Assembly (NCBI GenBank): GCA_944387015.1
Contig: CALXDH010000012.1
Coordinates: 1 to 64,000 of the forward strand
Direction of reading: 5' to 3'
DNA length: 64,000 bases
Source: an uncultured Oscillospiraceae bacterium
GTDB taxonomy: Bacteria > Bacillota > Clostridia > Oscillospirales > Oscillospiraceae
The notes below the pieces were generated by a model. The model searched no databases, was not told where the DNA came from, and was given only the letters and a program-made list of their open reading frames with translations. Position 1 is the stretch's first letter. Each line of letters begins with the position of its first letter. Of the stretch, positions 1-64,000 are shown in pieces. Position numbers and translations under genes: made by a program.

Positions 1-1
1 C

Positions 2-79
2 GGCGCACCCATCAGCATGGGCCGGGGTGAGATTCCCGTGGAGCTGCGGCCAGCAGCCGTCCGTTTTTTGCCTCTTTAA
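2..79 (+). CDS. Possible C-terminal fragment of an upstream gene (partial)
   Basis: Frame 2 is open from the window edge to a TAA at 77-79 and encodes about 25 residues with an ordinary composition (GAPISMGRGEIPVELRPAA and so on). It could be the tail of an element gene starting outside the window. It is too short to assign, and an open frame of this length can occur by chance. Confidence 0.25.
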   Translation, partial: GAPISMGRGEIPVELRPAAVRFLPL

Positions 80-231
80 TTTTCAGATAAATCTTCTGCT
101 TTTCTGTTTACGGATAGTTCGTAAACTTTCCATTAGCAGCAGACAAACCCGAAACGGCGCGGTACAATAAGGGTGGAAGTTATGAATGAACACCCTTTTG
201 TGTGCCGTTTCTGACTGGAAAGGAGGCTGCT
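80..231. promoter_or_regulatory. Noncoding leader upstream of the HTH/integrase pair
   Basis: This noncoding stretch precedes the excisionase-like gene. A -10-like TACAAT sits at 163-168 with a weak CAGACA at 140-145 in the -35 position (17-bp spacer). A copy of the ATTAGCA repeat that recurs downstream of the integrase lies at 132-138, inside the presumed promoter, so the repeat could be bound by a regulator or by the recombination proteins. Confidence 0.35.
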
Positions 232-438
232 GTGTCAGAGATTCAGAACGGTACGGAGAAAAGGCCTTTGGAGTGCCGCACCTATACGGTCAATGACATT
301 GCCGTGATTTTAGGTGTCAGCCAAGCACGGGCATATAGCCTTGTGCGGGAGGACCTTTTCAAAAGCGTACGAATTGGCAACGCCATACGGATTTCCAAGC
401 GGTCGTTCGACCACTGGCTGGAGTCACTTGACCTGTGA
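232..438 (+). CDS. Excisionase-like helix-turn-helix protein
   Basis: This 68-residue protein has a MerR/excisionase-type helix-turn-helix around residues 19-38 (TVNDIAVILGVSQARAYSLV) followed by a short wing and recognition segment (SKRSFDHWLE), the layout of helix_turn_helix-17/excisionase proteins. The start is taken as GTG 232 because AAAGGAGG at 219-226 is five bases upstream; an in-frame GTG at 202 lacks a ribosome binding site. It lies 21 bp before the integrase, so it probably acts as the recombination directionality factor. A plain transcription regulator of the element is the alternative. Confidence 0.8.
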   Translation: MSEIQNGTEKRPLECRTYTVNDIAVILGVSQARAYSLVREDLFKSVRIGNAIRISKRSFDHWLESLDL

Positions 439-459
439 CACAAGAAAGGAAGGTTCGTT

Positions 460-1869
460 ATGGCATCCATCATCAAAAGAAAGAAAAACTATTCCATCGT
501 CTACACCTATGTGGACGAGAACGGCGAGACCAAGCAGAAGTGGGAGACGCGCTCCAGCTATCAGGACGCATTGAAGCGCAAGGCGGAGGTGGAGAATCAG
601 AAAACTACCCGGTCTTTTCTCCCGCCCAGCAATCAAAGTATCTCGGAGTTTCTGCTGGACTTCGTCTCCCTCTACGGCGAAAAGCGGTGGGGCGTTTCCA
701 TGTACGACAGCCAAAACTCCCTGATCGCCAACTACATCAATCCCATCATCGGGGACATGAAAGTACAGGACATCACACCCCGTGTGGTGGACAAGTACAT
801 CCAGACCTTACAGAAAACCCCTGCGGTGAACACCAAGAACCACCATGCCAAAACGGAGTTCGTGACCAACGCCACCATTGACAAGATCATCAAGCTCCTC
901 CGCTGCGCCTTCAAGCAGGCGGTCCGGTGGGAGCTGGTCCCCAAGAACCCCTTCGATAATGTGATCCTGCCGAAAGTGGAACATAAAAAGCGGGACATCT
1001 GGACCGCCGATATGATCCGCACCGCCCTGGATCAGTGTACGGACGGGAAACTCTATGTGGCAATGAATCTGGCCTTTGCCTGTTCCATGCGCATGGGCGA
1101 GATCATGGGGCTGACCTGGAGCAATGTCCATATCTCCGACGAGGACATCGCCGCTGACAATGCCTATGTCTACATCGACAAGGAGCTGGCGCGGGCCTCC
1201 AAGCGGGCCATTGAGATGCTGGGGCATAGGGATGTCTACTATGTGTTCCCGCCCTTGTTTGCCAACACCAGCACCCGGATTATCCTGAAGAAGCCCAAGA
1301 CCGATTCCAGCATCCGCAAGGTGTGGCTGCCCAAGACTCTGGCCTACATTCTGCTGGAATGGAAGAAGTCCCAGGACGAGCTGAAAGAGATGCTCCGGGA
1401 CGAGTATCAGGACTACGACCTGGTGGTGGCGCTACCCAACGGGCGGCCCTGTGAGGACCGGGTGCTCCTGAAGGAGTTTGAAAAGCTGCGGGAGAAGGCT
1501 GGACTCCCGAAAGTGGTCTTTCACTCTCTCCGCCATTCCAGCACCACTTACAAGCTAAAACTCAACCACGGCGACCTGAAGGCCACCCAGGGCGACACGG
1601 GCCACGCCCAGATCGACATGATCACCAGCGTGTATGCCCACATTCTGGACGAGGACCGCAAGGTGAACGCCCAGAAGTTCGAAGACGCCTTCTACGCCAG
1701 CGCCAATCCCGACCTGCGGACGGTGCGCCCTCCGGCAAAGACCAGGGGGCCAAAGGAGCCGGAGAGTGTGTCGCTGGACCTGGAGGCCCTGGTGGAACAG
1801 CTCCGCAAGTCGCCGGAACTGGCCAACACACTGGCCGCATTGCTGGCGTCGGCCCCATCCGGAAAATAG
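460..1869 (+). CDS. int: Tyrosine recombinase / phage-type integrase
   Basis: This 469-residue protein belongs to the tyrosine recombinase family and should catalyse insertion and excision of the element at the tRNA-Arg site. An N-terminal arm-binding segment and a SAM-like core-binding domain (about 65-170) precede the catalytic domain. Expected catalytic residues are visible: Arg211 (CSMRMGE), His355-x-x-Arg358 (HSLRHSS), His382 (DTGHAQ) and nucleophile Tyr392 (SVYAHI). AAGGAAGG about nine bases upstream supports the ATG at 460. A 75-residue charged tail follows the catalytic Tyr, longer than in many integrases. Its position beside a tRNA gene fits an ICE or prophage integrase. Confidence 0.95.
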   Translation: MASIIKRKKNYSIVYTYVDENGETKQKWETRSSYQDALKRKAEVENQKTTRSFLPPSNQSISEFLLDFVSLYGEKRWGVSMYDSQNSLIANYINPIIGDMKVQDITPRVVDKYIQTLQKTPAVNTKNHHAKTEFVTNATIDKIIKLLRCAFKQAVRWELVPKNPFDNVILPKVEHKKRDIWTADMIRTALDQCTDGKLYVAMNLAFACSMRMGEIMGLTWSNVHISDEDIAADNAYVYIDKELARASKRAIEMLGHRDVYYVFPPLFANTSTRIILKKPKTDSSIRKVWLPKTLAYILLEWKKSQDELKEMLRDEYQDYDLVVALPNGRPCEDRVLLKEFEKLREKAGLPKVVFHSLRHSSTTYKLKLNHGDLKATQGDTGHAQIDMITSVYAHILDEDRKVNAQKFEDAFYASANPDLRTVRPPAKTRGPKEPESVSLDLEALVEQLRKSPELANTLAALLASAPSGK

Positions 1870-1884
1870 TTCGGAAAAATCGTG

Positions 1885-1943
1885 TTAGCAAATCCGCGAT
1901 TTTCATTAGCAAACCCGGAAAAAATGTTCGAAGCCAATTAGCA
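1885..1943 (+). repeat. ATTAGCA direct repeats, candidate integrase arm sites
   Basis: TTAGCA occurs three times in the same orientation at 1885-1890, 1906-1911 and 1938-1943, the last two as ATTAGCA. A fourth ATTAGCA lies at 132-138. Short direct repeats between an integrase gene and the tRNA junction are where arm-type binding sites of tyrosine integrases are normally found. Function is inferred from position only. Confidence 0.45.
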
Positions 1944-2011
1944 GGGATACAGCGGAAAATGTATAAAATCGTTCCGGCGGAGCGGCAAGGCCGTTCAAAA
2001 GAAACGATAAC

Positions 2012-2052
2012 AAAAAGCCGCTGTAAACCATCAAAAAACGGCTTACAGCGGT
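2012..2052. terminator. Bidirectional intrinsic terminator (int / tRNA-Arg)
   Basis: Arms 2019-2027 and 2043-2051 form a 9-bp stem (CCGCTGTAA with TTACAGCGG). Leftward it is followed by TTTTT (2012-2016), ending the tRNA-Arg transcript. Rightward it is followed by TCATTTTTG, which could stop integrase transcription from entering the tRNA antisense. Confidence 0.75.
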
Positions 2053-2058
2053 CATTTT

Positions 2059-2135
2059 TGGCACCCCCGGCGAGACTCGAACTCACTACATTCCGCTTAG
2101 GAGGCGGACCCTCTATCCTGGTGAGGTACGGGGGC
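2059..2135 (-). tRNA. tRNA-Arg(CCT)
   Basis: A complete cloverleaf can be drawn on the minus strand. The acceptor stem pairs GCCCCCG with CGGGGGT, with discriminator G and an encoded CCA (2059-2061). The D stem is CCTC/GAGG, the anticodon stem is TCCGC/GCGGA, the loop CTCCTAA gives anticodon CCT, and a T arm is present. The acceptor has one G-U pair, and the D stem differs from the GCTC/GAGC of the two neighbouring copies but still pairs. Its 3' half faces the integrase gene, as expected for the element's insertion target. Confidence 0.85.
2097..2107. other. Candidate attachment-site crossover region
   Basis: The segment TTAGGAGGCGG (anticodon loop and stem of the tRNA) is the leftmost sequence shared by the intact tRNA and the two degenerate copies to the right; left of it the three diverge completely. 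That pattern is expected if recombination occurred in the anticodon loop and replaced the 3' half. Without the other end of the element the core cannot be confirmed. Confidence 0.4.
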
Positions 2136-2162
2136 TTATACAGAAATTATTCAATTATACAA

Positions 2163-2228
2163 GGCTCCGGGATTCGAACGGTTCGATTGTTAGGAGGCGA
2201 CCGCTCTATCCAACTGAGCTACGGGGGC
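2163..2228 (-). pseudogene. Degenerate tRNA-Arg(CCT) copy 1
   Basis: The 5' part is a good tRNA-Arg: GCCCCCG acceptor strand, GCTC/GAGC D stem and CTCCTAA anticodon loop. Downstream of the loop the sequence is foreign. The anticodon stem cannot pair (GTCGC against CAATC), the T stem cannot pair around TTCGAAT, and nothing complements the acceptor strand. It cannot form a working tRNA. Confidence 0.75.
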
Positions 2229-2255
2229 TTATACAACAAATATTCAATTTTACAG

Positions 2256-2321
2256 GGCTCCAGGATTCGAACGATTCGATTTTTAGGAGGCGGTCGCTCT
2301 ATACAACTGAGCTACGGGGGC
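2256..2321 (-). pseudogene. Degenerate tRNA-Arg(CCT) copy 2
   Basis: As in copy 1, the 5' half keeps the acceptor strand, D arm and CTCCTAA loop. The 3' half (AAATC, then a TTCGAAT loop, then CCTGGAGCC) pairs with none of them. It is probably a recombination scar or a decoy attachment site. Confidence 0.75.
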
Positions 2322-2343
2322 ATATAGGGGATATGCAGATGGT

Positions 2344-2391
2344 GCGGTGTACCGTCAGATTCCTGCAGGGGTACACGCGCTTTTTTTATTT
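2344..2391 (+). terminator. Orphan terminator-like hairpin
   Basis: GCGGTGTACC (2344-2353) pairs with GGTACACGC (2370-2378) with one bulged G, followed by a run of seven T and TATTTT. No rightward gene ends here. It may be a leftover of a deleted gene, or may block rightward readthrough toward the convergent serA. Confidence 0.4.
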
Positions 2392-2434
2392 TACCTGCTT
2401 TTCATCGCCCTGTCAATCCGGAGGCAGGCCGCCG

Positions 2435-2473
2435 CAAAAAAACCGGGAACCGCTGTTTCAGCGGCTCCCGGCA
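2435..2473 (-). terminator. Intrinsic terminator of serA
   Basis: On the minus strand CCGGGAGCCGCTG pairs with CAGCGGTTCCCGG (one G-T pair) around a three-base loop, followed by a run of seven T. It lies 18 bp past the serA stop codon. Confidence 0.9.
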
Positions 2474-2490
2474 GAGGGGGCTTTTGCGGC

Positions 2491-3657
2491 TTACTCGATC
2501 ACCCGGACCCGGATGACATTGGGCAGGTGCTTGACGTCCTCAATGACGCTCTCGGCTACCTTGGAGCCCAGATCCACCATCGTGTAGGCGTAATCGCCCT
2601 TGGATTTGTTGCTCAGGTTCTCCACGTTGACGCCGTCCTTACTGAGGAGCGTGGTGATGCTGGCCAGCATGGCGGGCACGTTTTTGTGGATGATGCACAT
2701 CCGCATCACGCCGCTGCGGTCCAGATAAACATTGGGGAAGTTGACGGAGTTGCGGATGTTGCCGTTTTCCAGATAGTCCTTGAGCTGATCCACCGCCATG
2801 ATGGCGCAGTTCTGCTCACTCTCCGGGGTAGAGGCACCCAGGTGCGGCATGGCCACCACATGGGGGGCACCCACCAGGCGGTTATTGGGGAAGTCGGTGA
2901 CGTAGGCAGCCACCCGGCCGGTGTCCAGAGCCGCCAGCATGGCGTCATCGTCCACGATCTCGCCCCGGGCCAGGTTGATGAACCGAACGCCCCGCTTCAT
3001 GGCGGAGATGGCCGTCTCGTCGATCATATGAGCGGTCTTTTCCGTGTAGTGGATGTGGATGGTGATATAATCTGCCCGCTTGTAGAGCTCCTTAATATCC
3101 TTGACCACATGGATGTGCCGGTCCAGCCGCAGCGCCGCGTCCACGGACAGGAAGGGGTCGTAGCCATAGACGTCCATGCCCATGTCCAGCGCCACATTGG
3201 CCACCAGAGAGCCGATGGCACCCAGGCCAATGACGCCCAGCGTCTTTTTATAAAGCTCCGGGCCCACAAAGGCGGACTTGCCCTTTTCCACGACTGTGGT
3301 GACGTCCACACCGGATTCCACCTGCTGGCGGACCCACTGGATACCGCCGTCCACGTCCCGGGAGCCCATCAGCATGGCACACAGCACCAGCTCCTTGACC
3401 GCGTTGGCGTTGGCACCAGGGGTGTTGAACACCGCAATGCCGGCTTCCGAGCAGCGGTCGATGGGGATGTTGTTGACGCCCACACCAGCTCTGGCGATGG
3501 CCAGCAGGGAATCGGGGAAGGGGTAGTCGTGGAGCTTGGCGGAGCGGACGAGGATGCCGTCCTCACCGGTCTCGTTGTCGGAGTAGGTGTAGTGCTCCGG
3601 CTCCATCCGGTTCAGGCCCATGGGAGAGATCTTGTTGAATGTTTTGATGCGATACAT
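2491..3657 (-). CDS. serA: D-3-phosphoglycerate dehydrogenase
   Basis: This 388-residue NAD-dependent enzyme oxidises 3-phosphoglycerate to 3-phosphohydroxypyruvate, the first step of serine synthesis. The Rossmann motif GVIGLGAIGS lies near residue 145. The substrate/catalytic segments NLARGEIVDD and MPHLGAS (catalytic His) follow, and a C-terminal ACT domain (from about 315, MRMCIIHKNVPAMLASI) suggests allosteric control by serine. The start MYRIKTF is chosen because AGGAGG lies nine bases upstream; an in-frame ATG 75 bp earlier has no such site. It stands alone: serC and serB are not adjacent. A 7-bp inverted repeat (GTGGTCC/GGACCAC) lies just upstream of the ribosome binding site. Confidence 0.93.
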   Translation of the reverse strand: MYRIKTFNKISPMGLNRMEPEHYTYSDNETGEDGILVRSAKLHDYPFPDSLLAIARAGVGVNNIPIDRCSEAGIAVFNTPGANANAVKELVLCAMLMGSRDVDGGIQWVRQQVESGVDVTTVVEKGKSAFVGPELYKKTLGVIGLGAIGSLVANVALDMGMDVYGYDPFLSVDAALRLDRHIHVVKDIKELYKRADYITIHIHYTEKTAHMIDETAISAMKRGVRFINLARGEIVDDDAMLAALDTGRVAAYVTDFPNNRLVGAPHVVAMPHLGASTPESEQNCAIMAVDQLKDYLENGNIRNSVNFPNVYLDRSGVMRMCIIHKNVPAMLASITTLLSKDGVNVENLSNKSKGDYAYTMVDLGSKVAESVIEDVKHLPNVIRVRVIE

Positions 3658-3674
3658 GGCACAATGCCTCCTGG

Positions 3675-3692
3675 GTGGTCCCAGCGGACCAC
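3675..3692. repeat. Inverted repeat in the serA leader
   Basis: GTGGTCC and GGACCAC flank a four-base loop a few bases upstream of the serA ribosome binding site, and a GC-rich hairpin (GCGGCGC/GCGCCGC) lies further upstream. It could be an operator or an RNA element. It does not match a T-box. Confidence 0.35.
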
Positions 3693-3901
3693 AATACTTG
3701 CGGGGGAACGTGCGGCGCTGGCGCCGCTTCACCTCGCAGCACCTTTATTATAGGAAACGGACGGGGGCGGTGCAATGCGCGAAAGAGCGAAAATCCGCGG
3801 CACCGGACGGGATTCTTTGTGGAAAAGGCATACGTCCGGGACGGGCGGACATCTTGAAAACAAAGCAAGCGGAAAACTTTAAAAAAACGGGAACTTTTCT
3901 A

Positions 3902-3930
3902 TTGAAATACGCAAAAAAGCGGAATATAAT
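3902..3930 (+). promoter_or_regulatory. typA promoter
   Basis: TTGAAA (3902-3907) and TATAAT (3925-3930) are separated by 17 bp, about 95 bp upstream of the typA start. The rest of the 367-bp serA-typA gap shows no gene. Confidence 0.8.
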
Positions 3931-4024
3931 ATCAAACTGTATGCGAAGAAACGAGAAACGCACTCGACGGAAGTGGCAGGGCGCAAGCCCTTGCGGCACT
4001 GCCGCATAGAAGGAGAGAAAAAGT

Positions 4025-5848
4025 ATGCAGAATGAACACCTGAGAAACGTTGCCATCATCGCCCACGTCGACCACGGTAAAACCACCCTGGTAGACCAGA
4101 TGCTCAAGCAGGGCGGCGTGTACCGGGAAGGACAGGAGACCGTGGACCGGGTCATGGACTCTGGCGATCTGGAGCGGGAACGCGGCATCACCATTATGGC
4201 CAAGAACACCGCGATCCGGTATCAGGATGTGAAGATCAACGTTGTGGACACCCCGGGCCATGCTGACTTCGGCGGCGAAGTGGAGCGTATTTTGAAGATG
4301 GTCAACGGTGTCATTTTGCTGGTGGACGCGGCGGAGGGCCCCATGCCCCAGACCCGCTTCGTGCTGAGCAAGGCGCTGGAGCTGGGCCACCGGGTCATCG
4401 TGGTGGTCAATAAGATCGACCGTCCCGACCAGCGGATCCACGAAGTCATCGACGAGGTTCTGGAGCTGCTGATGGATCTGGACGCTACGCCGGAGCAGCT
4501 GGATTCTCCCATGCTGTTCTGCTCCGCCCGGCAGGGCATCTGCTCCTATTCCCCCGACGTGCAGGGAACGGACCTCAAGCCCCTTTTCGAGACCATCCTC
4601 GAATACATTCCCGCGCCGGAGGCGGATAAGGACGCCCCCTTCCAGATGCTGGTCAGCGCCATTGACTACAACGACTTCGTGGGCCGGATCGCCATCGGCC
4701 GCATCGAGCGGGGCACGCTGAAGCAGAACCAGGAAGTGGCCCTTTGCAACTACCATGATCCCGAGGCGGTGCTGCGCAAAGCCAAGGCTACTGCCATCTA
4801 TGAGTTTGAGGGCCTGACTCGCCAGGCCGTTACCGAGTCCACTGCCGGCAACATCATCGCCATGAGCGGTATCGGCGAGGTGACCATCGGCGATACCATC
4901 TGCGCACCGGACTGTGTGGAGGCGCTGCCCTTCGTGAAGATCTCCCGGCCTACCCTGGAGATGACCTTCTCCGTCAACGACTCCCCCTATGCCGGCCGGG
5001 AGGGCAAGTTCGTCACCTCCCGTCAGCTGCGGGACCGCCTGTACCGTGAGACGCTGCGGGACGTGTCCTTGAAGGTCAGCGACACCGACCGGGATACCGC
5101 CTTCAACGTGGCGGGCCGGGGCGAGATGTCCCTCTCCATCCTCATCGAGACCATGCGCCGGGAAGGCTATGAGTTCCAGGTATCCCCCCCGCGGGTGCTC
5201 TATCAGGAGATCGACGGCAAGAAGTGCGAGCCCATCGAGCGCCTGGTGGTGGACGTGCCCGCTGAGAGCGTGGGCTCCGTGATCGAGAAGCTGGGCCAGC
5301 GCAAGGCCGACATGGTGGAGATGACCCCCGTGGGCGACCGGATGAAGGTGGAGTTCCTGGTGCCTGCCCGTGGCCTGTTCGGCTACCGCAACGACTTCCT
5401 CACCGACACCAAGGGCGAGGGCATCATGGCCTCTGTGTTTGACTCTTACGCTCCCTACAAGGGCGACATCCAGCGCCGGGGCATGGGCAGCCTGATCTGC
5501 TCCGAGACCGGTGAGTCCATCACCTACGGTCTCTTCAATGCCCAGGAGCGGGGCACCCTCTTCATCGGCGCCGGCGTGCCGGTGTACGAGGGCATGGTCA
5601 TCGGCGTGGCCAGCCGGGGCGAGGACATCACCGTCAACGCCTGCAAGAAAAAGCAGCTGACCAACACCCGTGCCTCCGGTTCCGATGACGCGCTGCGTCT
5701 GGTTCCCCCCAAGCAGATGAGCCTGGAGCAGTGCCTGGAGTTCCTGGCGGACGACGAGCTGCTGGAGGTCACTCCCAAGAGCCTGCGGATCCGTAAGGCC
5801 ATTTTGAACCACGAGCAGCGGATGAAGGCCATGCACGGCAAAAAGTAA
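4025..5848 (+). CDS. typA: Ribosome-associated GTPase TypA/BipA
   Basis: This 607-residue translational GTPase is of the usual length for TypA/BipA, a ribosome-binding factor needed for 50S assembly and stress adaptation. GTPase motifs are intact: G1 AHVDHGKTT (13-21), switch region RERGITI, G3 [11 protein letters not shown] near 76, and NKID near 130. EF-Tu-like domain II, EF-G-like domains and the TypA C-terminal domain ([25 protein letters not shown]) follow. AAGGAGAG precedes the ATG by about eight bases. It has its own promoter and terminator and so is monocistronic. Confidence 0.97.
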
Positions 5849-5865
5849 ATCGCCTGCTGTACTTG

Positions 5866-5896
5866 AAATGCCCGGACATATTGTCCGGGCATTTTT
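5866..5896 (+). terminator. typA terminator
   Basis: ATGCCCGGACA (5868-5878) pairs with TGTCCGGGCAT (5882-5892), followed by TTTTCG, 20 bp after the typA stop. Confidence 0.9.
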
Positions 5897-6016
5897 CGCG
5901 GTCCCGGAAAAAATGTGGAAAATCTTTTGGGCATTGGCAACTTTTTGAAAACACCGTCCGTCTATACCAGCAAACGGGGCTCGGCTCCAAACGACCGTGG
6001 GAAAGGATGAACGGAT

Positions 6017-6985
6017 ATGAAGAAACGACTGATGCGATGCCTCTCTCTGCTCCTTTGCGCAGTACTTTTGAGCGTGCCCGCCCTGGCGGCGGAACCGGCG
6101 GCCGGGGAGCCTGCCCGGCAGGGACCCGTCCGGGTGTGGGGAACGGTGACATGGCTGGACAACGGGGGACTGCTGGTGGAAAACTCCAATGAGAGCGATC
6201 CTCTGCACGAGGTCGTCCTCCATGGGGAGTCCATCATCTGCCTGGACGCTGTCACCGGAGAGTCCATGGAACTGGAGCAGATCAAAGACGGCGACACCAT
6301 TTACGCCTGGGTGGGGCCTGCCATGACCATGAGTCTGCCGCCTCAGGCTACGGCCCAGGTGATCGTGGCCAACATCCCGGCGGACTACGGAGTACCCCAG
6401 TATTATGAGATCGCCTCGGTGACGCCCCAGGCCATGATCGCCATCTATCCGCCTCCGGCCCTCACCTGGACGGAGGTCACCGCCACCGACGGCACCACGC
6501 TGCGCATCACCGACGAGGCGGAGCTGACGCCCTACCGGACCAAGAACATCGTCCGGCTGGAGGATCTGATCCCCGGCACCGGCATCCTGGTGTGGACTGA
6601 CGCCCAGGGCCAGCCGGAGCGAGTGCTGGTATTCCCCTATGCCTACCGGGGGTATGTCAGCGTGACGGAAGAGGGCGTGGTATCTGTCAATGGCGGTGCT
6701 GTGGCCCAGAAGGCCAAGATCCGTGAGAGCGGGGAGACGCTGCTGCCCCTTCGGGCGGTGGCAGAAGCCCTGGGACTGCAGGTGAAGTGGGATCCGGCCC
6801 AGGGTGCCGTGGTCTCCCGGAACGAAGAGACCGTGCTGACCGCGATGCCCGGCGGAGCCATCCAGGGAGTGGATGATGCCGGCGTGGCTTATGAGGTCCC
6901 CGGTACGTGCATCGTGGAGGAGGGAGTGACCTACCTCTCCCAGGCAGCGCTGCTGCAGCTTCTGGATCTCTATCCCGCTGCGTAA
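6017..6985 (+). CDS. Secreted protein with copper-amine-oxidase N-like domain
   Basis: This 322-residue protein begins with a signal peptide (MKKRLMRCLSLLLCAVLLSVPALA, likely cleaved after ALA) and so is probably exported. Residues about 35-220 form a beta-rich region of unknown fold. The C-terminal about 100 residues resemble the copper amine oxidase N-terminal-like domain (VNGGAVAQKAKIRESGETLL, LRAVAEALGLQVKWD, YLSQAALLQLL), common in clostridial cell-wall proteins and not itself catalytic. It faces a second secreted protein with the same domain at 7261-8094. Function is unknown; a cell-envelope role is inferred. Confidence 0.8.
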   Translation: MKKRLMRCLSLLLCAVLLSVPALAAEPAAGEPARQGPVRVWGTVTWLDNGGLLVENSNESDPLHEVVLHGESIICLDAVTGESMELEQIKDGDTIYAWVGPAMTMSLPPQATAQVIVANIPADYGVPQYYEIASVTPQAMIAIYPPPALTWTEVTATDGTTLRITDEAELTPYRTKNIVRLEDLIPGTGILVWTDAQGQPERVLVFPYAYRGYVSVTEEGVVSVNGGAVAQKAKIRESGETLLPLRAVAEALGLQVKWDPAQGAVVSRNEETVLTAMPGGAIQGVDDAGVAYEVPGTCIVEEGVTYLSQAALLQLLDLYPAA

Positions 6986-7010
6986 GCACCTGAAAAACCG
7001 GTGAGAAACA

Positions 7011-7043
7011 GCCGGGCCGCATCAGCGGCCCGGCGTGTTTTTT
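7011..7043 (+). terminator. Intrinsic terminator after the 6017 gene
   Basis: GCCGGGCCGC (7011-7020) pairs with GCGGCCCGGC (7025-7034) around ATCA, followed by GTGTTTTTT. The same 24-bp palindromic core occurs in inverted orientation at 7213-7236. Confidence 0.85.
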
Positions 7044-7206
7044 ACCCGGCGGGAACCGTGGACAGTTCCATCTGTCAGAATGGTATTTGACATGTCCCGG
7101 CTTCTCTGAGGCGGCGTGTCCGGCGGAGAGGGGCCGGGAGCGGATGCAGTCCATCCCCCGGAACAGATGGGGAATACGGGAAGGTTTCAACAGACATATT
7201 CATAAG
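7044..7206. other. Noncoding spacer between two inverted hairpins
   Basis: This stretch of about 160 bp between convergent genes has no convincing gene or promoter. It is bracketed by the two inverted copies of the same GC-rich hairpin. Confidence 0.5.
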
Positions 7207-7242
7207 GCAAGGGCCGGGCCGCTGATGCGGCCCGGCCCTTGC
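7207..7242 (-). terminator. GC-rich hairpin at the 3' end of the 7261 gene
   Basis: A perfect 16-bp stem (GCAAGGGCCGGGCCGC with its complement) around a four-base loop lies 18 bp past the stop of the leftward gene. The leftward flank is CTTATG with no T run, so termination would be weak; it may serve as an mRNA 3'-end stabiliser. Confidence 0.5.
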
Positions 7243-7260
7243 TGCGCTCCGGTGAAATGA

Positions 7261-8094
7261 TTACAGTGTTTCCTGGACCATCTGTGCAACCTGGGTCTGG
7301 GTAAGGCCCTCAGCGGCACGGATGGAGAAGATCAGGTTGTTCCCGGTCCAGACCGCCACCCGGATCCTGCCGTCCTGGCCCCGCCAGTGGACGGTGGTGC
7401 CGCCGGCGTCCAAGGTGCCGCTCTCGGCGTAGACGGTGTAGTCACCGCTGTTGTCGCTGCTGATGCCATCACCGCCCCGGCTGACCCGGTAGCAGATCTC
7501 CTGCACGTCATCGCTCCAGCGGACCTCCGCCATGGTTCCGGCGATGTCCTGGTAGCATGTCACCTGGAAGCCTGCGGGGGCGTCAGGCACCGGGAAGTCA
7601 AATCCCACGGTGCTGCGCAGCTCCGCCAGGGTCTCGTGCTGGTGGAGGGGACTGATGACCTGGGTACCGCCGCTCTGGGAGATGGAGACGGAGCCGTCGT
7701 CGCCGATGGAGACGGTGCCTTCCCGGTTGCCCAGCAGCACCTGGAACAGTTCCGCCGGCACGTAGATGGTGCCCGGCTCCAGCATGGTGGGAGCGGCCCC
7801 CAGGGAGAAGGGAGCGCTCATACCGATGGCTGTGGAGCTCACCGTCTGGTAGGTGTCCTTTCCCAGCGTCAGATCGATGTGGACCTGACCGGTCTCCACC
7901 CGGGCACCGGGAAGGGAGCCGTCCCAGGTGACGGTCCAGCCCAGGGCCTCACTGACGGACCGCAGAGGCACCATGGTCACCGCCTCCGCATCGGAGACCG
8001 TTTTTCCATCCACAGAGATCCCGGCGGCCAGTGTGGGCAGGCACAGCGAGGCGGAGAGGGCCAGCGAGAGCAAAATCGCAGAAACTCGTTTCAT
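7261..8094 (-). CDS. Secreted protein with copper-amine-oxidase N-like domain
   Basis: This 277-residue exported protein has a signal peptide (MKRVSAILLSLALSASLCLPTLAA), then a copper amine oxidase N-terminal-like domain (VTMVPLRSVSEALGWTVTWDG, YVPAELFQVLLG) over about residues 25-140. A C-terminal region of about 110 residues (FPVPDAPAGFQVTCYQDIAG...) resembles the DUF4367-like domains of clostridial envelope proteins. The start is set at MKRV because AAAGGA lies eight bases upstream; ATG 8097 directly before it is equally possible. It is a partial paralogue of the convergent 6017 gene with the domains in the opposite order. Function is unknown. Confidence 0.78.
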   Translation of the reverse strand: MKRVSAILLSLALSASLCLPTLAAGISVDGKTVSDAEAVTMVPLRSVSEALGWTVTWDGSLPGARVETGQVHIDLTLGKDTYQTVSSTAIGMSAPFSLGAAPTMLEPGTIYVPAELFQVLLGNREGTVSIGDDGSVSISQSGGTQVISPLHQHETLAELRSTVGFDFPVPDAPAGFQVTCYQDIAGTMAEVRWSDDVQEICYRVSRGGDGISSDNSGDYTVYAESGTLDAGGTTVHWRGQDGRIRVAVWTGNNLIFSIRAAEGLTQTQVAQMVQETL

Positions 8095-8204
8095 CATCAG
8101 CATCCTTTCTTTTATGGATTCTATGAAATGAGACGAGGAGGAAAGAAAAAAGTTCCCGCCCAGGGAAAAATTTTCTCCCGGCCTGCAAAAAGACAACAGA
8201 GCGG

Positions 8205-8233
8205 TTGCGTGGGGGAGACGGGACCGCTATAAT
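8205..8233 (+). promoter_or_regulatory. fumC promoter
   Basis: TTGCGT (8205-8210) and TATAAT (8228-8233) are spaced by 17 bp, 35 bp upstream of the fumC start. Confidence 0.7.
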
Positions 8234-8267
8234 GGAGCCATCACAGATGAAACGGGAGGGAACTTGG

Positions 8268-9626
8268 ATGAACACCCGCATGGAACACGACACCATGGGC
8301 GCCGTGGCCGTCCCGGCGGACCGGCATTGGGGCGCCCAGACCCAGCGGAGCCTGGAGAACTTCAGGATCGGCGGCCAGCGCCAGCCCAGGGAGATCATCA
8401 CCGCCTTTGCCTATTTGAAGGAGGCCTGTGCCAAGGCCAATGCCGCATGCGGCAAACTGACGCAGGAACAGGCCGACGCCGTCGCCGCTGTGTGCGGCGA
8501 GATCCGGGCGGGGAAGTGGGACGAGGAATTTCCCCTGGTGGTTTGGCAGACCGGCAGCGGTACCCAGACCAATATGAATGTCAACGAGGTCATCGCCCAC
8601 CTGACGGCGGAGCGGGGCGTGTCCCTGCATCCCAATGACCAGGTCAATGCCTCCCAGTCCAGCAACGACACCTTCCCCTCGGCACTCCATATCGCTGCGG
8701 CTCTGGCGGTAGAGCGGGATGTGATCCCGGCGGCAGAGGCCCTGGCGGAGGCCTTTGGGGAGCTGGAGGCCGCCTATCCGGACCTGATCCGCATCGGCCG
8801 GACCCACCTCCAGGACGCCACGCCGCTGAAATTTGCCCAGGAGGTCTCCGGCTGGCGGGAGCTGGTGGAGGCCCCGGTGCGGATGCTGCGCACGGCGCTG
8901 CCGGAGCTGAGGCGCCTGGCCATCGGCGGTACCGCCGTGGGTACTGGCCTCAACGCCCCCAAGGGGTTTGATGAGATGGTCTGCCAGCGGCTTCGGGAGC
9001 TGACCGGTACCGATTTTACCCCCGATGCCAACAAGTTTCACGCCCTTACCAGCAAGGATGCTCTGGTATTTGCCCACGGGGCGCTGAAGGCTCTTGCGGC
9101 AAACCTGATGAAGATCGCAAATGACATCCGCTTCGAGGCCAGCGGCCCCCGCTGCGGCCTGGGGGAGCTGCGCATCCCGGAAAACGAGCCGGGCTCGTCC
9201 ATCATGCCGGGGAAGGTGAACCCGACCCAGTGCGAGGCGGTGACCATGGTGGCGGTGCAGGTGATGGGTGCCGACGCGGCCATCGGCTTTGCCGCCAGCC
9301 AGGGAAATTTCCAACTCAACGTGTTTTTGCCGGTGTGCGCGTATAATTTCCTCCTCTCTGCCCGGCTGCTGACAGATGCTATGGAGTCCTTCCGGGTCCA
9401 CTGCGTAGAGGGCATCGTGCCCAATGTGGAGCGGATAGAGGAGAACCTCCGCAACTCGCTGATGCTGGTGACCTGCCTGACGCCGAAAATCGGCTATGAG
9501 GCGGCGGCCAACTGTGCCAAAAAGGCTCTGCGGGAGGGGACCTCGCTGAAAGAGGCGGTGGTATCCCTGGGGCTGCTGTCTCCCCGGGAGTTTGACGAGA
9601 CGGTGCGGCCGGAAAAGATGGTGTGA
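8268..9626 (+). CDS. fumC: Class II fumarate hydratase
   Basis: This 452-residue enzyme interconverts fumarate and malate and belongs to the fumarase/aspartase superfamily. Family motifs are present: SSNDTFPSA near residue 130, the catalytic-His segment RTHLQDATPLKF near 180, and the signature GSSIMPGKVNPTQCEA near 310. The start is MNTRMEHD because GGGAGGG precedes it by about eight bases. Class II fumarase is oxygen-stable and iron-free, in contrast to the Fe-S class I enzymes common in anaerobes. It has its own promoter and terminator. An aspartase is the main alternative, but the N-terminus and length fit FumC better. Confidence 0.93.
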   Translation: MNTRMEHDTMGAVAVPADRHWGAQTQRSLENFRIGGQRQPREIITAFAYLKEACAKANAACGKLTQEQADAVAAVCGEIRAGKWDEEFPLVVWQTGSGTQTNMNVNEVIAHLTAERGVSLHPNDQVNASQSSNDTFPSALHIAAALAVERDVIPAAEALAEAFGELEAAYPDLIRIGRTHLQDATPLKFAQEVSGWRELVEAPVRMLRTALPELRRLAIGGTAVGTGLNAPKGFDEMVCQRLRELTGTDFTPDANKFHALTSKDALVFAHGALKALAANLMKIANDIRFEASGPRCGLGELRIPENEPGSSIMPGKVNPTQCEAVTMVAVQVMGADAAIGFAASQGNFQLNVFLPVCAYNFLLSARLLTDAMESFRVHCVEGIVPNVERIEENLRNSLMLVTCLTPKIGYEAAANCAKKALREGTSLKEAVVSLGLLSPREFDETVRPEKMV

Positions 9627-9633
9627 CCCAAAT

Positions 9634-9667
9634 GCCCGGGGCGGAAAACCGCCCCGGGCTTCTGTTT
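9634..9667 (+). terminator. fumC terminator
   Basis: GCCCGGGGCGG pairs perfectly with CCGCCCCGGGC around AAAA, followed by TTCTGTTTG, eight bases after the stop. Confidence 0.8.
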
Positions 9668-9873
9668 GCCTGCCTCTCAGCTTCTGGGCGCATAATTCTT
9701 CGTCAAAAAGTCTTGGCAGTTCCCCGGGCGGGGCCAGGGGGACTGCCGGTTTCGGTGAGGAAATATATGCATCAATAATGAATATAATCTGTATATATAC
9801 AGTATTCTGACAGATATATGACAATTCATGCAAAAATGCCCACAAAATGGAAGAAATGTTGTGCAACATCCTA

Positions 9874-9904
9874 ATTGCATATTTATGCATATATAGCGTA
9901 TAAT
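9874..9904 (+). promoter_or_regulatory. argG promoter overlapped by an ARG-box-like palindrome
   Basis: TTGCAT (9875-9880) and TATAAT (9899-9904) form a promoter with an 18-bp spacer. The -35 is part of the palindrome TGCATATTTATGCA (9876-9889), which fits the ArgR/AhrC half-site pattern (TGNAT, AT-rich centre, ATNCA). An ArgR-type repressor bound here would block polymerase. The AT-rich 200 bp upstream contain further imperfect half-sites such as ATGCATCAATAATGAATA (9768-9785). No other gene lies between fumC and argG. Confidence 0.65.
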
Positions 9905-9947
9905 TTAAACATCATCAAACAACAAATGCTTCTGGGAGGTACATACC

Positions 9948-11174
9948 ATGGCTAAGAATAAGAAAGACATCAAGAAGATCGTGCTGGCTTACTCCGGCGG
10001 TCTGGATACATCCATCATTATCCCCTGGCTGAAGGAGAACTACAACAACCCCGAGATCATCGCCGTGGCCGGCAACGTGGGCCAGAACGATGAGCTGGAG
10101 GGCCTGGAGGAGAAGGCCATCAAGACCGGCGCCTCCAAGCTGTATGTGGCGGACCTGGTGGACGAGATGGTGGACGACGTCATCATCCCCTCCATGATGA
10201 TGGGCGCCAAGTACGAGGAGTACCTGCTGGGTACTGCCTTCGCCCGGCCCGTCATCGCCAAGAGCCTGGTGGAGATCGCCAAGAAGGAGGGCGCCGACGC
10301 CATCGCCCACGGCTGCACCGGCAAGGGCAACGACCAGGTCCGGTTCGAGCTGGCCATCAAGCGCTTCGCTCCCGAGATGACCATCATCGCCCCCTGGAGA
10401 GAGTGGGACATCAAGGGCCGTGACGAGGAGATCGACTACGCCGAGGCCCACCACGTGCCCCTGAAGATCTCCCGGGAGACCAATTACTCCAAGGATAAGA
10501 ACCTCTGGCACCTCTCTCACGAGGGCCTGGATCTGGAGGACCCCGCCAACGAGCCCCAGTACGACAAGCCCGGCTTCCTGGAGATGGGCGTCTCCCCGGC
10601 CATGGCTCCCGACAAGGCCACCTATGTGACATTGGACTTTGAAAAGGGCTGGCCCGTGGCCATCGACGGCGAGAAGATGAAGGCCAGCGCCATCATCGAA
10701 AAGCTCAACGCTCTGGGCGGTGCCAACGGCATCGGATTGCTGGACATCGTGGAAAACCGGCTGGTGGGCATGAAGGACCGGGGCGTCTATGAGACTCCCG
10801 GCGGCACCATCCTCTACAAGGCCCACGAGGTCCTGGAGATGATCACCATCGACAAGGACACCAAGCACATGAAGAGCAAGCTGGCGGTGGACTTTGCTGA
10901 CCTGGTGTACAACGGCAAGTGGTTCACCCCCCTGCGGGAGGCCCTCACCGCCTTCGCCCTGGAGACCCAGAAGCACGTCACCGGCACCGTGAAGCTCAAG
11001 CTCTACAAGGGCAACATCATCACCGCCTCCGTCACCTCTCCGGAGTCTCTGTACTCCGAGAAGCTGGTGACCTTCAACGAGAGCGACTACGACCAGACCA
11101 ACGCCACCGGCTTCATCAACCTCTGGGGCCTGCCCGATACCGTGCTGGCCCTCCGGGAGGAAGGAAAGCTGTAA
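9948..11174 (+). CDS. argG: Argininosuccinate synthase
   Basis: This 408-residue enzyme condenses citrulline and aspartate with ATP to argininosuccinate, the penultimate step of arginine synthesis. The N-type ATP-pyrophosphatase P-loop [10 protein letters not shown] lies at about 14-23, and the segments [13 protein letters not shown] and APWREWD are diagnostic of the family. GGGAGGT stands ten bases before the ATG. It is the first gene of a seven-gene arginine cluster and carries the only clear promoter with an ARG-box-like operator, so it is probably repressed by arginine. Confidence 0.97.
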
Positions 11175-11184
11175 GAGAGAACCT

Positions 11185-11318
11185 AGGAGGGGAGCAGGCT
11201 CCCCTCCTAACCTCCCCCCACACCAGTGACATCGGTCACTGGTGTGCGCGCCCCAGGGGCGCGCGGGTCAAAGTATTTTCGGCAGGTACACGCCCTGCCG
11301 AAAATGATTGAAAGACCC
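11185..11318 (+). ncRNA. Clustered stem-loops between argG and argH
   Basis: Four consecutive inverted repeats fill most of the 234-bp gap: 11185-11195/11198-11208, 11220-11230/11235-11245, 11246-11254/11256-11264 and 11276-11286/11294-11304. The last is nested inside an outer GGGTC/GACCC stem (11265-11269/11314-11318). None has a clear U-run for rightward termination. The cluster could tune argH expression, protect mRNA ends after processing, or be a dispersed repetitive element. Function is unknown. Confidence 0.5.
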
Positions 11319-11408
11319 GGCGGGGGAAATCCAAGATACAACCACACGACCACAGGAGCGGGGCGGAGAGACATCTTCGTCCCGCCTCCTGGATGAAAGG
11401 ACACTGCT

Positions 11409-12791
11409 ATGAAACTCTGGTCCGGGCGGTTCGGCAAGGATACCGACGCCCTTGTCAATGACTTCAACGCCTCCATCCAGTTTGACCAGCGGCTCTACAA
11501 GGAGGACATCACCGGCTCCATGGCCCATGCCAAGATGCTGGGGGCCACGGGCATCATCTCCGCCGCCGACGCGGAGGCCATCGTGCAGGGCCTCCAGTCC
11601 ATCCTCTCCGACATCGAGGCGGGGAAGGTGGAATTCACCGCCGACAACGAGGATATCCACATGAATGTGGAGGCCCTCCTCACCGCCCGCATCGGGGACG
11701 CGGGAAAGCGCCTCCACACCGGCCGCTCCCGGAACGACCAGGTGGCCCTGGACTTCCGGATGTACGTCCGGGAGCAGATCCCCGTCATCGTGGGCCAGCT
11801 CCTGGAGCTGGAGGCGGTGCTCTGCCGCCAGGCCAAGAAGTACCAGACCGCCGTCATGCCCGGCTACACCCATCTCCAGCGGGCTCAGCCCATCTCCTTT
11901 GCCCAGCACCTCATGGCCTACGCTGCACAGCTCAGCCGGGACGTCACCCGGCTGGAGGACTGTGCCAAGCGGCTGAACTACTGCCCCCTGGGCTCCGGCG
12001 CCCTGGCGGGCACAACCTATCCCATCGACCGCTTCATGACCGCCAAGAGCCTGGGCTTTGACGGGCCCATGGGCAACTCCCTGGACGGTGTCTCCGACCG
12101 GGACTACGCTCTGGAGTTTTTGAGTGCCCTCTCTGTCCTCATGATGCATCTCTCCCGCTTTTCCGAGGAGGTCATTCTCTGGTGCAGCTGGGAGTTCAAG
12201 TTCATCGAGCTGGACGACGCCTACGCCACCGGCTCTTCCATCATGCCCCAGAAGAAGAACCCCGACGTGGCCGAGCTGGTGCGGGGCAAGACGGGCCGGG
12301 TCTACGGCGACCTCATGAGCCTCCTCACCGCCATGAAGGGTCTGCCTCTTGCCTACAACAAGGATATGCAGGAGGACAAGGAGCCGGTCTTTGACGCGGT
12401 GGATACCGTGGAGATGTGCCTGCCGGTCTTTGCCGCCATGCTGGACACCATGACTGTCCGCACCGACAACATGCGCAAGGCGGCAGGCCACGGCTTCATC
12501 AACGCCACCGACTGCGCCGACTACCTCACCAAAAAGGGCATGCCCTTCCGGGACGCCTACACCGTCACCGGCCATCTGGTGGCCCAGTGCACGGCGGCAG
12601 GGAAGACCCTGGAGGAACTGACCCTCCCGGAGCTGAAAGCCGCCTCCGACCTCTTCGAGGAGGACGTCTACGACGCGCTGAACCTGGAGAACTGCATGGC
12701 CCTGCGGAATAGCTACGGCGGTCCCGCCGTGGCGGAGACCACCCGCCAGATCGCGGAGATGGAAGATTTCATCCAGGCCCATACCAAATAA
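11409..12791 (+). CDS. argH: Argininosuccinate lyase
   Basis: This 460-residue enzyme splits argininosuccinate into arginine and fumarate, the last step of the pathway. It belongs to the fumarase/aspartase superfamily: the signature [16 protein letters not shown] is near residue 277, the catalytic segment [14 protein letters not shown] near 105, and [10 protein letters not shown] near 155. AAAGGA precedes the ATG. The released fumarate could feed the upstream fumC product, but that gene is transcribed independently. Confidence 0.97.
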
Positions 12792-12809
12792 ATAAGGGAG
12801 ATGTTCCCA

Positions 12810-13739
12810 TTGAAACCCAAGGTTTATATCGACGGCAAGGAGGGCACCACCGGCCTCCAGATCTATGACCGCCTGGCAAAGCGGGAGGATATTGAGCTGC
12901 TCCTCATCGACGAGGACAAGCGCAAGGACCCCGCGGAGCGCAAAAAGCTCATGGACGCCTCGGACATCGTCTTTTTGTGCCTGCCCGACGCGGCGGCCAT
13001 CGAGGCGGTGGAGTTGGTGGAAAACCCCAATACCGCCATCATCGACGCCTCCACCGCCCACCGTACCGCTCCGGGGTGGGTCTACGGCTTCCCGGAGCTG
13101 AAACCCGGACAGCGGGAGGCCATCGCCAAGGCCAAGCGGGTGGCCAACCCCGGCTGCCACGCCACAGGCTTCATTTCCGTGGTGTACCCCCTGGTGGAGG
13201 CGGGACTGCTGCCCCCGGACGCGGACCTTTCCTGCTTCTCCCTCACCGGCTACTCCGGCGGCGGCAAGAAGATGATCGCCCAGTATGAGGCGGCGGACCG
13301 CCCGGCGGAGCTGGCAAGCCCCTGCCCCTACGGCCTGGGCCAGACCCACAAGCACCTGCCGGAGATGCAGACTATCTGCGGCCTTGAAAAGCCGCCGGTG
13401 TTCGTCCCGGTGGTGGATGACTACTACAAGGGCATGGCCACCACCATCATGCTCCACACCAGTCAATTAAAGGGCGTCACCTCCCTCCATCAGGTGTGGG
13501 AGGCCTACGCCGCCCACTACGCCGGGCAGCAGATGGTGAAGGTGGCCTCGGAGGGCGCCGCCAAGCTGTACGCCGGCGTCAAGGCCGGGGACAACGATCT
13601 TACCATCGTGGTGGCGGGCAACGACGCATCCTTCACCGTCACGGCCCTCTTTGACAATCTGGGCAAGGGGGCCTCCGGCGCCGCCGTCCAGAACATGAAC
13701 ATTATGCTGGGGCTGGAGGAGAGCACAAGCCTTCTCTGA
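12810..13739 (+). CDS. argC: N-acetyl-gamma-glutamyl-phosphate reductase (short type)
   Basis: This 309-residue NADPH-dependent enzyme reduces N-acetylglutamyl phosphate to the semialdehyde. The Rossmann start KPKVYIDGKEGTTGLQIYDRL and the active-site Cys in NPGCHATGF (near residue 115) identify ArgC of the short form. The start is taken as TTG 12810: AAGGGAG (12794-12800) directly abuts an in-frame ATG at 12801, too close to use, but lies nine bases before the TTG, and family members begin MKPKV. It is the third gene of the arg cluster, 18 bp after argH. Confidence 0.93.
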   Translation: MKPKVYIDGKEGTTGLQIYDRLAKREDIELLLIDEDKRKDPAERKKLMDASDIVFLCLPDAAAIEAVELVENPNTAIIDASTAHRTAPGWVYGFPELKPGQREAIAKAKRVANPGCHATGFISVVYPLVEAGLLPPDADLSCFSLTGYSGGGKKMIAQYEAADRPAELASPCPYGLGQTHKHLPEMQTICGLEKPPVFVPVVDDYYKGMATTIMLHTSQLKGVTSLHQVWEAYAAHYAGQQMVKVASEGAAKLYAGVKAGDNDLTIVVAGNDASFTVTALFDNLGKGASGAAVQNMNIMLGLEESTSLL

Positions 13740-13812
13740 CCCTCAGTTTCCACAACATTTCACCCCATCCACCGGCGGCCACAGGCCCCGGCCGATCAAT
13801 AAGGAGGAACTT

Positions 13813-15039
13813 ATGCTCAAGTATATCGACGGCGGCGTCTGCGCCGCCCAGGGCTTCCGGGCCGCGGGCATCCATGTGGGCGTCAAGACCCACGCCGCCT
13901 GGAAAAAGGACGTGGCCCTCATTGTCTCCGACGTGGACTGCGCGGCGGCGGCCATGTTCACCACCAACGTAGTGAAGGCCGCGCCCATCCATGTGGACCG
14001 CAAGCACCTGGCGGACGGCAAGGCCCGGGCTATCGTGGCCAACAGCGGCAACGCCAATGCCTGTGCTCCCCAGGGGGAGGAAAACGCCATCAAGATGTGC
14101 GCAGCGGCGGCCAAGGCCATCGGCTGCCCACCGGAGGACGTGCTGGTCTCTTCCACCGGCGTTATCGGCCAGACATTGAAGGTCCAGGTGATCGAGGAGG
14201 GCATGCCGGCGCTGTATGAGGCGCTGGACCACTCTGTGGAGGCCAGCGATGCTGCGGCCCACGCCATCATGACCACCGACACCGTGAAAAAGGAAGTGGC
14301 GGTGGAGACCGTCATCGGCGGCAAGACCGTCCGCATGGGCGGCATCGCCAAAGGCTCCGGCATGATCCACCCCAATATGGGCACGATGCTGTGCTTTTTG
14401 ACCACTGACTGCGCCATTTCTCCGGCTATGATCCGCGCCGCGCTGAAGGAAGTGGTGTGCAAGACCTTCAACCGCATCAGCGTGGACGGCGACACCTCCA
14501 CCAACGACTCCTGCATCGTCCTGGCAAACGGTCTGACGGGCAACGCGGAGATCACGGAGCAGGGGGCGGACTACCAGGCCTTCACGGAGGCACTGATGAC
14601 CCTCTGCACGGAGCTTGCCCGGAAGATGGCCGCCGACGGCGAGGGCGCCAAGCACCTCATCACCTGCACCGTCACCGGCGCGGCGGACGAAAAGACTGCC
14701 GAGACCGTGGCCCGGTCCGTTATCTCCTCCACCCTCACCAAGGCTGCTATCTTCGGCGCCGACGCCAACTGGGGCCGGGTGCTGTGTGCCATGGGCTACT
14801 CCGGGGCAGAGTTCGACCCGGAGACTGTGGACGTGTCCTTTGCCAGTGCGGCGGGAGACATCGCCGTGTGCGAAAAGGGCCGGGGCCTTCCCTTTGATGA
14901 GGACCTGGCCAAGAAGATCCTGACGGAGCACGATGTGGAGATCCGCATCTCCATGGGTGCCGGCGCGGGAACGGCCACCTGCTGGGGCTGCGACATCACC
15001 TACGATTACATCAAGATCAACGGGGACTACCGCACCTGA
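13813..15039 (+). CDS. argJ: Glutamate N-acetyltransferase / ornithine acetyltransferase
   Basis: This 408-residue enzyme transfers the acetyl group from N-acetylornithine to glutamate, recycling acetyl groups; bifunctional forms also use acetyl-CoA. The autoproteolysis and nucleophile segment GIAKGSGMIHPNMGTMLCFL contains the conserved Thr that becomes the N-terminus of the beta chain. SVDGDTSTNDS and GADANWGR are further family signatures. AAGGAGG precedes the ATG. No argA-like gene is present, so ArgJ is likely to perform the first as well as the fifth step. Confidence 0.95.
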   Translation: MLKYIDGGVCAAQGFRAAGIHVGVKTHAAWKKDVALIVSDVDCAAAAMFTTNVVKAAPIHVDRKHLADGKARAIVANSGNANACAPQGEENAIKMCAAAAKAIGCPPEDVLVSSTGVIGQTLKVQVIEEGMPALYEALDHSVEASDAAAHAIMTTDTVKKEVAVETVIGGKTVRMGGIAKGSGMIHPNMGTMLCFLTTDCAISPAMIRAALKEVVCKTFNRISVDGDTSTNDSCIVLANGLTGNAEITEQGADYQAFTEALMTLCTELARKMAADGEGAKHLITCTVTGAADEKTAETVARSVISSTLTKAAIFGADANWGRVLCAMGYSGAEFDPETVDVSFASAAGDIAVCEKGRGLPFDEDLAKKILTEHDVEIRISMGAGAGTATCWGCDITYDYIKINGDYRT

Positions 15040-15081
15040 CGGTCCGTCCCCATCTCTACACCACAAAAGGAGCTGATTCCC

Positions 15082-15948
15082 ATGTCCTCCCATGCGCAGC
15101 AGGCCCAGACTCTGGTGGAGGCCCTGCCCTATATTCAAAAATTCACCGGCAAAACCATCGTCATCAAATACGGCGGCAACGCCATGATCTCCGATGAGCT
15201 TCGCAAGGCCGTCATGAGCGACATCATCCTCTTGTCCCTGGTAGGCATCCGGGTGGTGGTGGTCCACGGCGGCGGGCCGGAGATCTCCGCCATGCTCAAG
15301 AAGATCGGCCATGAGTCCCACTTTGTGGACGGCCTGCGCTACACCGACGAGGAGACCATGGATGTGGTCCAGAGCGTGCTGTGCGGCAAGGTCAACAAGA
15401 ACCTGGTGGCCCAGCTGAACCGTCTGGGCGGCCAGGCCATCGGCCTTTGCGGCATGGACGGCGCTATGTTCCAGGCTGAGCAGCTGGACGCAAAGTACGG
15501 CTTGGTGGGCAGAATCACCGGCGTAAACCCGGAGCCGGTGGAAAACGCCCTTATGACCGGCTACATCCCGGTGGTGTCCACCGTGGCCCAGGGCGTGGAC
15601 GCCGACACCGCCTACAACATCAATGCCGACACCGCCGCCGCCAAGCTGGCGGAGGCCCTGGGGGCGGAGAAGCTGATCCTCCTGACAGATGTCCGGGGCC
15701 TTCTGCGGGATCCCAAGGACGAGGAGACGCTCATCCATGTGCTGCATACCTACGACGTGCCGGCCCTCATTGCCCAGGGGATCATCTCCGGAGGTATGAT
15801 CCCCAAGATGGAGTGCAGCGTGGAGGCCATCCACGGCGGTGTGGAGCGAGTCCACATCCTGGACGGCCGCATCCCCCATTCCATTTTGATCGAGCTGCTC
15901 TCAGACCGCGGCATCGGAACCATGCTGAAAAAGGAGGACGAAGCATGA
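15082..15948 (+). CDS. argB: Acetylglutamate kinase
   Basis: This 288-residue amino-acid kinase phosphorylates N-acetylglutamate. The nucleotide-binding Lys lies in IVIKYGGNAM, the substrate loop in VVVVHGGGPEISAML, and the C-terminal motif GISGGMIPKMECS-like segment (IISGGMIPKM) binds ATP. The N-terminal helix (AQTLVEALPYIQKF) is the type that gives arginine-sensitive hexamers, so feedback inhibition is likely. AAAGGAG precedes the start. Its TGA overlaps the argD start (ATGA), implying translational coupling. Confidence 0.96.
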   Translation: MSSHAQQAQTLVEALPYIQKFTGKTIVIKYGGNAMISDELRKAVMSDIILLSLVGIRVVVVHGGGPEISAMLKKIGHESHFVDGLRYTDEETMDVVQSVLCGKVNKNLVAQLNRLGGQAIGLCGMDGAMFQAEQLDAKYGLVGRITGVNPEPVENALMTGYIPVVSTVAQGVDADTAYNINADTAAAKLAEALGAEKLILLTDVRGLLRDPKDEETLIHVLHTYDVPALIAQGIISGGMIPKMECSVEAIHGGVERVHILDGRIPHSILIELLSDRGIGTMLKKEDEA

Positions 15949-17123
15949 CCAGCAAAGACATCATGGCCCTGACGGACCAGTACATCATGCATACCTACGG
16001 CCGCTTCCCGGTGGCCATCGACCACGGTGAGGGTGCCACCCTCTACGACCCGGAGGGCAACGCCTACATCGACTTCACCAGCGGCATCGGCGTTACCGAC
16101 CTGGGCTACGGCAACACCGCCTGGGCAGATGCCATCGCCGCCCAGGCCAAGAAACTGGGGCACGTGTCCAACCTCTTCTATACCGAGCCTGCCGCCCGCC
16201 TTGCCGAGATCCTGTGCAAGCGCACCGGCGAGAGCTGCGTCTTTTTTGCCAATGGCGGCGGCGAAGCCAACGAGGGCATGATCAAGCTGGCGAGAAAGTA
16301 CAGCTTTGACAAGTACGGCAAAGGCCGTGCCACCATCATCACGCTGAACAACTCCTTCCATGGCCGCACCATCACCACCCTCATGGCCACCGGCCAGGAG
16401 GTGTTCCACAACTACTTCTTCCCCTTCACGGAAGGGTTCCGCTATGCCGACGCCAACGACCTGGACTCCCTGGAGGACGCTGCCGGCAGCGACGTGTGCG
16501 CCGTGATGATGGAGCTGGTCCAGGGCGAGGGCGGTGTGCTGCCCCTGGACAAGGCGTACGTCCAGGCGGTGGCCAAGCTCTGCGCCGAGCGGGACTGGCT
16601 GCTGCTGGTGGATGAGGTCCAGACCGGCGTGGGCCGGACCGGCAGCCTCTTTGCCTTCCAGCAGTATGGCATTTTGCCCGACGTAGTGTCCTTTGCCAAG
16701 GGCATCGCCGGCGGCCTCCCCATGAGCGGCATCCTGGCCAGTGAGAAGTGCCGGAACGTCCTGGGGCCCGGCATGCATGCCACCACCTTCGGCGCCAATC
16801 CCGTCTGCGCCGCAGCGGGCCTGGTGGTGCAGGAGACCCTCTCCGACGATTTCCTGCGGGAGGTCACCGCCAAGGGTGAATACCTGCGCGGCGCCATCGA
16901 GGCGCTGGACCTGCCCTGCTTCGGCAAGACCCGGGGTCTGGGCCTCATGATCGGCATCGAGGTCAAGGAGGGCTATACCAATAAGGAGATCGCGGGCAAG
17001 CTCATTGAAAATGGACTGCTGGTCCTTACCGCCGGCCCTGGCATGCGGCTGCTGCCGCCGCTGGTGATCTCCAAGGAGGAGATGGACCAGGGCGTTGCCA
17101 TCATGAAAAAAGTCCTGGGCTGA
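15945..17123 (+). CDS. argD: Acetylornithine aminotransferase
   Basis: This 392-residue PLP enzyme of the class III aminotransferase family makes N-acetylornithine from the semialdehyde and glutamate. The PLP-Asp segment LLVDEVQTGVGRTG and the Schiff-base Lys in VVSFAKGIAGGLPM are intact. The start is the ATG overlapping the argB stop by four bases. Such enzymes often also accept other omega-amino substrates, but the operon context points to arginine synthesis. Confidence 0.95.
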   Translation: MTSKDIMALTDQYIMHTYGRFPVAIDHGEGATLYDPEGNAYIDFTSGIGVTDLGYGNTAWADAIAAQAKKLGHVSNLFYTEPAARLAEILCKRTGESCVFFANGGGEANEGMIKLARKYSFDKYGKGRATIITLNNSFHGRTITTLMATGQEVFHNYFFPFTEGFRYADANDLDSLEDAAGSDVCAVMMELVQGEGGVLPLDKAYVQAVAKLCAERDWLLLVDEVQTGVGRTGSLFAFQQYGILPDVVSFAKGIAGGLPMSGILASEKCRNVLGPGMHATTFGANPVCAAAGLVVQETLSDDFLREVTAKGEYLRGAIEALDLPCFGKTRGLGLMIGIEVKEGYTNKEIAGKLIENGLLVLTAGPGMRLLPPLVISKEEMDQGVAIMKKVLG

Positions 17124-17185
17124 GAAAAACGCTTTTTTCCTGCGCCGCAGGGGAGGCCCGGCACCGCCCCCTGCGGCACGGATAT

Positions 17186-17215
17186 TTGCAACAGTACTTA
17201 CGTGAACGGTAAAAT
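17186..17215 (+). promoter_or_regulatory. Possible internal argF promoter
   Basis: TTGCAA (17186-17191) and TAAAAT (17210-17215) with an 18-bp spacer lie in the 158-bp gap before argF. An ATTTTGCAAAAT palindrome follows directly. Confidence 0.4.
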
Positions 17216-17281
17216 TTTGCAAAATCCTGCCGGAAGTTGTACACTGGTGTGCAACCAAATCTGATGAAGTGAGGATGACCT

Positions 17282-18265
17282 ATGGAAAACCACACCCATT
17301 TTTTGAAGCTCCTGGATTTTACCCCCGCTGAGATCGGGCAGTTCCTGGATACCGCCGCAGACCTGAAAGCCAAGAAGAAGGCCGGCATCCCCCACCGCTA
17401 TCTGGAGGGGAAGAACGTGGCGCTGATTTTTGAAAAGACCTCCACCCGTACCCGCTGCGCCTTCGAGGTGGCTGCCCAGGATCTGGGCATGGGGTCCACC
17501 TACCTGGGGCCCACCGGCTCCCAGATCGGCGTGAAGGAGTCCATCGCCGACACCGCACGGGTCTTGGGCCGGATGTATGACGGCATTGAGTACCGGGGCT
17601 TCGGCCAGGACATCGTGGAGGAGCTGGCTAAGTACGCCGGGGTGCCGGTGTTCAACGGCCTCACCAACGAGTTTCATCCCACCCAGATCCTGGCGGACTT
17701 CCTCACCATCCAGGAGCACTTCGGCAAGCTCCAGGGCGTGAAGCTGGTGTACCTGGGCGACGCCCGGTACAACATGGGCAACTCGCTGATGGTGGGCTGC
17801 GCCAAGATGGGCATGCACTTCGTGGCCTGCGCCCCCAAGGCCTATATGCCGGACCAGGCCCTCATCGACACCTGCCAGGCCATCGCCAAGGAGACCGGCG
17901 CCGTGCTGGAGTTCATCGAGGACCCCATGGCGGCCACCAAGGGTGCCGACGTGCTCTACACCGACGTGTGGGTCTCCATGGGCGAGCCGGTGGAGGTCTG
18001 GGCGGAGCGTATCCAGGCCCTGGCTCCCTACCAGGTGACCAAGGCCCTCATGGACAACGCCGGGCCCCAGTGCAAGTTCATGCACTGCCTGCCCGCCTAT
18101 CACGACCACAAGACCAAGGTAGGCAAGGAGATGGGCGAGAAGTTCGGCCGGGAGGCCATGGAGGTCACCGACGAGGTGTTCGAGTCTCCCGCCTCCATCG
18201 TCTTTGACGAGGCGGAAAACCGGATGCACACCATCAAGGCCGTCATGTACGAGCTGATGAAGTAA
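17282..18265 (+). CDS. argF: Ornithine carbamoyltransferase
   Basis: This 327-residue enzyme forms citrulline from ornithine and carbamoyl phosphate. The carbamoyl-phosphate loop [13 protein letters not shown] is at about residue 50 and the ornithine-binding Cys motif HCLPAYHD near 265. The family also contains catabolic ArcB; the surrounding biosynthetic genes favour the anabolic role. carAB, which would supply carbamoyl phosphate, is not in the window. GAGG precedes the ATG. Confidence 0.95.
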
Positions 18266-18272
18266 GAAACCC

Positions 18273-18315
18273 AAAAAGCAGCGCCAGCCCATCCGGGCTG
18301 GCGCTGCTTTTTTTC
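18273..18315. terminator. Bidirectional terminator (argF / XRE regulator)
   Basis: AGCAGCGCCAGCCC (18277-18290) pairs with GGGCTGGCGCTGCT (18295-18308). It is followed by TTTTTTT rightward and TTTTT leftward, so it ends both the arginine cluster and the convergent small regulator gene. Confidence 0.92.
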
Positions 18316-18322
18316 GGAAGAT

Positions 18323-18529
18323 TTACCCCTCGTCCGGGACATAGACGATCACATCCTCTACACCGCAGTCTAGAATGAAGCACAGCGTGTCCAGGGTTTT
18401 CAGGGTGATGGTCTCTCCGTGCTTCATCCGATAGAGGATGTAGGACGAAAAGCCATGCTTGTAAATCAGCTGATACTCGGTCATCCCCCGTTCTTTCAGG
18501 GTGCGGTAAAACGGCTCGTACGAGATCAT
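18323..18529 (-). CDS. Small XRE-family helix-turn-helix regulator
   Basis: This 68-residue protein is a bare Cro/CI-type DNA-binding domain: LKERGMTEYQLIYKHGFSSYILYRMKHGETITLKTLDTLCFILDC covers all helices of the HTH_26/HTH_3 fold. Such short XRE proteins are common in Clostridia. AGAGGTGA lies five bases upstream of the chosen ATG. It is divergent from the zinc-ribbon/OB-fold gene at 18637, and a CAATATATTG palindrome sits within that gene's promoter, so it may control that gene and itself. Confidence 0.85.
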   Translation of the reverse strand: MISYEPFYRTLKERGMTEYQLIYKHGFSSYILYRMKHGETITLKTLDTLCFILDCGVEDVIVYVPDEG

Positions 18530-18566
18530 AGCATCACCTCTGCACCACCGTATCATGCTCAAATCA

Positions 18567-18595
18567 TTGACTATTACCAATATATTGAGTATAAT
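18567..18595 (+). promoter_or_regulatory. Consensus promoter with internal palindrome
   Basis: TTGACT (18567-18572) and TATAAT (18590-18595) with a 17-bp spacer drive the gene at 18637. The perfect palindrome CAATATATTG (18578-18587) lies between the two hexamers, a typical repressor position. Confidence 0.75.
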
Positions 18596-18636
18596 GAGAG
18601 CAACCTGTTCGTGGAAAACAAAAGGAGATGCAGAAA

Positions 18637-19237
18637 ATGAAGGAAAAACTGAAGAATTGCCCGGTCTGCGGCAAGGAGATGGCCGCCGGGGCCAAGGCCT
18701 GCCCATCCTGCGGGGCGAAGAACAAAAAGCCGATTTACCGCCGCTGGTGGTTCTGGGTCCTGGTGGTTCTGGGTCCTGGTGGTGCTGGTGATCGCCGCAG
18801 TAGGGTCCTCCATGGGCGGCGAGGGCAACGGCGGGACAGACGCCCCTCAGCAGGCCCAGCAGGAGACCACGGATACACCGGAGAGCGGTACCGACCAGGC
18901 GGAGGAACCCGCCGTGACCTACACGGCCTATTCCGTGGGGCAGCTGATGGACGACCTGGACAGCAACGCCCTCAAGGCGGAGAGCACCTATCAGGACCAG
19001 TATGTGGAGCTGACTGGACGGCTGAGCGTCATTGACAGCGACGGAAACTATATCTCCATCGTGCCGCAGGACGATCAGTTCGCCATTCTGGGTGTGCAGT
19101 GCTACCTGCAGACGGAGGAGCAGCGCCAGCAGGTGCTGGATATGAAGATCGACCAGGTCATCACGGTGCGGGGACGGATCACCAGCGTGGGCGAGGTGAT
19201 GGGATATGCGCTGGATGTGGATGACTTCGGCGCATAA
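18637..19237 (+). pseudogene. Zinc-ribbon / membrane / OB-fold protein, frameshifted by a 16-bp duplication
   Basis: The first frame gives a zinc ribbon (CPVCGKEM ... CPSCGAKN) and the beginning of a membrane helix (RRWWFWVLVVL), then runs into unrelated sequence. The original frame resumes at about 18779 with a hydrophobic VLVIAAVGSS, an acidic Gln/Thr linker and a C-terminal domain of about 105 residues like the tRNA_anti-like OB fold (YVELTGRLSVI ... VRGRITSVGEV). The break lies at two perfect copies of a 16-bp sequence (18745-18760, 18761-18776). Removing one copy restores a continuous helix (WVLVVLVIAAVGSS) and an intact protein of about 195 residues. The promoter, AAAGGAG site (start 18637) and terminator are intact. 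It could be a recent loss, phase variation or a sequencing error. Confidence 0.8.
18745..18776 (+). repeat. Perfect 16-bp tandem duplication causing a frameshift
   Basis: TGGTGGTTCTGGGTCC occurs twice head to tail with no mismatch, followed by a further partial TGGTGG. Sixteen is not a multiple of three, so the second copy shifts the frame of the host gene. Confidence 0.95.
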
Positions 19238-19244
19238 GAGAGCA

Positions 19245-19282
19245 TGAAAAAAGAAGGACCCAGACGGGTCCTTCTTTTTATA
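19245..19282. terminator. Bidirectional terminator
   Basis: AAGAAGGACCC pairs with GGGTCCTTCTT, with TTTTTATA rightward and TTTTTTCATG leftward. It ends the frameshifted gene and the convergent XRE membrane-protein gene. Confidence 0.9.
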
Positions 19283-19294
19283 TAGTTTCAGGGT

Positions 19295-20632
19295 TTACGA
19301 TACCAGAGGGGCGATGCTCTGGCCCGGCTGCCAGGTGTTCCGGGCCTCCGCTGAAACGGCGCAGTCGGAAAACATCCCGTTTTGATTTCGGAAGGCGTCC
19401 AGAACGTACCAGAGCGTGTCGCCGTGGTCGTCCTGAATCCGGAGGGTGGACACCAGGGTGTCGCCGGGGGAGAGATCGAAGGAGGCCCGGTCCACGACGG
19501 GGTTGTTCCGCTCCACCTGATGGGTCTCCTCCCATTGGGACAGCGCGTCCGACAGGGGGAGGACCAGCTCCGGCACCGCAGAGCCGTTCCGGTAGAAGCA
19601 CAGGTCCAGCCCGGTAGGGGTGGGGGCGGCAAAGGTGGCGGGCCAGTCGATCCAACTGTTGGGAGAGCCCTGAATGGTGAAGCGCAGCTCCTTCAGCTCC
19701 ACATAGAGGGGATCCAAGCCGGAGTGGGAGACGTCCCCCCAGCTGCCGGATACGTCCAGTCGGAAATCCTTCGGCCGGCAGGAATTCGACAGGGTGGCCA
19801 GCGGGCGGCTGACGGAGGTTCCCGCCGTGGTCAGGGCGGCGGAAAGGGAGATCTCCCCATCCATGGGCAGCTCCCAGTCCTGGACGGAGAAGGTGCCTGC
19901 CTGCTGGAGTGCCTCTGCCCGGAACTGCCGTCCGTCGGACAAAACGGCGGTAAAGGCACCGGTGGTCCCCTCGTCCCAGGTCTTGGCCTGGGCGCTGACC
20001 CGAAGCTTCAGAGTCTCTTCCGACAGATCGTAGTCTGTGACCTGTATGACAAAATCGTGGAAAATAATATCCTTTTCATCTAATATATCGGAAAATTTCC
20101 CTGCCGCAGACTGGATCTTCTGCTCCACGGCATACTCAGTCGCCTCCAGCTCCCGCTGGGTGCTTTGCAGCTGGCTCCACAAGAGTACGCCGCTAAGAAG
20201 GACTCCAAGGACCAGTACGATGCCGGCTGCTCCCGCGGCGATCTTCCACCGGCGGCTCCGCCGGGACTGGACCGCCAGATACTTCTCGGCGATGGCCTCC
20301 GCTGCCGCCAGCTCCCGGTCCGTCAGCTGATGGGTGGGGGTAGTAGGGACGGCCTCCGCAGCTGCATCCGGAGCGCCGTCCTCCGGCCTGCCTTCGCCGG
20401 GTGCCGCTGCCTCTCCGGCGGGTGGCTCCACCCCCAGCAGCGCGCCGATGGTGACGCCAAAGATCCGGCTCATGGCGATGAGGTTTTCCAGCTCCGGCAC
20501 GGCGGCGTCGGCCTCCCACTTGCTGACCGCCTGCCGGGAGACGCCCAGCCGTTCCCCCAGGGCCTCCTGGGAGAGTCCGGCAGCCTTGCGGCCCGCCTGG
20601 ATGCGGCCGCCCAGCGTATCCCGTTTTTCCAT
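19295..20632 (-). CDS. Membrane-anchored XRE-family regulator
   Basis: This 445-residue protein starts with an XRE helix-turn-helix (LGGRIQAGRKAAGLSQEALG, RLGVSRQAVSKWEADAAVPE; residues about 7-60). An Ala/Pro/Glu-rich linker, a basic stretch (SRRSRRWK) and one membrane helix (IAAGAAGIVLVLGVLLSGVLLW, about 135-156) follow. The C-terminal region of about 285 residues, probably extracellular, is beta-rich and unrecognised. This one-component design suggests a surface-sensing transcription regulator. MEKRDTLG is chosen as the start because AGGAGGGG is six bases upstream; the ATG two codons earlier is too close. Confidence 0.82.
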   Translation of the reverse strand: MEKRDTLGGRIQAGRKAAGLSQEALGERLGVSRQAVSKWEADAAVPELENLIAMSRIFGVTIGALLGVEPPAGEAAAPGEGRPEDGAPDAAAEAVPTTPTHQLTDRELAAAEAIAEKYLAVQSRRSRRWKIAAGAAGIVLVLGVLLSGVLLWSQLQSTQRELEATEYAVEQKIQSAAGKFSDILDEKDIIFHDFVIQVTDYDLSEETLKLRVSAQAKTWDEGTTGAFTAVLSDGRQFRAEALQQAGTFSVQDWELPMDGEISLSAALTTAGTSVSRPLATLSNSCRPKDFRLDVSGSWGDVSHSGLDPLYVELKELRFTIQGSPNSWIDWPATFAAPTPTGLDLCFYRNGSAVPELVLPLSDALSQWEETHQVERNNPVVDRASFDLSPGDTLVSTLRIQDDHGDTLWYVLDAFRNQNGMFSDCAVSAEARNTWQPGQSIAPLVS

Positions 20633-20839
20633 ATGCATCCCCTCCTTTGCCTTCAGTATCGCAGAGGGCCGCCGAACCCGCCACCACCGGCGGGTTTCCC
20701 TTTGTCAACGGCTGGTTGCGTTTTTTTCAGCATACCATACCGCCGGGGACCTTGAAAAGCCTAAAAACCCAATTTTACCGGGCAAAGCGAGACAAAATAC
20801 ACAAAGCATCTGCTTTGTAAAGCACGTGTTTTGTGCGGC

Positions 20840-20868
20840 TTGACAAACCGGCTGCCTCCGCATACAAT
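20840..20868 (+). promoter_or_regulatory. malQ promoter
   Basis: TTGACA (20840-20845) and TACAAT (20863-20868) with a 17-bp spacer, 42 bp upstream of malQ. The remainder of the 277-bp divergent gap shows no gene. Confidence 0.8.
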
Positions 20869-20909
20869 AAAGAAGTCTACTTTCCATATCAGAAAAGGAG
20901 TGTATCACC

Positions 20910-22382
20910 ATGCAACGTACAGCCGGCATCCTCATGCCGATTTTTTCCCTGCCGGGCCCCTATGGTATCGGCACCCTGGGCAGTCAGGCCCGGGCGTTTG
21001 CGGACTTCCTACAGGCCGCCGGGCAGACCTGGTGGCAGATTTTGCCGGTGGGTCCCACCGGCGCCGGAGACTCCCCCTACACCAGCGTCTCCACCTTCGC
21101 GGGCAACCCGCTGCTCATCGACCTGGAGGCCCTGGCGGCGGAGGGACTGCTGACTAAGGCGGAGCTGGAGACTGCCCGGATGCCGGAGGGAGAGCCGGTG
21201 GTGTACGCCGCCGTGTATGAGAGCCGGAACCGCTTGCTGCGCAAGGCATTTTCCCGCCTCAGCGGGGAGCAGGCCCAGGCGGCCCGGGACTTTACGAACC
21301 GGAATCCCTGGGTGAAAGAATACGCTTTGTATCAGGCGGCCAAGACCCATTTCCAGGACGCCCCCTGGTATCTCTGGCCGGACGAGGCCCTGCGGCGCCA
21401 TGAGGCATCGGCGCTGGAGCACTGGCGGGCGGTGCTGGCGGAGGATGTGGCGTTCCACACCGCCGTGCAGTACTGGTTCGATACCCAGTGGACGGCGTTC
21501 AAGGCGTATGTGAACGCCCGGGGTGTGAAGCTGATCGGTGATTTGCCCATCTACGTCTCGTTGGACAGCGCCGACGTCTGGAGCGAGCGGGAGCAATTTT
21601 TGCTGGATGGGGCAGGGAGACCCTCCAAGGTGGCAGGGGTGCCGCCGGACTACTTCTCCGCCGACGGCCAGCTCTGGGGCAATCCCCTCTACAACTGGAG
21701 CGCCATGAAGGCGGACGGCTTCGGCTGGTGGATCCGTCGTGTGGAGGGCGCCGCCACCCGGGTGGATGCCCTTCGGCTGGACCACTTCCGGGCCTTTGAG
21801 AGCTACTGGGCGGTGCCCGCCGGGGCCAAGACCGCCAAGGAGGGCGCCTGGGAGAAGGGGCCCGGTATGGACCTTCTGCGGGTGCTGACGGGCTGGTTCC
21901 CCCAGATCACCTACATCGCCGAGGACCTGGGCATCCTCACCGACGCGGTCCACCAGCTGCGGGAGGAGTCGGGCCTGCCGGGGATGAAGGTGCTGGAGTT
22001 TGCCTTCTCCGGCCCGGACAACGCGTATCTGCCCCACCATTACGCCCCTCACTGCATCTGCTACACCGGCACCCACGACAACGACACGGTGCTGGGCTGG
22101 TATGACCACGCCCCGGAGCAGGAGCGCGCCTTTGCCGCCCGCTATCTGGGGGCGGAGGACCGGGAGAGCACCCGACAGGCGCTGCTGCGGCTGGGCCAGG
22201 GGAGCGTGGCGGAGCTGTTCGTGGCCCAGATGCAGGACTATCTGGCCCTGGGCAGCGAGGGCCGCGTCAACGTCCCCGGCGTGGCGGAGGGCAACTGGCG
22301 CTGGCGGATGGTCCCCGGCGCCGCCACCAAGGCCCTGGCGGCGGAGGTCCGGTCGCTGACGGCGGCGTTCGGCCGCTGCTGA
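20910..22382 (+). CDS. malQ: 4-alpha-glucanotransferase (GH77)
   Basis: This 490-residue amylomaltase transfers alpha-1,4-glucan segments between maltodextrins. Family features include the N-terminal GILMPIFSLPGPYGIGTLG, WWQILPVGPTGAGDSPYTSVS, the nucleophile region ALRLDHFRAFESYW, the acid/base region YIAEDLG and the stabiliser segment TGTHDNDTVLGWY. The length is typical for bacterial MalQ. AAAAGGAG precedes the ATG. No glycogen or maltose genes adjoin it, so it appears to act alone in intracellular glucan turnover. Confidence 0.96.
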   Translation: MQRTAGILMPIFSLPGPYGIGTLGSQARAFADFLQAAGQTWWQILPVGPTGAGDSPYTSVSTFAGNPLLIDLEALAAEGLLTKAELETARMPEGEPVVYAAVYESRNRLLRKAFSRLSGEQAQAARDFTNRNPWVKEYALYQAAKTHFQDAPWYLWPDEALRRHEASALEHWRAVLAEDVAFHTAVQYWFDTQWTAFKAYVNARGVKLIGDLPIYVSLDSADVWSEREQFLLDGAGRPSKVAGVPPDYFSADGQLWGNPLYNWSAMKADGFGWWIRRVEGAATRVDALRLDHFRAFESYWAVPAGAKTAKEGAWEKGPGMDLLRVLTGWFPQITYIAEDLGILTDAVHQLREESGLPGMKVLEFAFSGPDNAYLPHHYAPHCICYTGTHDNDTVLGWYDHAPEQERAFAARYLGAEDRESTRQALLRLGQGSVAELFVAQMQDYLALGSEGRVNVPGVAEGNWRWRMVPGAATKALAAEVRSLTAAFGRC

Positions 22383-22385
22383 GGC

Positions 22386-22414
22386 TTGACGGCCAGGGCG
22401 GGGCGTGCTATGAT
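22386..22414 (+). promoter_or_regulatory. Promoter of the TM1266-like/ABC operon
   Basis: TTGACG (22386-22391) and TATGAT (22409-22414) are 17 bp apart and begin only four bases after the malQ stop. Transcription from here would give a leader of about 190 nt before the first gene. Confidence 0.65.
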
Positions 22415-22421
22415 TTCCCCG

Positions 22422-22595
22422 TCCCCGGGAAGTTGCGTTCTGACCGGCGAACCCGATCATCCACTGCCGTTCTAAGATGCGAGGACACGCTCCCAGCCGG
22501 AAGACGGGAACCAGCGGCACCACCGGCAGCCGACGTATGCCGGAATCTGCTGACGGTCATCCCCTTCGCCTGGCGGCGGAGGGGATGTTTTTTTG
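22422..22595 (+). promoter_or_regulatory. Structured leader with intrinsic terminator; possible riboswitch
   Basis: The noncoding leader between promoter and first gene ends in a rightward terminator: CATCCCCT (22558-22565) pairs with AGGGGATG (22580-22587), followed by a run of seven T. A terminator upstream of an operon implies conditional readthrough. Parts loosely resemble a cobalamin aptamer: CGGCGAACCCG, CCACTG (22461-22466) and AGCCGGAAGACGGG (22495-22508, compare the B12 box). The match is weak and several conserved blocks are missing, so the ligand is not assigned. I saw no TPP, SAM-I, FMN or T-box consensus. Confidence 0.55.
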
Positions 22596-22611
22596 GAGAG
22601 GGAGGATGCGT

Positions 22612-22914
22612 ATGGAGACCCGGGTGGCGCTGCTTGCCATCATCGTGAAAAACCCGGACGCCGTGGGGGCGCTCAACGAGCTGCTCCACCGGTACGGGCG
22701 GCACATCATCGGCCGGATGGGGGTGCCCTATCCCCAGCGGGGGGTGAGCATCATCAGCATCGCCATGGACGCCCCGGCGGACACCATCTCCGCCCTCTCC
22801 GGCAAGATCGGCCGGCTCCCCGGCGTCACCGCCAAGACGGTGTACGCCCCGGAGGAGGCCCTGGGCGGGAGATCCGCCCCCCGCGGCGGGGAGGACGCGC
22901 CGCGGACCATGTGA
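22612..22914 (+). CDS. TM1266-like small ACT-fold protein
   Basis: This 100-residue protein resembles the TM1266 family annotated as putative iron-only hydrogenase system regulators: METRVALLAIIVKNPDAVGALNELLHRYGRHIIGRMGVPYPQRGVSIISI is characteristic of that small ferredoxin/ACT-like fold. It has no DNA-binding motif and may bind a small ligand. The start at METRV has GGGAGG six bases upstream; the ATG two codons earlier abuts that site. No hydrogenase or HydEFG genes are nearby. It heads an ABC transporter operon, so a role linked to the transported compound is inferred. Confidence 0.75.
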   Translation: METRVALLAIIVKNPDAVGALNELLHRYGRHIIGRMGVPYPQRGVSIISIAMDAPADTISALSGKIGRLPGVTAKTVYAPEEALGGRSAPRGGEDAPRTM

Positions 22915-22937
22915 GAAAGAAAGGCAGGAAACAACCC

Positions 22938-23984
22938 ATGAAGATCGTAAAGAAGAGTCTGACGCTGCTGCTGGCCCTGGCGATGACGCTGTCGCTGGCC
23001 TCCTGCGGCAAGGAGACCGAGAAAGAGCCTACCGTGGAAGAGACCCCCGTCACCACCCGGGTGGCGGCGCTGAAGGGTCCCACCGCCATGGGCATGGTGA
23101 AGCTCATGAGCGACAATGAAGCCGCCGCCGAAGAGGGCGGCGAAGAGGACGCCGCCCAGGGCGGATACGAATTCACCCTGGCAGCTTCCGCCGACGAGGT
23201 GACCCCCTCTTTGATGAAAGGGGATCTGGACATCGCCTGCGTGCCGGCGAACCTGGCCTCCGTGCTCTACAACAAGACCGGCGGAGACATTGTGACGTTG
23301 GCCATCAACACCCTGGGCGTCTTGTACGTGGTAGAAAACGGCAACGCCGTGCAGTCCATGGCGGACCTTACCGGCAAGACCATCGTGGCCTCCGGCAAGG
23401 GCTCCACGCCGGAGTACGCCCTGCGGTATCTGCTGACGGAAAACGGCCTGAACCCGGATGCCGACGTGGTGGTGGACTGGAAGAGCGAGCACAGTGAGTG
23501 CGTGGCGGCCCTGGCCTCCGGCGCGGCCACCATCGCCCTGTTGCCCCAGCCCTTCGTCACCGTGGCCCAGAGCAAGATGCCGGACCTGCGGGTGGCACTG
23601 GACCTGACGGAGGAGTGGGACAAGCTGGACAACGGTTCCGCCCTGCTCACCGGCGTGGTGGTGGCCCGGAAGGACTTTGTGGAGGAGCACCCGACGGCGG
23701 TGGCGACCTTCCTGGAGGACTACAGCGCTTCCGTCAGCTGGGTCAACGAGAATACCACCGACGCCGCGGAGCTGATCGCCGGCTATGGCATCGTGGACAG
23801 CGCTGCCGTGGCGGAGAAGGCCCTGCCTTACTGCAATATCGTGTGCATCACCGGTGCGGAGATGAAGGAGAAGCTCTCCGGCTATCTGCAGGTGCTCTTT
23901 GACGCGGACCCCGCCTCCGTGGGCGCAGACCCGGCGGATGAGTCCACCGGGCTGCCCGGCGACGACTTCTACTACGGCGCGTAA
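22938..23984 (+). CDS. ABC transporter substrate-binding lipoprotein (NrtA/ThiY-like)
   Basis: This 348-residue protein has a lipoprotein signal peptide with lipobox LASC near residue 23, so it is anchored outside the membrane. The mature part resembles the NitT/TauT/NMT1-type binding fold: GPTAMGMVKLM, DLDIACVPANLASVLY, GKTIVASGKGSTPEYALRYLL and a late ATFLEDYSASVSWV. Relatives bind nitrate, sulfonates or thiamine precursors; the ligand here is unknown. An acidic insertion (AAAEEGGEEDAAQGG) follows the first motif. It precedes its permease by one base, so the operon is tightly coupled. Confidence 0.88.
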   Translation: MKIVKKSLTLLLALAMTLSLASCGKETEKEPTVEETPVTTRVAALKGPTAMGMVKLMSDNEAAAEEGGEEDAAQGGYEFTLAASADEVTPSLMKGDLDIACVPANLASVLYNKTGGDIVTLAINTLGVLYVVENGNAVQSMADLTGKTIVASGKGSTPEYALRYLLTENGLNPDADVVVDWKSEHSECVAALASGAATIALLPQPFVTVAQSKMPDLRVALDLTEEWDKLDNGSALLTGVVVARKDFVEEHPTAVATFLEDYSASVSWVNENTTDAAELIAGYGIVDSAAVAEKALPYCNIVCITGAEMKEKLSGYLQVLFDADPASVGADPADESTGLPGDDFYYGA

Positions 23985-23985
23985 C

Positions 23986-24744
23986 ATGAAGCGGCATCCC
24001 ATCCGCCCCTGGGCGGTGCTGTTCTGGCTGCTGGCGTGGCAGGGAGCCGCCATGGCCCTGGCGGCGGCATTTCCCCACGGGGAGCTGCTGCTGGCCTCGC
24101 CGGTCAGCGCCCTGGTCCGGCTGGCGTCGCTGGCGGGGACGGGGGCCTTCTGGGCGGCGGTGGGACGGTCCGCCGCCGCCATCCTGGGGGGCTTTGTGCT
24201 CTCCTGTGTGCTGGCGGCGTCGCTGGCGGCCCTCTCCGCCCGGTTCCGGGCGGTGGGGGAGCTTCTTGCGCCGCTGGTGGCGGCGGTGAAGGCGGTGCCG
24301 GTGGTATCCTTCATCATCCTGGCCCTGGTGTGGCTGGACAGCGACTCCCTGGCCCTCTTTATCTCGGCCCTGATGGTCTTTCCTCCTATCTACCTCAACG
24401 TGCTGGCGGGCATCGGAGCGGCGGACCGGCAGCTCCTGGAGATGGCCCGGGTGTTCCGGGTGCCCTTTCGGCGGCAGCTGTGGGGCATCTGGCTGCCGGC
24501 GGTGCTGCCCTACTTCCGCTCCGCCGCGTCGCTGGCCCTGGGCCTTTGCTGGAAGGCCGGCGTGGCGGCGGAGGTCATCGGCCTCCCCGCCGGAACGGTG
24601 GGCGAGCGGCTCTACACCGCCAAGGTCTACTTCCAGACACCGGACCTTTTCGCCTGGACCGCTGTGATCGTGGCGGTGTCCGTGGCCTTTGAGCATCTGT
24701 TCCTGGCAGCGGTGGACGCTCTGGTGAGAAAGGTGGGAAGGTAA
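23986..24744 (+). CDS. ABC transporter permease
   Basis: This 252-residue membrane protein of the NitT/TauT (BPD_transp_1) type has about six hydrophobic segments. The conserved EAA-loop region lies around residues 140-165 (YLNVLAGIGAADRQLLEMARVF), where the ATPase docks. The motif KAVPVVSFIILALVWL near residue 100 is typical of this class. Its start lies one base after the binding-protein stop, and its stop overlaps the ATPase ATG. Confidence 0.92.
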   Translation: MKRHPIRPWAVLFWLLAWQGAAMALAAAFPHGELLLASPVSALVRLASLAGTGAFWAAVGRSAAAILGGFVLSCVLAASLAALSARFRAVGELLAPLVAAVKAVPVVSFIILALVWLDSDSLALFISALMVFPPIYLNVLAGIGAADRQLLEMARVFRVPFRRQLWGIWLPAVLPYFRSAASLALGLCWKAGVAAEVIGLPAGTVGERLYTAKVYFQTPDLFAWTAVIVAVSVAFEHLFLAAVDALVRKVGR

Positions 24745-25316
24745 TGGAACTGCGCATCGATCACGTTTCCAAGGCCTACGGCGGCCAGGCGGTGCTGCGG
24801 GACGTGACGGTTACCGTAGGCAGCGGCGTCACCTGCCTCATGGCCCCCTCCGGGGCGGGCAAGACCACGCTGCTGCGGATCTTGCTGGGGCTGGAGCGGC
24901 CGGACAGCGGCACGGTCCATGGATTGGAGGGACGGCGGCTTGCCGCCGTGTTCCAGGAGGACCGGCTGTTGGAGCAGCAGGACTGGCGGGGCAATCTCCG
25001 CTTTGTGCTGGGCAGTGCCTTTGACGAGGCGGAGGCCCTGACGCTGCTGGAGGAGCTGGGCCTTGCCGATACCGGGGCGCAGCCGGTGGGGGAGTGGTCC
25101 GGCGGCATGAAGCGCCGTCTGGCGCTGGCCCGGGCGCTGCTGTCCCCCTTCGACGTACTGATCCTGGACGAGCCCTTCACCGGGCTGGACAGGGACAACC
25201 GCCGCCGGGCGGCCGGGAGCATCCTGGCGCGGACGGCGGAGCGGCCGGTGCTGCTGGTGACCCACGACGAGGCGGACGCCAAGGCCCTCTCCGCCCGGAT
25301 CATCCATCTTTTTTAA
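24744..25316 (+). CDS. ABC transporter ATP-binding protein
   Basis: This 190-residue ATPase energises the transporter. All motifs are present: Walker A APSGAGKTT, Q-loop VFQEDRLLEQ, signature SGGMKRRLALARAL, Walker B VLILDEPFTGLD and switch His in VTHDEADA. It is about 50 residues shorter than typical SsuB/TauB ATPases and ends right after the switch, but nothing catalytic is missing. It overlaps the permease stop by one base. Confidence 0.93.
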   Translation: MELRIDHVSKAYGGQAVLRDVTVTVGSGVTCLMAPSGAGKTTLLRILLGLERPDSGTVHGLEGRRLAAVFQEDRLLEQQDWRGNLRFVLGSAFDEAEALTLLEELGLADTGAQPVGEWSGGMKRRLALARALLSPFDVLILDEPFTGLDRDNRRRAAGSILARTAERPVLLVTHDEADAKALSARIIHLF

Positions 25317-25319
25317 GAG

Positions 25320-25357
25320 AAAAGCGGTCGGGCAGATGTTTGCCCGACCGCTTTTTC
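25320..25357 (+). terminator. Terminator of the ABC operon
   Basis: AAAAGCGGTCGGGCA pairs with TGCCCGACCGCTTTT, followed by TTTTTC, directly after the ATPase stop. Confidence 0.92.
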
Positions 25358-25390
25358 ACAGGCGCAAGACTGGTATTTTGGGAAAAGCTA

Positions 25391-25399
25391 TGGTATAAT
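25391..25399 (+). promoter_or_regulatory. Extended -10 promoter of the degV-like gene
   Basis: TGGTATAAT is an extended -10 element (TG-n-TATAAT) 70 bp upstream of the gene; no good -35 is present, as is usual for this promoter class. Confidence 0.6.
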
Positions 25400-25468
25400 C
25401 GAAGCCCCCGGACAGCGGGGAACGAAACGAACACGGTCCCGCGGACCGCAAGGAGGAGCATATTGCCC

Positions 25469-26308
25469 ATGATCAAGATTACCACCGATTCCACCTGTGA
25501 CCTGCCCCGGAGCCTGCTGGAGCAGCATGACATCACGGTCATCCCTCTGGGGATCGTGAAGGCGGGGCGGCTGTATCAGGACGGCGTGGACATCCGCATT
25601 GAAGACATCGCGGCCCATGTGGATGCCGGCGGCGACATCACCACCACCAACGCCGTCAATATCGCCGATTATGAAGACGTGTTCCGCCGGATGACCGAAC
25701 GGTATGACGCGGTCATCCACATCAACATCGGCATGCAGTTTTCCAGCTGTCATCAAAACGCCAAGCTGGCGGCGGAGGAAGTGCCGGAGGTCTACGTAGT
25801 GGACTCTTCCAATCTGACGGTGGGCCACGGGATGCTGGTGCTGGCTGCGGCGGAGGCGGCGGAGGCCGGCAAGTCCGTCAGTGAGATCCTGGACCTGGTG
25901 GAGGACATGATCCCCCGGGTGGAGACCAGCTTTGTCCTGGACCGGCTGGATTATATGAAAAAGGGCGGACGCTGCTCCGCCGTCACGGCCCTGGGGGCCA
26001 ACCTCCTCAAGCTCCACCCCTGTGTGGAGGTCATTGGGGGCAAGATGTCCGTCACCAAGAAGTACCGGGGTTCCATGGAGAAAGTGGTGGGGGACTATGT
26101 CCGGGAGCGGCTCACTGGCCGGACGGACATCGATACCCGCCGGATTTTTCTGGTGGACACCTGCCGCACGCCGGGCCTGCGGGAAGCGGCGAAGGCGGCC
26201 CTGGAGGCGGACGGCCGTTTCCAGGAGATCATCGAGAGCAAGGCCGGCTGCACCATTTTCTGCCACTGCGGTCCGGATACCTTGGGTATCATCTTTCTGC
26301 GCAAGTAA
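25469..26308 (+). CDS. DegV family fatty-acid-binding protein
   Basis: This 279-residue protein belongs to the DegV family, which binds fatty acids and includes FakB, the partner of the FakA kinase. The signature ITTDSTCDLP opens the protein; GMQFSSCHQNA, the SSNLTVGHGMLVL segment and FVLDRLDYMKKGGR follow. AAGGAGG is about 12 bases from the ATG; a TTG two codons earlier (25463) has better spacing and may be the real start. The acyl-ACP thioesterase 600 bp away is also linked to fatty acids, but no fakA gene is visible. Confidence 0.92.
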   Translation: MIKITTDSTCDLPRSLLEQHDITVIPLGIVKAGRLYQDGVDIRIEDIAAHVDAGGDITTTNAVNIADYEDVFRRMTERYDAVIHINIGMQFSSCHQNAKLAAEEVPEVYVVDSSNLTVGHGMLVLAAAEAAEAGKSVSEILDLVEDMIPRVETSFVLDRLDYMKKGGRCSAVTALGANLLKLHPCVEVIGGKMSVTKKYRGSMEKVVGDYVRERLTGRTDIDTRRIFLVDTCRTPGLREAAKAALEADGRFQEIIESKAGCTIFCHCGPDTLGIIFLRK

Positions 26309-26315
26309 AGAGACA

Positions 26316-26349
26316 TGAAAAAAGACCGCCGGACGGCGGTCTTTTTTTC
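26316..26349. terminator. Bidirectional terminator (degV-like / ridA)
   Basis: AGACCGCC pairs with GGCGGTCT around GGAC, flanked by six A on the left and seven T on the right, so it works for both convergent genes. Confidence 0.92.
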
Positions 26350-26358
26350 GTGGGGTGT

Positions 26359-26733
26359 TTACTTGACGGCGATGGCCTCCACCTCGCACAAAACGCCCTT
26401 GGGCAGTTCCTTCACAGCCACGCAGCTGCGGGCGGGCTTGGAGGTGAAGAACTTGGCATAGGCCTCGTTGAAGGCGGCAAAGTCGCCCATGTCCGCCAGG
26501 AAGCAGGTGGTCTTGACCACGTTTTCAAAGCCCACACCGGCAGCGGCCAGAATGGCGCCCACGTTCTTGCAGCTCTGCTCCGCCTGAGCGGTGATGCCCT
26601 CGGCGATGGCGCCGGTGGCGGGATCCACAGGGATCTGGCCGGACGTGAAAATCAGATCGCCCACCGTCCAGCCCTGAGAGTAGGGGCCGATGGCGCCGGG
26701 AGCGTTGGTGGTTTCGATAACCGTTTTGTTCAT
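26359..26733 (-). CDS. ridA: RidA family enamine/imine deaminase
   Basis: This 124-residue protein is a typical RidA (YjgF/YER057c/UK114) enzyme that hydrolyses reactive enamine intermediates formed by PLP-dependent dehydratases. AIGPYSQ near residue 15, the conserved Arg in SKPARSCVAV near 103, and the Glu/Val segment CEVEAIAVK at the end are all intact. AGAGGAGG stands about ten bases upstream of the chosen ATG. It is monocistronic. Confidence 0.95.
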   Translation of the reverse strand: MNKTVIETTNAPGAIGPYSQGWTVGDLIFTSGQIPVDPATGAIAEGITAQAEQSCKNVGAILAAAGVGFENVVKTTCFLADMGDFAAFNEAYAKFFTSKPARSCVAVKELPKGVLCEVEAIAVK

Positions 26734-26802
26734 GGGAAGATACCTCCTCTGTATAGATGATTTCATCATAACACGGGCGGCGAAAAAGTCAACCTCTGCC
26801 GC

Positions 26803-26831
26803 TTGAGGAAGCAGCCGGAACGTGCTATCAT
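26803..26831 (+). promoter_or_regulatory. Promoter of the acyl-ACP thioesterase gene
   Basis: TTGAGG (26803-26808) and TATCAT (26826-26831) with a 17-bp spacer lie 64 bp upstream. Confidence 0.6.
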
Positions 26832-26894
26832 AGCTATCATATATGGGAATACACAAATGTCGTTGCCGGAAACCGGCGGAGGAAAGGAGCTATT

Positions 26895-27650
26895 TTGAAG
26901 GATTTCAAGCAGTATTTGATGGATGACGGATACTTCCGCCAGGAGGAACTGATCTTCGCGGACTGCGACCGGAACCAGCGGGCCCGGGTGTCCACGTTTT
27001 TGAGCAAAGCGGCTGCCTTTGCCGGGTATGATTATGACGCCCGGGGGCTGGACCATGAGAAGCTTTACGCCATGCGGGAGGTGTTTTTGCTCTCCCGCAT
27101 CGCCATGCGGATCCACCGCTGCCCTGTGGCACGGGAGGTACTGGACATCTCCACCTGGGAAAACGGCGCCAGAGGTGCCCACATGCAGCGGGTCTATGAG
27201 TTGGCGGACCAGAGCGGGGAAGTGTGCGTGTCCATCCGCAGTGAGTGGATCCTGGTGGACCCGGAGACCCGGCGCATCATGCGTCCGGAGACCTTCACCG
27301 CCAAGAAGCTGGGCGTGTGCAACAAGCCTATCGACTGCCCGGAGCCCAAAAAGGTGATGCTTCCCAAGGAAGGGCTGGAGGACCTGGGCAGCCGGGTGAT
27401 CCGTTGGTCCGATCTGGACGGCAACGGCCACGTGTACAGCGGCAACTACGGCGACATCGTCTGGGACGCCCTGCCGGAGGATCTGCAGGAGCGGGTACCG
27501 GAGGAGTTCTACATCAATTACAGCAAGGAGGCCACCCTGGGCCAGGAGCTGAAGCTGTGGGGCTTCCGGGACGGGCAGGAGTACCGGATGGAGGGCATCG
27601 GCCCCCAGGGGACCTGCTTTACGGCGCTGTGTGTATTTGCGAATGAGTAA
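26895..27650 (+). CDS. Acyl-ACP thioesterase (FatA/FatB-like)
   Basis: This 251-residue double hot-dog enzyme should release free fatty acids from acyl-ACP. The first hot-dog runs to about residue 145; the second contains the catalytic segment SDLDGNGHVYSGNYGD (Asn and His of the usual Asp-Asn-His set) and FYINYSKEATLGQ (Glu). It starts with TTG, supported by AAAGGAG five bases upstream and by the absence of a better in-frame start. Such enzymes are widespread in gut Clostridia. The gene is not in a fatty-acid synthesis operon. Confidence 0.9.
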   Translation: MKDFKQYLMDDGYFRQEELIFADCDRNQRARVSTFLSKAAAFAGYDYDARGLDHEKLYAMREVFLLSRIAMRIHRCPVAREVLDISTWENGARGAHMQRVYELADQSGEVCVSIRSEWILVDPETRRIMRPETFTAKKLGVCNKPIDCPEPKKVMLPKEGLEDLGSRVIRWSDLDGNGHVYSGNYGDIVWDALPEDLQERVPEEFYINYSKEATLGQELKLWGFRDGQEYRMEGIGPQGTCFTALCVFANE

Positions 27651-27735
27651 AAAAGGGTGATATAGTTTTGTCAAAAACGACAAGAGACTTTTGAAAGGCT
27701 TTTCACCAAATATATCCAATCCTGTAACCTTGGTA

Positions 27736-27744
27736 TGCTATACT
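27736..27744 (+). promoter_or_regulatory. Extended -10 promoter upstream of the c-di-GMP leader
   Basis: TGCTATACT is an extended -10 element about 240 bp upstream of the large surface-protein gene, leaving room for the riboswitch leader; the -35 region is poor. Confidence 0.5.
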
Positions 27745-27768
27745 GCAATTCAGAATGAGGGGTCGATC

Positions 27769-27812
27769 GACAGGGGGTACCCCCTGTCTCACTTTGCGCA
27801 ATAAAGTGAGAC
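27769..27812 (+). other. Leader hairpins upstream of the riboswitch
   Basis: GACAGGGGG pairs with CCCCCTGTC (27769-27777/27780-27788) and GTCTCACTTT pairs with AAAGTGAGAC (27786-27795/27803-27812). The two overlap by three bases (27786-27788) and so partly exclude each other. Neither is followed by a T run. They may act as a 5' stabilising structure or as an accessory switch. Confidence 0.5.
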
Positions 27813-27852
27813 AGCCTCGGAAAACCCAGGCGCAGTGGAGGCTGCGCACAAG

Positions 27853-27950
27853 CATGTGGGAATCAGGAAAAAGAGAAAACCGTTCGAAAGTACGGGACGC
27901 AAAGCCAGGGAGCTAAAGCGGGAGACCGCCAGGCTGGCCCGGCCGCCATG
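27853..27950 (+). ncRNA. Cyclic di-GMP-I (GEMM-I) riboswitch
   Basis: The leader contains the GEMM-I core almost verbatim: GAAAACC, the GAAA tetraloop-type segment CGTTCGAAAGTACG, then GGGACGCAAAGCC, followed by GAGCTAAAGCGG and the P3 hairpin GCGGGAGACCGC. Flanking CATGTGG/CCGCCATG can close P1. It lies 32 bp before the start of the large surface protein. No terminator follows the aptamer, so control may be at translation or mRNA processing. Confidence 0.92.
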
Positions 27951-27982
27951 ATTTCGACTTCTGATACAGGAGGAGAATGACA

Positions 27983-30900
27983 ATGGCAAGGAAGAGACTG
28001 CAAAAGGTATTCGCGCTGTTGCTGACAGCCAGCATGGCCATGAGCCTGATGAGTGTCGGTGCGGCAGCGGATGAGACCGGCGAGGAAGCCCGCGGGACGA
28101 TTGAGATCGAAGTGGGCCAAACCCAGGAGATCACGGGCTATGGTGTCCACGATGCGGAAAGCGGCCAGGAGGAGTCCTGGCATTCCAGCAATGAAGATGT
28201 TGCGATCGTGGATTCTGCGGATGGAACGGTGACAGTGACTGGTGTGAGTGAGGATACTGCGACGATCACGCACACCTATTATACGGCTGAGATCCAGGCG
28301 GAACTGATGTTTGCGGATCCGGCGGATGACAGCGATCAGAGTCTTCCTGATGGGGAAGGCAGCACCTCTGACGGAGAAGGCAGCACCTCCGACGGAGAGG
28401 GCGGCACTTCTGACGGAGAAGGCAGCACCTCCGACGGAGAGGGCAGCACCTCCGACGGGGAAGGCAGCACCTCTGACGGAGAAGGCAGCACCTCCGACGG
28501 AGAGGGCGGCACCTCCGACGGAGAAGGCAGCACCTCCGACGGAGAAGGCAGCACCTCCGATGGGGAAGACGGCACTCCCGACGGTGGTGAGGAACCCCGG
28601 TATGAGCAGCATGTGGAGTATTGGGAAGTCGTGGTGACGGTCTCTGAGGAATCCGGAACGGACTTCGGGGAACTGACGGACAGCGGCGAGGGCTGGGAGT
28701 GGTACGAAGAGACCGCTACATTGGTCCTGACGGCGGATACCGGCGATTATCCCGGCTCTTCCAGCACGCGATACCCTTGGCAGGCATATTCTGCTGACAT
28801 CACTTCTGCCTATGCTGAGGGCATCCACGTGGGAAAGTATGTTTTGTATGACCTGAGCAACCTGACGGATGTGACATTTGTGGACTGCGAGATGTCCGCA
28901 GGCTCTGTGATGGGCTGCGAGAAGCTGGAGACGGCTACATTCCGCAGATGCGACCTGGGGGTAGACTGTATCCGCTCCGCAGACAAGCTGACCCAGCTTA
29001 CCCTGGAGGACTGCGGCGATCTGGAGGACTATGCCTTCCAGAATCTGAAAGCGACTAACCTGAACTTCACCATCATTAATGGCGGCAGAATCGGCGGCAG
29101 CGCATTTTACAATGTGGGATTTGAAAATGTGACCATTACCGGCGGTGAGCTTGGGTTTGCTGAGGATGTTTATAACAACGAGACCTATTATTATGCTGTC
29201 TTTGACGGTGCCTGGTGGCAGCCGGATGCTACACTGACCATGAATCAGGTGGATATGCCCAGCGACCTGATGGGAAGCTTTTCGTGGTGTGATGTTCCCG
29301 ATCACCTGGTTCTCAACGGCTGCAAGGTGGGGTATGATGCGTTCAGCTATGCGAATAATCTGCCCACGACCCTGGAGATGACGGACTGCGAGGTAGGTTC
29401 CCAGGCGTTCTCCCTTCTGACGGATGGAGCGCTGGAGTCCGGTGACGATCGGCTGAAGTCGGTGAGCATCACCGGCGGAACCATCGCTCAGCTGGCCTTT
29501 TGCAATAATGTGGGTCTGACCAGCCTGACGCTGCAGGATGTAGAACAGATTGAAACCGCCGCTTTTTCCGGCTGCTCCGGTCTGACGGAGGTTATCGTCA
29601 AGGGAGATACCTACCTTTCCAATGCTGCATTCCGGGGCTGCACTGCGCTGGAGCGTGCGGTGCTGGATGGTGAAGTGGAACTGGAACAGGACGTGTTCGC
29701 AAGCTGCCCCGCCCTGAAGGAGATCGTCATCACCGGCACAGAGCTGCGGGGCATTCTGGGCAGCGGCAGCGTGCCGGAGACGGCCCAGCTGGTGGTGGAC
29801 TTCTCTAAGGTCACCTTTATTGATGACAGCTATTTCCGCAACTGCAAGGCGCTCCAGGGAGAGCTTGACCTGAGCAATGTGCAGTATATCGGGTATCACG
29901 CTTTCAGCGGCTGCACGGGTATCACGAAGCTGATCGTCAGCGATGATGCACAGCTGGAGTACAGCGACATCTTCCCCAATGTGATTGAGAACTGGTCTGA
30001 TCGTGTGAGCGCTATTCTGGACGGAAAGTTCCAGCTGGAAGAGGCGGACCGTATTGACGCCATCGCCCCCGATGGCTGGACCTCCACCCGCACCGGCGCG
30101 TATAACAGCACTGTCAACTACGGCGACACGCAGCTGACCAAGGAGGCCAAATGGGCTGACGAGGACTGCACGGTGGCCGATGTGCAGATCAAGGCCTATT
30201 ACTCTGTGCCCCAGCAGATGGACTTTGTCTTTGTGCTGGACTGCACGGACTCCATGTCCGTCATCGGCAATCCTGACGGAGACCAGTATGCCAAGTTCTA
30301 CGATATGCAGTCCAAGCTGCTGGACGTCAGCCAGGAGCTGATGACCACCGCCGGCTATGACTGCAAGGTGGCCTTTACCGGCTACGGCGAAACCGACAGT
30401 TTCAATTCCGGCTGGTTCACGTCTGCGGATGAGGCGCAGGACTATATCTGGGGCATCACGGACTATAAGTCCCTGACGAACATCTCTCTGGGTCTTGCCG
30501 AGGCGCAGAAGCTGGTGGAGGGCAACACCGGACGCAATACCGCCGTCATTCTGATTTCCGATGGTACGCCGCATAAGGGCAACCAGGACTTCCCCTCTGA
30601 TATGACGTATTATGGCTATGACCAGGCAGCGGCCATCAAGGCGGCTGGCGCGGACATCTACGGTGTGCTCCACGCCATCACCGGCGGCGTCATCACCGAT
30701 AAGGCCGAAGAGGTCATGACCACTATCTGCGGTGAGGGCAACTACTTCACTGCCTACGATACCGAAGGCTTCAGCCAGGCGATCAATGACGCCATTTCCG
30801 TCAGCTACGGTGAGTTTGTTCTGACGGATACGGTGGATCCGGCCTTTACGCTGGATGAATCCACCATTCAGGCGTCCTGCGGTGAGGTGGAGATCACCAC

Positions 30901-31417
30901 CGACAGCAACGGCAACACGGTTCTGGTCTGGACGATCCGCGGCATGCCCTTCATGGTCCATACACTGACCTTCCAGGAAACGCTCAACCAGGTGGACAAT
31001 GCCTATCCCACCGGTGACTTTGACACCAATGAAGGCGCTGCCCAGCTCATTCCGGAAGGCGGAGATCCTGTCAATGCCGTCGAGACGCCCGTCCTGCCCC
31101 GGGAGGACACCCAGGAGCCGACGGATCCCGGTGAGAACCCTGACCCGGGCGATGGCGATGATGACGACGATGATGACAAACCCGAAAATCCCGGCACTGA
31201 CATTCCTGATGAGGACACCCCCACCACGGATGTGCCCGGCACCGACATCCCCGACGAGGATACCCCCACTACGGAAATCCCGGAGGAGGATCCGCCTATG
31301 GCGGAGGCTCCCAAGACCGGCGACTTCTCTGCGCTGTGGCTGGCCCTCACCGGACTGTCCGGTTCCGGTCTGGCGGCGGTGACGTTCCTGGGCCGCAAGA
31401 AGCGTGACGAGGAATGA
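27983..31417 (+). CDS. Cell-wall-anchored LRR/VWA surface protein under c-di-GMP control
   Basis: This 1144-residue exported protein has, in order: a signal peptide (MARKRLQKVFALLLTASMAM...GAAA); a Big-like segment (about 33-110); eleven 7-residue repeats (DGEGSTS type, about 123-199); BspA-like leucine-rich repeats (about 290-665, CSGLTEVIVKG, GCTALERAVLDG, CPALKEIVITG); a von Willebrand A domain (about 744-960, DFVFVLDCTDSMSV with a DxTxS MIDAS variant); a Pro/Asp/Thr-rich wall spacer; and the sorting signal APKTGD (from 1109), a hydrophobic helix and RKKRDEE. It is probably a sortase-anchored adhesin. The start at 27983 has AGGAGG eight bases upstream; ATG 27977 is too close. The GC content looks lower than that of neighbouring core genes. 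Confidence 0.88.
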   Translation: MARKRLQKVFALLLTASMAMSLMSVGAAADETGEEARGTIEIEVGQTQEITGYGVHDAESGQEESWHSSNEDVAIVDSADGTVTVTGVSEDTATITHTYYTAEIQAELMFADPADDSDQSLPDGEGSTSDGEGSTSDGEGGTSDGEGSTSDGEGSTSDGEGSTSDGEGSTSDGEGGTSDGEGSTSDGEGSTSDGEDGTPDGGEEPRYEQHVEYWEVVVTVSEESGTDFGELTDSGEGWEWYEETATLVLTADTGDYPGSSSTRYPWQAYSADITSAYAEGIHVGKYVLYDLSNLTDVTFVDCEMSAGSVMGCEKLETATFRRCDLGVDCIRSADKLTQLTLEDCGDLEDYAFQNLKATNLNFTIINGGRIGGSAFYNVGFENVTITGGELGFAEDVYNNETYYYAVFDGAWWQPDATLTMNQVDMPSDLMGSFSWCDVPDHLVLNGCKVGYDAFSYANNLPTTLEMTDCEVGSQAFSLLTDGALESGDDRLKSVSITGGTIAQLAFCNNVGLTSLTLQDVEQIETAAFSGCSGLTEVIVKGDTYLSNAAFRGCTALERAVLDGEVELEQDVFASCPALKEIVITGTELRGILGSGSVPETAQLVVDFSKVTFIDDSYFRNCKALQGELDLSNVQYIGYHAFSGCTGITKLIVSDDAQLEYSDIFPNVIENWSDRVSAILDGKFQLEEADRIDAIAPDGWTSTRTGAYNSTVNYGDTQLTKEAKWADEDCTVADVQIKAYYSVPQQMDFVFVLDCTDSMSVIGNPDGDQYAKFYDMQSKLLDVSQELMTTAGYDCKVAFTGYGETDSFNSGWFTSADEAQDYIWGITDYKSLTNISLGLAEAQKLVEGNTGRNTAVILISDGTPHKGNQDFPSDMTYYGYDQAAAIKAAGADIYGVLHAITGGVITDKAEEVMTTICGEGNYFTAYDTEGFSQAINDAISVSYGEFVLTDTVDPAFTLDESTIQASCGEVEITTDSNGNTVLVWTIRGMPFMVHTLTFQETLNQVDNAYPTGDFDTNEGAAQLIPEGGDPVNAVETPVLPREDTQEPTDPGENPDPGDGDDDDDDDKPENPGTDIPDEDTPTTDVPGTDIPDEDTPTTEIPEEDPPMAEAPKTGDFSALWLALTGLSGSGLAAVTFLGRKKRDEE
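28349..28579 (+). repeat. Eleven tandem 21-bp coding repeats
   Basis: Eleven in-frame 21-bp units encode DGE(G/D)(S/G)T(S/P). Many units are identical or differ at one or two bases, so the array could change in length by slippage without breaking the frame. Confidence 0.95.
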
Positions 31418-31448
31418 CCGCCCCCGCAAAGGAACCCTTAAGAAACAG

Positions 31449-31487
31449 AAAAAGGCCCCTGACCATCGGTCAGGGGCCTTTTTTGAA
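31449..31487. terminator. Bidirectional terminator
   Basis: AAAAGGCCCCTGACC pairs with GGTCAGGGGCCTTTT, flanked by A and T runs on both sides. It ends the surface-protein gene and the convergent oxidase gene. Confidence 0.93.
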
Positions 31488-31508
31488 TAAATGTGGAAAA
31501 GAAGCGAA

Positions 31509-32528
31509 TCAGTAGCCGTAAATCATGGAGCGCTTGATGTCCGCCAGGGAGTGGGCGCCGCACATGGCCATGGTGTCCTCCAGCTCCGCCTTGAGCTTTT
31601 CTACGTACACCTTCACGCCCTCGGCACCGGCGCCGTAGATCATGTTGATGAAGGGCCGGCCGATCAGCACACCGTCCGCACCCAGGGCCAACGCCTTGAA
31701 CACGTCCATGCCGCTGCGGATGCCGCCGTCCACCAGGATGGTCATCTTGCCGCCCACCGCGTCGGCGATGGCAGGCAGGACCTCCGCCGTGGAGGGGCAC
31801 TGATCCAGCACCCGGCCGCCGTGGTTGGAGACCACGATGCCCTTGGCACCGGCCTCCAGAGCCTTCTGGGCGCCGGCAACGGTCATGATGCCCTTGAGGA
31901 TGAAGGGCTTCTCCGCCCAGGCGACGATCTGCTGGAGCTCCTCCACCGTCTTGCTGCCGGCGGGGGGCGTCATGTTCTTCAGGAAGGGCAGGCCTGCGCC
32001 GTCAATGTCCATGGCGATGGCGAAGGGATCGGCGGCCTTCACCAGGTCCAGCTTCTCCTTGATGGTCTCCATGTTCCAGGGCTTGATGGTGGGCACGCCG
32101 CAGCCGCCATTTTTGGCCAGGACCTGGGCGGCACCCTGCATCACGGTGGGATCGGTGCCGTCACCGGTGAAGGCGGCGATGCCGTTTTCCGCGCAGGCGG
32201 GGACCAGGATCTCATTGTAGGCAAGGTCGCTGTACTTATCGCCGTAGTGCAGCGTCAGGGCGCCCAGAGGGGCGGCAAACACAGGAAGCGCTACCTTGCG
32301 GCCGAAGAAGTCGAAGCTGGTGTCCACGGGCTTGTTTTCGCAGATGGTGTCCATGTTCACGCACAGCTCCTGCCACTTCTGATAGTTGCGGATGAAGCCG
32401 GTGCCGATGCCCTTGGCGCCGGGGCCGGGAATGGTGTTCTTGCAGGCCAGTCCGTTGCACACGGGGCAGGACTTGCAGTAGGGACCTACACAGTCACGGG
32501 CCTTGGCCTGAATCTCCTGATACGTCAT
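31509..32528 (-). CDS. FMN-dependent alpha-hydroxy-acid dehydrogenase/oxidase
   Basis: This 339-residue protein belongs to the lactate/glycolate oxidase family (FMN-binding TIM barrel). The active-site stretch SNHGGRVLDQCPSTAEVLP contains the His and Arg that bind the alpha-hydroxy acid. FILKGIMTVAGAQKALEAGA and ILVDGGIRSGMDVFKALALGADGVLIGRPF bind FMN. The N-terminus carries a Cys-rich segment (CVGPYCKSCPVCNGLACKN) common in homologues from anaerobes, probably for metal or redox use. MTYQEI is chosen as the start. The substrate is unknown, possibly lactate. Confidence 0.88.
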   Translation of the reverse strand: MTYQEIQAKARDCVGPYCKSCPVCNGLACKNTIPGPGAKGIGTGFIRNYQKWQELCVNMDTICENKPVDTSFDFFGRKVALPVFAAPLGALTLHYGDKYSDLAYNEILVPACAENGIAAFTGDGTDPTVMQGAAQVLAKNGGCGVPTIKPWNMETIKEKLDLVKAADPFAIAMDIDGAGLPFLKNMTPPAGSKTVEELQQIVAWAEKPFILKGIMTVAGAQKALEAGAKGIVVSNHGGRVLDQCPSTAEVLPAIADAVGGKMTILVDGGIRSGMDVFKALALGADGVLIGRPFINMIYGAGAEGVKVYVEKLKAELEDTMAMCGAHSLADIKRSMIYGY

Positions 32529-32748
32529 AGGAAGTTCCCTCCGAATCTTACTCAAATCTCCTGCACAGCCGGACAGGCTGTGCAAATTTATTGTACCGCG
32601 CCGCGCCGGAAAAGGCAACCGGCCCCGGGAAAACTTTCCAAACGGATCTTGAAAGGCGGAACGTTTGCGGAAAAATCCCGTCTAACCTTATAGAGAGACC
32701 GGTCCCATACCGGGATACTGCATAAGGGGATGAAAAGGAGGCATGGCG

Positions 32749-33675
32749 ATGAAACGAAGAGGATTGGCATGGCTGCTGGCGCTGGTGACGGCGCTGGCGC
32801 TGACAGGCTGTGGGGCAGCAGGCTCCACTGAGATGGCCGCTGCAGACAACAGCAGTTCCGCCGTTATGGAAGAGAGTGTTTTGGCGGAGCCTCAGGCGGC
32901 CTATGGCACCGATGGAGGAACTTCCGGCGGAGCCAGCACCGGGGAGCGCACTGCCAAGCGGATCTACACCGCCGACCTGGAGCTGGAGACCACTGCCTTT
33001 GACCAGGCGGCGGAGGATCTGGAAACACTGGTGGAAACGTGCGGCGGGTATTTCCAGTCCAGCAGTGTCAGCGGCGGCGGAAGTGATTACCGCTACGCTT
33101 ACTATACCATTCGGGTACCGTCAGAACAGTACCGGACCTTCCTGGACCAGGCGGGGACACTGTGCCATCAGCTGAGCATTCAGGAGTATACGGATGACGT
33201 CACCGAGGCCTACTATGATGTGGAGGGGCGGCTCAAGACCCAGCAGACCAAGCTCTCCCGGCTCCAGGAGCTGCTGGAGCGGGCGGAGACGATGGAGGAC
33301 ATCATCACCATCGAGTCCGCCATCTCTGATACGGAGCAGGCCATTGAGGATCTCTCCGGAACGCTGCGGGGATATGACGCCCAGGTGGCCTACTCCACAG
33401 TGAACCTGACGCTGCGGGAGGTCTACCGCCTTTCCAACGGCGAGGAGCCGGCGGAGAACTTCGGAGGCCGGCTGAGCCGAGCCTTTTCTGCCGGCTGGAG
33501 GGGCTTTTTGGAGCTGCTGGAGAATCTGGCGGTGGCGCTGGCCTACGGCTGGGTGCTGCTGGTGCTGCTGGCGGTTGCCGGGACCGGTGTGGTGCTGGTG
33601 CTGCGCCGGCGGAAAAAGATTCAGAGCCCCCCGGAACGCACGGCAGAGGAAAAGAAGGATGACAAGCGGTCCTGA
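32749..33675 (+). CDS. DUF4349 lipoprotein
   Basis: This 308-residue lipoprotein has a signal peptide ending at lipobox LTGC (Cys near 23) and a DUF4349 domain (about 70-265; KRIYTADLELETTAFDQAAEDLETLV, SIQEYTDDVTEAYYDVEGRL with a central coiled coil). Near the C-terminus a membrane helix (WVLLVLLAVAGTGVVLVL) precedes a basic cytoplasmic tail. Thus both ends associate with the membrane. Start 32749 has AAAGGAGG seven bases upstream; ATG 32743 is too close. The function of DUF4349 proteins is unknown. Confidence 0.88.
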   Translation: MKRRGLAWLLALVTALALTGCGAAGSTEMAAADNSSSAVMEESVLAEPQAAYGTDGGTSGGASTGERTAKRIYTADLELETTAFDQAAEDLETLVETCGGYFQSSSVSGGGSDYRYAYYTIRVPSEQYRTFLDQAGTLCHQLSIQEYTDDVTEAYYDVEGRLKTQQTKLSRLQELLERAETMEDIITIESAISDTEQAIEDLSGTLRGYDAQVAYSTVNLTLREVYRLSNGEEPAENFGGRLSRAFSAGWRGFLELLENLAVALAYGWVLLVLLAVAGTGVVLVLRRRKKIQSPPERTAEEKKDDKRS

Positions 33676-33687
33676 GAGGCGTATGAT

Positions 33688-33722
33688 AATGGGAGGCGGA
33701 CGATCGTCCGCCTCCCATTTCC
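33688..33722 (+). terminator. Probable terminator after the DUF4349 gene
   Basis: A near-perfect long palindrome (AATGGGAGGCGGACGA and its complement, 33688-33719) follows the stop, with only a short T run (ATTTCC), so termination may be partial and allow readthrough into the MBL-fold gene. Confidence 0.55.
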
Positions 33723-33741
33723 ATCAAAGGAGGACGTACAT

Positions 33742-34347
33742 ATGCGCATAACCTGGCTGGGACATGCCTGTTTTTTGCTGGAAGAGGATGGCTACCGGAT
33801 CGTGACGGACCCTTATACCGGAGTGGAAGGCTATCCGCCTCTGGAGGCGGAGGCCCATGCAGTCTATTGCAGCCACCATCATTTTGACCATGACGCTGTG
33901 GACTGCGTCAGGCTGCTGCCCGCCCGGGAGAGCCCCTTCCATGTCCGGGAGATCCAGGCCTTCCACGACGACCAGAAGGGCGCCCTGCGGGGCCCCAATA
34001 CCATCCGGGTGTTCACCGCCGGCGGCGTGTCGGTGGTCCATCTGGGCGATCTGGGCCACGCATTGACGGCGGAGCAGCTGGCGGCCATCGGGCCGGTGGA
34101 CGGCGTGCTGGTGCCGGTGGGCGGCGTCTATACGGTGGATGCCCAGGGGGCCAAGGCGGCCTGTGATGCCATCGGCCCCAAGTGGATCGTCCCCATGCAC
34201 TATCACCATGCCCCTTACGGACTGCCTAACATCGCCGGAGTGGAGGACTTCCTGGCCCTGTGGCCGGCGGAGCGGGTCCATCCCCTGTCCGGCGCCTGTG
34301 TGGACACGGCGACGGCGCCGGAGGGTGTGCTGCTGCCAAAATTCTGA
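33742..34347 (+). CDS. MBL-fold metal-dependent hydrolase (UlaG-like)
   Basis: This 201-residue protein is of the short metallo-beta-lactamase-fold type: ITWLGHACFLLEEDGYRIVTDPY, metal-binding SHHHFDHDAVD, VHLGDLGHAL and the final His in VPMHYHH. This set is found in UlaG/UPF0173-like hydrolases. The substrate is unknown. AAAGGAGG precedes the ATG. It follows the DUF4349 gene and may be partly cotranscribed with it. Confidence 0.9.
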   Translation: MRITWLGHACFLLEEDGYRIVTDPYTGVEGYPPLEAEAHAVYCSHHHFDHDAVDCVRLLPARESPFHVREIQAFHDDQKGALRGPNTIRVFTAGGVSVVHLGDLGHALTAEQLAAIGPVDGVLVPVGGVYTVDAQGAKAACDAIGPKWIVPMHYHHAPYGLPNIAGVEDFLALWPAERVHPLSGACVDTATAPEGVLLPKF

Positions 34348-34376
34348 TTGACAAGGAACTCCAAACTGCGTAATAT
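34348..34376 (+). promoter_or_regulatory. Promoter of the SGNH hydrolase gene
   Basis: TTGACA (34348-34353) and TAATAT (34371-34376) with a 17-bp spacer, 40 bp upstream of the start. Confidence 0.7.
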
Positions 34377-34415
34377 AGTATTAAATACTAGATTACATGG
34401 TTTGGAGGTGCGCTT

Positions 34416-35123
34416 ATGGAGCGCCGAACAGAGATCACACTTCTGGGGGATTCTATCCTGAAGGGAATCCAGGTAGATCCAAAGACCCGTGGCTATCAAG
34501 TCCGCAACGACATCGGGATCCCGGAGTTGGAGGCGGAGTTTGGCCTGCATGTGCGCAACGACGCCCACTTCGGAGCCACCTGCGTCAAGGGGGCAAAGCT
34601 GCTGGACCGGCTGCTGGCCTCCGGCCGGCCCTGTCAGGCGGTGGTGATGGACTTCGGGGGCAACGACTGCGACTTCCGCTGGCGGGACATCGCGGCGGAC
34701 CCCGCCGGGGCCCATCTGCCGGCAGTGCCGCTGCCGGAGTTCCGGGAGCGGTACCGGGGGATGGTCCGCCGCCTGCGGGAGGCGGGGATCCAGCCGATCC
34801 TGATGAACCTGCCGCCGCTGCTGTCCCAGTGTTTTTTTGACTGGTGGTGCCGGGACCTGGACCAGGCAGCAGTGCGGACGTGGCTGGGAGATGTCAGCAA
34901 CATCTACGCCCATCAGGAGCGGTATTCCCGGGCGGTGGAATCCCTGGCCCGGGAGGAGCGGGTGCCCCTGGTGGATGTGCGGGGAGCCTTCCTGGCCCAC
35001 GGCCATCTGGAGACGCTGCTGTGTGAGGACGGGACCCACCCCAATTCCGCCGGGCAGGCCCTGATCGGCCAGGCATTTCGGAAGTTCGCCGAAGCGCAGG
35101 AATCCCTGCCGGAGACGGCGTGA
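34416..35123 (+). CDS. SGNH/GDSL-family hydrolase
   Basis: This 235-residue protein has the four SGNH blocks: catalytic Ser in LLGDSILKG, Gly in HFGATCVKGAKL, Asn in MDFGGNDCDFRW, and the Asp-His pair in CEDGTHPNSAG. No signal peptide is seen, so it acts inside the cell, probably as an esterase or lipase-like acylhydrolase with unknown substrate. GGAGG stands about nine bases before the ATG. It has its own promoter. Confidence 0.92.
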   Translation: MERRTEITLLGDSILKGIQVDPKTRGYQVRNDIGIPELEAEFGLHVRNDAHFGATCVKGAKLLDRLLASGRPCQAVVMDFGGNDCDFRWRDIAADPAGAHLPAVPLPEFRERYRGMVRRLREAGIQPILMNLPPLLSQCFFDWWCRDLDQAAVRTWLGDVSNIYAHQERYSRAVESLAREERVPLVDVRGAFLAHGHLETLLCEDGTHPNSAGQALIGQAFRKFAEAQESLPETA

Positions 35124-35167
35124 GCAGGCAGTTTGCCCTTTGCAGGGCAAACGCAGACGAAAAGAAA

Positions 35168-35201
35168 CGGGAGACGTGAAAACACGTCTCCCGCCTTTTT
35201 T
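35168..35201. terminator. Terminator between convergent genes
   Basis: CGGGAGACGTG pairs with CACGTCTCCCG around AAAA, followed by CCTTTTTTG rightward and TTTCTTTTC leftward. Confidence 0.85.
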
Positions 35202-35218
35202 GTGGAAAAAGGTTTGAT

Positions 35219-35920
35219 TTACCAGCGGTCCGGCCAGCCCACACCGCCGCCGGGGAAGGCGCCGAAGGGCTCGGGGTTTTCGGCATGGAGCATCTCCGCG
35301 CGGATCATGGCGGAGGTGTCCGGTACGGTGTCGGGCCCGAAGTCGGCGAAGTCGGCGCTGTCCATCAAAATGGCGCCAATCCGCTCCATGTCCGCCAGGT
35401 TTGCCTGCTGGATCTCCTCGGTCTGGGAGGAGCAGCAGTCGGTGAGGATCACGGTGTTGTACTCCAGGGCCATGGCGTCATAGCAGGAGGTGCGGATGCA
35501 GTTGGGGGTGGTGGTGCCGGTGAGGATCACGGTGCGGATGTCCAGCCGCCGGAGGATCAGATCCAGCTCGGTGTGGAAAAAGGCGCTCCACCGGGGCTTC
35601 CAGATGGTGTAGTCTCCGGGCTGGGGCTGAAGGCCCTCCGGCGCCTGGGCGCTGTTGGGGCCCAGGGAAGCGGGGCCGCAGGCCCGGCCGCCGGCCTTCC
35701 AGCCCTCGTACCGGGTCAGCTCCACATCACTGCCGTCGGCGCGGTAGATGCGCTTGACGAAAAACACGGGAATGCCCTTCTCCCGGGTCAGCTCCACGGC
35801 CCGCACACAGGCAGGGACGGTGGCGGCGGCGCCCCGGATGCAGTGGCCCCCCTGGGGGGTGACGAAGCCGTTTTCCATGTCGATGACCAGCAAAGCGGCC
35901 CGGCTGGGATTTTCTTTCAT
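35219..35920 (-). CDS. Isochorismatase-family cysteine hydrolase
   Basis: This 233-residue protein has the isochorismatase-like fold with catalytic Asp in LLVIDMENGF, Lys in IWKPRWSAFF and the nucleophile Cys in GTTTPNCIRTSCYDAMA, preceded by the usual cis-peptide region. Family members hydrolyse amides such as nicotinamide, biuret or N-carbamoyl compounds; the substrate here is not deducible. AAGGAGG precedes the ATG. It is the last gene of a leftward cluster, 15 bp after the membrane-protein gene. Confidence 0.9.
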   Translation of the reverse strand: MKENPSRAALLVIDMENGFVTPQGGHCIRGAAATVPACVRAVELTREKGIPVFFVKRIYRADGSDVELTRYEGWKAGGRACGPASLGPNSAQAPEGLQPQPGDYTIWKPRWSAFFHTELDLILRRLDIRTVILTGTTTPNCIRTSCYDAMALEYNTVILTDCCSSQTEEIQQANLADMERIGAILMDSADFADFGPDTVPDTSAMIRAEMLHAENPEPFGAFPGGGVGWPDRW

Positions 35921-35935
35921 GATGTGATGACCTCC

Positions 35936-36919
35936 TTAATAGGTAAACGGGATGCCCCGGTCCGTCAGGTCCGCCAGCAGCAGGCCGTTGTTGGCGCAGG
36001 TACCGCTGCTGCAGGCCAGCACCCGGCCCTCCTGGTCCAGCAGCTCCGCGGCGGAGAGAGGGAAGAACATGGCGAAGGTGATCCGCTGCCGGACAGAAGC
36101 CACGTCATCCAGGGAGAATTCGCTGGTCTGGAAGCGGACGCTGCGGTAGCGGACGCGGCCGTCGGCCACCTCCATGCGCTCCGCCTGGAACCGGACGGCA
36201 TAGACCAGAGAAAGGACCATGCCAATCACCGCGATAGCGGCCATGAAAAGCGGGGTGTCCAGCAAAACAGAGTAGATCAGCAAGGCTGCAAAGCATACTG
36301 CCGCCAGCGCTACCAGGCCCTTGAGCCACCAGGGGCGGGCCAGGGTATACCGGGCAGGAGCGGCGTCAGGCAGCTCAAATTCCTCGGTGATCTCGTGGGG
36401 ACCGGGAGTCAGGACCTCAGAGTCGGCGGGGACCGATTCGCTGATGGTGACGTTCCGGCTGCGCAGCTCTGCCAGCAGGATCCCGGCGTTTTCCATGTTT
36501 ACCCGCAGCCGGAACAGCGTGGAGCGGCTGCGGCCCTGGAAGAGCAGGGTGTTGCGCTTGGTCTGGACGAAGAGCAGGTCGGAGAAGGTGAAGTTCAGCG
36601 TCCGCTGCCGCCAGACGTGGTAGCGCAGCTGCTCTCCATCTACCTCCAGCCAGCTCCAGACGTTTTTCAGCGTGTAGGCAAAGCAGGCCAGAAACAGCAC
36701 CCCCAGCAAGATGCGGTAGAGCTGGGTGGCGTCGTCATCCATACCCCGGGCAGCCATCAGATAGGCCACCAGCAAAATACCCGTCACGACGGAAGCTGCC
36801 GCCAGAAAGACGGTCTCCAGCCGGTTGGGGCGAACGATGTAATGCTGGGGAATGGCCGACGTCACCAACCGGGTGCGGACGGGCTGGGAAGGATTGCTGA
36901 GCTCGTTTTTGGACTGCAT
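35936..36919 (-). CDS. Membrane protein of unknown function
   Basis: I do not recognise this 327-residue protein. Hydrophobic pairs at about 40-85 (VFLAAASVVTGILLVAYLM, ILLGVLFLACFAYTL) and 205-250 (GLVALAAVCFAALLIYSVLL, FMAAIAVIGMVLSLVYAV) suggest four membrane helices. Each pair is followed by a soluble PH-like segment (about 90-150 and 250-315), so the protein may be an internal duplication with two bPH-type domains. Start 36919 is supported by AAAGGAG nine bases upstream. It begins one base after the methyltransferase stop. Confidence 0.8.
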   Translation of the reverse strand: MQSKNELSNPSQPVRTRLVTSAIPQHYIVRPNRLETVFLAAASVVTGILLVAYLMAARGMDDDATQLYRILLGVLFLACFAYTLKNVWSWLEVDGEQLRYHVWRQRTLNFTFSDLLFVQTKRNTLLFQGRSRSTLFRLRVNMENAGILLAELRSRNVTISESVPADSEVLTPGPHEITEEFELPDAAPARYTLARPWWLKGLVALAAVCFAALLIYSVLLDTPLFMAAIAVIGMVLSLVYAVRFQAERMEVADGRVRYRSVRFQTSEFSLDDVASVRQRITFAMFFPLSAAELLDQEGRVLACSSGTCANNGLLLADLTDRGIPFTY

Positions 36920-36920
36920 A

Positions 36921-37760
36921 TCAAAGGTCTCCTTTTTTGTCATCTCGGCGGAACACATGGACGCGGAAGGCGATGCGGGTGGTGAGGGTATTCAGGGCCG
37001 CCAGCCGCTCCTTGCCGGAGCGGGGCGTTTTCCAAGCATAGGGGGTCATGCGGAAGAGGTTCTGAATGTCGGTCTGGGTGGGTAGGGTGATGTCTCCCTC
37101 CACCGGCACGATGGCCTCGTAGGCAAAGCCCTCGTAAGGGGTCTCCTTCTCCTCATTGGGATAGGGCCGGTCGTAGAGCACCTCCTTGAGCTGCCACAGA
37201 TGGTCCGCCGCCGGCACCACGTAGACGAAGGTACCGCCGGGGCGCAGCACCCGCCGGAACTCCTCCAGCGCCAGAGGGGAGAAGCAGTCCAGCAGCACGT
37301 CCACACGTTCATCCGCCACCGGCAGATGGTAGGAGGAGGCCACCGCGAAGGCGATGTCCCGGTCCCGTTTGGCGGCGGTGCGGAGGATAAACTTGGAGAT
37401 GTCGGTGCCTGCCATCTGGGGGCGGCGGCCCGCCTCCAGCAGGGCACGGTGGATGCCGACGGTGTAGTATCCCTCGCCGCAACCGGCGTCCAGGACCACT
37501 GGTTCCGGGCCGGTATGGGCCAAAATGATACTACAAAGCGTATTCAATAGCAGATCATAATACCCATTGGATAGGAAATCCCGGCGGGCGGCGGCCATTT
37601 CCCGGTCGTCGCCGGGGGCGGCGGAATGCTTTTGATTGGGGGGAAGCAAGTAGGTGTAGCCTTCCCGGGCGATGTCGTAACTGTGCCCGGCGGGGCAGCG
37701 GTAGACCCGTTCCTCCCGGCTGAGGGGAGCACCGCACACCGGGCAGCGGAACAGACTCAT
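36921..37760 (-). CDS. rlmA: RlmA-type 23S rRNA (guanine-N1)-methyltransferase
   Basis: This 279-residue SAM-dependent enzyme resembles RlmA, which methylates 23S rRNA at G745/G748 and can affect tylosin-type macrolide response. The N-terminal zinc ribbon is CPVCGAPLSREERVYRCPAGHSYDIAREGY, followed by LLPPNQK and the SAM motif VVLDAGCGEGYYT. Start MSLFRC has AAGGAGG upstream and overlaps the MATE stop by four bases (ATGA), so the two are translationally coupled. A link to drug response is suggested by that coupling but not proven. Confidence 0.88.
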   Translation of the reverse strand: MSLFRCPVCGAPLSREERVYRCPAGHSYDIAREGYTYLLPPNQKHSAAPGDDREMAAARRDFLSNGYYDLLLNTLCSIILAHTGPEPVVLDAGCGEGYYTVGIHRALLEAGRRPQMAGTDISKFILRTAAKRDRDIAFAVASSYHLPVADERVDVLLDCFSPLALEEFRRVLRPGGTFVYVVPAADHLWQLKEVLYDRPYPNEEKETPYEGFAYEAIVPVEGDITLPTQTDIQNLFRMTPYAWKTPRSGKERLAALNTLTTRIAFRVHVFRRDDKKGDL

Positions 37761-39145
37761 GACGCACTCCTCCTTGTGACGTCGTTGATCCACTTGCGGC
37801 TGCGCAGCCGCATAACGCCCAGAGGCATCTTGCAGATGTTTTCCGAGTAGATGCCAAGACACACCAGAGGCAGCGGCGCCTCCAGAACCAGGGCCGTCAG
37901 TGCGGCCATAGGCACCGCCACGCACCACAGGGGCGTCAGGTCGATGATGGTGGCCATCCGCACGTCCCCGCCGGAGCGGAGGACGCCGGTGATGTTGGAG
38001 ATGTCAAAAGACTTGAGGGGCAGCAGAATAAGGTATACCACGCACAGCGTGGCAGCGGCCTCGGTTGCCAGGGGCGAGAGGCTGAAGAGGGGATAGAGGT
38101 AGGGAATGAACACCAGCGGCAGCGCCAGCGCCAGTGCGGCGGCCAGTCCCAGGCCCAGCAGGAAGGAGACGATCAGCAAACACCAGCTCAGATCATAGAC
38201 CCGATCCTTGTCTGTCCCCTCGCCGATGGCCTTACCCAAAATCACGGCGGTGGCCCCCGCGAGACCGAAGCAGGAGACGGTGGTGAACTTGTCGATGTTG
38301 CCCATAATGGTATAGGCTGCCAGCATGTCGGCGCTGTCGGCCATGTGGCCCAGAATGGAGGTCATCACCGTGGTGCCCAGGCCCCACATGGTCTCGTTGA
38401 AGAGCACCGGCGTGGCGTATTTGGTAAAGCTCCGGGCAGTGTCGCGGCCAGGCCGCAGCAGCAGCCGGGGCCGCAGGGGGATGCGGCGGCACATCAGGGC
38501 GTACACCAGTACGATGAGAAACTCCACGATCCGGGCGGTGAGGGTGGCGATGGCGGCGCCGGTGATCCCCAGGGCGGGGGCGCCGAACTTGCCGAAGATC
38601 AGGCAGTAGTTGAGGAAGGTGTTGAGCAGCATGGACGCAGCGAACACCTTCATGCCCAGAGCCGGATTTTCCGCGCTGCGCTGCATGCTGACATACACGC
38701 TGCTGACGGCGTTGAAGATGTAGGAGATGCCCACGATCCGCAGGTACGGCGCGCCCATCTCCACCAGGGTGCGGTTGTCGGTCACCAGCAGCAGGACCTG
38801 GTGGGGGAAAAGAAAGAGCGCTGCCGCCATGGCTGCGGCGATCGCCAGTCCGGCGTACATGGCAAAGCCCATACAGCGGTTGATGGCGTCCAGGTCCTGC
38901 TTGCCCCAGTACTGGCTCACCAGGATGGTGAGGCCGCTCATGAGGCCGAAGATGATGACCTGGATGAGGTAGATGGGGGCGTTGGCGGCGGTGACGGCGG
39001 AGAGTTCGTTGCTGCCAAGCAACCCCACCATGAAGGTGTCCACAAAACCCAGGGATGTGGTAATGAGGTTTTGGATGATCAGCGGGAGCGCCAGACGGAA
39101 CAGCCGGCGGTAAAAGCCGGGCTCCCGGCGGAGATAGTGAAACAT
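37757..39145 (-). CDS. MATE-family efflux transporter
   Basis: This 462-residue membrane protein has the twelve-helix MATE architecture in two six-helix halves (first repeat LPLIIQNLITTSLGFVDTFMVGLLG; second TPVLFNETMWGLGTTVMTSILG). Family members export cationic drugs using sodium or proton gradients. The start at MFHYLRRE is set by AAAGGA eight bases upstream. It overlaps rlmA by four bases and follows the cysteine desulfurase gene by 62 bp. Confidence 0.94.
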   Translation of the reverse strand: MFHYLRREPGFYRRLFRLALPLIIQNLITTSLGFVDTFMVGLLGSNELSAVTAANAPIYLIQVIIFGLMSGLTILVSQYWGKQDLDAINRCMGFAMYAGLAIAAAMAAALFLFPHQVLLLVTDNRTLVEMGAPYLRIVGISYIFNAVSSVYVSMQRSAENPALGMKVFAASMLLNTFLNYCLIFGKFGAPALGITGAAIATLTARIVEFLIVLVYALMCRRIPLRPRLLLRPGRDTARSFTKYATPVLFNETMWGLGTTVMTSILGHMADSADMLAAYTIMGNIDKFTTVSCFGLAGATAVILGKAIGEGTDKDRVYDLSWCLLIVSFLLGLGLAAALALALPLVFIPYLYPLFSLSPLATEAAATLCVVYLILLPLKSFDISNITGVLRSGGDVRMATIIDLTPLWCVAVPMAALTALVLEAPLPLVCLGIYSENICKMPLGVMRLRSRKWINDVTRRSAS

Positions 39146-39207
39146 GGGGCACATCCTTTGTGATGAAATAGGGTCCCGGTCTCAGAAGAGAATCGGTCGG
39201 GAAAGCA

Positions 39208-40341
39208 TTACAGCATGGGCATCCGGGTGTCGTGATGGCGCCGGAGGGCCTGGACACAGGCATCGATGTCCTCCCGGGTGGTCTCCGGGCCGAAGCTCAG
39301 GCGCACCACGCTGCCGGCGGTCTTTTTGGGCAGGTGCAATGCGGCCACCACCTGGCTGGGCTTGCCCTGGTGGCAGGCGGAGCCGGCAGAGATGCAGATG
39401 CCCTGGCTGCCCAGGTCGTTGACGATGTTCTGGCTGGGCCAGCCCACCAGGGAGACGGAGAGGATGTGAGGCGCGTCGCTGCGGCCCACGAATACCAGGT
39501 CCGGGATGGCGGAGAGCTTCTCTTTGGCGTAAGCTTTGATCTCTGCCATGTGGAGGAGCTTGTCCTCCAGGTCCTCGGTCCGCAGTTCCACCGCCTTGGC
39601 AAAGCCGGCGATCTGGGCCGTGGCCTCGGTGCCGGACCGGAGACCGCCTTCCTGACCGCCGCCGGGCAGCAGGGGCCGGGGATTTTTCACCCGGGGCCCG
39701 ATGTACAGCGCACCGATGCCCTTGGGGCCGCCGATCTTGTGGGCGGAGATGGTGATAAAGTCCGCTCCCAGGGTCTTGGCGGAGAAGGGGATCTTCAAAA
39801 AGCCCTGAACGGCGTCGGTGTGGAGGAGGGTCTGGGGATTTTTGGCCGCCAGACCCCGGGCAATGTCCTGAATGGGATAGATGGTTCCCAGCTCGTTGTT
39901 CACCAGCATGCAGGAAACCAGCGCCGTGTCCGGCCGGACGGCGTCCAGCACCTGCTGAGCGGTGATGACGCCCTCCCCGTCGGGGGTGAGGTAGGTGACC
40001 TCCCAGCCCTGCTTCTCCATCCAGCGGCAGCCCTCCAGCATGGCGCTGTGCTCCACCGCGGTGGTGACGATGTGATGGCCCAGGCGGCGGTTCTGCCAGC
40101 AGGCAGCCTGGATGGCCCAGTTGTCCCCCTCCGTGCCGCAGGAGGTGAAAAACAGCTGCCGGCTCTCACAGCCAAGGGCCTTGGCCACCGTCCGGCGCCA
40201 GAGTTCTACCTGCTTTTTCGTTTCCAGTCCCATGGGATATTGGGCGCTGGGGTTTCCGAAGTGTTCCGTGAGCACGGTGTACATGGTGTCCGCCACGGCC
40301 CGGGGCACCGGGGTGGTGGCTGCGTGGTCCAGATAGATCAT
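39208..40341 (-). CDS. Cysteine desulfurase (NifS/IscS-like)
   Basis: This 377-residue PLP enzyme takes sulfur from cysteine. The PLP Lys lies in TISAHKIGGPKG, the His in TTAVEHSAML, and the active Cys in GSACHQGKPS near residue 325. No iscU, nifU or thiI gene adjoins it; the divergent neighbour mtaB is a radical-SAM methylthiotransferase that needs Fe-S clusters and sulfur, a plausible consumer. Start MIYLDHAATTP is typical. Confidence 0.93.
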   Translation of the reverse strand: MIYLDHAATTPVPRAVADTMYTVLTEHFGNPSAQYPMGLETKKQVELWRRTVAKALGCESRQLFFTSCGTEGDNWAIQAACWQNRRLGHHIVTTAVEHSAMLEGCRWMEKQGWEVTYLTPDGEGVITAQQVLDAVRPDTALVSCMLVNNELGTIYPIQDIARGLAAKNPQTLLHTDAVQGFLKIPFSAKTLGADFITISAHKIGGPKGIGALYIGPRVKNPRPLLPGGGQEGGLRSGTEATAQIAGFAKAVELRTEDLEDKLLHMAEIKAYAKEKLSAIPDLVFVGRSDAPHILSVSLVGWPSQNIVNDLGSQGICISAGSACHQGKPSQVVAALHLPKKTAGSVVRLSFGPETTREDIDACVQALRRHHDTRMPML

Positions 40342-40367
40342 GGCGATAAACCTCCTGCCGTTGGGGG

Positions 40368-40396
40368 TTGCCCGACGGCGAAAATACTCGTATAAT
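40368..40396 (+). promoter_or_regulatory. mtaB promoter
   Basis: TTGCCC (40368-40373) and TATAAT (40391-40396) with a 17-bp spacer; a second TATAAT lies at 40413-40418. The region is AT-rich and divergent to the desulfurase gene. Confidence 0.6.
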
Positions 40397-40448
40397 AGAC
40401 GTATCTATACATTATAATCAGGATTTTTGGAAAGCGCAAGGAGTAACC

Positions 40449-41738
40449 ATGAAAGTTGCCATCTATACCCTGGGGTGCAAAGTGAATCAGTACGAGACCC
40501 AGGCCATCGAGCAGACCCTCCGGGCCCGGGGCCATGAGGTGGTGCCCTTTACCGAGGAGGCGGACGCCTACGTCATCAACAGCTGCTCCGTCACTGCCGT
40601 CAGCGATCAGAAGTCCCGGCAGATGCTCCACCGGGTCCGGCGGCAGCACCCCGACGCCGTGGCGGCGCTGTGCGGCTGCTACCCCCAGACCCACGCCGAG
40701 GACGTCCGGGCCCTGGATGTGGACCTGATCGCCGGCACCGGAGACCGCATCGGCTTTGTGGAGCTGCTGGAAGAGGCGGCGGAGAAAAAGGGCCGCATCG
40801 AGGCCATCGACCAGTCCTTTGAGCGGCGGGTCTTTGAAGTGCTGCCCGCCGGCGGCCTGGAGGAGCGGACCCGTGCCATGCTGAAGGTGGAGGACGGGTG
40901 CGTGAACTTCTGCACCTACTGCATCATCCCCTATGCCCGGGGACCGGTGCGGTCCCTGCCCCTCACGGAGGCGGCCCGCCAGGCTGCGGAGCTGCGGGAG
41001 GAGGGCTACCGGGAGATCGTGCTCACCGGCATTGAGATCTCCTCCTGGGGCCGGGATCTGAAGGACGGGACCTCTCTCATCGATCTGGTGGAGGCGATCT
41101 GTGCCGCGGCGCCGGGGGTCCGGATCCGGCTGGGCAGCCTGGAGCCCCGGACGGTGACGGAGGACTTCTGCCGCCGGGCAGCGGCGCTGCCGGACCTTTG
41201 TCCCCAGTTCCATTTGTCGCTGCAAAGCGGATGCGACGAGACGCTGCGGCGGATGAACCGAAAGTACGATACCGCCAGATATGCACAGTCTGTTGCACTT
41301 TTAAACCAATATTTTGACCGGCCGGCCATCACCACGGACCTGATCTGCGGCTTCCCGGAGGAGACAGAGGAGGAGTTTTCCCAGACGCTGGAGTTCATCG
41401 CCTCCTGCGGCTTTGCCCAGATGCATCTCTTCCCCTATTCCGTTCGCCCCGGCACACCGGCGGCAGAGATGCCCCAGGTGCCCAAGGCGGTGAAGGAGGA
41501 GCGGTGCCGCCGGGCCTCGGAAACCGCGGCCGGGATGCGCCGGGCATATCTGGAGGGCTGCGTGGGGCAGGTGTACCCGGTGCTCTTTGAACAGCCCCGG
41601 GACGGCAAGTTCTTCGGCCACGCCCCCAACTACATGGAGGTGCTGGCGGACGGTGAGGGGCTGCACAACCAGGTGCGCACTGTGGAGATCACCGGCACCG
41701 ACGGCCAGGCCCTGCTGGGCCGGATCCTGGAGGGGTGA
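40449..41738 (+). CDS. mtaB: tRNA (N6-L-threonylcarbamoyladenosine(37)-C2)-methylthiotransferase
   Basis: This 429-residue radical-SAM enzyme adds a methylthio group to t6A37 of tRNAs. The N-terminal UPF0004 domain (TLGCKVNQYETQAIEQ, INSCSVTAVSDQKSRQ, LCGCYPQ) supplies three Cys for one 4Fe-4S cluster. The radical-SAM motif CVNFCTYCIIPYARGPVRS supplies the other. A short TRAM-like C-terminus follows. GGCVNQYET-type wording and AVSDQKSRQ separate MtaB from MiaB. GGAG lies six bases upstream. The next gene starts one base after its stop. Confidence 0.94.
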   Translation: MKVAIYTLGCKVNQYETQAIEQTLRARGHEVVPFTEEADAYVINSCSVTAVSDQKSRQMLHRVRRQHPDAVAALCGCYPQTHAEDVRALDVDLIAGTGDRIGFVELLEEAAEKKGRIEAIDQSFERRVFEVLPAGGLEERTRAMLKVEDGCVNFCTYCIIPYARGPVRSLPLTEAARQAAELREEGYREIVLTGIEISSWGRDLKDGTSLIDLVEAICAAAPGVRIRLGSLEPRTVTEDFCRRAAALPDLCPQFHLSLQSGCDETLRRMNRKYDTARYAQSVALLNQYFDRPAITTDLICGFPEETEEEFSQTLEFIASCGFAQMHLFPYSVRPGTPAAEMPQVPKAVKEERCRRASETAAGMRRAYLEGCVGQVYPVLFEQPRDGKFFGHAPNYMEVLADGEGLHNQVRTVEITGTDGQALLGRILEG

Positions 41739-41739
41739 G

Positions 41740-42315
41740 ATGAGAAGTCACTTTTTTGCCTATCTCTCCCGGATGCGGTTCATCCAGCGCTGGGCCCTGA
41801 TGCGCAACACCGCCCCGGAGAATGTCCAGGAGCACAGCCACCAGGTGGCGGTGCTGGCCCATGCCCTGGCGGTGATCCGCAACGGAAAGTTCGGCGGGCA
41901 GGTGGACCCGGGAGCGGTGGCGGTGGCGGCGCTCTACCACGACGCCAGCGAGATCCTCACCGGCGACATGCCTACCCCCATCAAGTACGATAACCCCGCC
42001 ATTCAGGGGGCTTACCGGGATGTGGAGAAAATGGCGGAGAAAAAGCTTCTGGGGATGCTGCCGCAGGAGCTGCGGGAGGTGTACGCACCCATCCTCACTG
42101 TGCCGGACGAGGAGACAAGACGGCTGGTGAAGGCGGCGGACAAGCTCTCAGCCCACATCAAGTGTCTGGAGGAGCTCAAGGCGGGGAACCTGGAGTTCCG
42201 CCAGGCGGCGGAGCAGACCCGCCGGGCGCTGGAGAGCTACGACCTGCCGGAGGTGCGGTATTTCATCGACACCTTCCTGGAGAGTTTTTCCCTGTCTTTG
42301 GATGAGCTGAAATAA
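41740..42315 (+). CDS. HD-domain 5'-deoxynucleotidase (YfbR-like)
   Basis: This 191-residue phosphohydrolase has the YfbR layout: FIQRWALMRNTAPENVQEHSHQVAVLAHAL gives the first His, YHDASEILTGDMPTPIKY the HD pair and substrate loop, and KAADKLSAHIKCLEEL the last Asp. YfbR removes phosphate from deoxyribonucleoside 5'-monophosphates. The start ATG is one base past the mtaB stop, so both are cotranscribed. Confidence 0.92.
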   Translation: MRSHFFAYLSRMRFIQRWALMRNTAPENVQEHSHQVAVLAHALAVIRNGKFGGQVDPGAVAVAALYHDASEILTGDMPTPIKYDNPAIQGAYRDVEKMAEKKLLGMLPQELREVYAPILTVPDEETRRLVKAADKLSAHIKCLEELKAGNLEFRQAAEQTRRALESYDLPEVRYFIDTFLESFSLSLDELK

Positions 42316-42332
42316 GGAGAGGAGGCACCGCA

Positions 42333-43262
42333 ATGGAGCAAGAGAACCTGCATTCCCTGCGGGAGCAGGTGGCCCGGCAGGCCCAGCTCCGCAGCCGGGA
42401 GAGAAGCCTGAAAAGTCAGCTGCCCGCCCTGAAGGCCCGGGAGGAGGAATTGGCCGCCGCCCGGAGCAAGGAGCAGACGGACGTGGACAAGCTGGAGGGC
42501 GGGAGCCTGAAGGCGTATTTCCTCCGGTTCACCGGTGGTCTGGAGGACCGGCTGGACCAGGAGCGGGCGGAGGCCGCTCAGGCCGCGGTGCGGCATGACA
42601 TGGTCTGCCGGGAGCTGGCGTCGGTGCAGGCGGACCTGGAATCTGCCCAGGCGGAGCTGGCATCCCTTGCGGGCTGTGAGGAGCGGTACCGGGCGGCACT
42701 GGAGGAAAAGGCCCGGCAGCTCCAGGATGCCGGCGGCCCCATGGGAGAGCGTCTGCGGGAATTGGAGGCCCGGACAAGAGGCCTCACCGGGCAGCTGCGG
42801 GAGCTGCGGGAGGCCCTGGAGGCGGGAGAGACCGCCCGGGCCACCGCGGATAGGATCCGCTCCAGTCTGGACAGCGCCGAGGGCTGGGGCACTTGGGACC
42901 TGCTGGGGGGCGGACTTTTGACGGACCTTGCCAAGCACGACCATCTGGACGAGGCCCAGCGGCAGGTGGAGACCCTCCAGGTCCAGCTGCGCCGGTTCCG
43001 CACGGAACTGGCGGACGTGGAGATCCAGGCGGATATGCAGGTGGGGATCGACGGATTCTTGCGGTTCGCGGATTTCTTCTTTGACGGACTCTTCGCCGAC
43101 TGGGCGGTGCTGGATCACATTCACGACGCCCAGCAGCAGGTGGAGGGCACCCGGGACCAGATCGACAGTGTGCTCATCCGTCTGAGGACCATGGAGCAGG
43201 ACACCGTCCGGGAGCTGGCGGAAGTGGAAGCGGAGCGGGAGCGCCTGCTGACCCAGGGATAA
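42333..43262 (+). CDS. Coiled-coil protein of unknown function
   Basis: I do not recognise this 309-residue protein. Residues about 1-60, 75-175 and 205-305 are rich in Glu, Arg, Leu, Ala and Gln with heptad spacing, predicting long coiled coils. Two short Gly/aromatic segments break them (GWGTWDLLGGGLLTDLAKHDHLDEAQ near 190 and FLRFADFFFDGLFADWAVLDHIHDAQ near 240) and look like related hydrophobic hairpins. No signal peptide is seen. GAGAGGAGG lies before the ATG. It is 17 bp from the phosphatase gene and likely cotranscribed with it. Confidence 0.8.
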   Translation: MEQENLHSLREQVARQAQLRSRERSLKSQLPALKAREEELAAARSKEQTDVDKLEGGSLKAYFLRFTGGLEDRLDQERAEAAQAAVRHDMVCRELASVQADLESAQAELASLAGCEERYRAALEEKARQLQDAGGPMGERLRELEARTRGLTGQLRELREALEAGETARATADRIRSSLDSAEGWGTWDLLGGGLLTDLAKHDHLDEAQRQVETLQVQLRRFRTELADVEIQADMQVGIDGFLRFADFFFDGLFADWAVLDHIHDAQQQVEGTRDQIDSVLIRLRTMEQDTVRELAEVEAERERLLTQG

Positions 43263-43337
43263 TGCGCCGCAGCTTTTTCCAGCCCCTTCTCCGGAAAGCC
43301 ACTGAGGGACCGTTGCGGAGCCATCATACATACGGAA

Positions 43338-43375
43338 AAAGCGCCCGGAGGGATTTCCTCCGGGCGCTGTATTTT
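43338..43375. terminator. Terminator after the coiled-coil gene
   Basis: GCGCCCGGAGG (43341-43351) pairs with CCTCCGGGCGC (43357-43367), followed by TGTATTTTAT rightward and by TTTTT leftward. Confidence 0.8.
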
Positions 43376-43450
43376 ATATGGAGGGAAAGCTGCTGTCTCT
43401 GCCCTCCGGCGTGGATGTGCAGGAATGGGGGACGCGCCTCTCGGACCCGG

Positions 43451-44446
43451 TCACTCAGCACTGAGCCAACGGGTGAAATCCAGGGACAGAAAAGACGTGA
43501 GGGCCTCCCGGAACGCCGGAGACCAGGCGGAGACCCGGCCCTGGCCCACCGCCAGCGGGTCGATCCAGCGCCGCTTGGCGTTCACCCGGACCCAGAAGCC
43601 TCCTTCCGGCCGTTCCCCGGCAGCGGTCCGGATGGTGTGGAAACGCCGGAAGCGGTCCCAGGCGGGGCCGGAGACAGTGTCTGCCTGGAGTTTGGCGATG
43701 ACGGTCGGTTCCGCGCCCATCAGGTCTGCCGGAGTGAGCACCCCACGATCCAGGGCGTCCCGCAGCAGTGCTGCCAGGGCTTCCATGGCAAAACGGTCCT
43801 CGTCGCAGACGTACACCCGTCCGGTCTGCAGCGCTGCCAGGGCAAAGTCCTGGGCGATCTCCGGGGTGCGGAAGGCCAGCTCCGGCTGTCCGTCCTCCCC
43901 GGCGGACACCGTCAGGTCCTGGAAAAAGGCGCTCAGGCGGGTGAGGTCCGCAAAGCCGTAGTGGAAAAGGTTTCCCAGGGTGTATTCCAGCCGGTCCGCC
44001 GAGAGGCGGGGGGAGTCGTTGTCGGCGATGGGGTAGCGGTGATAGTCGCTGACGTCCGCCGCATCCAGACCGTATCGGGTCAGAACTGCCGTCACCTCCG
44101 GCGAGGCGGCGATGACGGCGGCTGTGTCCGCCTCTGTGGACTCCTGGCGCAGGTGGTCCCCATGAAGAAAGTCCACGGTGTGGGCGAACACGGGGGTGGC
44201 CACGTCGTGGAGTAGCGCGGCGGCGGCCTGGACAGGGCTGGCGGTAAAATGCCAGACGATACGGGCGGCACCGGCGCTGTGGTCCCGCCGGGAATAGGGC
44301 AGCGTGCGGGCAAAGAGGGGGAAGGCGGTATACTCGCACCCGCAGTTCATCCCCACGTCCGCCAGCCGCCGCAGCAGCGGCGTGTCCAGCAGCTCGGCCA
44401 GCAGGGGAGAGGGCGCGGGATCATAGAGTGGCAGAAGTGTTTCCAT
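43451..44446 (-). CDS. HD-domain phosphohydrolase-like protein
   Basis: This 331-residue protein resembles HD-family phosphohydrolases: LLRRLADVGMNCGCEYT, SRRDHSAGAARIVWHF (first His), AAALLHDVATPVFAHTVD (HD pair) and YPIADNDSPRLSADRLEYTLGN (later Asp). The set matches deoxyguanosinetriphosphate triphosphohydrolase-like or (p)ppGpp-hydrolase-type HD proteins; the substrate is unknown. AGGAGG is seven bases upstream of the chosen ATG. It appears monocistronic. Confidence 0.85.
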   Translation of the reverse strand: METLLPLYDPAPSPLLAELLDTPLLRRLADVGMNCGCEYTAFPLFARTLPYSRRDHSAGAARIVWHFTASPVQAAAALLHDVATPVFAHTVDFLHGDHLRQESTEADTAAVIAASPEVTAVLTRYGLDAADVSDYHRYPIADNDSPRLSADRLEYTLGNLFHYGFADLTRLSAFFQDLTVSAGEDGQPELAFRTPEIAQDFALAALQTGRVYVCDEDRFAMEALAALLRDALDRGVLTPADLMGAEPTVIAKLQADTVSGPAWDRFRRFHTIRTAAGERPEGGFWVRVNAKRRWIDPLAVGQGRVSAWSPAFREALTSFLSLDFTRWLSAE

Positions 44447-44493
44447 GGAAATCCTCCTGGAGAATGGAATGGGTACATAATAGACGATTATAC

Positions 44494-44530
44494 ACGAAAA
44501 AGCGCCGCTCCGGAATGGCCGGAGCGGCAT
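44494..44530 (-). terminator. Terminator of the sigma-factor operon
   Basis: On the minus strand GCCGCTCCGG pairs with CCGGAGCGGC, followed by GCTTTTTCG, 19 bp after the stop of the DUF4179 gene. Confidence 0.85.
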
Positions 44531-44548
44531 TTTCTGCATGTTTTTGAA

Positions 44549-45688
44549 TTACTCCAGCGGGACCGTCACATCGCCCACCTGGACGGAAGCCACCTGGCTC
44601 ACGTCCAGCAGATCCCGGAAGGTAGCAGTACAGTTCACAGAGTGGATCAACTTCTCACCGGAGGCGCTGGTGCTGGCACCGGCTCCGCCGCCCAGAGAGG
44701 AGGTCAGCTGGTCCGCGGTGACGGTAGTGCCGTCCCGGAACACCAGCGTAGTGCCCCGGAGCAGATCCATGGGAGCGGTGAAGTTGTACCCATAGGTCTC
44801 CACCTGCATGGCGAAGGGGGAGAGGACCACCTGGACTCGCATCCGATCTCCGGTCACCTCGCCGGTGAGGGTCTGAGCGTCGACGCATTCCGGCTGGAAG
44901 GTGAGAATGGCCGGATGATCTGCCAGGGAGGTGGCGGTGCCGTCAGACTCCACTGCCGTCGGAGGCCCCACCAGCAGCGTCAGGGGCTGGTCCGTCAGGG
45001 ACTGGGTCTGGGACGTCGTGGTGAAGCTGAGGAGATAGGTCAGGGTATTGGTCTCCGGGTCATAGCCCTGACTCTGGGTACTGCTGGAGCCGCCGCCCAT
45101 AAAGCGATATGGGTACAGGGCGCTGCCGCTGATGAGATAGCTGCTGCTGGCACTGCGGTCGGCCCAGTCCAGCGATTCCCACTTGCCCTGGTCCGCCGCC
45201 CGGAGGTCCTCCCACGTCATCTCGCCGGTGGCGAAATAGCGCACGTTGGGAGTCTGCACCCAGGCGTTTTCGCTCTCGGTGATCTGCTGGAGCCACGCCC
45301 GGTCCACCGTGTCCGGCAGCTGGTAGTCCAGCACCAGATAGATGGTCTTGTCGCTGACCAGGGCCTGCCGCACTGTGAGCGTCACGTCATCGCAGACGCT
45401 GGAGACAAAGACGTCCTGCAGCGCCGCCTGGCCCATGGGGGTCTGGGCGGCCTCTTCGCCGAACCGCCGGGAAAACACTTTGTCCCAGCCCAACAGCACC
45501 GCCGCCCCGGCGGAGACGGTGAGGATGACGGCCAGCACCGCCGCCAGAACCGCCTTGCGGACATAGCCCCGGGGACGAAAGATGCGCTTTTCTGCCTGGG
45601 GGGCCGCCGCGAGCACCCGCTGCTGCAGCCGTTCCTCCAGTCCCTCCGGTGGGACACAGTGTTCCATAGCACTGTGATAGAGCTTCAT
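44549..45688 (-). CDS. DUF4179-type membrane protein, probable anti-sigma partner
   Basis: This 379-residue protein has a cytoplasmic N-terminus of about 45 residues (MKLYHSAMEHCVPPEGLEERL...), one membrane helix (AVLAAVLAVILTVSAGAAVLLG) and a large extracellular beta-rich part beginning with a DUF4179-like stretch (VSSVCDDVTLTVRQALVSDKTIYLVLDYQL). Its ATG overlaps the sigma-factor stop by four bases, the usual coupling of ECF sigma factors to their anti-sigma factors. GGGAGGG lies upstream. The signal it senses is unknown. Confidence 0.85.
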   Translation of the reverse strand: MKLYHSAMEHCVPPEGLEERLQQRVLAAAPQAEKRIFRPRGYVRKAVLAAVLAVILTVSAGAAVLLGWDKVFSRRFGEEAAQTPMGQAALQDVFVSSVCDDVTLTVRQALVSDKTIYLVLDYQLPDTVDRAWLQQITESENAWVQTPNVRYFATGEMTWEDLRAADQGKWESLDWADRSASSSYLISGSALYPYRFMGGGSSSTQSQGYDPETNTLTYLLSFTTTSQTQSLTDQPLTLLVGPPTAVESDGTATSLADHPAILTFQPECVDAQTLTGEVTGDRMRVQVVLSPFAMQVETYGYNFTAPMDLLRGTTLVFRDGTTVTADQLTSSLGGGAGASTSASGEKLIHSVNCTATFRDLLDVSQVASVQVGDVTVPLE

Positions 45689-46152
45689 TGTGATCCCTCC
45701 CATCGTTTTCGCAGGGCGTCCCGGCCCCGCTTGAGCCGCATTTTCACCGTGGGGACCGTCACCCCCAGCAGCGCAGCGATCTCCCGCAGGGCGTAGCCCT
45801 CCCAGTAGTGGAGGTGCAGAACGGTCCGCTCCTTTTCCGGCAGCTCCGCAACCTGCTCCAGAAGACCCAGTTCTTCCGGCGTCACGGCGTCGGAGGCGGT
45901 CTCCAGAGGCAGCTCGGACCGGCTGGAGCGCTTCCAGGCATCCCGGCACTGGTTCAGCGCCACCCGGAACAGCCACCGCCGCTCGTGGTCCGGCGAGGAG
46001 AAGGCCGGCGCCTGGTAGAGCCGCTTGCAGAAGACCTCCTGCAAAATGTCCTCGGCATCGGCAGGGTTTTTCATCTGCAGCAGGCAGAACCGGTACAGCG
46101 ACGGGCCGTAGATCTGATAGACCTGCTCAAACAGCGCTTCCTGATCGGTCAT
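45685..46152 (-). CDS. ECF RNA polymerase sigma factor
   Basis: This 155-residue SigW/SigY-like sigma-70 factor has region 2 (YGPSLYRFCLLQMKNPADAEDILQEVFCKR) binding core polymerase and the -10, and region 4 (LPEKERTVLHLHYWEGYALREIAALLGVTVPTVKMRLKRGRDAL) binding the -35. The start at MTDQEALF has AAGGAGG about ten bases upstream. It is cotranscribed with the DUF4179 partner that probably controls it. Confidence 0.94.
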   Translation of the reverse strand: MTDQEALFEQVYQIYGPSLYRFCLLQMKNPADAEDILQEVFCKRLYQAPAFSSPDHERRWLFRVALNQCRDAWKRSSRSELPLETASDAVTPEELGLLEQVAELPEKERTVLHLHYWEGYALREIAALLGVTVPTVKMRLKRGRDALRKRWEGSQ

Positions 46153-46212
46153 CTCCTCACCTCCTTCTACTTTGATTACGAATGAGACGGGCAAAAGGTC
46201 ACGCATGGGCGC

Positions 46213-46252
46213 AGAAAAAATCCGGTGCCGGAGACGTTCGCTCCGGCACCGG
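46213..46252 (-). terminator. recG terminator
   Basis: CCGGTGCCGGA and TCCGGCACCGG (46222-46232/46242-46252) pair, followed leftward by TTTTTTCTG. Confidence 0.88.
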
Positions 46253-46253
46253 C

Positions 46254-48302
46254 TCAGTTCAGGGTGTCTGCCGCCTGGGTGAAGAGCTCCGTCACCCGCC
46301 CGGCGGTGGCGGGGCAGCCGGCAAGGTCCGGGTCCCGCTCCAGCAGAGCATCCGCCGCCTCCTGGGCTTCCCGGAGGAGCTGGGTGTCGCAGCCCAGGTC
46401 CGCGATCTTCAGCCCCGGCAGACCGTGCTGCCGCACGCCGAAAAAGTCACCGGGGCCCCGGAGCCGCAGGTCCTCCTCGGCGATGCGGAAGCCGTCGGTG
46501 GTTTTCGTCATCACCTTCAGCCGCGCCCGGGTCTCCTCATTTCGGTTATCGGAGATGAGGATGCAGTAGGACTGGTGGCTGCCCCGGCCTACCCGGCCCC
46601 GGAGCTGGTGGAGCTGGCTCAGGCCGAACCGTTCCGCGTTTTCCACCACGATGGCGGCGGCGTTGGGCACGTCCACGCCCACCTCAATGACGGTGGTGGA
46701 GACCAGAATGTCCGCCTCGCCGGAAGCAAAGGCAGTCATCACCGCGTCCTTTTCCTTGGCCTTCATCTTGCCGTGGACGAAGGACACCCGCAGGTCCGGG
46801 AACACCTCCCGCTGGAGGGTCTGGGCGTACTCCGTCACCGCCTTGCGCTCGTCGGGCAGGTCGTCGTTTTCTGACACCATGGGGCACACCACATAGATCT
46901 GCCGTCCCTCCCCCACCAGCTTGCGGAGGAAGGCGTAGACCCGCTGGCGGTAGCCGCCGGAGACGGCAAAGGTCTCCACCGGCTTGCGGCCGGGGGGCAG
47001 CTGGTCGATGATGGACACGTCCAGGTCCCCGTAGAGGATCAGCGCCAGGGTCCGGGGAATGGGGGTGGCGGACATGACCAAGGTGTGGGGGTGGCTGCCC
47101 TTGGCGGCCAGAGCCGCCCGCTGTCCCACACCAAAGCGGTGCTGCTCGTCGGTGATCACCAGCCCCAGATTCTGGTAATCCACCCCCTGGGAGATGAGGG
47201 CGTGGGTGCCGATGGCAAAGTCCGCCTCCCCGGCGGACAGCCGGGCGGTGATAGCCTTTTTCTCCCGGGCGGAGGTGGAGCCGGTGAGCAGCACGCAGCG
47301 GATGCCCAATTTCTCCAGCAGGGGAGAAAGACCGGTGAAATGCTGCCGGGCCAGGATCTCCGTGGGGGCCATCAGCGCTGCCTGACGACCGTTTTTCACA
47401 CAGAAGTATACGCAGGCGGCGGCCACCATGGTCTTGCCGGAGCCCACGTCGCCCTGACACAGGCGGTTCATAGGGGAGCCGGAGGCCATGTCGGCGATGG
47501 CCTCCTCCACGCAGCGCCGCTGGGCATCGGTCAGGGTGAAGGGCAGGGCGTCGTAGAAGGGGGCCATGTCCACCTGCTGGAAGGGAGCCACGGATACCGT
47601 CTCCCGCCGCTGCCGCAGCCGCCGCAATCCGATGGTGAAGAGGAACAGCTCCTCAAAGGACAGCCGCCGCCGGGCCAGGTCCAGCGCCTCCTCGCTCTCC
47701 GGGAAGTGGATGTTTTCATAGGCGTATTCGGTGCGGCAAAGGTGGTGGGATTGCCGTACCTCGTCGGGGAGGACGTCGGGCAGGATGTCGGCGCAGGCGT
47801 CCAGCCCCTGCCGCACGGCCCGGGAAAGTACCAGTTGGCTGACTCCGGCGGTGAGGGGGTAGACGGGGACGATGCGTCCGGTGCGCTCCTGCCGACCCTC
47901 CGCCTCCACCACGGGGGAGGCCATCTGCCGCCGCCGGGCGGGACCCTCTGCCTTGCCGTAAAAGTAGTAGGTCTCCCCCTGGACCAGGCTGTTTTTCAGC
48001 CAGGTCTGGTTGAAAAAGGTGACGTCCAGCACCCCGGTCTCGTCCACTGCCCGGACCTTCACCAGGTCCATTCCCTTGCGGATGTGGGACACGGTGGGGG
48101 GCGAGGCGATCATGGCCGCAACGCATGCGCTCTCGCCGTCCTGGAGCTGGGCGATGCGCCGGGTCTCCCGCCGGTCCTCATAGCGCCGGGGAAAATAGCC
48201 GATGAGGTCCCGCAGGGTGAGGATGCCCAGCTTCTCCAAGGCTTTGGCCTTCTGGGGACCGATGCCCTTGATGAACTGTACGCTGGTGGTCAGGTCCGCC
48301 AT
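46254..48302 (-). CDS. recG: ATP-dependent DNA helicase RecG
   Basis: This 682-residue helicase reverses stalled forks and branch-migrates junctions. The N-terminal wedge/OB domain (FIKGIGPQKAKALEKLGI at the start) precedes helicase motifs: Walker A GDVGSGKTMVAAA, the DEQH box ITDEQHRFGVGQR, SATPIPRTLAL, and the RecG C-terminal features HGKMKAKEKD, VEVGVDVPNA and QLHQLRGRVGRGSHQSYC. The length is typical. AAAGGAGG precedes the start MADLTT. Confidence 0.97.
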   Translation of the reverse strand: MADLTTSVQFIKGIGPQKAKALEKLGILTLRDLIGYFPRRYEDRRETRRIAQLQDGESACVAAMIASPPTVSHIRKGMDLVKVRAVDETGVLDVTFFNQTWLKNSLVQGETYYFYGKAEGPARRRQMASPVVEAEGRQERTGRIVPVYPLTAGVSQLVLSRAVRQGLDACADILPDVLPDEVRQSHHLCRTEYAYENIHFPESEEALDLARRRLSFEELFLFTIGLRRLRQRRETVSVAPFQQVDMAPFYDALPFTLTDAQRRCVEEAIADMASGSPMNRLCQGDVGSGKTMVAAACVYFCVKNGRQAALMAPTEILARQHFTGLSPLLEKLGIRCVLLTGSTSAREKKAITARLSAGEADFAIGTHALISQGVDYQNLGLVITDEQHRFGVGQRAALAAKGSHPHTLVMSATPIPRTLALILYGDLDVSIIDQLPPGRKPVETFAVSGGYRQRVYAFLRKLVGEGRQIYVVCPMVSENDDLPDERKAVTEYAQTLQREVFPDLRVSFVHGKMKAKEKDAVMTAFASGEADILVSTTVIEVGVDVPNAAAIVVENAERFGLSQLHQLRGRVGRGSHQSYCILISDNRNEETRARLKVMTKTTDGFRIAEEDLRLRGPGDFFGVRQHGLPGLKIADLGCDTQLLREAQEAADALLERDPDLAGCPATAGRVTELFTQAADTLN

Positions 48303-48398
48303 GGAGCGCCTCCTTTCAAGTTGGGGTACGTTTGTTTGATTATATCCCACTTACCGGGGAAAAACAATGCGGGTTTTGGAAAAAAGCGCCGGCCTAAC

Positions 48399-48442
48399 AA
48401 AAAAACGTGCCCGCCGGAAATTCGCCGGCGGGCACGTTTTTT
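48399..48442 (-). terminator. thyA-folA operon terminator
   Basis: ACGTGCCCGCCGG pairs with CCGGCGGGCACGT; leftward it is followed by TTTTTTTGTT. Confidence 0.9.
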
Positions 48443-48452
48443 GTGCGGAATA

Positions 48453-48950
48453 TTAGAGATTTCGGTTGATATATTCGATAAATGAGAAGGTGATGCCGTT
48501 TTCCGTGATAGGGTCGCCGGCGTGCTCCACCTCCCAGCCCGGGAGCTTGTCCAGATTGGGGAAGAAGGTGTCGGCCTCCGGAGCGGCGGCGTCCACCTTG
48601 GTGAGGTATACCCGGCGGCACCGGGAGAGCAGGGCAGTGTACACGCTGCCGCCGCCGATGACCCACAGGTGGTCGTCCTCCAGATCACCTGCCGCCTCCA
48701 GGGCCTCCTCCAGGCTGCCCACCAGCTCGGCACCCTCGATCTCCAGATCCGTCTGGTGGGAGATGACGATGTTGCGCCGTTTGGGCAGGGGCCGCCCGCC
48801 GGGGAAGGTATCCAGGGTCTTGCGGCCCAGAATGACGGTTCCGTTCAGGGTCAGGGCGCGGAAGCGCTTCATATCCGTAGGCAGGGAGAAGAGCAGTCCG
48901 CCCTCCCGGCCGATGGCCCACTTTTGATCCACGACAACGATGGCGTTCAT
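48453..48950 (-). CDS. folA: Dihydrofolate reductase
   Basis: This 165-residue enzyme reduces dihydrofolate to tetrahydrofolate with NADPH. Motifs include MNAIVVVDQKWAIGREGGLLFSLPTDMKRFR (substrate Asp), GTVILGRKTLDTFPGGRPLP, and the NADPH segment LWVIGGGSVYTALL. AAGGAGG lies between the thyA stop and this ATG, a 12-bp gap. It regenerates the tetrahydrofolate consumed by the thymidylate synthase in the same operon. Confidence 0.96.
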   Translation of the reverse strand: MNAIVVVDQKWAIGREGGLLFSLPTDMKRFRALTLNGTVILGRKTLDTFPGGRPLPKRRNIVISHQTDLEIEGAELVGSLEEALEAAGDLEDDHLWVIGGGSVYTALLSRCRRVYLTKVDAAAPEADTFFPNLDKLPGWEVEHAGDPITENGITFSFIEYINRNL

Positions 48951-48962
48951 AACGTTTCCTCC

Positions 48963-49793
48963 TTAAATGGCAATGGGGATCTTATCCGTGAAGGGAGCGG
49001 GGGTGTAGCCTTCCAGGGCGAAACTGTCCCGGGTGAAGGCGTAGAAATCGGTGACGGACGGATCCACGGTGAACTTGGGGGCTGGGGACTGGGTCTGGGT
49101 GAGCATCTTCTCCACGATGGGGACATGCCGGTCGTAAATGTGGGCGTCGGCGATGACGTGGACCAGCTCCCCGGGAACGAGGCCGCTGACCTGAGCGAAC
49201 ATATGCACCAGCACGGCGTACTGCACCACGTTCCAGTTGTTGGCAGCCAGCATATCCTGGCTGCGCTGGTTCAAAATGGCGTTCAACACGTTGCCGGAGA
49301 CGTTGAAGGTCATAGAATACGCGCAGGGGTAGAGGTTCATCTCGTGCAGGTCCTGGAAGTTATAGATGTTGGTCATGATGCGCCGGGAGGCGGGGTTGTG
49401 CTTGAGATCATAGAGTACCCGGTCCACCTGGTCCATCTCCCCCTCGGGATAGCGGTGCTTGACGGCAAGCTGGTAGCCGTAGGCCTTGCCGATGGAGCCG
49501 GTCTCGTCCGCCCACTGGTCCCAGATGTGGGCATTGAGGTCGTGGATGTTGTTGGATTTCTTCTGCCAGATCCAGAGAAGCTCGTCCACCGCCGTCTTCC
49601 AATAGGTGCGGCGGATGGTGAGGATGGGGAACTCCTCCTGTAAATTGTAGCGGTTGACGATGCCAAATTTCTTCACGGTGTGGGCAGGGGTTCCGTCCTC
49701 CCACCGGGGACGGACGGGCAGGTCGGTGTCCCAGACGCCGTGGTCCAGGATGTCCCGGCAGTTCTCAATAAAAAGCTGGTCGGCGCGGCTCAT
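48963..49793 (-). CDS. thyA: Thymidylate synthase (divergent ThyA type)
   Basis: This 276-residue enzyme methylates dUMP to dTMP. Conserved parts include RPRWEDGTPAHTVKKFG, ELLWIWQKKSNNIHDLN, the active Cys in NLYPCAYSMTF, QRSQDMLAANNWNVVQY and HVIADAHIYDRH. The Cys is followed by Ala rather than the His of E. coli (PPCH), and QRSCD is QRSQD. To my knowledge such changes occur in a clostridial ThyA lineage rather than marking a dead enzyme. MSRADQ is the start, with AAGGAGG upstream. Confidence 0.94.
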   Translation of the reverse strand: MSRADQLFIENCRDILDHGVWDTDLPVRPRWEDGTPAHTVKKFGIVNRYNLQEEFPILTIRRTYWKTAVDELLWIWQKKSNNIHDLNAHIWDQWADETGSIGKAYGYQLAVKHRYPEGEMDQVDRVLYDLKHNPASRRIMTNIYNFQDLHEMNLYPCAYSMTFNVSGNVLNAILNQRSQDMLAANNWNVVQYAVLVHMFAQVSGLVPGELVHVIADAHIYDRHVPIVEKMLTQTQSPAPKFTVDPSVTDFYAFTRDSFALEGYTPAPFTDKIPIAI

Positions 49794-49822
49794 AGTGCGC
49801 TCCTCCTTGACGGTCATTTTTT

Positions 49823-49831
49823 AACAGTATA
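49823..49831 (-). promoter_or_regulatory. Possible thyA promoter
   Basis: On the minus strand TGCTATACT forms an extended -10 element about 30 bp upstream of thyA; no clear -35 is seen. Confidence 0.45.
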
Positions 49832-49937
49832 GCAAATTTGACGCCCGTAGAACAGAGCGGAATCTCCAGCACGGCACTTTTTGCAGCTTCTTCCAAAGAC
49901 ATGGCGAAAAAATCTCTGGTTTTGTGTGAAATTTTGG

Positions 49938-49966
49938 TTGTGGACGGATTAAAATTGCGTTAAGAT
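49938..49966 (+). promoter_or_regulatory. Promoter of the AraC-family regulator gene
   Basis: TTGTGG (49938-49943) and TAAGAT (49961-49966) are 17 bp apart, 41 bp upstream of the start. Confidence 0.6.
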
Positions 49967-50007
49967 AAGGCAGCCAAGAAAAACGGCGCAGAGAGGGGGG
50001 CACCGCC

Positions 50008-50856
50008 ATGCTGGACCGCAGCGAAGTGGGTAAGCGGGGGTATCTGCGGGAGGACTTCCGGCTTTTCCATCTCAAAGACAGCCGGGCCCAGAAACTGGAC
50101 TATCACTACCATGAATTTGATAAGCTGATTTTGTTCCTGGGCGGCAAGGTGACCTATGTGGTGGAGGGCGTGACCTATTTCCTTCAGCCCTGGGATCTTC
50201 TGCTGGTGCCCCACCACGCCATCCACCGGCCCACCATCGACCCCACGGAGCCCTATGAGCGGGTGGTAGTCTGGCTGGGACGGGAGTGGCTGGAGCGGCG
50301 GGGTGATCCCGGCGAGCCGCTGGAGACCTGTTTTCAGCTGGCCCAGGAGCGGGGGTTCCACCTGCTGCGCTTTGACGGGGAGCGCCGGCTGGACTATATG
50401 CGCACCATCCAGCACCTGGAGGAGGCCACTCGTTCCCGGGAATTCGGCGCCGCCCGGCTGGCGGATACGCTGTGCCAGCAGCTGCTCATCGCCGTGGACC
50501 GGGACATCCTCCGCAGCCGTACCGCCCAGGAGGAGAAGGACAGCTACCGTGTCGATCCCAAGATCGAGGAGATTTTGCACTACATCGCCGCCCATCTGGA
50601 GGAGGAGCTGACAGTGGACGCCCTGGCGGGCCGGTTTTACCTGAGCCGGTATTATCTGATGCACCGCTTCAAGGAGGTCACGGGCTATACGCTCCACCAG
50701 TATATCAGCCAGAAGCGGCTGGTGTGGGCCGGGGAGCTGATCCGGAGCGGCATGCCGGTGATGAAGGCGGCGGAGCAGGCGGGCTTTTCCGAATACTCCA
50801 CCTTCCTGCGGGCCTTCCGCGGCACCTTTCACATGAGTCCCCGGGAATTCCGGTGA
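50008..50856 (+). CDS. AraC-family transcription regulator
   Basis: This 282-residue regulator has an N-terminal cupin-type sensor (KLDYHYHEFDKLILFLGGKVTYVVEGVTYFLQPWDLLLVPHHAIH; residues about 30-80). The C-terminal double helix-turn-helix (about 185-282) reads IAAHLEEELTVDALAGRFYLSRYYLMHRFKEVTG and KAAEQAGFSEYSTFLRAFRGTFHMSPREF. It lies 28 bp upstream of a MATE pump on the same strand, so it probably regulates that pump in response to a small molecule. Confidence 0.93.
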   Translation: MLDRSEVGKRGYLREDFRLFHLKDSRAQKLDYHYHEFDKLILFLGGKVTYVVEGVTYFLQPWDLLLVPHHAIHRPTIDPTEPYERVVVWLGREWLERRGDPGEPLETCFQLAQERGFHLLRFDGERRLDYMRTIQHLEEATRSREFGAARLADTLCQQLLIAVDRDILRSRTAQEEKDSYRVDPKIEEILHYIAAHLEEELTVDALAGRFYLSRYYLMHRFKEVTGYTLHQYISQKRLVWAGELIRSGMPVMKAAEQAGFSEYSTFLRAFRGTFHMSPREFR

Positions 50857-50884
50857 GCAAATACAAGGAGGAAAAAACAACCCA

Positions 50885-52240
50885 ATGGATACGCAAAGCA
50901 ATCAACTGCGGGTGGAATTTACCAAGGCGGATCTGCGCAGACTGATCGTGCCGCTGGTGATCGAGCAGCTCTTGTCCATCACCGTGGGCCTTTCAGACTC
51001 CCTGATGGTCTCCCAGGTGGGAGAGGCGGCCATTTCCGCCGTGTCGCTGGTGGACACGGTGAACGTACTGCTGGTCAACGCCTTTGCCTCGCTGGCCACC
51101 GGAGGCGCCGTCATTACGGGGCAGTATCTGGGCCGGCGGGAAGTGGGCAAGGCCGGTCACTCCGCCCAGCAGCTGCTGCTGTTTATGGCGGAGGTCTCCC
51201 TGGCGGTGATGGTACTCTTTTACCTGGGCAAGGGCTTCGTGCTCAACGTGGTCTTCGGCCAGGTGGAGGCGGACGTGGCGGCCTACGCCAATACCTATTA
51301 CATGATCGTGGAGGCGTCCATCCCCTTCCTGGCGCTTTACAGCGCGGGGGCAGCGCTGTTCCGGGTGATGGGCAACTCCGGCACCTCCATGTGGGTGTCC
51401 ACCGCCATGAACGCCATCAATGTGGTGGGCAATGGACTTTTGATCTTTGTGTTCCACCGGGGCGTGGAGGGCGTGGCCATTCCCACCCTGGTCTCCCGGA
51501 TCTTCGCGGCGGCGGCCATGCTGGTGCTGCTGCGGCGGCCGAATCTTCCCATACAGGTGGAGCGGTTCACCTTCCGGCATGACCGGTTCGTGGTGAAAAA
51601 CATCCTCCACTTCGGCGTGCCCAACGGCATCGAGGGCAGCATGTTCCAGCTGGGAAAGATCTTGCTGCTCTCCACGGTATCGGTGCTGGGCACCGCCGCC
51701 GTGGCGGCAAACGCCATCGGCAATACCCTGGCCTCCTTCCAGGTGGTGCCCGGCACCGCACTGGGCCTTGCCATCGTGACGGTGGTGTCCCGGTGCGTAG
51801 GCGCCTCGGAGTATGACCGGGCCCGGTATTACACAAAGAAAATGATGCGCACCGCATATTTATATACGGTCCTGGTCATTGCTTTGATCCTGGCGTGTCT
51901 GCCGCTGATCTTGAAGCTCTACAACGTCTCCGACCAGGCCCGGGAGTGGGCCACCCAGATCCTCTGGATGCACGGCCTGTGCGGCATCCTGATCTGGCCC
52001 CTGGCCTTCACGCTGCCCCAGGCCCTGCGGGCGGCGGGGGATACCCGCTTCACCATGGTGGCCTCCACCGTGTCCATGTGGACGCTGCGGGTGGGCCTGG
52101 GCGTTTTATTGGGCCGGTACTGGGGCTTCGGCGTCCTGGGCATCTGGATGGCCATGTTTGCCGACTGGGCGCTGCGGGCGGCGCTGTTCGTGCCCCGGTT
52201 CCACGGCCACAAGTGGGAGACCATGGGCCTGGAGAACTGA
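50885..52240 (+). CDS. MATE-family efflux transporter
   Basis: This 451-residue membrane protein is a MATE antiporter with twelve predicted helices (first half LIVPLVIEQLLSITVGLSDSLMVSQVG; second half ILHFGVPNGIEGSMFQLGKILLLSTVS). It belongs to a different branch from the MATE protein at 37757. AAGGAGG precedes the ATG by about 12 bases. The paired AraC regulator suggests induction by its substrate, which is unknown. Confidence 0.94.
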   Translation: MDTQSNQLRVEFTKADLRRLIVPLVIEQLLSITVGLSDSLMVSQVGEAAISAVSLVDTVNVLLVNAFASLATGGAVITGQYLGRREVGKAGHSAQQLLLFMAEVSLAVMVLFYLGKGFVLNVVFGQVEADVAAYANTYYMIVEASIPFLALYSAGAALFRVMGNSGTSMWVSTAMNAINVVGNGLLIFVFHRGVEGVAIPTLVSRIFAAAAMLVLLRRPNLPIQVERFTFRHDRFVVKNILHFGVPNGIEGSMFQLGKILLLSTVSVLGTAAVAANAIGNTLASFQVVPGTALGLAIVTVVSRCVGASEYDRARYYTKKMMRTAYLYTVLVIALILACLPLILKLYNVSDQAREWATQILWMHGLCGILIWPLAFTLPQALRAAGDTRFTMVASTVSMWTLRVGLGVLLGRYWGFGVLGIWMAMFADWALRAALFVPRFHGHKWETMGLEN

Positions 52241-52271
52241 CGGATTCAAATTTTTCCAATGAGGTGAGCGT

Positions 52272-52775
52272 ATGTACGACGAACTGACGGAAGTGGACAT
52301 CCAGAAGATGCAGGAGGAGATCGACCACCGGGTCCGGGTGCTCCGGCCCCAGCTGATCGAAGAGGTACAGACCGCCCGGGCCTTCGGGGACCTGAGCGAG
52401 AACTACGAGTATAAATGCGCCAAGCAGGCCAAGAACCGCAACGAGAGCCGCATCCGCTATCTGGAGCGCATGATCCGCACCGCCAAGGTCATCCAGGTGG
52501 ACTCCAAGGACGGCGCGGTGGGCCTTTTTGATAAGGTGACCATCTTCAATGAGATGGTGAAAAAGGAGATGACGCTCCAGATCGTCACCACGCTGCGTCA
52601 GGATGCCCTGAAGGGCCTCATCAGTAAGGAATCCCCGGTGGGCAAAGCGCTGATGGGCCATCGGGTAGGGGACCGCGTCCAGGTGGAGGTGAGCCCGGAG
52701 CTGAAGTACTTCGTGGAGATCCGGGCCATCGAGAAGGGCAAGGACGACGATTCCCTGGAGATCAGCAGCTACTAA
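52272..52775 (+). CDS. greA: Transcription elongation factor GreA/GreB family
   Basis: This 167-residue factor rescues backtracked RNA polymerase. The N-terminal coiled coil carries the acidic tip in ARAFGDLSENYEYKCAKQ, and the C-terminal FKBP-like domain covers about 85-165 (ESPVGKALMGHRVGDRVQVEV). Relative to E. coli GreA the tip is conserved but the first helix is divergent, so it may be a lineage-specific paralogue. Its ATG follows the MATE stop by 31 bp. Confidence 0.9.
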   Translation: MYDELTEVDIQKMQEEIDHRVRVLRPQLIEEVQTARAFGDLSENYEYKCAKQAKNRNESRIRYLERMIRTAKVIQVDSKDGAVGLFDKVTIFNEMVKKEMTLQIVTTLRQDALKGLISKESPVGKALMGHRVGDRVQVEVSPELKYFVEIRAIEKGKDDDSLEISSY

Positions 52776-52845
52776 AGAAAAGACGGCACAGTCCCATAAG
52801 GTCCCGTTCAAAGGACGGACGAATGGAACGAAAGGAGAGCGTGCG

Positions 52846-53196
52846 ATGCTGTTTATTTGTTATCCCAAGTGCTCCACCTGCAAGAAGGCCCAGACCTATC
52901 TGGAGGAGCGGGGCATTCCCTTTACCCGGCGGGACATCAAGCTGGAGACCCCCACCGTGGAGGAGCTGCGGCGCTGGCAGCAGATGAGCGGACTGCCGCT
53001 GAAGAAGTTTTTCAACACCAGCGGCCTTTCCTATAAGGCTCTGGGGCTGAAGGAGAAGCTCCCCCACATGACGGAGGAGGAGCAGCTGGCGCTGCTCGCC
53101 GGTGACGGCATGCTCATTAAGCGCCCGCTGCTGGTGGGAGACGACTTTGTGCTGACGGGCTTCCGCCAGGCGGAGTGGGAGGCCTGGCTGGGATGA
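52846..53196 (+). CDS. ArsC/Spx-family thioredoxin-fold protein
   Basis: This 116-residue protein has the ArsC/YffB/Spx fold with redox motif CSTCKK near residue 9 and the segments FNTSGLSYKALGLKEKL and MLIKRPLLVGDDFVLTGF. The Arg triad of true arsenate reductases is not evident, so a Spx/YffB-like role in thiol stress is more likely. AAAGGAG precedes the ATG. Its stop overlaps the next start (ATGA). Confidence 0.9.
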   Translation: MLFICYPKCSTCKKAQTYLEERGIPFTRRDIKLETPTVEELRRWQQMSGLPLKKFFNTSGLSYKALGLKEKLPHMTEEEQLALLAGDGMLIKRPLLVGDDFVLTGFRQAEWEAWLG

Positions 53197-54158
53197 GGAT
53201 GCGGGTGGACTTTGCCCCGCTGGACGGTATCACCAAGGTGGTGTTCCGCCAGGTATGGCACCGGCGCTTTGGCGGCGCGGACCGGTACTTCATCCCCTTT
53301 TTCTCCCCCACGGACCAGCATGTGGTCACCCCCCGGGACCGGCGGGAACTGGATCCGGAGGCCAACCGGGGGATCCCCTCCGTGCCCCAGATCATGACCC
53401 GCAAGGCCCCGGACTTCCTCTGGGCGGCGGAGCTGATGGAGGATCTGGGCTACCGGGAAGTGAATCTGAACCTGGGCTGTCCCTCCGGCACCGTCACCGC
53501 CAAGGGCAAGGGCTCCGGCTTTCTGGCCCGGCCGGAGGAGCTGGAGCGGTTTTTTGACGAGGTGTTCGCCTCCGTCCGACTGCCGGTGTCCGTCAAGACC
53601 CGGCTGGGGTATCAGGACCCGGAGGAATTTTACCGTCTGCTGGAGATTTACAACCGCTATCCCATCGCCTGCCTCACCATCCATCCCCGGGTGCGGCCGG
53701 AGCTCTACAAGGGCACGGTCCACCGGGACCTGTTTGCCTGGGCGGTGAGCGAGAGCCGCATTCCCCTGTGCTACAACGGCGACCTTCTGACGGTGGAGGA
53801 CATCACCGTCGTGGAGCGGGACTTCCCCACGGTGGAGGCGGTGATGGTGGGCCGGGGCGCCGTAGCGGACCCGGCGCTGCTGCGCAAACTCCGGGGCGGC
53901 CCCGCCGCCACCCGGCAGGAAGTGGAGGAGTTCACCGGAGAGCTGTACCAGGCCTACCAGGACTTCTATGGACAGCCGGGCCACGCGGCCCAGCGGATGA
54001 AGGAGGTCTGGTTCTATCTGATCCACCTCTTTGAGGGCGGCGAAAAGCACGCCAAGCAGATGCGCCGGCTCCATACGCCCCGGGACTACGAGGCCTTGGC
54101 GGCGGCCATTTTCCAGGAGCTGCCTCTCCGGGACCACGCCGAGGGCCGCTTTGCCTGA
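53193..54158 (+). CDS. dus: tRNA-dihydrouridine synthase
   Basis: This 321-residue FMN enzyme reduces uridine to dihydrouridine in tRNA. Features are FAPLDGITKVVFR at the start, NLNLGCPSGTVTAKGKGSGFL with the catalytic Cys, VKTRLGYQ, LTIHPRVRPELYKG with the conserved His, YNGDLLTVEDI and VMVGRGAVADPALL. The start overlaps the previous stop by four bases; an ATG two codons later is possible. Which uridine is modified cannot be told. Confidence 0.93.
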   Translation: MRMRVDFAPLDGITKVVFRQVWHRRFGGADRYFIPFFSPTDQHVVTPRDRRELDPEANRGIPSVPQIMTRKAPDFLWAAELMEDLGYREVNLNLGCPSGTVTAKGKGSGFLARPEELERFFDEVFASVRLPVSVKTRLGYQDPEEFYRLLEIYNRYPIACLTIHPRVRPELYKGTVHRDLFAWAVSESRIPLCYNGDLLTVEDITVVERDFPTVEAVMVGRGAVADPALLRKLRGGPAATRQEVEEFTGELYQAYQDFYGQPGHAAQRMKEVWFYLIHLFEGGEKHAKQMRRLHTPRDYEALAAAIFQELPLRDHAEGRFA

Positions 54159-54204
54159 GAAGGGGCGGCGCAGGGAACGCCCCGCCGGAAATTCTTTCCG
54201 ATAA

Positions 54205-54253
54205 GCAAAAAACAGGCGGACCTTATTCCAAGGTCCGCCTGTTTCATTTTTTC
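54205..54253. terminator. Bidirectional terminator
   Basis: AAACAGGCGGACCTT pairs with AAGGTCCGCCTGTTT, followed by CATTTTTTC rightward and by TTTTTTGC leftward, between the dus and PPC-domain genes. Confidence 0.88.
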
Positions 54254-54286
54254 AAAAGGTTCCCATAAGGCTTGTCCGGAGGGGGG

Positions 54287-54706
54287 TCAGAACTTCCAGA
54301 GATTGAGCCCGATGTCCTCACTGCGGACCCGGTCCACAGTCCCAGGCAGGAGCGTCACCACCATCTCGCAGGTAGCGCTGATGGCCGCCCGGTTCAGGTG
54401 CCCACCGAACACCCGGCCCTGATCGTCCCCGGCGCTCATGTGGAGATGACAGTAAAAGTCTCCGCCCATGGTGTCGATGGTGCCGGTGAGGGAGACGATC
54501 TCAAAACTGCCGGAAAAGTGGTTGGCGTAATACTTTTTCTCGTCCGTCTTGAAAACACCCACGGTGAACTCCTTCACCGCACCCAGTGCCTGCACGGCGG
54601 CCAGACGGATCTGCTCCTGACGGGCAAAGCGCTCCAGCTGCTCCAAAATCTCCTCGCCCGGGTCCATGCGCACGAGATAAGCCTCGCCTACTTTATGGTA
54701 TTCCAT
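54287..54706 (-). CDS. PPC (DUF296) domain protein
   Basis: This 139-residue protein consists of a single PPC/DUF296 domain: YLVRMDPGEEILEQLERFARQEQI, VQALGAVKEFTVGVF, GTIDTMGGDFYCHLHMSAGDDQGRVFGGHL and the C-terminal ISATCEMVVTLLPG. The His pair (CHLHM) could bind a metal. Plant relatives with AT-hooks bind DNA; stand-alone bacterial forms have no settled function. It is monocistronic. Confidence 0.9.
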   Translation of the reverse strand: MEYHKVGEAYLVRMDPGEEILEQLERFARQEQIRLAAVQALGAVKEFTVGVFKTDEKKYYANHFSGSFEIVSLTGTIDTMGGDFYCHLHMSAGDDQGRVFGGHLNRAAISATCEMVVTLLPGTVDRVRSEDIGLNLWKF

Positions 54707-54821
54707 ATGTGGGTCCTCCTTGTCTGCGTTTTCCTCACCATACCACAGATCCGCACCCTGTGCAAGGCCGCCCCGAAACAGTGGATGCCAAAGTGACCCG
54801 CGCCCAATACCCAGCAGATCT

Positions 54822-54850
54822 TTTACCGTGATTTTATCGTGATTTTACCG
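54822..54850 (+). repeat. Short AT-rich direct repeats
   Basis: CGTGATTTTA is repeated in tandem (TTTTACCGTGATTTTATCGTGATTTTACCG, in which CGTGATTTTAYCG recurs) about 60 bp upstream of the small zinc-ribbon gene. It could be a binding site, with no further evidence. Confidence 0.35.
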
Positions 54851-54907
54851 GGAAGAGGTGGAACGGGGCAGTGGAAAATGGTATAGATCATCCGGGGAGG
54901 GATCGAG

Positions 54908-55156
54908 ATGGAACAACTCAGACGCTGGGAGATCGCGTCCAGCGGGATCTCTTTGTTGGGTGCGCTGCTCTTCGGCATTCAGGTCTGGCTCCACGAGGTG
55001 CTGACCAGTCTGGCAATCCTGGGCCTTGGGGCGTTTTTGGCGGGGAACTTACTGGCGGTGATGAAGGTGCGCTGTCCGTTTTGCCACCACTTCCTGGGCC
55101 TCTTCGGCCCGACAGGAAAATTCTGCCCCTACTGCGGAGACCAGATCAAAAAGTAA
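54908..55156 (+). CDS. Small membrane protein with C-terminal zinc ribbon
   Basis: This 82-residue protein has two hydrophobic segments (SSGISLLGALLFGIQVWL and LTSLAILGLGAFLAGNLLAVM) and then a zinc ribbon CPFCHHFLGLFGPTGKFCPYCGDQI. GGGAGG precedes the ATG, and an extended -10-like TGGTATAGA lies at 54879-54887. Function is unknown. The ribbon would lie in the cytoplasm if both segments span the membrane. Confidence 0.8.
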   Translation: MEQLRRWEIASSGISLLGALLFGIQVWLHEVLTSLAILGLGAFLAGNLLAVMKVRCPFCHHFLGLFGPTGKFCPYCGDQIKK

Positions 55157-55164
55157 ATCAAGCA

Positions 55165-55208
55165 GCAAAACAGCAGCCCCGGAGAGGGACTGCTGTTTTG
55201 CGTTTGTC
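55165..55208 (+). terminator. Probable terminator of the small zinc-ribbon gene
   Basis: GCAAAACAGCAG (55165-55176) pairs with CTGCTGTTTTGC (55190-55201), followed by GTTTGTCC, a weak T tract. Confidence 0.55.
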
Positions 55209-55264
55209 CAGAAATGGGCCCGGCCCCGATGCTCTGGAGCGCAGGGGGCCGTTGGAAGAGAACA

Positions 55265-55298
55265 GGAAAATCCCCCGGACTTTGCGTCCGGGGGATTC
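55265..55298 (-). terminator. Terminator of the EIIC-like permease gene
   Basis: AATCCCCCGGAC pairs with GTCCGGGGGATT, followed leftward by TTCCTG after a TTTT extension, six bases past the stop. Confidence 0.8.
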
Positions 55299-55303
55299 AG
55301 ATC

Positions 55304-56410
55304 TTATGCCAGGGTCAGGTCTCCCTGCTTGACCCAACCGGCCCGGCAGCACAGCTGGTTGATGAGGGGGCAGAGAATGGCCGGCAGGACGAAACTGATG
55401 AGCAGCAGTCCCGCCCAGTCAAAGGCAGTGGGGGTAATGGCTGCGGCGCCGTTGGCCAAAGCGTCGGCGCTGGGAGAGATCCAGCCGGTCCAAACGCCCA
55501 GCTGGCCGCACAATCCGCAGGTGCCCATGCCGGAGTTGATGGCGGCGCCGTTCATCTCCAGGTGGAAAACGCAGGTGGCGATGGGGCCGGTGATGGCGGA
55601 GGTGAGGGTAGGGGCGATCCAGATCCGGGGATTTTTCACGATGTTGGGCATCTGGAGCATGGAGGTGCCCAGGCCCTGACTGACCAAGCCGCCCCAGCCG
55701 TTTTCCCGGAAGCTCATCACGGCGAAACCCACCATCTGGGCGCAGCATCCCGCCACGGCGGCACCGCCGGCAAGGCCCGTCAATGTCAGGGCAGCGCAGA
55801 TGGCGGCAGAGGAGATGGGCAGCGTCAGGGCGATGCCCACCAGAACGGAGACCAAGATGCCCATGGCAAAGGGCTGCAGCTCCGTGGCGCGCATGATCAG
55901 CTGGCCGAAGGCACTGGCGGCGGTGCCGATGGGAGGTGCGATGAGCCAGGCGGCGCCGATGCCCACTAGAATGGTGACGATGGGGGTCACCAGGATGTCC
56001 ACCTTGGTCTCCTTACTGACGGCCTTGCCGCACTCAGCGGAGATGATGGCCACAAACAGTACGGCCAGCGGGCCGCCAGCCCCGCCCAGGGTGTTGCAGG
56101 CGTACCCAACGGTCACCAGGGAGAAGAGCACCATGGGGGGCGCCTGAAGGGCATAGCCGATGGCTACAGCCATGGCGGAACCGCTCATGAAGGAGGCCAG
56201 GCCGCCAATGGTGTAGCCAACTTCATTGATGGTGACGATCTGGGCGGTGAGGAAGCCGATGTGGAACTGGGTGCCCAGCGTGTTGAGGATGGTACCGATC
56301 AGCAGCGAGCAGAACAAACCCTGTGCCATGGCGCCCAGGGCGTCGATGCCATAGCGCTTGGCGGAGATGACAATGTTTTTGCGTTTTAGAAAAGCCTTGC
56401 ATTTTTCCAT
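55304..56410 (-). CDS. PTS EIIC-like permease without PTS partners; candidate niacin transporter
   Basis: This 368-residue membrane protein resembles the stand-alone PTS_EIIC_2 family: about ten hydrophobic segments, GTILNTLGTQFHIGFLTAQIVTINEVGYTIGG near the start, TNLGGAGGPL-like NTLGGAGGPLAVLF, and MNGAAINSGMGTCGLCGQLGVW late. No EIIA, EIIB or HPr gene is near, and no phosphorylatable domain is fused, so sugar phosphorylation is unlikely. The gene follows niaR on the same strand and has its own promoter overlapped by a 38-bp palindrome. Uptake of niacin or a related NAD precursor is therefore proposed. Start MEKCKAFLK; its ribosome binding site (AGGTG) is weak. Confidence 0.75.
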   Translation of the reverse strand: MEKCKAFLKRKNIVISAKRYGIDALGAMAQGLFCSLLIGTILNTLGTQFHIGFLTAQIVTINEVGYTIGGLASFMSGSAMAVAIGYALQAPPMVLFSLVTVGYACNTLGGAGGPLAVLFVAIISAECGKAVSKETKVDILVTPIVTILVGIGAAWLIAPPIGTAASAFGQLIMRATELQPFAMGILVSVLVGIALTLPISSAAICAALTLTGLAGGAAVAGCCAQMVGFAVMSFRENGWGGLVSQGLGTSMLQMPNIVKNPRIWIAPTLTSAITGPIATCVFHLEMNGAAINSGMGTCGLCGQLGVWTGWISPSADALANGAAAITPTAFDWAGLLLISFVLPAILCPLINQLCCRAGWVKQGDLTLA

Positions 56411-56439
56411 GGGAAGCACCTGTTTCTCTCTCAAAATAA

Positions 56440-56477
56440 ATGTGGTATACAGGTGTCTTGACACCTGTATACCACAT
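56440..56477. promoter_or_regulatory. 38-bp perfect palindrome, candidate NiaR operator
   Basis: Arms of 17 bp (56440-56456 and 56461-56477; ATGTGGTATACAGGTGT and its exact complement) flank CTTG. The inner part AGGTGTCTTGACACCT is a compact symmetric site. The palindrome begins at the -10 of the leftward promoter and covers the start-site region, so a bound protein would block transcription of the permease gene. The adjacent niaR is the obvious candidate regulator. Confidence 0.8.
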
Positions 56478-56504
56478 CTTACACGCAAGAGCTTTCGCTG
56501 TCAA
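56476..56504 (-). promoter_or_regulatory. Promoter of the EIIC-like permease gene
   Basis: On the minus strand TTGACA (56504-56499) and TAAGAT (56481-56476) are 17 bp apart, directly adjoining the palindromic operator. Confidence 0.8.
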
Positions 56505-56557
56505 CCGTCATTTCCACGGAAAATCCGTTTTTTCATGGAGGCAGTCGGCTTAATCCG

Positions 56558-57079
56558 TCAAGCGTCCTGGTCGGACAGCAGGATGCCCAGTTCCCGCAGG
56601 GTCTGCTGGACCCGCCGGAAGGCCTCACTGTCGGGGCAGGACAGGGTGTGGAGATGGATGCCTTCGGTGAGGTTGGACAGGGGCTGGGCGTCGGCGCTGG
56701 CGCAGCGCTTCAAAAACTGCTGGACGTCGTAGCGGCTGGAGAGCTGCAGCGGGCCGGTGAGCTGGCCGTAAAGAGGATGCTCCACGATCACATCCACCAC
56801 GGTGCAGCCCTGGTCCACCATGGCGTTGAGTTCTGCCTCCATACCGTCAGGGCCGTGCTGCACTGCCACCCGGCGGATCAGGCCGGTGGCCGCGGGCAGG
56901 ATCACGTAGCCCCGGGGGGTGGCGGAGATGTCGGCTCCCGCCGCCCGCAGCAGAGCGATGTCCCCCACGATGATCTGCCGGCTGACGGAAAAGCGGCGGG
57001 CCAGCGCCGCGGCGCTGACAGGGATGTCGGTGTTTCTCAAACTGTCCAGAATAGCCCTGCGGCGTTCCTCGGCCTGCAT
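56558..57079 (-). CDS. niaR: NiaR-type transcription repressor (HTH_11 + 3H domain)
   Basis: This 173-residue regulator has an N-terminal winged HTH (RRRAILDSLRNTDIPVSAAALARRFSVSRQIIVGDIALLRAAGADI, about 5-60). A 3H ligand-binding domain follows (about 75-170), named for three conserved His; here EHPLYGQLTGPL, EGIHLHTLSCPD and RRVAVQHG supply candidates. NiaR represses niacin uptake and NAD synthesis genes when niacin is plentiful. AAGGAGG lies upstream of MQAEERR. The downstream permease with its palindromic operator is the likely target. An unrelated HTH_11 regulator is the alternative. Confidence 0.88.
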   Translation of the reverse strand: MQAEERRRAILDSLRNTDIPVSAAALARRFSVSRQIIVGDIALLRAAGADISATPRGYVILPAATGLIRRVAVQHGPDGMEAELNAMVDQGCTVVDVIVEHPLYGQLTGPLQLSSRYDVQQFLKRCASADAQPLSNLTEGIHLHTLSCPDSEAFRRVQQTLRELGILLSDQDA

Positions 57080-57101
57080 AGGGGATCCCTCCTTCATAAA
57101 A

Positions 57102-57641
57102 TCAGATGACAAAAAATAGGCTGTCCGGGGACGGACATTGCGCATCCGGCAGCCCGGCGCCGAAAGGTTCCGCAAATACCCGGGGCGGCTGGGCACTGAG
57201 AATATCGTACCACTCGTCGCCGGAAACCAGGATATAGTGGCGCAGCGCCTCTGCATCCACCCCGTCGTAATAAAGCCCCTGGTCCTTCAGGCAGTCGCAG
57301 AAGTATCGGGTGTAGCGGCACTGCAGAGCCAGGATGGGACGGCGATGGGGAAGGCCCGTCCGCTCCAGAAAACAGCCCAGTTCCTCCTCCTGGGCCAGGC
57401 TCAGGCTGTTGGAGCGCATCCGGAAGCCATACAGGGTGTCCTGGGGGAAGCGCACCCACAGCGACAGAGTCAGCGGGGTGAGATTGGTGCCGTTGTGGTA
57501 GTGCAGCAGTAATCCCCGGCGGTCCACCCGGACCTCCTCCAGATAGAGGAGCGGCTCCTCCGGGGAGAGGGCGGGGGTGAGGCAGTATGGCTCCACCGTC
57601 AGCCGGGGGTCCTGCTCGGGAAAGGTAAAGGCGTCGTACAT
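57102..57641 (-). CDS. Protein of unknown function
   Basis: I do not recognise this 179-residue protein. It has no signal peptide or membrane helix and looks like a mixed alpha/beta cytosolic protein, rich in Pro, Leu and Tyr. Segments include LEEVRVDRRGLLLHYHNGTNLTPLTLSLWVRFP and ILALQCRYTRYFCDCLKDQGLYYDG. AAAAGGAG precedes the chosen ATG. It lies 22 bp upstream of niaR on the same strand, so it may be cotranscribed with it. Confidence 0.75.
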   Translation of the reverse strand: MYDAFTFPEQDPRLTVEPYCLTPALSPEEPLLYLEEVRVDRRGLLLHYHNGTNLTPLTLSLWVRFPQDTLYGFRMRSNSLSLAQEEELGCFLERTGLPHRRPILALQCRYTRYFCDCLKDQGLYYDGVDAEALRHYILVSGDEWYDILSAQPPRVFAEPFGAGLPDAQCPSPDSLFFVI

Positions 57642-57703
57642 GGCGCGTCTCCTTTTGCTGAGGTTCTCTTTGCAGTATAGCATTCCCTGCTGTGGAATGC
57701 AAA

Positions 57704-57735
57704 GAGAAAGAGGACCCGTCGGGGTCCTCTTTCTC
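57704..57735 (-). terminator. Terminator of the liv operon
   Basis: GAGAAAGAGGACCC pairs perfectly with GGGTCCTCTTTCTC around a four-base loop; leftward it continues TTTGC. It stands about 45 bp past livF. Confidence 0.8.
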
Positions 57736-57781
57736 TATACAAAGCGGATAAATTGATGGAAATATAGCAAAACGGAATGGC

Positions 57782-58492
<711 letters not shown>

Positions 58493-58495
58493 GAC

Positions 58496-59329
<834 letters not shown>

Positions 59330-59330
59330 A

Positions 59331-60401
59331 TCAGGCGGCCTCCTTTTCCTTGGACGCACCGGGCCGCAGGCGGCTCAGCACAGAACGCAGCGTGGGGTTG
59401 TTGGTCAGCAGCATGACCAGGATCAGCACGATGGCGTACACCAGCATCCGGTAGTCGGAGAACTGGCGCAGGGCCTCCGGCAGGATGGTCAGCGCAGCCG
59501 CGGCGATCAGGGAGCCCCAGATGTTGCCCAGGCCGCCCAGCACCACGAACACCAGGATCAAAATGGAGGTGTTGAAGTCGAACTTGGAAGCCTGCAAAGA
59601 GGAGAAGTTCAATCCGTACAGCGCACCGGCAGCACCTGCCAGGGCGGCGGAGGTGACGAAGGCCATCAGCTTGTACTTGGTGAGGTTCAGACCGACGCTC
59701 TCGGCGGCGATGCTGTTGTCCCGCAGGGCCATGATGGCCCGGCCGGCCCGGCTGTCCTTCAGGTTCAGCACCACGAAGAGGGTGATGAGCACCAGCACGA
59801 AGCCGGCGGTGAAGGTGGAGATGGTGGCAGTGCTGGTGGCGCCCTGAGCGCCCTTGATGATGGCGATGCCCTCGGTCTCCAGGCCCAGATCGGCGATGGA
59901 CTTGTCGCCGGTGAGGTTCAGCGCCACATGGAGGCCCCGGGAATCCCAGCCCACCAGCAGGCAGTTGACCAGTTCCTTGATGATCTCGCCGAAGGCCAGC
60001 GTCACGATGGCCAGATAGTCGCCCCGCAGACGCAGCACCGGGGTACCGATGACCACGCCGGCCACGGCAGCCACAGCGGCGCCCACGAGCATGGCGACTG
60101 CCAGACGCAGGGCGTCGGAGGGGATGGCGCTTTGCAGGCTCATGGCGGCGATGACGCCGGAGAAGGCGCCCACGCTCATGAAACCGGCGTGGCCCAGGCT
60201 CAGTTCACCCAGGATACCCACGGTCAGGTTCAGGGAGACGGCCATGGACATGTAGCAGCAGATAGGGACCAGCTGTCCGGTGAGGGACCGGGAGAGGCCG
60301 CCGGAATCCCGCAGGATCACCGTGGCGGCGAAGGCAATGATGACGCCCAGGTAGGTGATGAGATTGGTGCGGGTAGAACGCTTCATAGATCTGATTTTCA
60401 T
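59331..60401 (-). CDS. livM: Branched-chain amino-acid ABC transporter permease LivM
   Basis: This 356-residue permease has about nine to ten membrane helices and the LivM motif LNLTVGILGELSLGHAGFMSVGAFSG, with the EAA-like loop in MALRDNSIAAESVGLNLTKYKL. GAGGTG precedes the ATG at MKIRSMKR. It pairs with LivH to form the pore. Confidence 0.95.
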   Translation of the reverse strand: MKIRSMKRSTRTNLITYLGVIIAFAATVILRDSGGLSRSLTGQLVPICCYMSMAVSLNLTVGILGELSLGHAGFMSVGAFSGVIAAMSLQSAIPSDALRLAVAMLVGAAVAAVAGVVIGTPVLRLRGDYLAIVTLAFGEIIKELVNCLLVGWDSRGLHVALNLTGDKSIADLGLETEGIAIIKGAQGATSTATISTFTAGFVLVLITLFVVLNLKDSRAGRAIMALRDNSIAAESVGLNLTKYKLMAFVTSAALAGAAGALYGLNFSSLQASKFDFNTSILILVFVVLGGLGNIWGSLIAAAALTILPEALRQFSDYRMLVYAIVLILVMLLTNNPTLRSVLSRLRPGASKEKEAA

Positions 60402-60411
60402 TGTGCGCACC

Positions 60412-61290
60412 TCACACTTTCTCCGGCACATACCGGCCCAGCAGGCCGGCGGGTTTGACCAGCAGCACCACGATCAGCACGGCAAACACGATGGAGTTTG
60501 CCAGGTTCGTGGAGATGTAGGCCTTGGCCATGGCCTCGATGATGCCCAGCAGCAGTCCGCCCAGGAAGGCGCCGGGGATGGAGCCGATGCCGCCGAACAC
60601 GGCGGCAGTGAAGGCCTTGATGCCGGGCATGGAGCCGGTGGTGGGCATCAGGGTGGGATAGGAGGAGCACAGCAGCACGCCGGCGATGGCCGCCAGGGCG
60701 GAGCCGATGGCAAAGGTCATGGAGATGGTGGCGTTGACGTTGATGCCCATGAGCTGTGCAGCGCCCTTATCCTCGGAGCAGGCCCGCATGGCCTTGCCCA
60801 TCTTGCTCATGTTGGTGAAGGCGGTGAGGGCCACCATGATCACGAGGCACACCACCACGGTCAAAATGGAGACATAGGGGATCTTCAGCGCGCCGCCGAA
60901 GAGGGAGAGGGAGCCGGAGATGATGGGGGTGTAGACCTTGGGTGCGGCGGACCAGACGAGCAGGGCCGCGTTCTGCAGGAAATAGCTCACACCGATGGCG
61001 GTGATGAGCACTGCCAGGGAAGGAGCTGCCCGCAGGGGCTTGTAGGCCAGACCCTCGATCACCACGCCCAGAACCGTGCAAACCAGCATGGCAAGGATGA
61101 TCCCCACGATGCTGGGCAGGCCCAGGTAGTTCATAGCGCAGAAGGAGATGTAGCCGCCCACCATGATGATGTCGCCGTGGGCGAAGTTGAGCATCTTGGC
61201 GATGCCGTAGACCATGGTATAGCCCAGGGCGATGATGGCGTACACGCTGCCCAGGCTGATTCCGCTGATTAAATAAGAGAGAAATTCCAT
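60412..61290 (-). CDS. livH: Branched-chain amino-acid ABC transporter permease LivH
   Basis: This 292-residue permease starts with the typical ISGISLGSVYAIIALGYTMVYGIAKMLNFAHGDIIMVGGYI and has about eight helices; the ATPase-contact loop is MRACSEDKGAAQLMGINVN. It lies 173 bp after livK, separated by a strong stem-loop, and ten bases before livM. Confidence 0.95.
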   Translation of the reverse strand: MEFLSYLISGISLGSVYAIIALGYTMVYGIAKMLNFAHGDIIMVGGYISFCAMNYLGLPSIVGIILAMLVCTVLGVVIEGLAYKPLRAAPSLAVLITAIGVSYFLQNAALLVWSAAPKVYTPIISGSLSLFGGALKIPYVSILTVVVCLVIMVALTAFTNMSKMGKAMRACSEDKGAAQLMGINVNATISMTFAIGSALAAIAGVLLCSSYPTLMPTTGSMPGIKAFTAAVFGGIGSIPGAFLGGLLLGIIEAMAKAYISTNLANSIVFAVLIVVLLVKPAGLLGRYVPEKV

Positions 61291-61400
61291 GAGACATATA
61301 CCTCTTTATCTCTGGGATTGGATGGAATGGAAGCCTTCCATAGCAGAAATGCGGACGGAGCGGATGTTCCGCCCAGATTTCCGCCATGGAGACGGCGGGA

Positions 61401-61445
61401 CGTGCGGCGGGCCGGCCGGAAATTTCCGGCCGGCCGTGCCGCACG
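61401..61445 (-). other. Strong stem-loop between livK and livH
   Basis: An outer stem CGTGCGGC/GCCGCACG encloses an inner GGCCGGCCGGA/TCCGGCCGGCC stem with an AATT centre. No T run follows on the minus strand, so it is better explained as an mRNA 3'-end stabiliser that raises binding-protein levels over the permeases. Confidence 0.65.
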
Positions 61446-61463
61446 GAGATCAGAAGGACGTGA

Positions 61464-62636
61464 TCAGGGCAGAACGTAGGTGCCGTTTTCGATGACCACG
61501 GCCATGGGCTCCTTGGAGACAGCGCCGGAGGCATCCCAGGTCATGCCGGCGCCGGTCAGACCGTCCACAGACAGAGTGGGCATCACAGCCACAACCGCCT
61601 CGCAGATGTCGGTGGAGGACATGTCGGGGGTGCATTCGGCAGCTTCCAGAGCGGCCTTGAGGATGTACACGGCGTCATAGGCGTCGGCGGCGAACTGGTT
61701 GGGGGTGTCGTCGAACTCTTCCTGATAGCTCTTGACGAAGTTCTGGGTCCGCTCATCCTGGGCATCGGCGGAGAAGGGGGTCAGCAGCATGACGCCCTCG
61801 GCCAGAGAGGTGTCAAAGCCCTCCATGGTCAAAATGCCGTCCATGCCGTCCACGCCGAAGAAGGTGGGCGCATAGCCCATGGCGTTGGCCTGGTTGAGGA
61901 TGACGGAGGCGGGCTGATAGTAGATGGGCAGGAACACCAGGTCAGCGCCGGCGGACTGGGCACCGGTCAGCTGCACGGAGAAGTCGGTGGCGGTGTCCTT
62001 GGTGAAGGTGCCCTCATAGACCACGTTCAGACCCTTGGCGGCAGCCTCGGTCACGAAGGTGTCGTGGATGCCCTGGGAGTAGGCGTCGTCGTTGCGGTAG
62101 ATGATGGCGATCTTGGCGTCGGGCATGTTCTCAGCCATGTAGTCGGCGGAGCCGGTGCCCTGGTTGGGGTCGGTGAAGCAGACCTGGAACACATTGTCCT
62201 TGCCGTCAATGACGTCGGTGGAGGAGGCGGAGGGGGTCAGCATGAAGGTCCGGTCCGTGTTGGTCACTGCGGAGACCGCCTGGGCGGCACCGGTGGTGGT
62301 GGGGCCAACCAGCAGCTGCATGCCCCAGTCCATCAGCTTGTTGTAGGCGTTGACGGAGGTCTCACCGTCGGCCACGTCGTCCTGGCTCTGGAGCTCAAAC
62401 TTGATGGAGCTGTCGCTGGCGTTGATCTCCTCCACGGCGATCTTGGCGCCGTTGGCGACGGCCAGGCCGTAGATAGCGTTCTCACCGGTCAGGGGGCCGA
62501 TGGTGCCGATCTTGAAGGTGGTGCCGGAAGCGGAATCATCGCTGCCGGTGTCGGTGGTGTCGGCGCTGCTGCCGCAGGCAGCCAGGCCGAGGACCATGGC
62601 GGCGGCCATGACGAGACTGAGCAACTTCTTTTTCAT
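61464..62636 (-). CDS. livK: Branched-chain amino-acid binding lipoprotein LivK
   Basis: This 390-residue lipoprotein has a signal peptide with lipobox LAAC near residue 22 and an acidic, Ser/Thr-rich linker. The Peripla_BP_6 fold follows (FKIGTIGPLTGENAIYGLAVANGAKIAVEEIN, LLVGPTTTGAAQAVSAV, VCFTDPNQGTGSADYM, IIYRNDDAYSQGI). It delivers leucine, isoleucine, valine or related amino acids to LivHM. AAAAGGAG stands before the ATG. Confidence 0.95.
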   Translation of the reverse strand: MKKKLLSLVMAAAMVLGLAACGSSADTTDTGSDDSASGTTFKIGTIGPLTGENAIYGLAVANGAKIAVEEINASDSSIKFELQSQDDVADGETSVNAYNKLMDWGMQLLVGPTTTGAAQAVSAVTNTDRTFMLTPSASSTDVIDGKDNVFQVCFTDPNQGTGSADYMAENMPDAKIAIIYRNDDAYSQGIHDTFVTEAAAKGLNVVYEGTFTKDTATDFSVQLTGAQSAGADLVFLPIYYQPASVILNQANAMGYAPTFFGVDGMDGILTMEGFDTSLAEGVMLLTPFSADAQDERTQNFVKSYQEEFDDTPNQFAADAYDAVYILKAALEAAECTPDMSSTDICEAVVAVMPTLSVDGLTGAGMTWDASGAVSKEPMAVVIENGTYVLP

Positions 62637-62670
62637 CGTTCGTTTCTCCTTTTGACAATGGAATTTATAC

Positions 62671-62702
62671 AAAAAAGCGGCCCCGCCATTGGGCGGAGCC
62701 GC
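62671..62702 (-). terminator. Terminator between the small hydrophobic gene and livK
   Basis: On the minus strand GCGGCTCCGCC pairs with GGCGGGGCCGC (one G-T pair), followed by TTTTTTG. It lies 17 bp after the small gene and 35 bp before livK. No separate livK promoter is clear, so readthrough past it may feed the liv operon. Confidence 0.8.
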
Positions 62703-62718
62703 ATTTCTGTCCAAACAG

Positions 62719-63012
62719 TTATGCGCGCGTTCGCATCCAAGGCGTACGTTGTCTTCCAAAAATCACCAGCACCAATACCAGAGCCAGCAGGAAGTTTACC
62801 AGAACCAGATTGGATACCAGGGTAATCAGGCCAATCAGGGTTACCAGGGTAATAATAATGGACGCCATAATAATGGCGTCCAGAATGGAGATAATGGCAT
62901 TGTGAGAGGCAGACTGCGTGCAGGCAGAAGCAGCCGCAGCGGTACGGGCAGAAGATGCACGCTGAGACATCGTGTAATCCATATGCATCTGCTTCATGGA
63001 AGACTGCATCAT
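62719..63012 (-). CDS. Small hydrophobic protein of unknown function
   Basis: This 97-residue product has a Met/Ser/Ala-rich N-terminus (MMQSSMKQMHMDYTMSQ) and a long hydrophobic stretch of about 45 residues (IISILDAIIMASIIITLVTL...LALVLVLVIF), enough for two membrane helices, then RQRTPWMRTRA. AAAAGGAG lies nine bases upstream of ATG 63012, and a consensus promoter and a terminator bracket it, all supporting a real gene. I do not recognise the family. An open frame on the opposite strand lacks these signals. Confidence 0.65.
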   Translation of the reverse strand: MMQSSMKQMHMDYTMSQRASSARTAAAASACTQSASHNAIISILDAIIMASIIITLVTLIGLITLVSNLVLVNFLLALVLVLVIFGRQRTPWMRTRA

Positions 63013-63071
63013 CGTGCTCAACTCCTTTTCCCGCCCCCGCGAATGGGGGGCCGCTCAAATAAGTTAGTCTT

Positions 63072-63100
63072 ATTCTAGCGACTGAGGCGGGAGTTGTCAA
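63072..63100 (-). promoter_or_regulatory. Consensus promoter of the small gene and possibly liv
   Basis: On the minus strand TTGACA (63100-63095) and TAGAAT (63077-63072) are separated by 17 bp, 59 bp upstream of the small gene. Confidence 0.85.
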
Positions 63101-63240
63101 TTAGAAAAAACGCCCAGTCCAACCGGAAAACTTTAACGAATTAGAAAAAAAATTGTGCAACACAGACAAAAATGCTTAACTGCAACTGGGAGACTTGCCT
63201 GAAGCGCCTGAGGGTGGGGTAGTGAAAAAATGCTTTGGGC

Positions 63241-63269
63241 TTGTGTTTTTTTTCATGTGGTCCTATAAT
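63241..63269 (+). promoter_or_regulatory. Transketolase promoter
   Basis: TTGTGT (63241-63246) and TATAAT (63264-63269) are 17 bp apart, 50 bp upstream of the start. The 300-bp divergent gap holds this promoter, the leftward promoter and no gene. Confidence 0.7.
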
Positions 63270-63319
63270 AAAACAAACCAGTACCATCTTCCGGCTGGAA
63301 CTGAAAATGGAGGGCGTAT

Positions 63320-64000
63320 ATGACGACGAGTGAGAAAAAGCAACTGATGGCCGCCGCCTGCAAAGTGCGGATGGGCGCCATCAAGGGCGTCCACGCGGCC
63401 AAGGCCGGGCATCCCGGCGGCAGCCTGTCCGCGGCGGACCTGTTTACGTACCTTTACTTTAAGGAACTGCGCATCGACCCCAAGAACCCCAAGTGGGAGG
63501 ACCGGGATCGTTTCGTGCTGTCCAAGGGCCACACGGCGCCGGGCCTGTACGCGGCGCTGGCGCTGCGGGGTTACTTCCCGGAGGAGGACCTGCTGACGCT
63601 GCGGCAGATCGGCAGCCATCTGCAGGGCCACCCCAACATGAACCTGACGCCCGGTGTGGACATGTCCACCGGCTCTCTGGGCCAGGGTGTCTCCACGGCG
63701 GCCGGCATGGCGCTGGCGGCCAAGTACCAGGGCAAGGACTGCCGGGTGTACACCCTGCTGGGCGACGGTGAGATCCAGGAGGGCGAGGTGTGGGAGGCCT
63801 TCATGTTCGCCCACCACTATAAGCTGGACAACCTGTGCGTCATCATCGACAACAACGGCCTCCAGATCGACGGCCGGGTGGAGGACGTCATGAGTCCCTA
63901 TCCCATCCCCGAGAAGCTGCGGGCCTTCGGCTTCCAGGTCTATGAGATCGACGGCCACGACTTCGAGCAGATGGAGACCGCCTTCAACCAGGCCCGTGAG
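63320..64000 (+). CDS. Transketolase N-terminal subunit (partial, cut by window edge)
   Basis: The first 227 residues are visible. KAGHPGGSLSAADLFTYLYF, RDRFVLSKGHTAPGLYAAL, MSTGSLGQGVSTAAGMALAA and the thiamine-diphosphate motif GDGEIQEGEVWEAF...NNGLQIDG are all typical of the N-terminal half of split transketolases, which work with a separate C-terminal subunit in the pentose phosphate pathway. GGAGGG lies six bases before the ATG. The gene runs off the window without a stop; a full-length fused transketolase cannot be excluded. Confidence 0.92.
   Translation, partial: MTTSEKKQLMAAACKVRMGAIKGVHAAKAGHPGGSLSAADLFTYLYFKELRIDPKNPKWEDRDRFVLSKGHTAPGLYAALALRGYFPEEDLLTLRQIGSHLQGHPNMNLTPGVDMSTGSLGQGVSTAAGMALAAKYQGKDCRVYTLLGDGEIQEGEVWEAFMFAHHYKLDNLCVIIDNNGLQIDGRVEDVMSPYPIPEKLRAFGFQVYEIDGHDFEQMETAFNQARE

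Follow-up and report, generated by a model that had tools for sequence, protein, structure and literature searches.

A NiaR-linked EIIC-type permease is a probable niacin importer in an uncultured Oscillospiraceae bacterium

The stretch of DNA analysed here (64,000 nucleotides from an uncultured Oscillospiraceae bacterium, hereafter the window) encodes a membrane protein that is probably a NiaR-repressed niacin importer working independently of the phosphotransferase system (PTS). It would take up nicotinate and/or nicotinamide, with nicotinate phosphoribosyltransferase (PncB) trapping the substrate. Control of the permease gene by NiaR is, judging by sequence, near certain; we infer the substrate and the mode of transport.

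The permease gene (55304-56410, minus strand) starts with ATG and encodes a predicted niacin importer of 368 aa. A Pfam scan matched this protein to PF13303 (PTS_EIIC_2; E=1.6e-86, 290.8 bits, cut-off 28.9) and to no other family at E<=0.01, and the host genome holds a single PF13303 copy. The predicted structure reached a pLDDT of 93.4, and the folds nearest to the model were those of glucose-superfamily EIICs, pointing to an EIIC fold. Sequence comparison gave no such relation: the permease profile matched Escherichia coli PtsG, NagE and MalX at 4% probability, these sequences being too distant, and a search of PDB sequences with the same profile returned one chance row. EIICs carry a histidine and a glutamate at the sugar site; the invariant and near-invariant columns of the permease alignment (60 rows) contain no histidine. 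Among the best 120 rows of relatives, the few source names given read 'uncharacterized' or took forms such as 'PTS (sugar) transporter subunit IIC', and none was NiaY.

The permease gene sits downstream of niaR (56558-57079), also on the minus strand, which encodes a predicted niacin-responsive repressor of 173 aa with an HTH_11 domain (PF08279, 4e-14) and a 3H domain (PF02829, 7e-35). The initial annotation had described a stand-alone EIIC-type permease downstream of a NiaR-type gene, and these domain matches, together with PF13303, confirmed that description. The repressor aligned over nearly its full length with the solved sequences 9ebr ('Probable transcription repressor NiaR'), 1j5y and 7cv0 ('Transcriptional regulator NiaR') at E=4e-41 to 3e-36; 1j5y is TM1602 of Thermotoga maritima (PMC7713382). 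In the alignment to 9ebr and 1j5y, the 3H residues that hold metal and niacin according to the available text of PMC7713382 were conserved, namely a His, a Glu eight residues on and an HLH (HxH) motif. The same text describes NiaR as binding DNA when niacin is present. Beyond niaR, five genes on the minus strand (57782-62759) resemble, by eye, a branched-chain amino acid ABC importer.

Between the two genes lies a perfect palindrome (56440-56477), a predicted type I NiaR operator that overlaps the promoter. Its arms (56440-56457 and 56460-56477) are 18 bp each, 100% complementary and separated by a 2-nt centre. A listing for 12 kb of sequence gave 6 inverted repeats, of which this is the longest perfect one; one other has 20-nt arms at 90%. 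The centre, TGTCTTGACA, fits the type I operator motif TGT-N4-ACA (PMC7713382). The 20-base core (56449-56468), used as the query for a genome-wide search, occurred at one place in the 2.42-Mb host genome (G000) with up to 3 mismatches allowed, and the core pattern read backwards occurred nowhere in it; the ideal operator proposed earlier thus corresponds to a perfect 18+2+18 bp palindrome with a unique core. A predicted promoter, TTGACA-17-TAAGAT (56476-56504, minus strand), has the last two bases of its -10 hexamer inside the palindrome, and overlap with the -10 box is a usual position for a repressor. It was the only promoter-like pair in 951 bases, compared with a mean of 0.3 in shuffled sequence.

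The outer arms of the palindrome varied across 20 related loci, yet they remained complementary above expectation (95 of 189 pairs were complementary; re-pairing gave 64.7, and none of 20,000 re-pairings reached the observed count). At several loci the palindrome reaches the -10 box and is then followed by T-rich sequence. The sequence suggests that the palindrome may also act as a hairpin or terminator, besides its predicted role as an operator. A second operator form, AGGTGACAAGACAGGTGTA, whose half-sites read closer to a direct repeat than to an inverted one, was seen upstream of the permease in L013, L016, L018, L020, L029 and other loci, several of them with an adjacent niaR.

Recurrence was analysed in 196 genomes of one class, many of them in numerous contigs, whose named relatives point to Clostridia. 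PF13303 was above its cut-off in 93 of these genomes and 3H in 69, with both in 40; in 13 of these 40, coordinates read by eye put niaR on the same strand as the permease and at most about 0.5 kb upstream of it. We took the upstream stretches of all 93 permeases, of which 92 could be scored (in G116 the gene lies at a contig end, and this genome was dropped). The site threshold was 0.72, the 99th percentile for 1,800 mononucleotide-shuffled sequences made from 90 upstream stretches. An operator-like site above this threshold was present in 24 of 39 permease genomes with NiaR and in none of 53 without it (p=3e-12). The operator consensus had been written after inspection of 80 named loci and 31 permease genomes; in the 61-genome hold-out that leaves out these 31 genomes, and that may share species with the named loci, the site was found in 6 of 16 genomes with NiaR and 0 of 45 without (p=1.4e-4). 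Because niaR was non-adjacent in 12 of the 24 site-bearing genomes, the site is no by-product of adjacency. Among the named loci, 79 of which passed the filter, the site occurred in 11 of 12 with an adjacent niaR and in 16 of 67 without one.

Mapping the presence of the site onto a tree of 110 permeases requires 22 changes, 16 of which are forced by well-supported branches, so that permeases with and without this regulation are mixed across the tree. In a phylogeny-aware pair test, 30 rows were compared and the result always ran in the expected direction (mean 4.2 of 5 pairs, none opposite), at a sample size that is underpowered and cannot reach significance (median p 0.125). The niaR-permease pair and its operator thus recur in related genomes, as the initial annotation had asked. 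The same sample also held observations against the importer model. The site was lacking in 15 of the 39 NiaR-containing permease genomes. In addition, no protein passed the 3H cut-off in 53 of the 93 permease genomes, and the site was absent from all 53, indicating that the permease is often not under NiaR control. When 20 neighbour proteins of permeases without an adjacent niaR were scanned (10 from seven loci in genomes without 3H and 10 from genomes with 3H elsewhere), no NAD-synthesis family was found. One record, titled Fusobacterium naviforme ATCC 25832 (L050), has a permease that falls among Lachnospiraceae in the tree, and its name or placement may be wrong.

Enzyme I (PF05524) was not found in the host genome, whose assembly is 99.58% complete, and it was absent from 58 of the 93 permease genomes and present in 35. 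No EIIA or EIIB domain was detected in the five window proteins scanned with Pfam, the permease and NiaR included, in agreement with the earlier claim that no PTS partner lies nearby. With no detectable Enzyme I, a remote EIIA or EIIB would have no phosphate source, and sugar transport through such remote partners, which would have spoken against niacin import, is disfavoured. A gap in the assembly is a less likely reason for the lack of Enzyme I, given how complete the assembly is and because 57 of the 92 other permease genomes also lack this protein. Against the importer model, the host has HPr, which by eye carries the GLHARP and AKSLLG motifs; some bacteria use HPr for regulation.

Two ordinary EIIC genes on the host contig C71 (L196, 1-10173) also count against the importer model. 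This 10-kb contig has a G+C content of 0.397, compared with 0.571-0.648 in six samples including the window (62%), and its tetranucleotide distance from the window is 0.757, compared with at most 0.22 for pieces of the window and a piece of contig C29. Based on its low G+C content and this distance, C71 is probably foreign sequence, and we rejected the idea that the host has PTS sugar permeases of its own, since both EIIC genes lie on this contig. No near match to C71 was found in the plasmid and E. coli collections. One of its PTS_EIIC genes is split by an in-frame TAG, and two of its genes look by eye like 6-phospho-glycosidases. The contig is a caution for the annotation of the host genome.

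The host genome contained no detectable PnuC and no detectable NadA (quinolinate synthase), which de novo NAD synthesis requires. Its one QRPTase_N match was weak (E 3.9e-4), of a kind also given by the host PncB (489 aa), and there was no clear NadC. Together with the recurrence, the presence of PncB and the lack of Enzyme I, this check for missing de novo NAD genes lends support to import of niacin or another NAD precursor as the likely role of the permease. Across the sample, the permease was found in 65 of 115 genomes without NadA and in 28 of 81 with it (p=0.0036). This association held in genomes without 3H (47 of 88 versus 6 of 39, p=7e-5) and not significant in those with 3H (18 of 27 versus 22 of 42, p=0.32), the latter result counting against the importer model. 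In permease genomes with NiaR, the site was present in all 18 without NadA and in 6 of 21 with NadA (p=2e-6). The permease co-occurred with PncB overall (p=0.015); within the genomes without NadA this tie was not significant (p=0.36), which again does not favour the model.

Nine permease genomes with NiaR lacked both NadA and a PncB matching PF17767. The three examined (G019, G054 and G036) encode a nicotinate phosphoribosyltransferase of 344-362 aa (NF006415), indicating that nicotinate salvage is retained there. Pfam reads these enzymes (L175, L176 and L177) as quinolinate phosphoribosyltransferase, and they are easily mistaken for NadC. Two further permease genomes, G131 (65% complete) and G177 (93% complete), had no NadA, PF17767 PncB or QRPTase_N and stand against the importer model. 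The host also has seven matches to PF12822 (ECF S), five of them above the cut-off, and no operator was found at the six of these seven genes that were examined. One of these ECF S components could carry niacin, a point against the importer model; such a substrate is possible for L183 (host contig C17), which has no NCBIfam match.

In the mechanism that we propose, NiaR would bind the palindrome over the promoter and repress the permease gene when niacin is plentiful; when niacin is low, NiaR would leave the operator and the permease would be made. The EIIC-type fold would then carry niacin through the membrane in an elevator-type movement, either facilitated or ion-coupled. PncB would convert nicotinate to NaMN inside the cell, and trapping by this phosphoribosylation would replace the PTS phosphorylation used by ordinary EIICs.

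That the permease is instead a true PTS sugar permease, served by a remote EIIA and EIIB and lying near niaR incidentally, is very improbable. The EIIC fold of the model, the host HPr and the Enzyme I of 35 permease genomes would suit it, as would the position of the Lachnospira eligens permease, about 1.3 kb from ptsP on its downstream side and separated from it by a peptide deformylase gene. Against these stand the Enzyme I results (none in a host assembly that is 99.6% complete, nor in 58 of the 93 permease genomes overall), the alignment without an invariant histidine, and the 4% probability in the comparison with PtsG, NagE and MalX. Moreover, the operator-like site tracks NiaR, and 14 of the 24 site-bearing genomes have no Enzyme I. 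It is also unlikely, to a lesser degree, that the permease, while regulated by NiaR, carries some other NAD-linked compound, such as nicotinamide riboside, quinolinate or an exported degradation product. NiaR control links the permease to NAD precursors and does not say to which one, and no transporter is known for gut bacteria that salvage quinolinate, according to the available part of PMC6593275. The host, however, has PncB, no PnuC, and a QRPTase_N match that is weak and PncB-like, and quinolinate as the substrate in the host was rejected because there is no clear NadC. The genomes G019, G054 and G036, negative for PF17767, likewise carry a nicotinate phosphoribosyltransferase instead.

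A further reading concerns novelty only and is compatible with a niacin importer: the permease could belong to NiaY, a family whose function has already been predicted in print, and we regard this as a real possibility short of an even chance. NiaY was reported from five Bacilli and Clostridia genomes as a membrane protein linked to NiaR (PMC5343564) and named as a B3 transporter (PMC6593275), and in Streptococcus sobrinus NiaY has been described as importing both nicotinate and nicotinamide (PMC12735969). The accessible parts of this literature give no sequence family for NiaY, and those of the PF13303 literature that we found concern sugar PTS. The relatives' source names examined above also never include NiaY. 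Its SEED name is presumably 'nicotinate-regulated transporter BH3254', and our search found no paper on BH3254 or on this name. If NiaY lies in PF13303, the function of the permease is an old prediction and the new parts are the class-wide evidence and the fold; if NiaY lies outside PF13303, the permease would represent a new family of niacin transporters.

Returning to the niacin importer, the transporters known to be linked to NiaR are NiaP, NiaX and NiaY (PMC5343564, PMC6593275 and PMC7713382, in their available text), and NiaX belongs to the NiaR regulon in streptococci (PMC5343564). The permease shares its predicted role and NiaR control with NiaP, its predicted role and a NiaR operator with NiaX (PMC5343564), and NiaR control and a range in Bacilli and Clostridia with NiaY, possibly its own family. 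It differs from the first two in family, as a 368-aa EIIC-type protein with PF13303 as its sole Pfam match: Pfam detected in it neither an MFS domain nor an ECF S domain. NiaP is an MFS niacin transporter of the NiaR regulon, and NiaX is an ECF S component. With PtsG, bcMalT and ChbC, which are glucose-superfamily EIICs, the permease model shares its fold; no sequence relation to them was found, and the permease differs in having no invariant histidine, a host without detectable Enzyme I and an adjoining vitamin regulator. Other PF13303 proteins, which we take to be 'PfoR-like', belong to the same family, in which the branch of L003 and a Listeria branch are only 27-29% identical; in Listeria the gene lies beside genes of LysR and GntR type. 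Our literature search found no paper on a vitamin importer with an EIIC fold.

The permease family is likely a B3 uptake route in many Clostridia. Only 25% of the B3-auxotrophic genomes in a human gut collection could be confidently assigned a transporter of the known families NiaP, NiaX and NiaY, according to the available text of PMC6593275, and the presence of the permease family in 65 of 115 genomes without NadA may account for some of the niacin uptake still missing in Clostridia. More tentatively, and with somewhat less confidence than doubt, we propose that an EIIC-fold protein left the PTS to become a stand-alone B3 importer driven by PncB trapping, and that NAD-auxotrophic Clostridia rely on it as their main niacin entry, where it would make up for much of what NiaP and NiaX leave uncovered. 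If the permease family does import niacin, its EIIC fold would be working without phosphoryl transfer, and gene names of the type 'PTS sugar transporter subunit IIC' would need correction.
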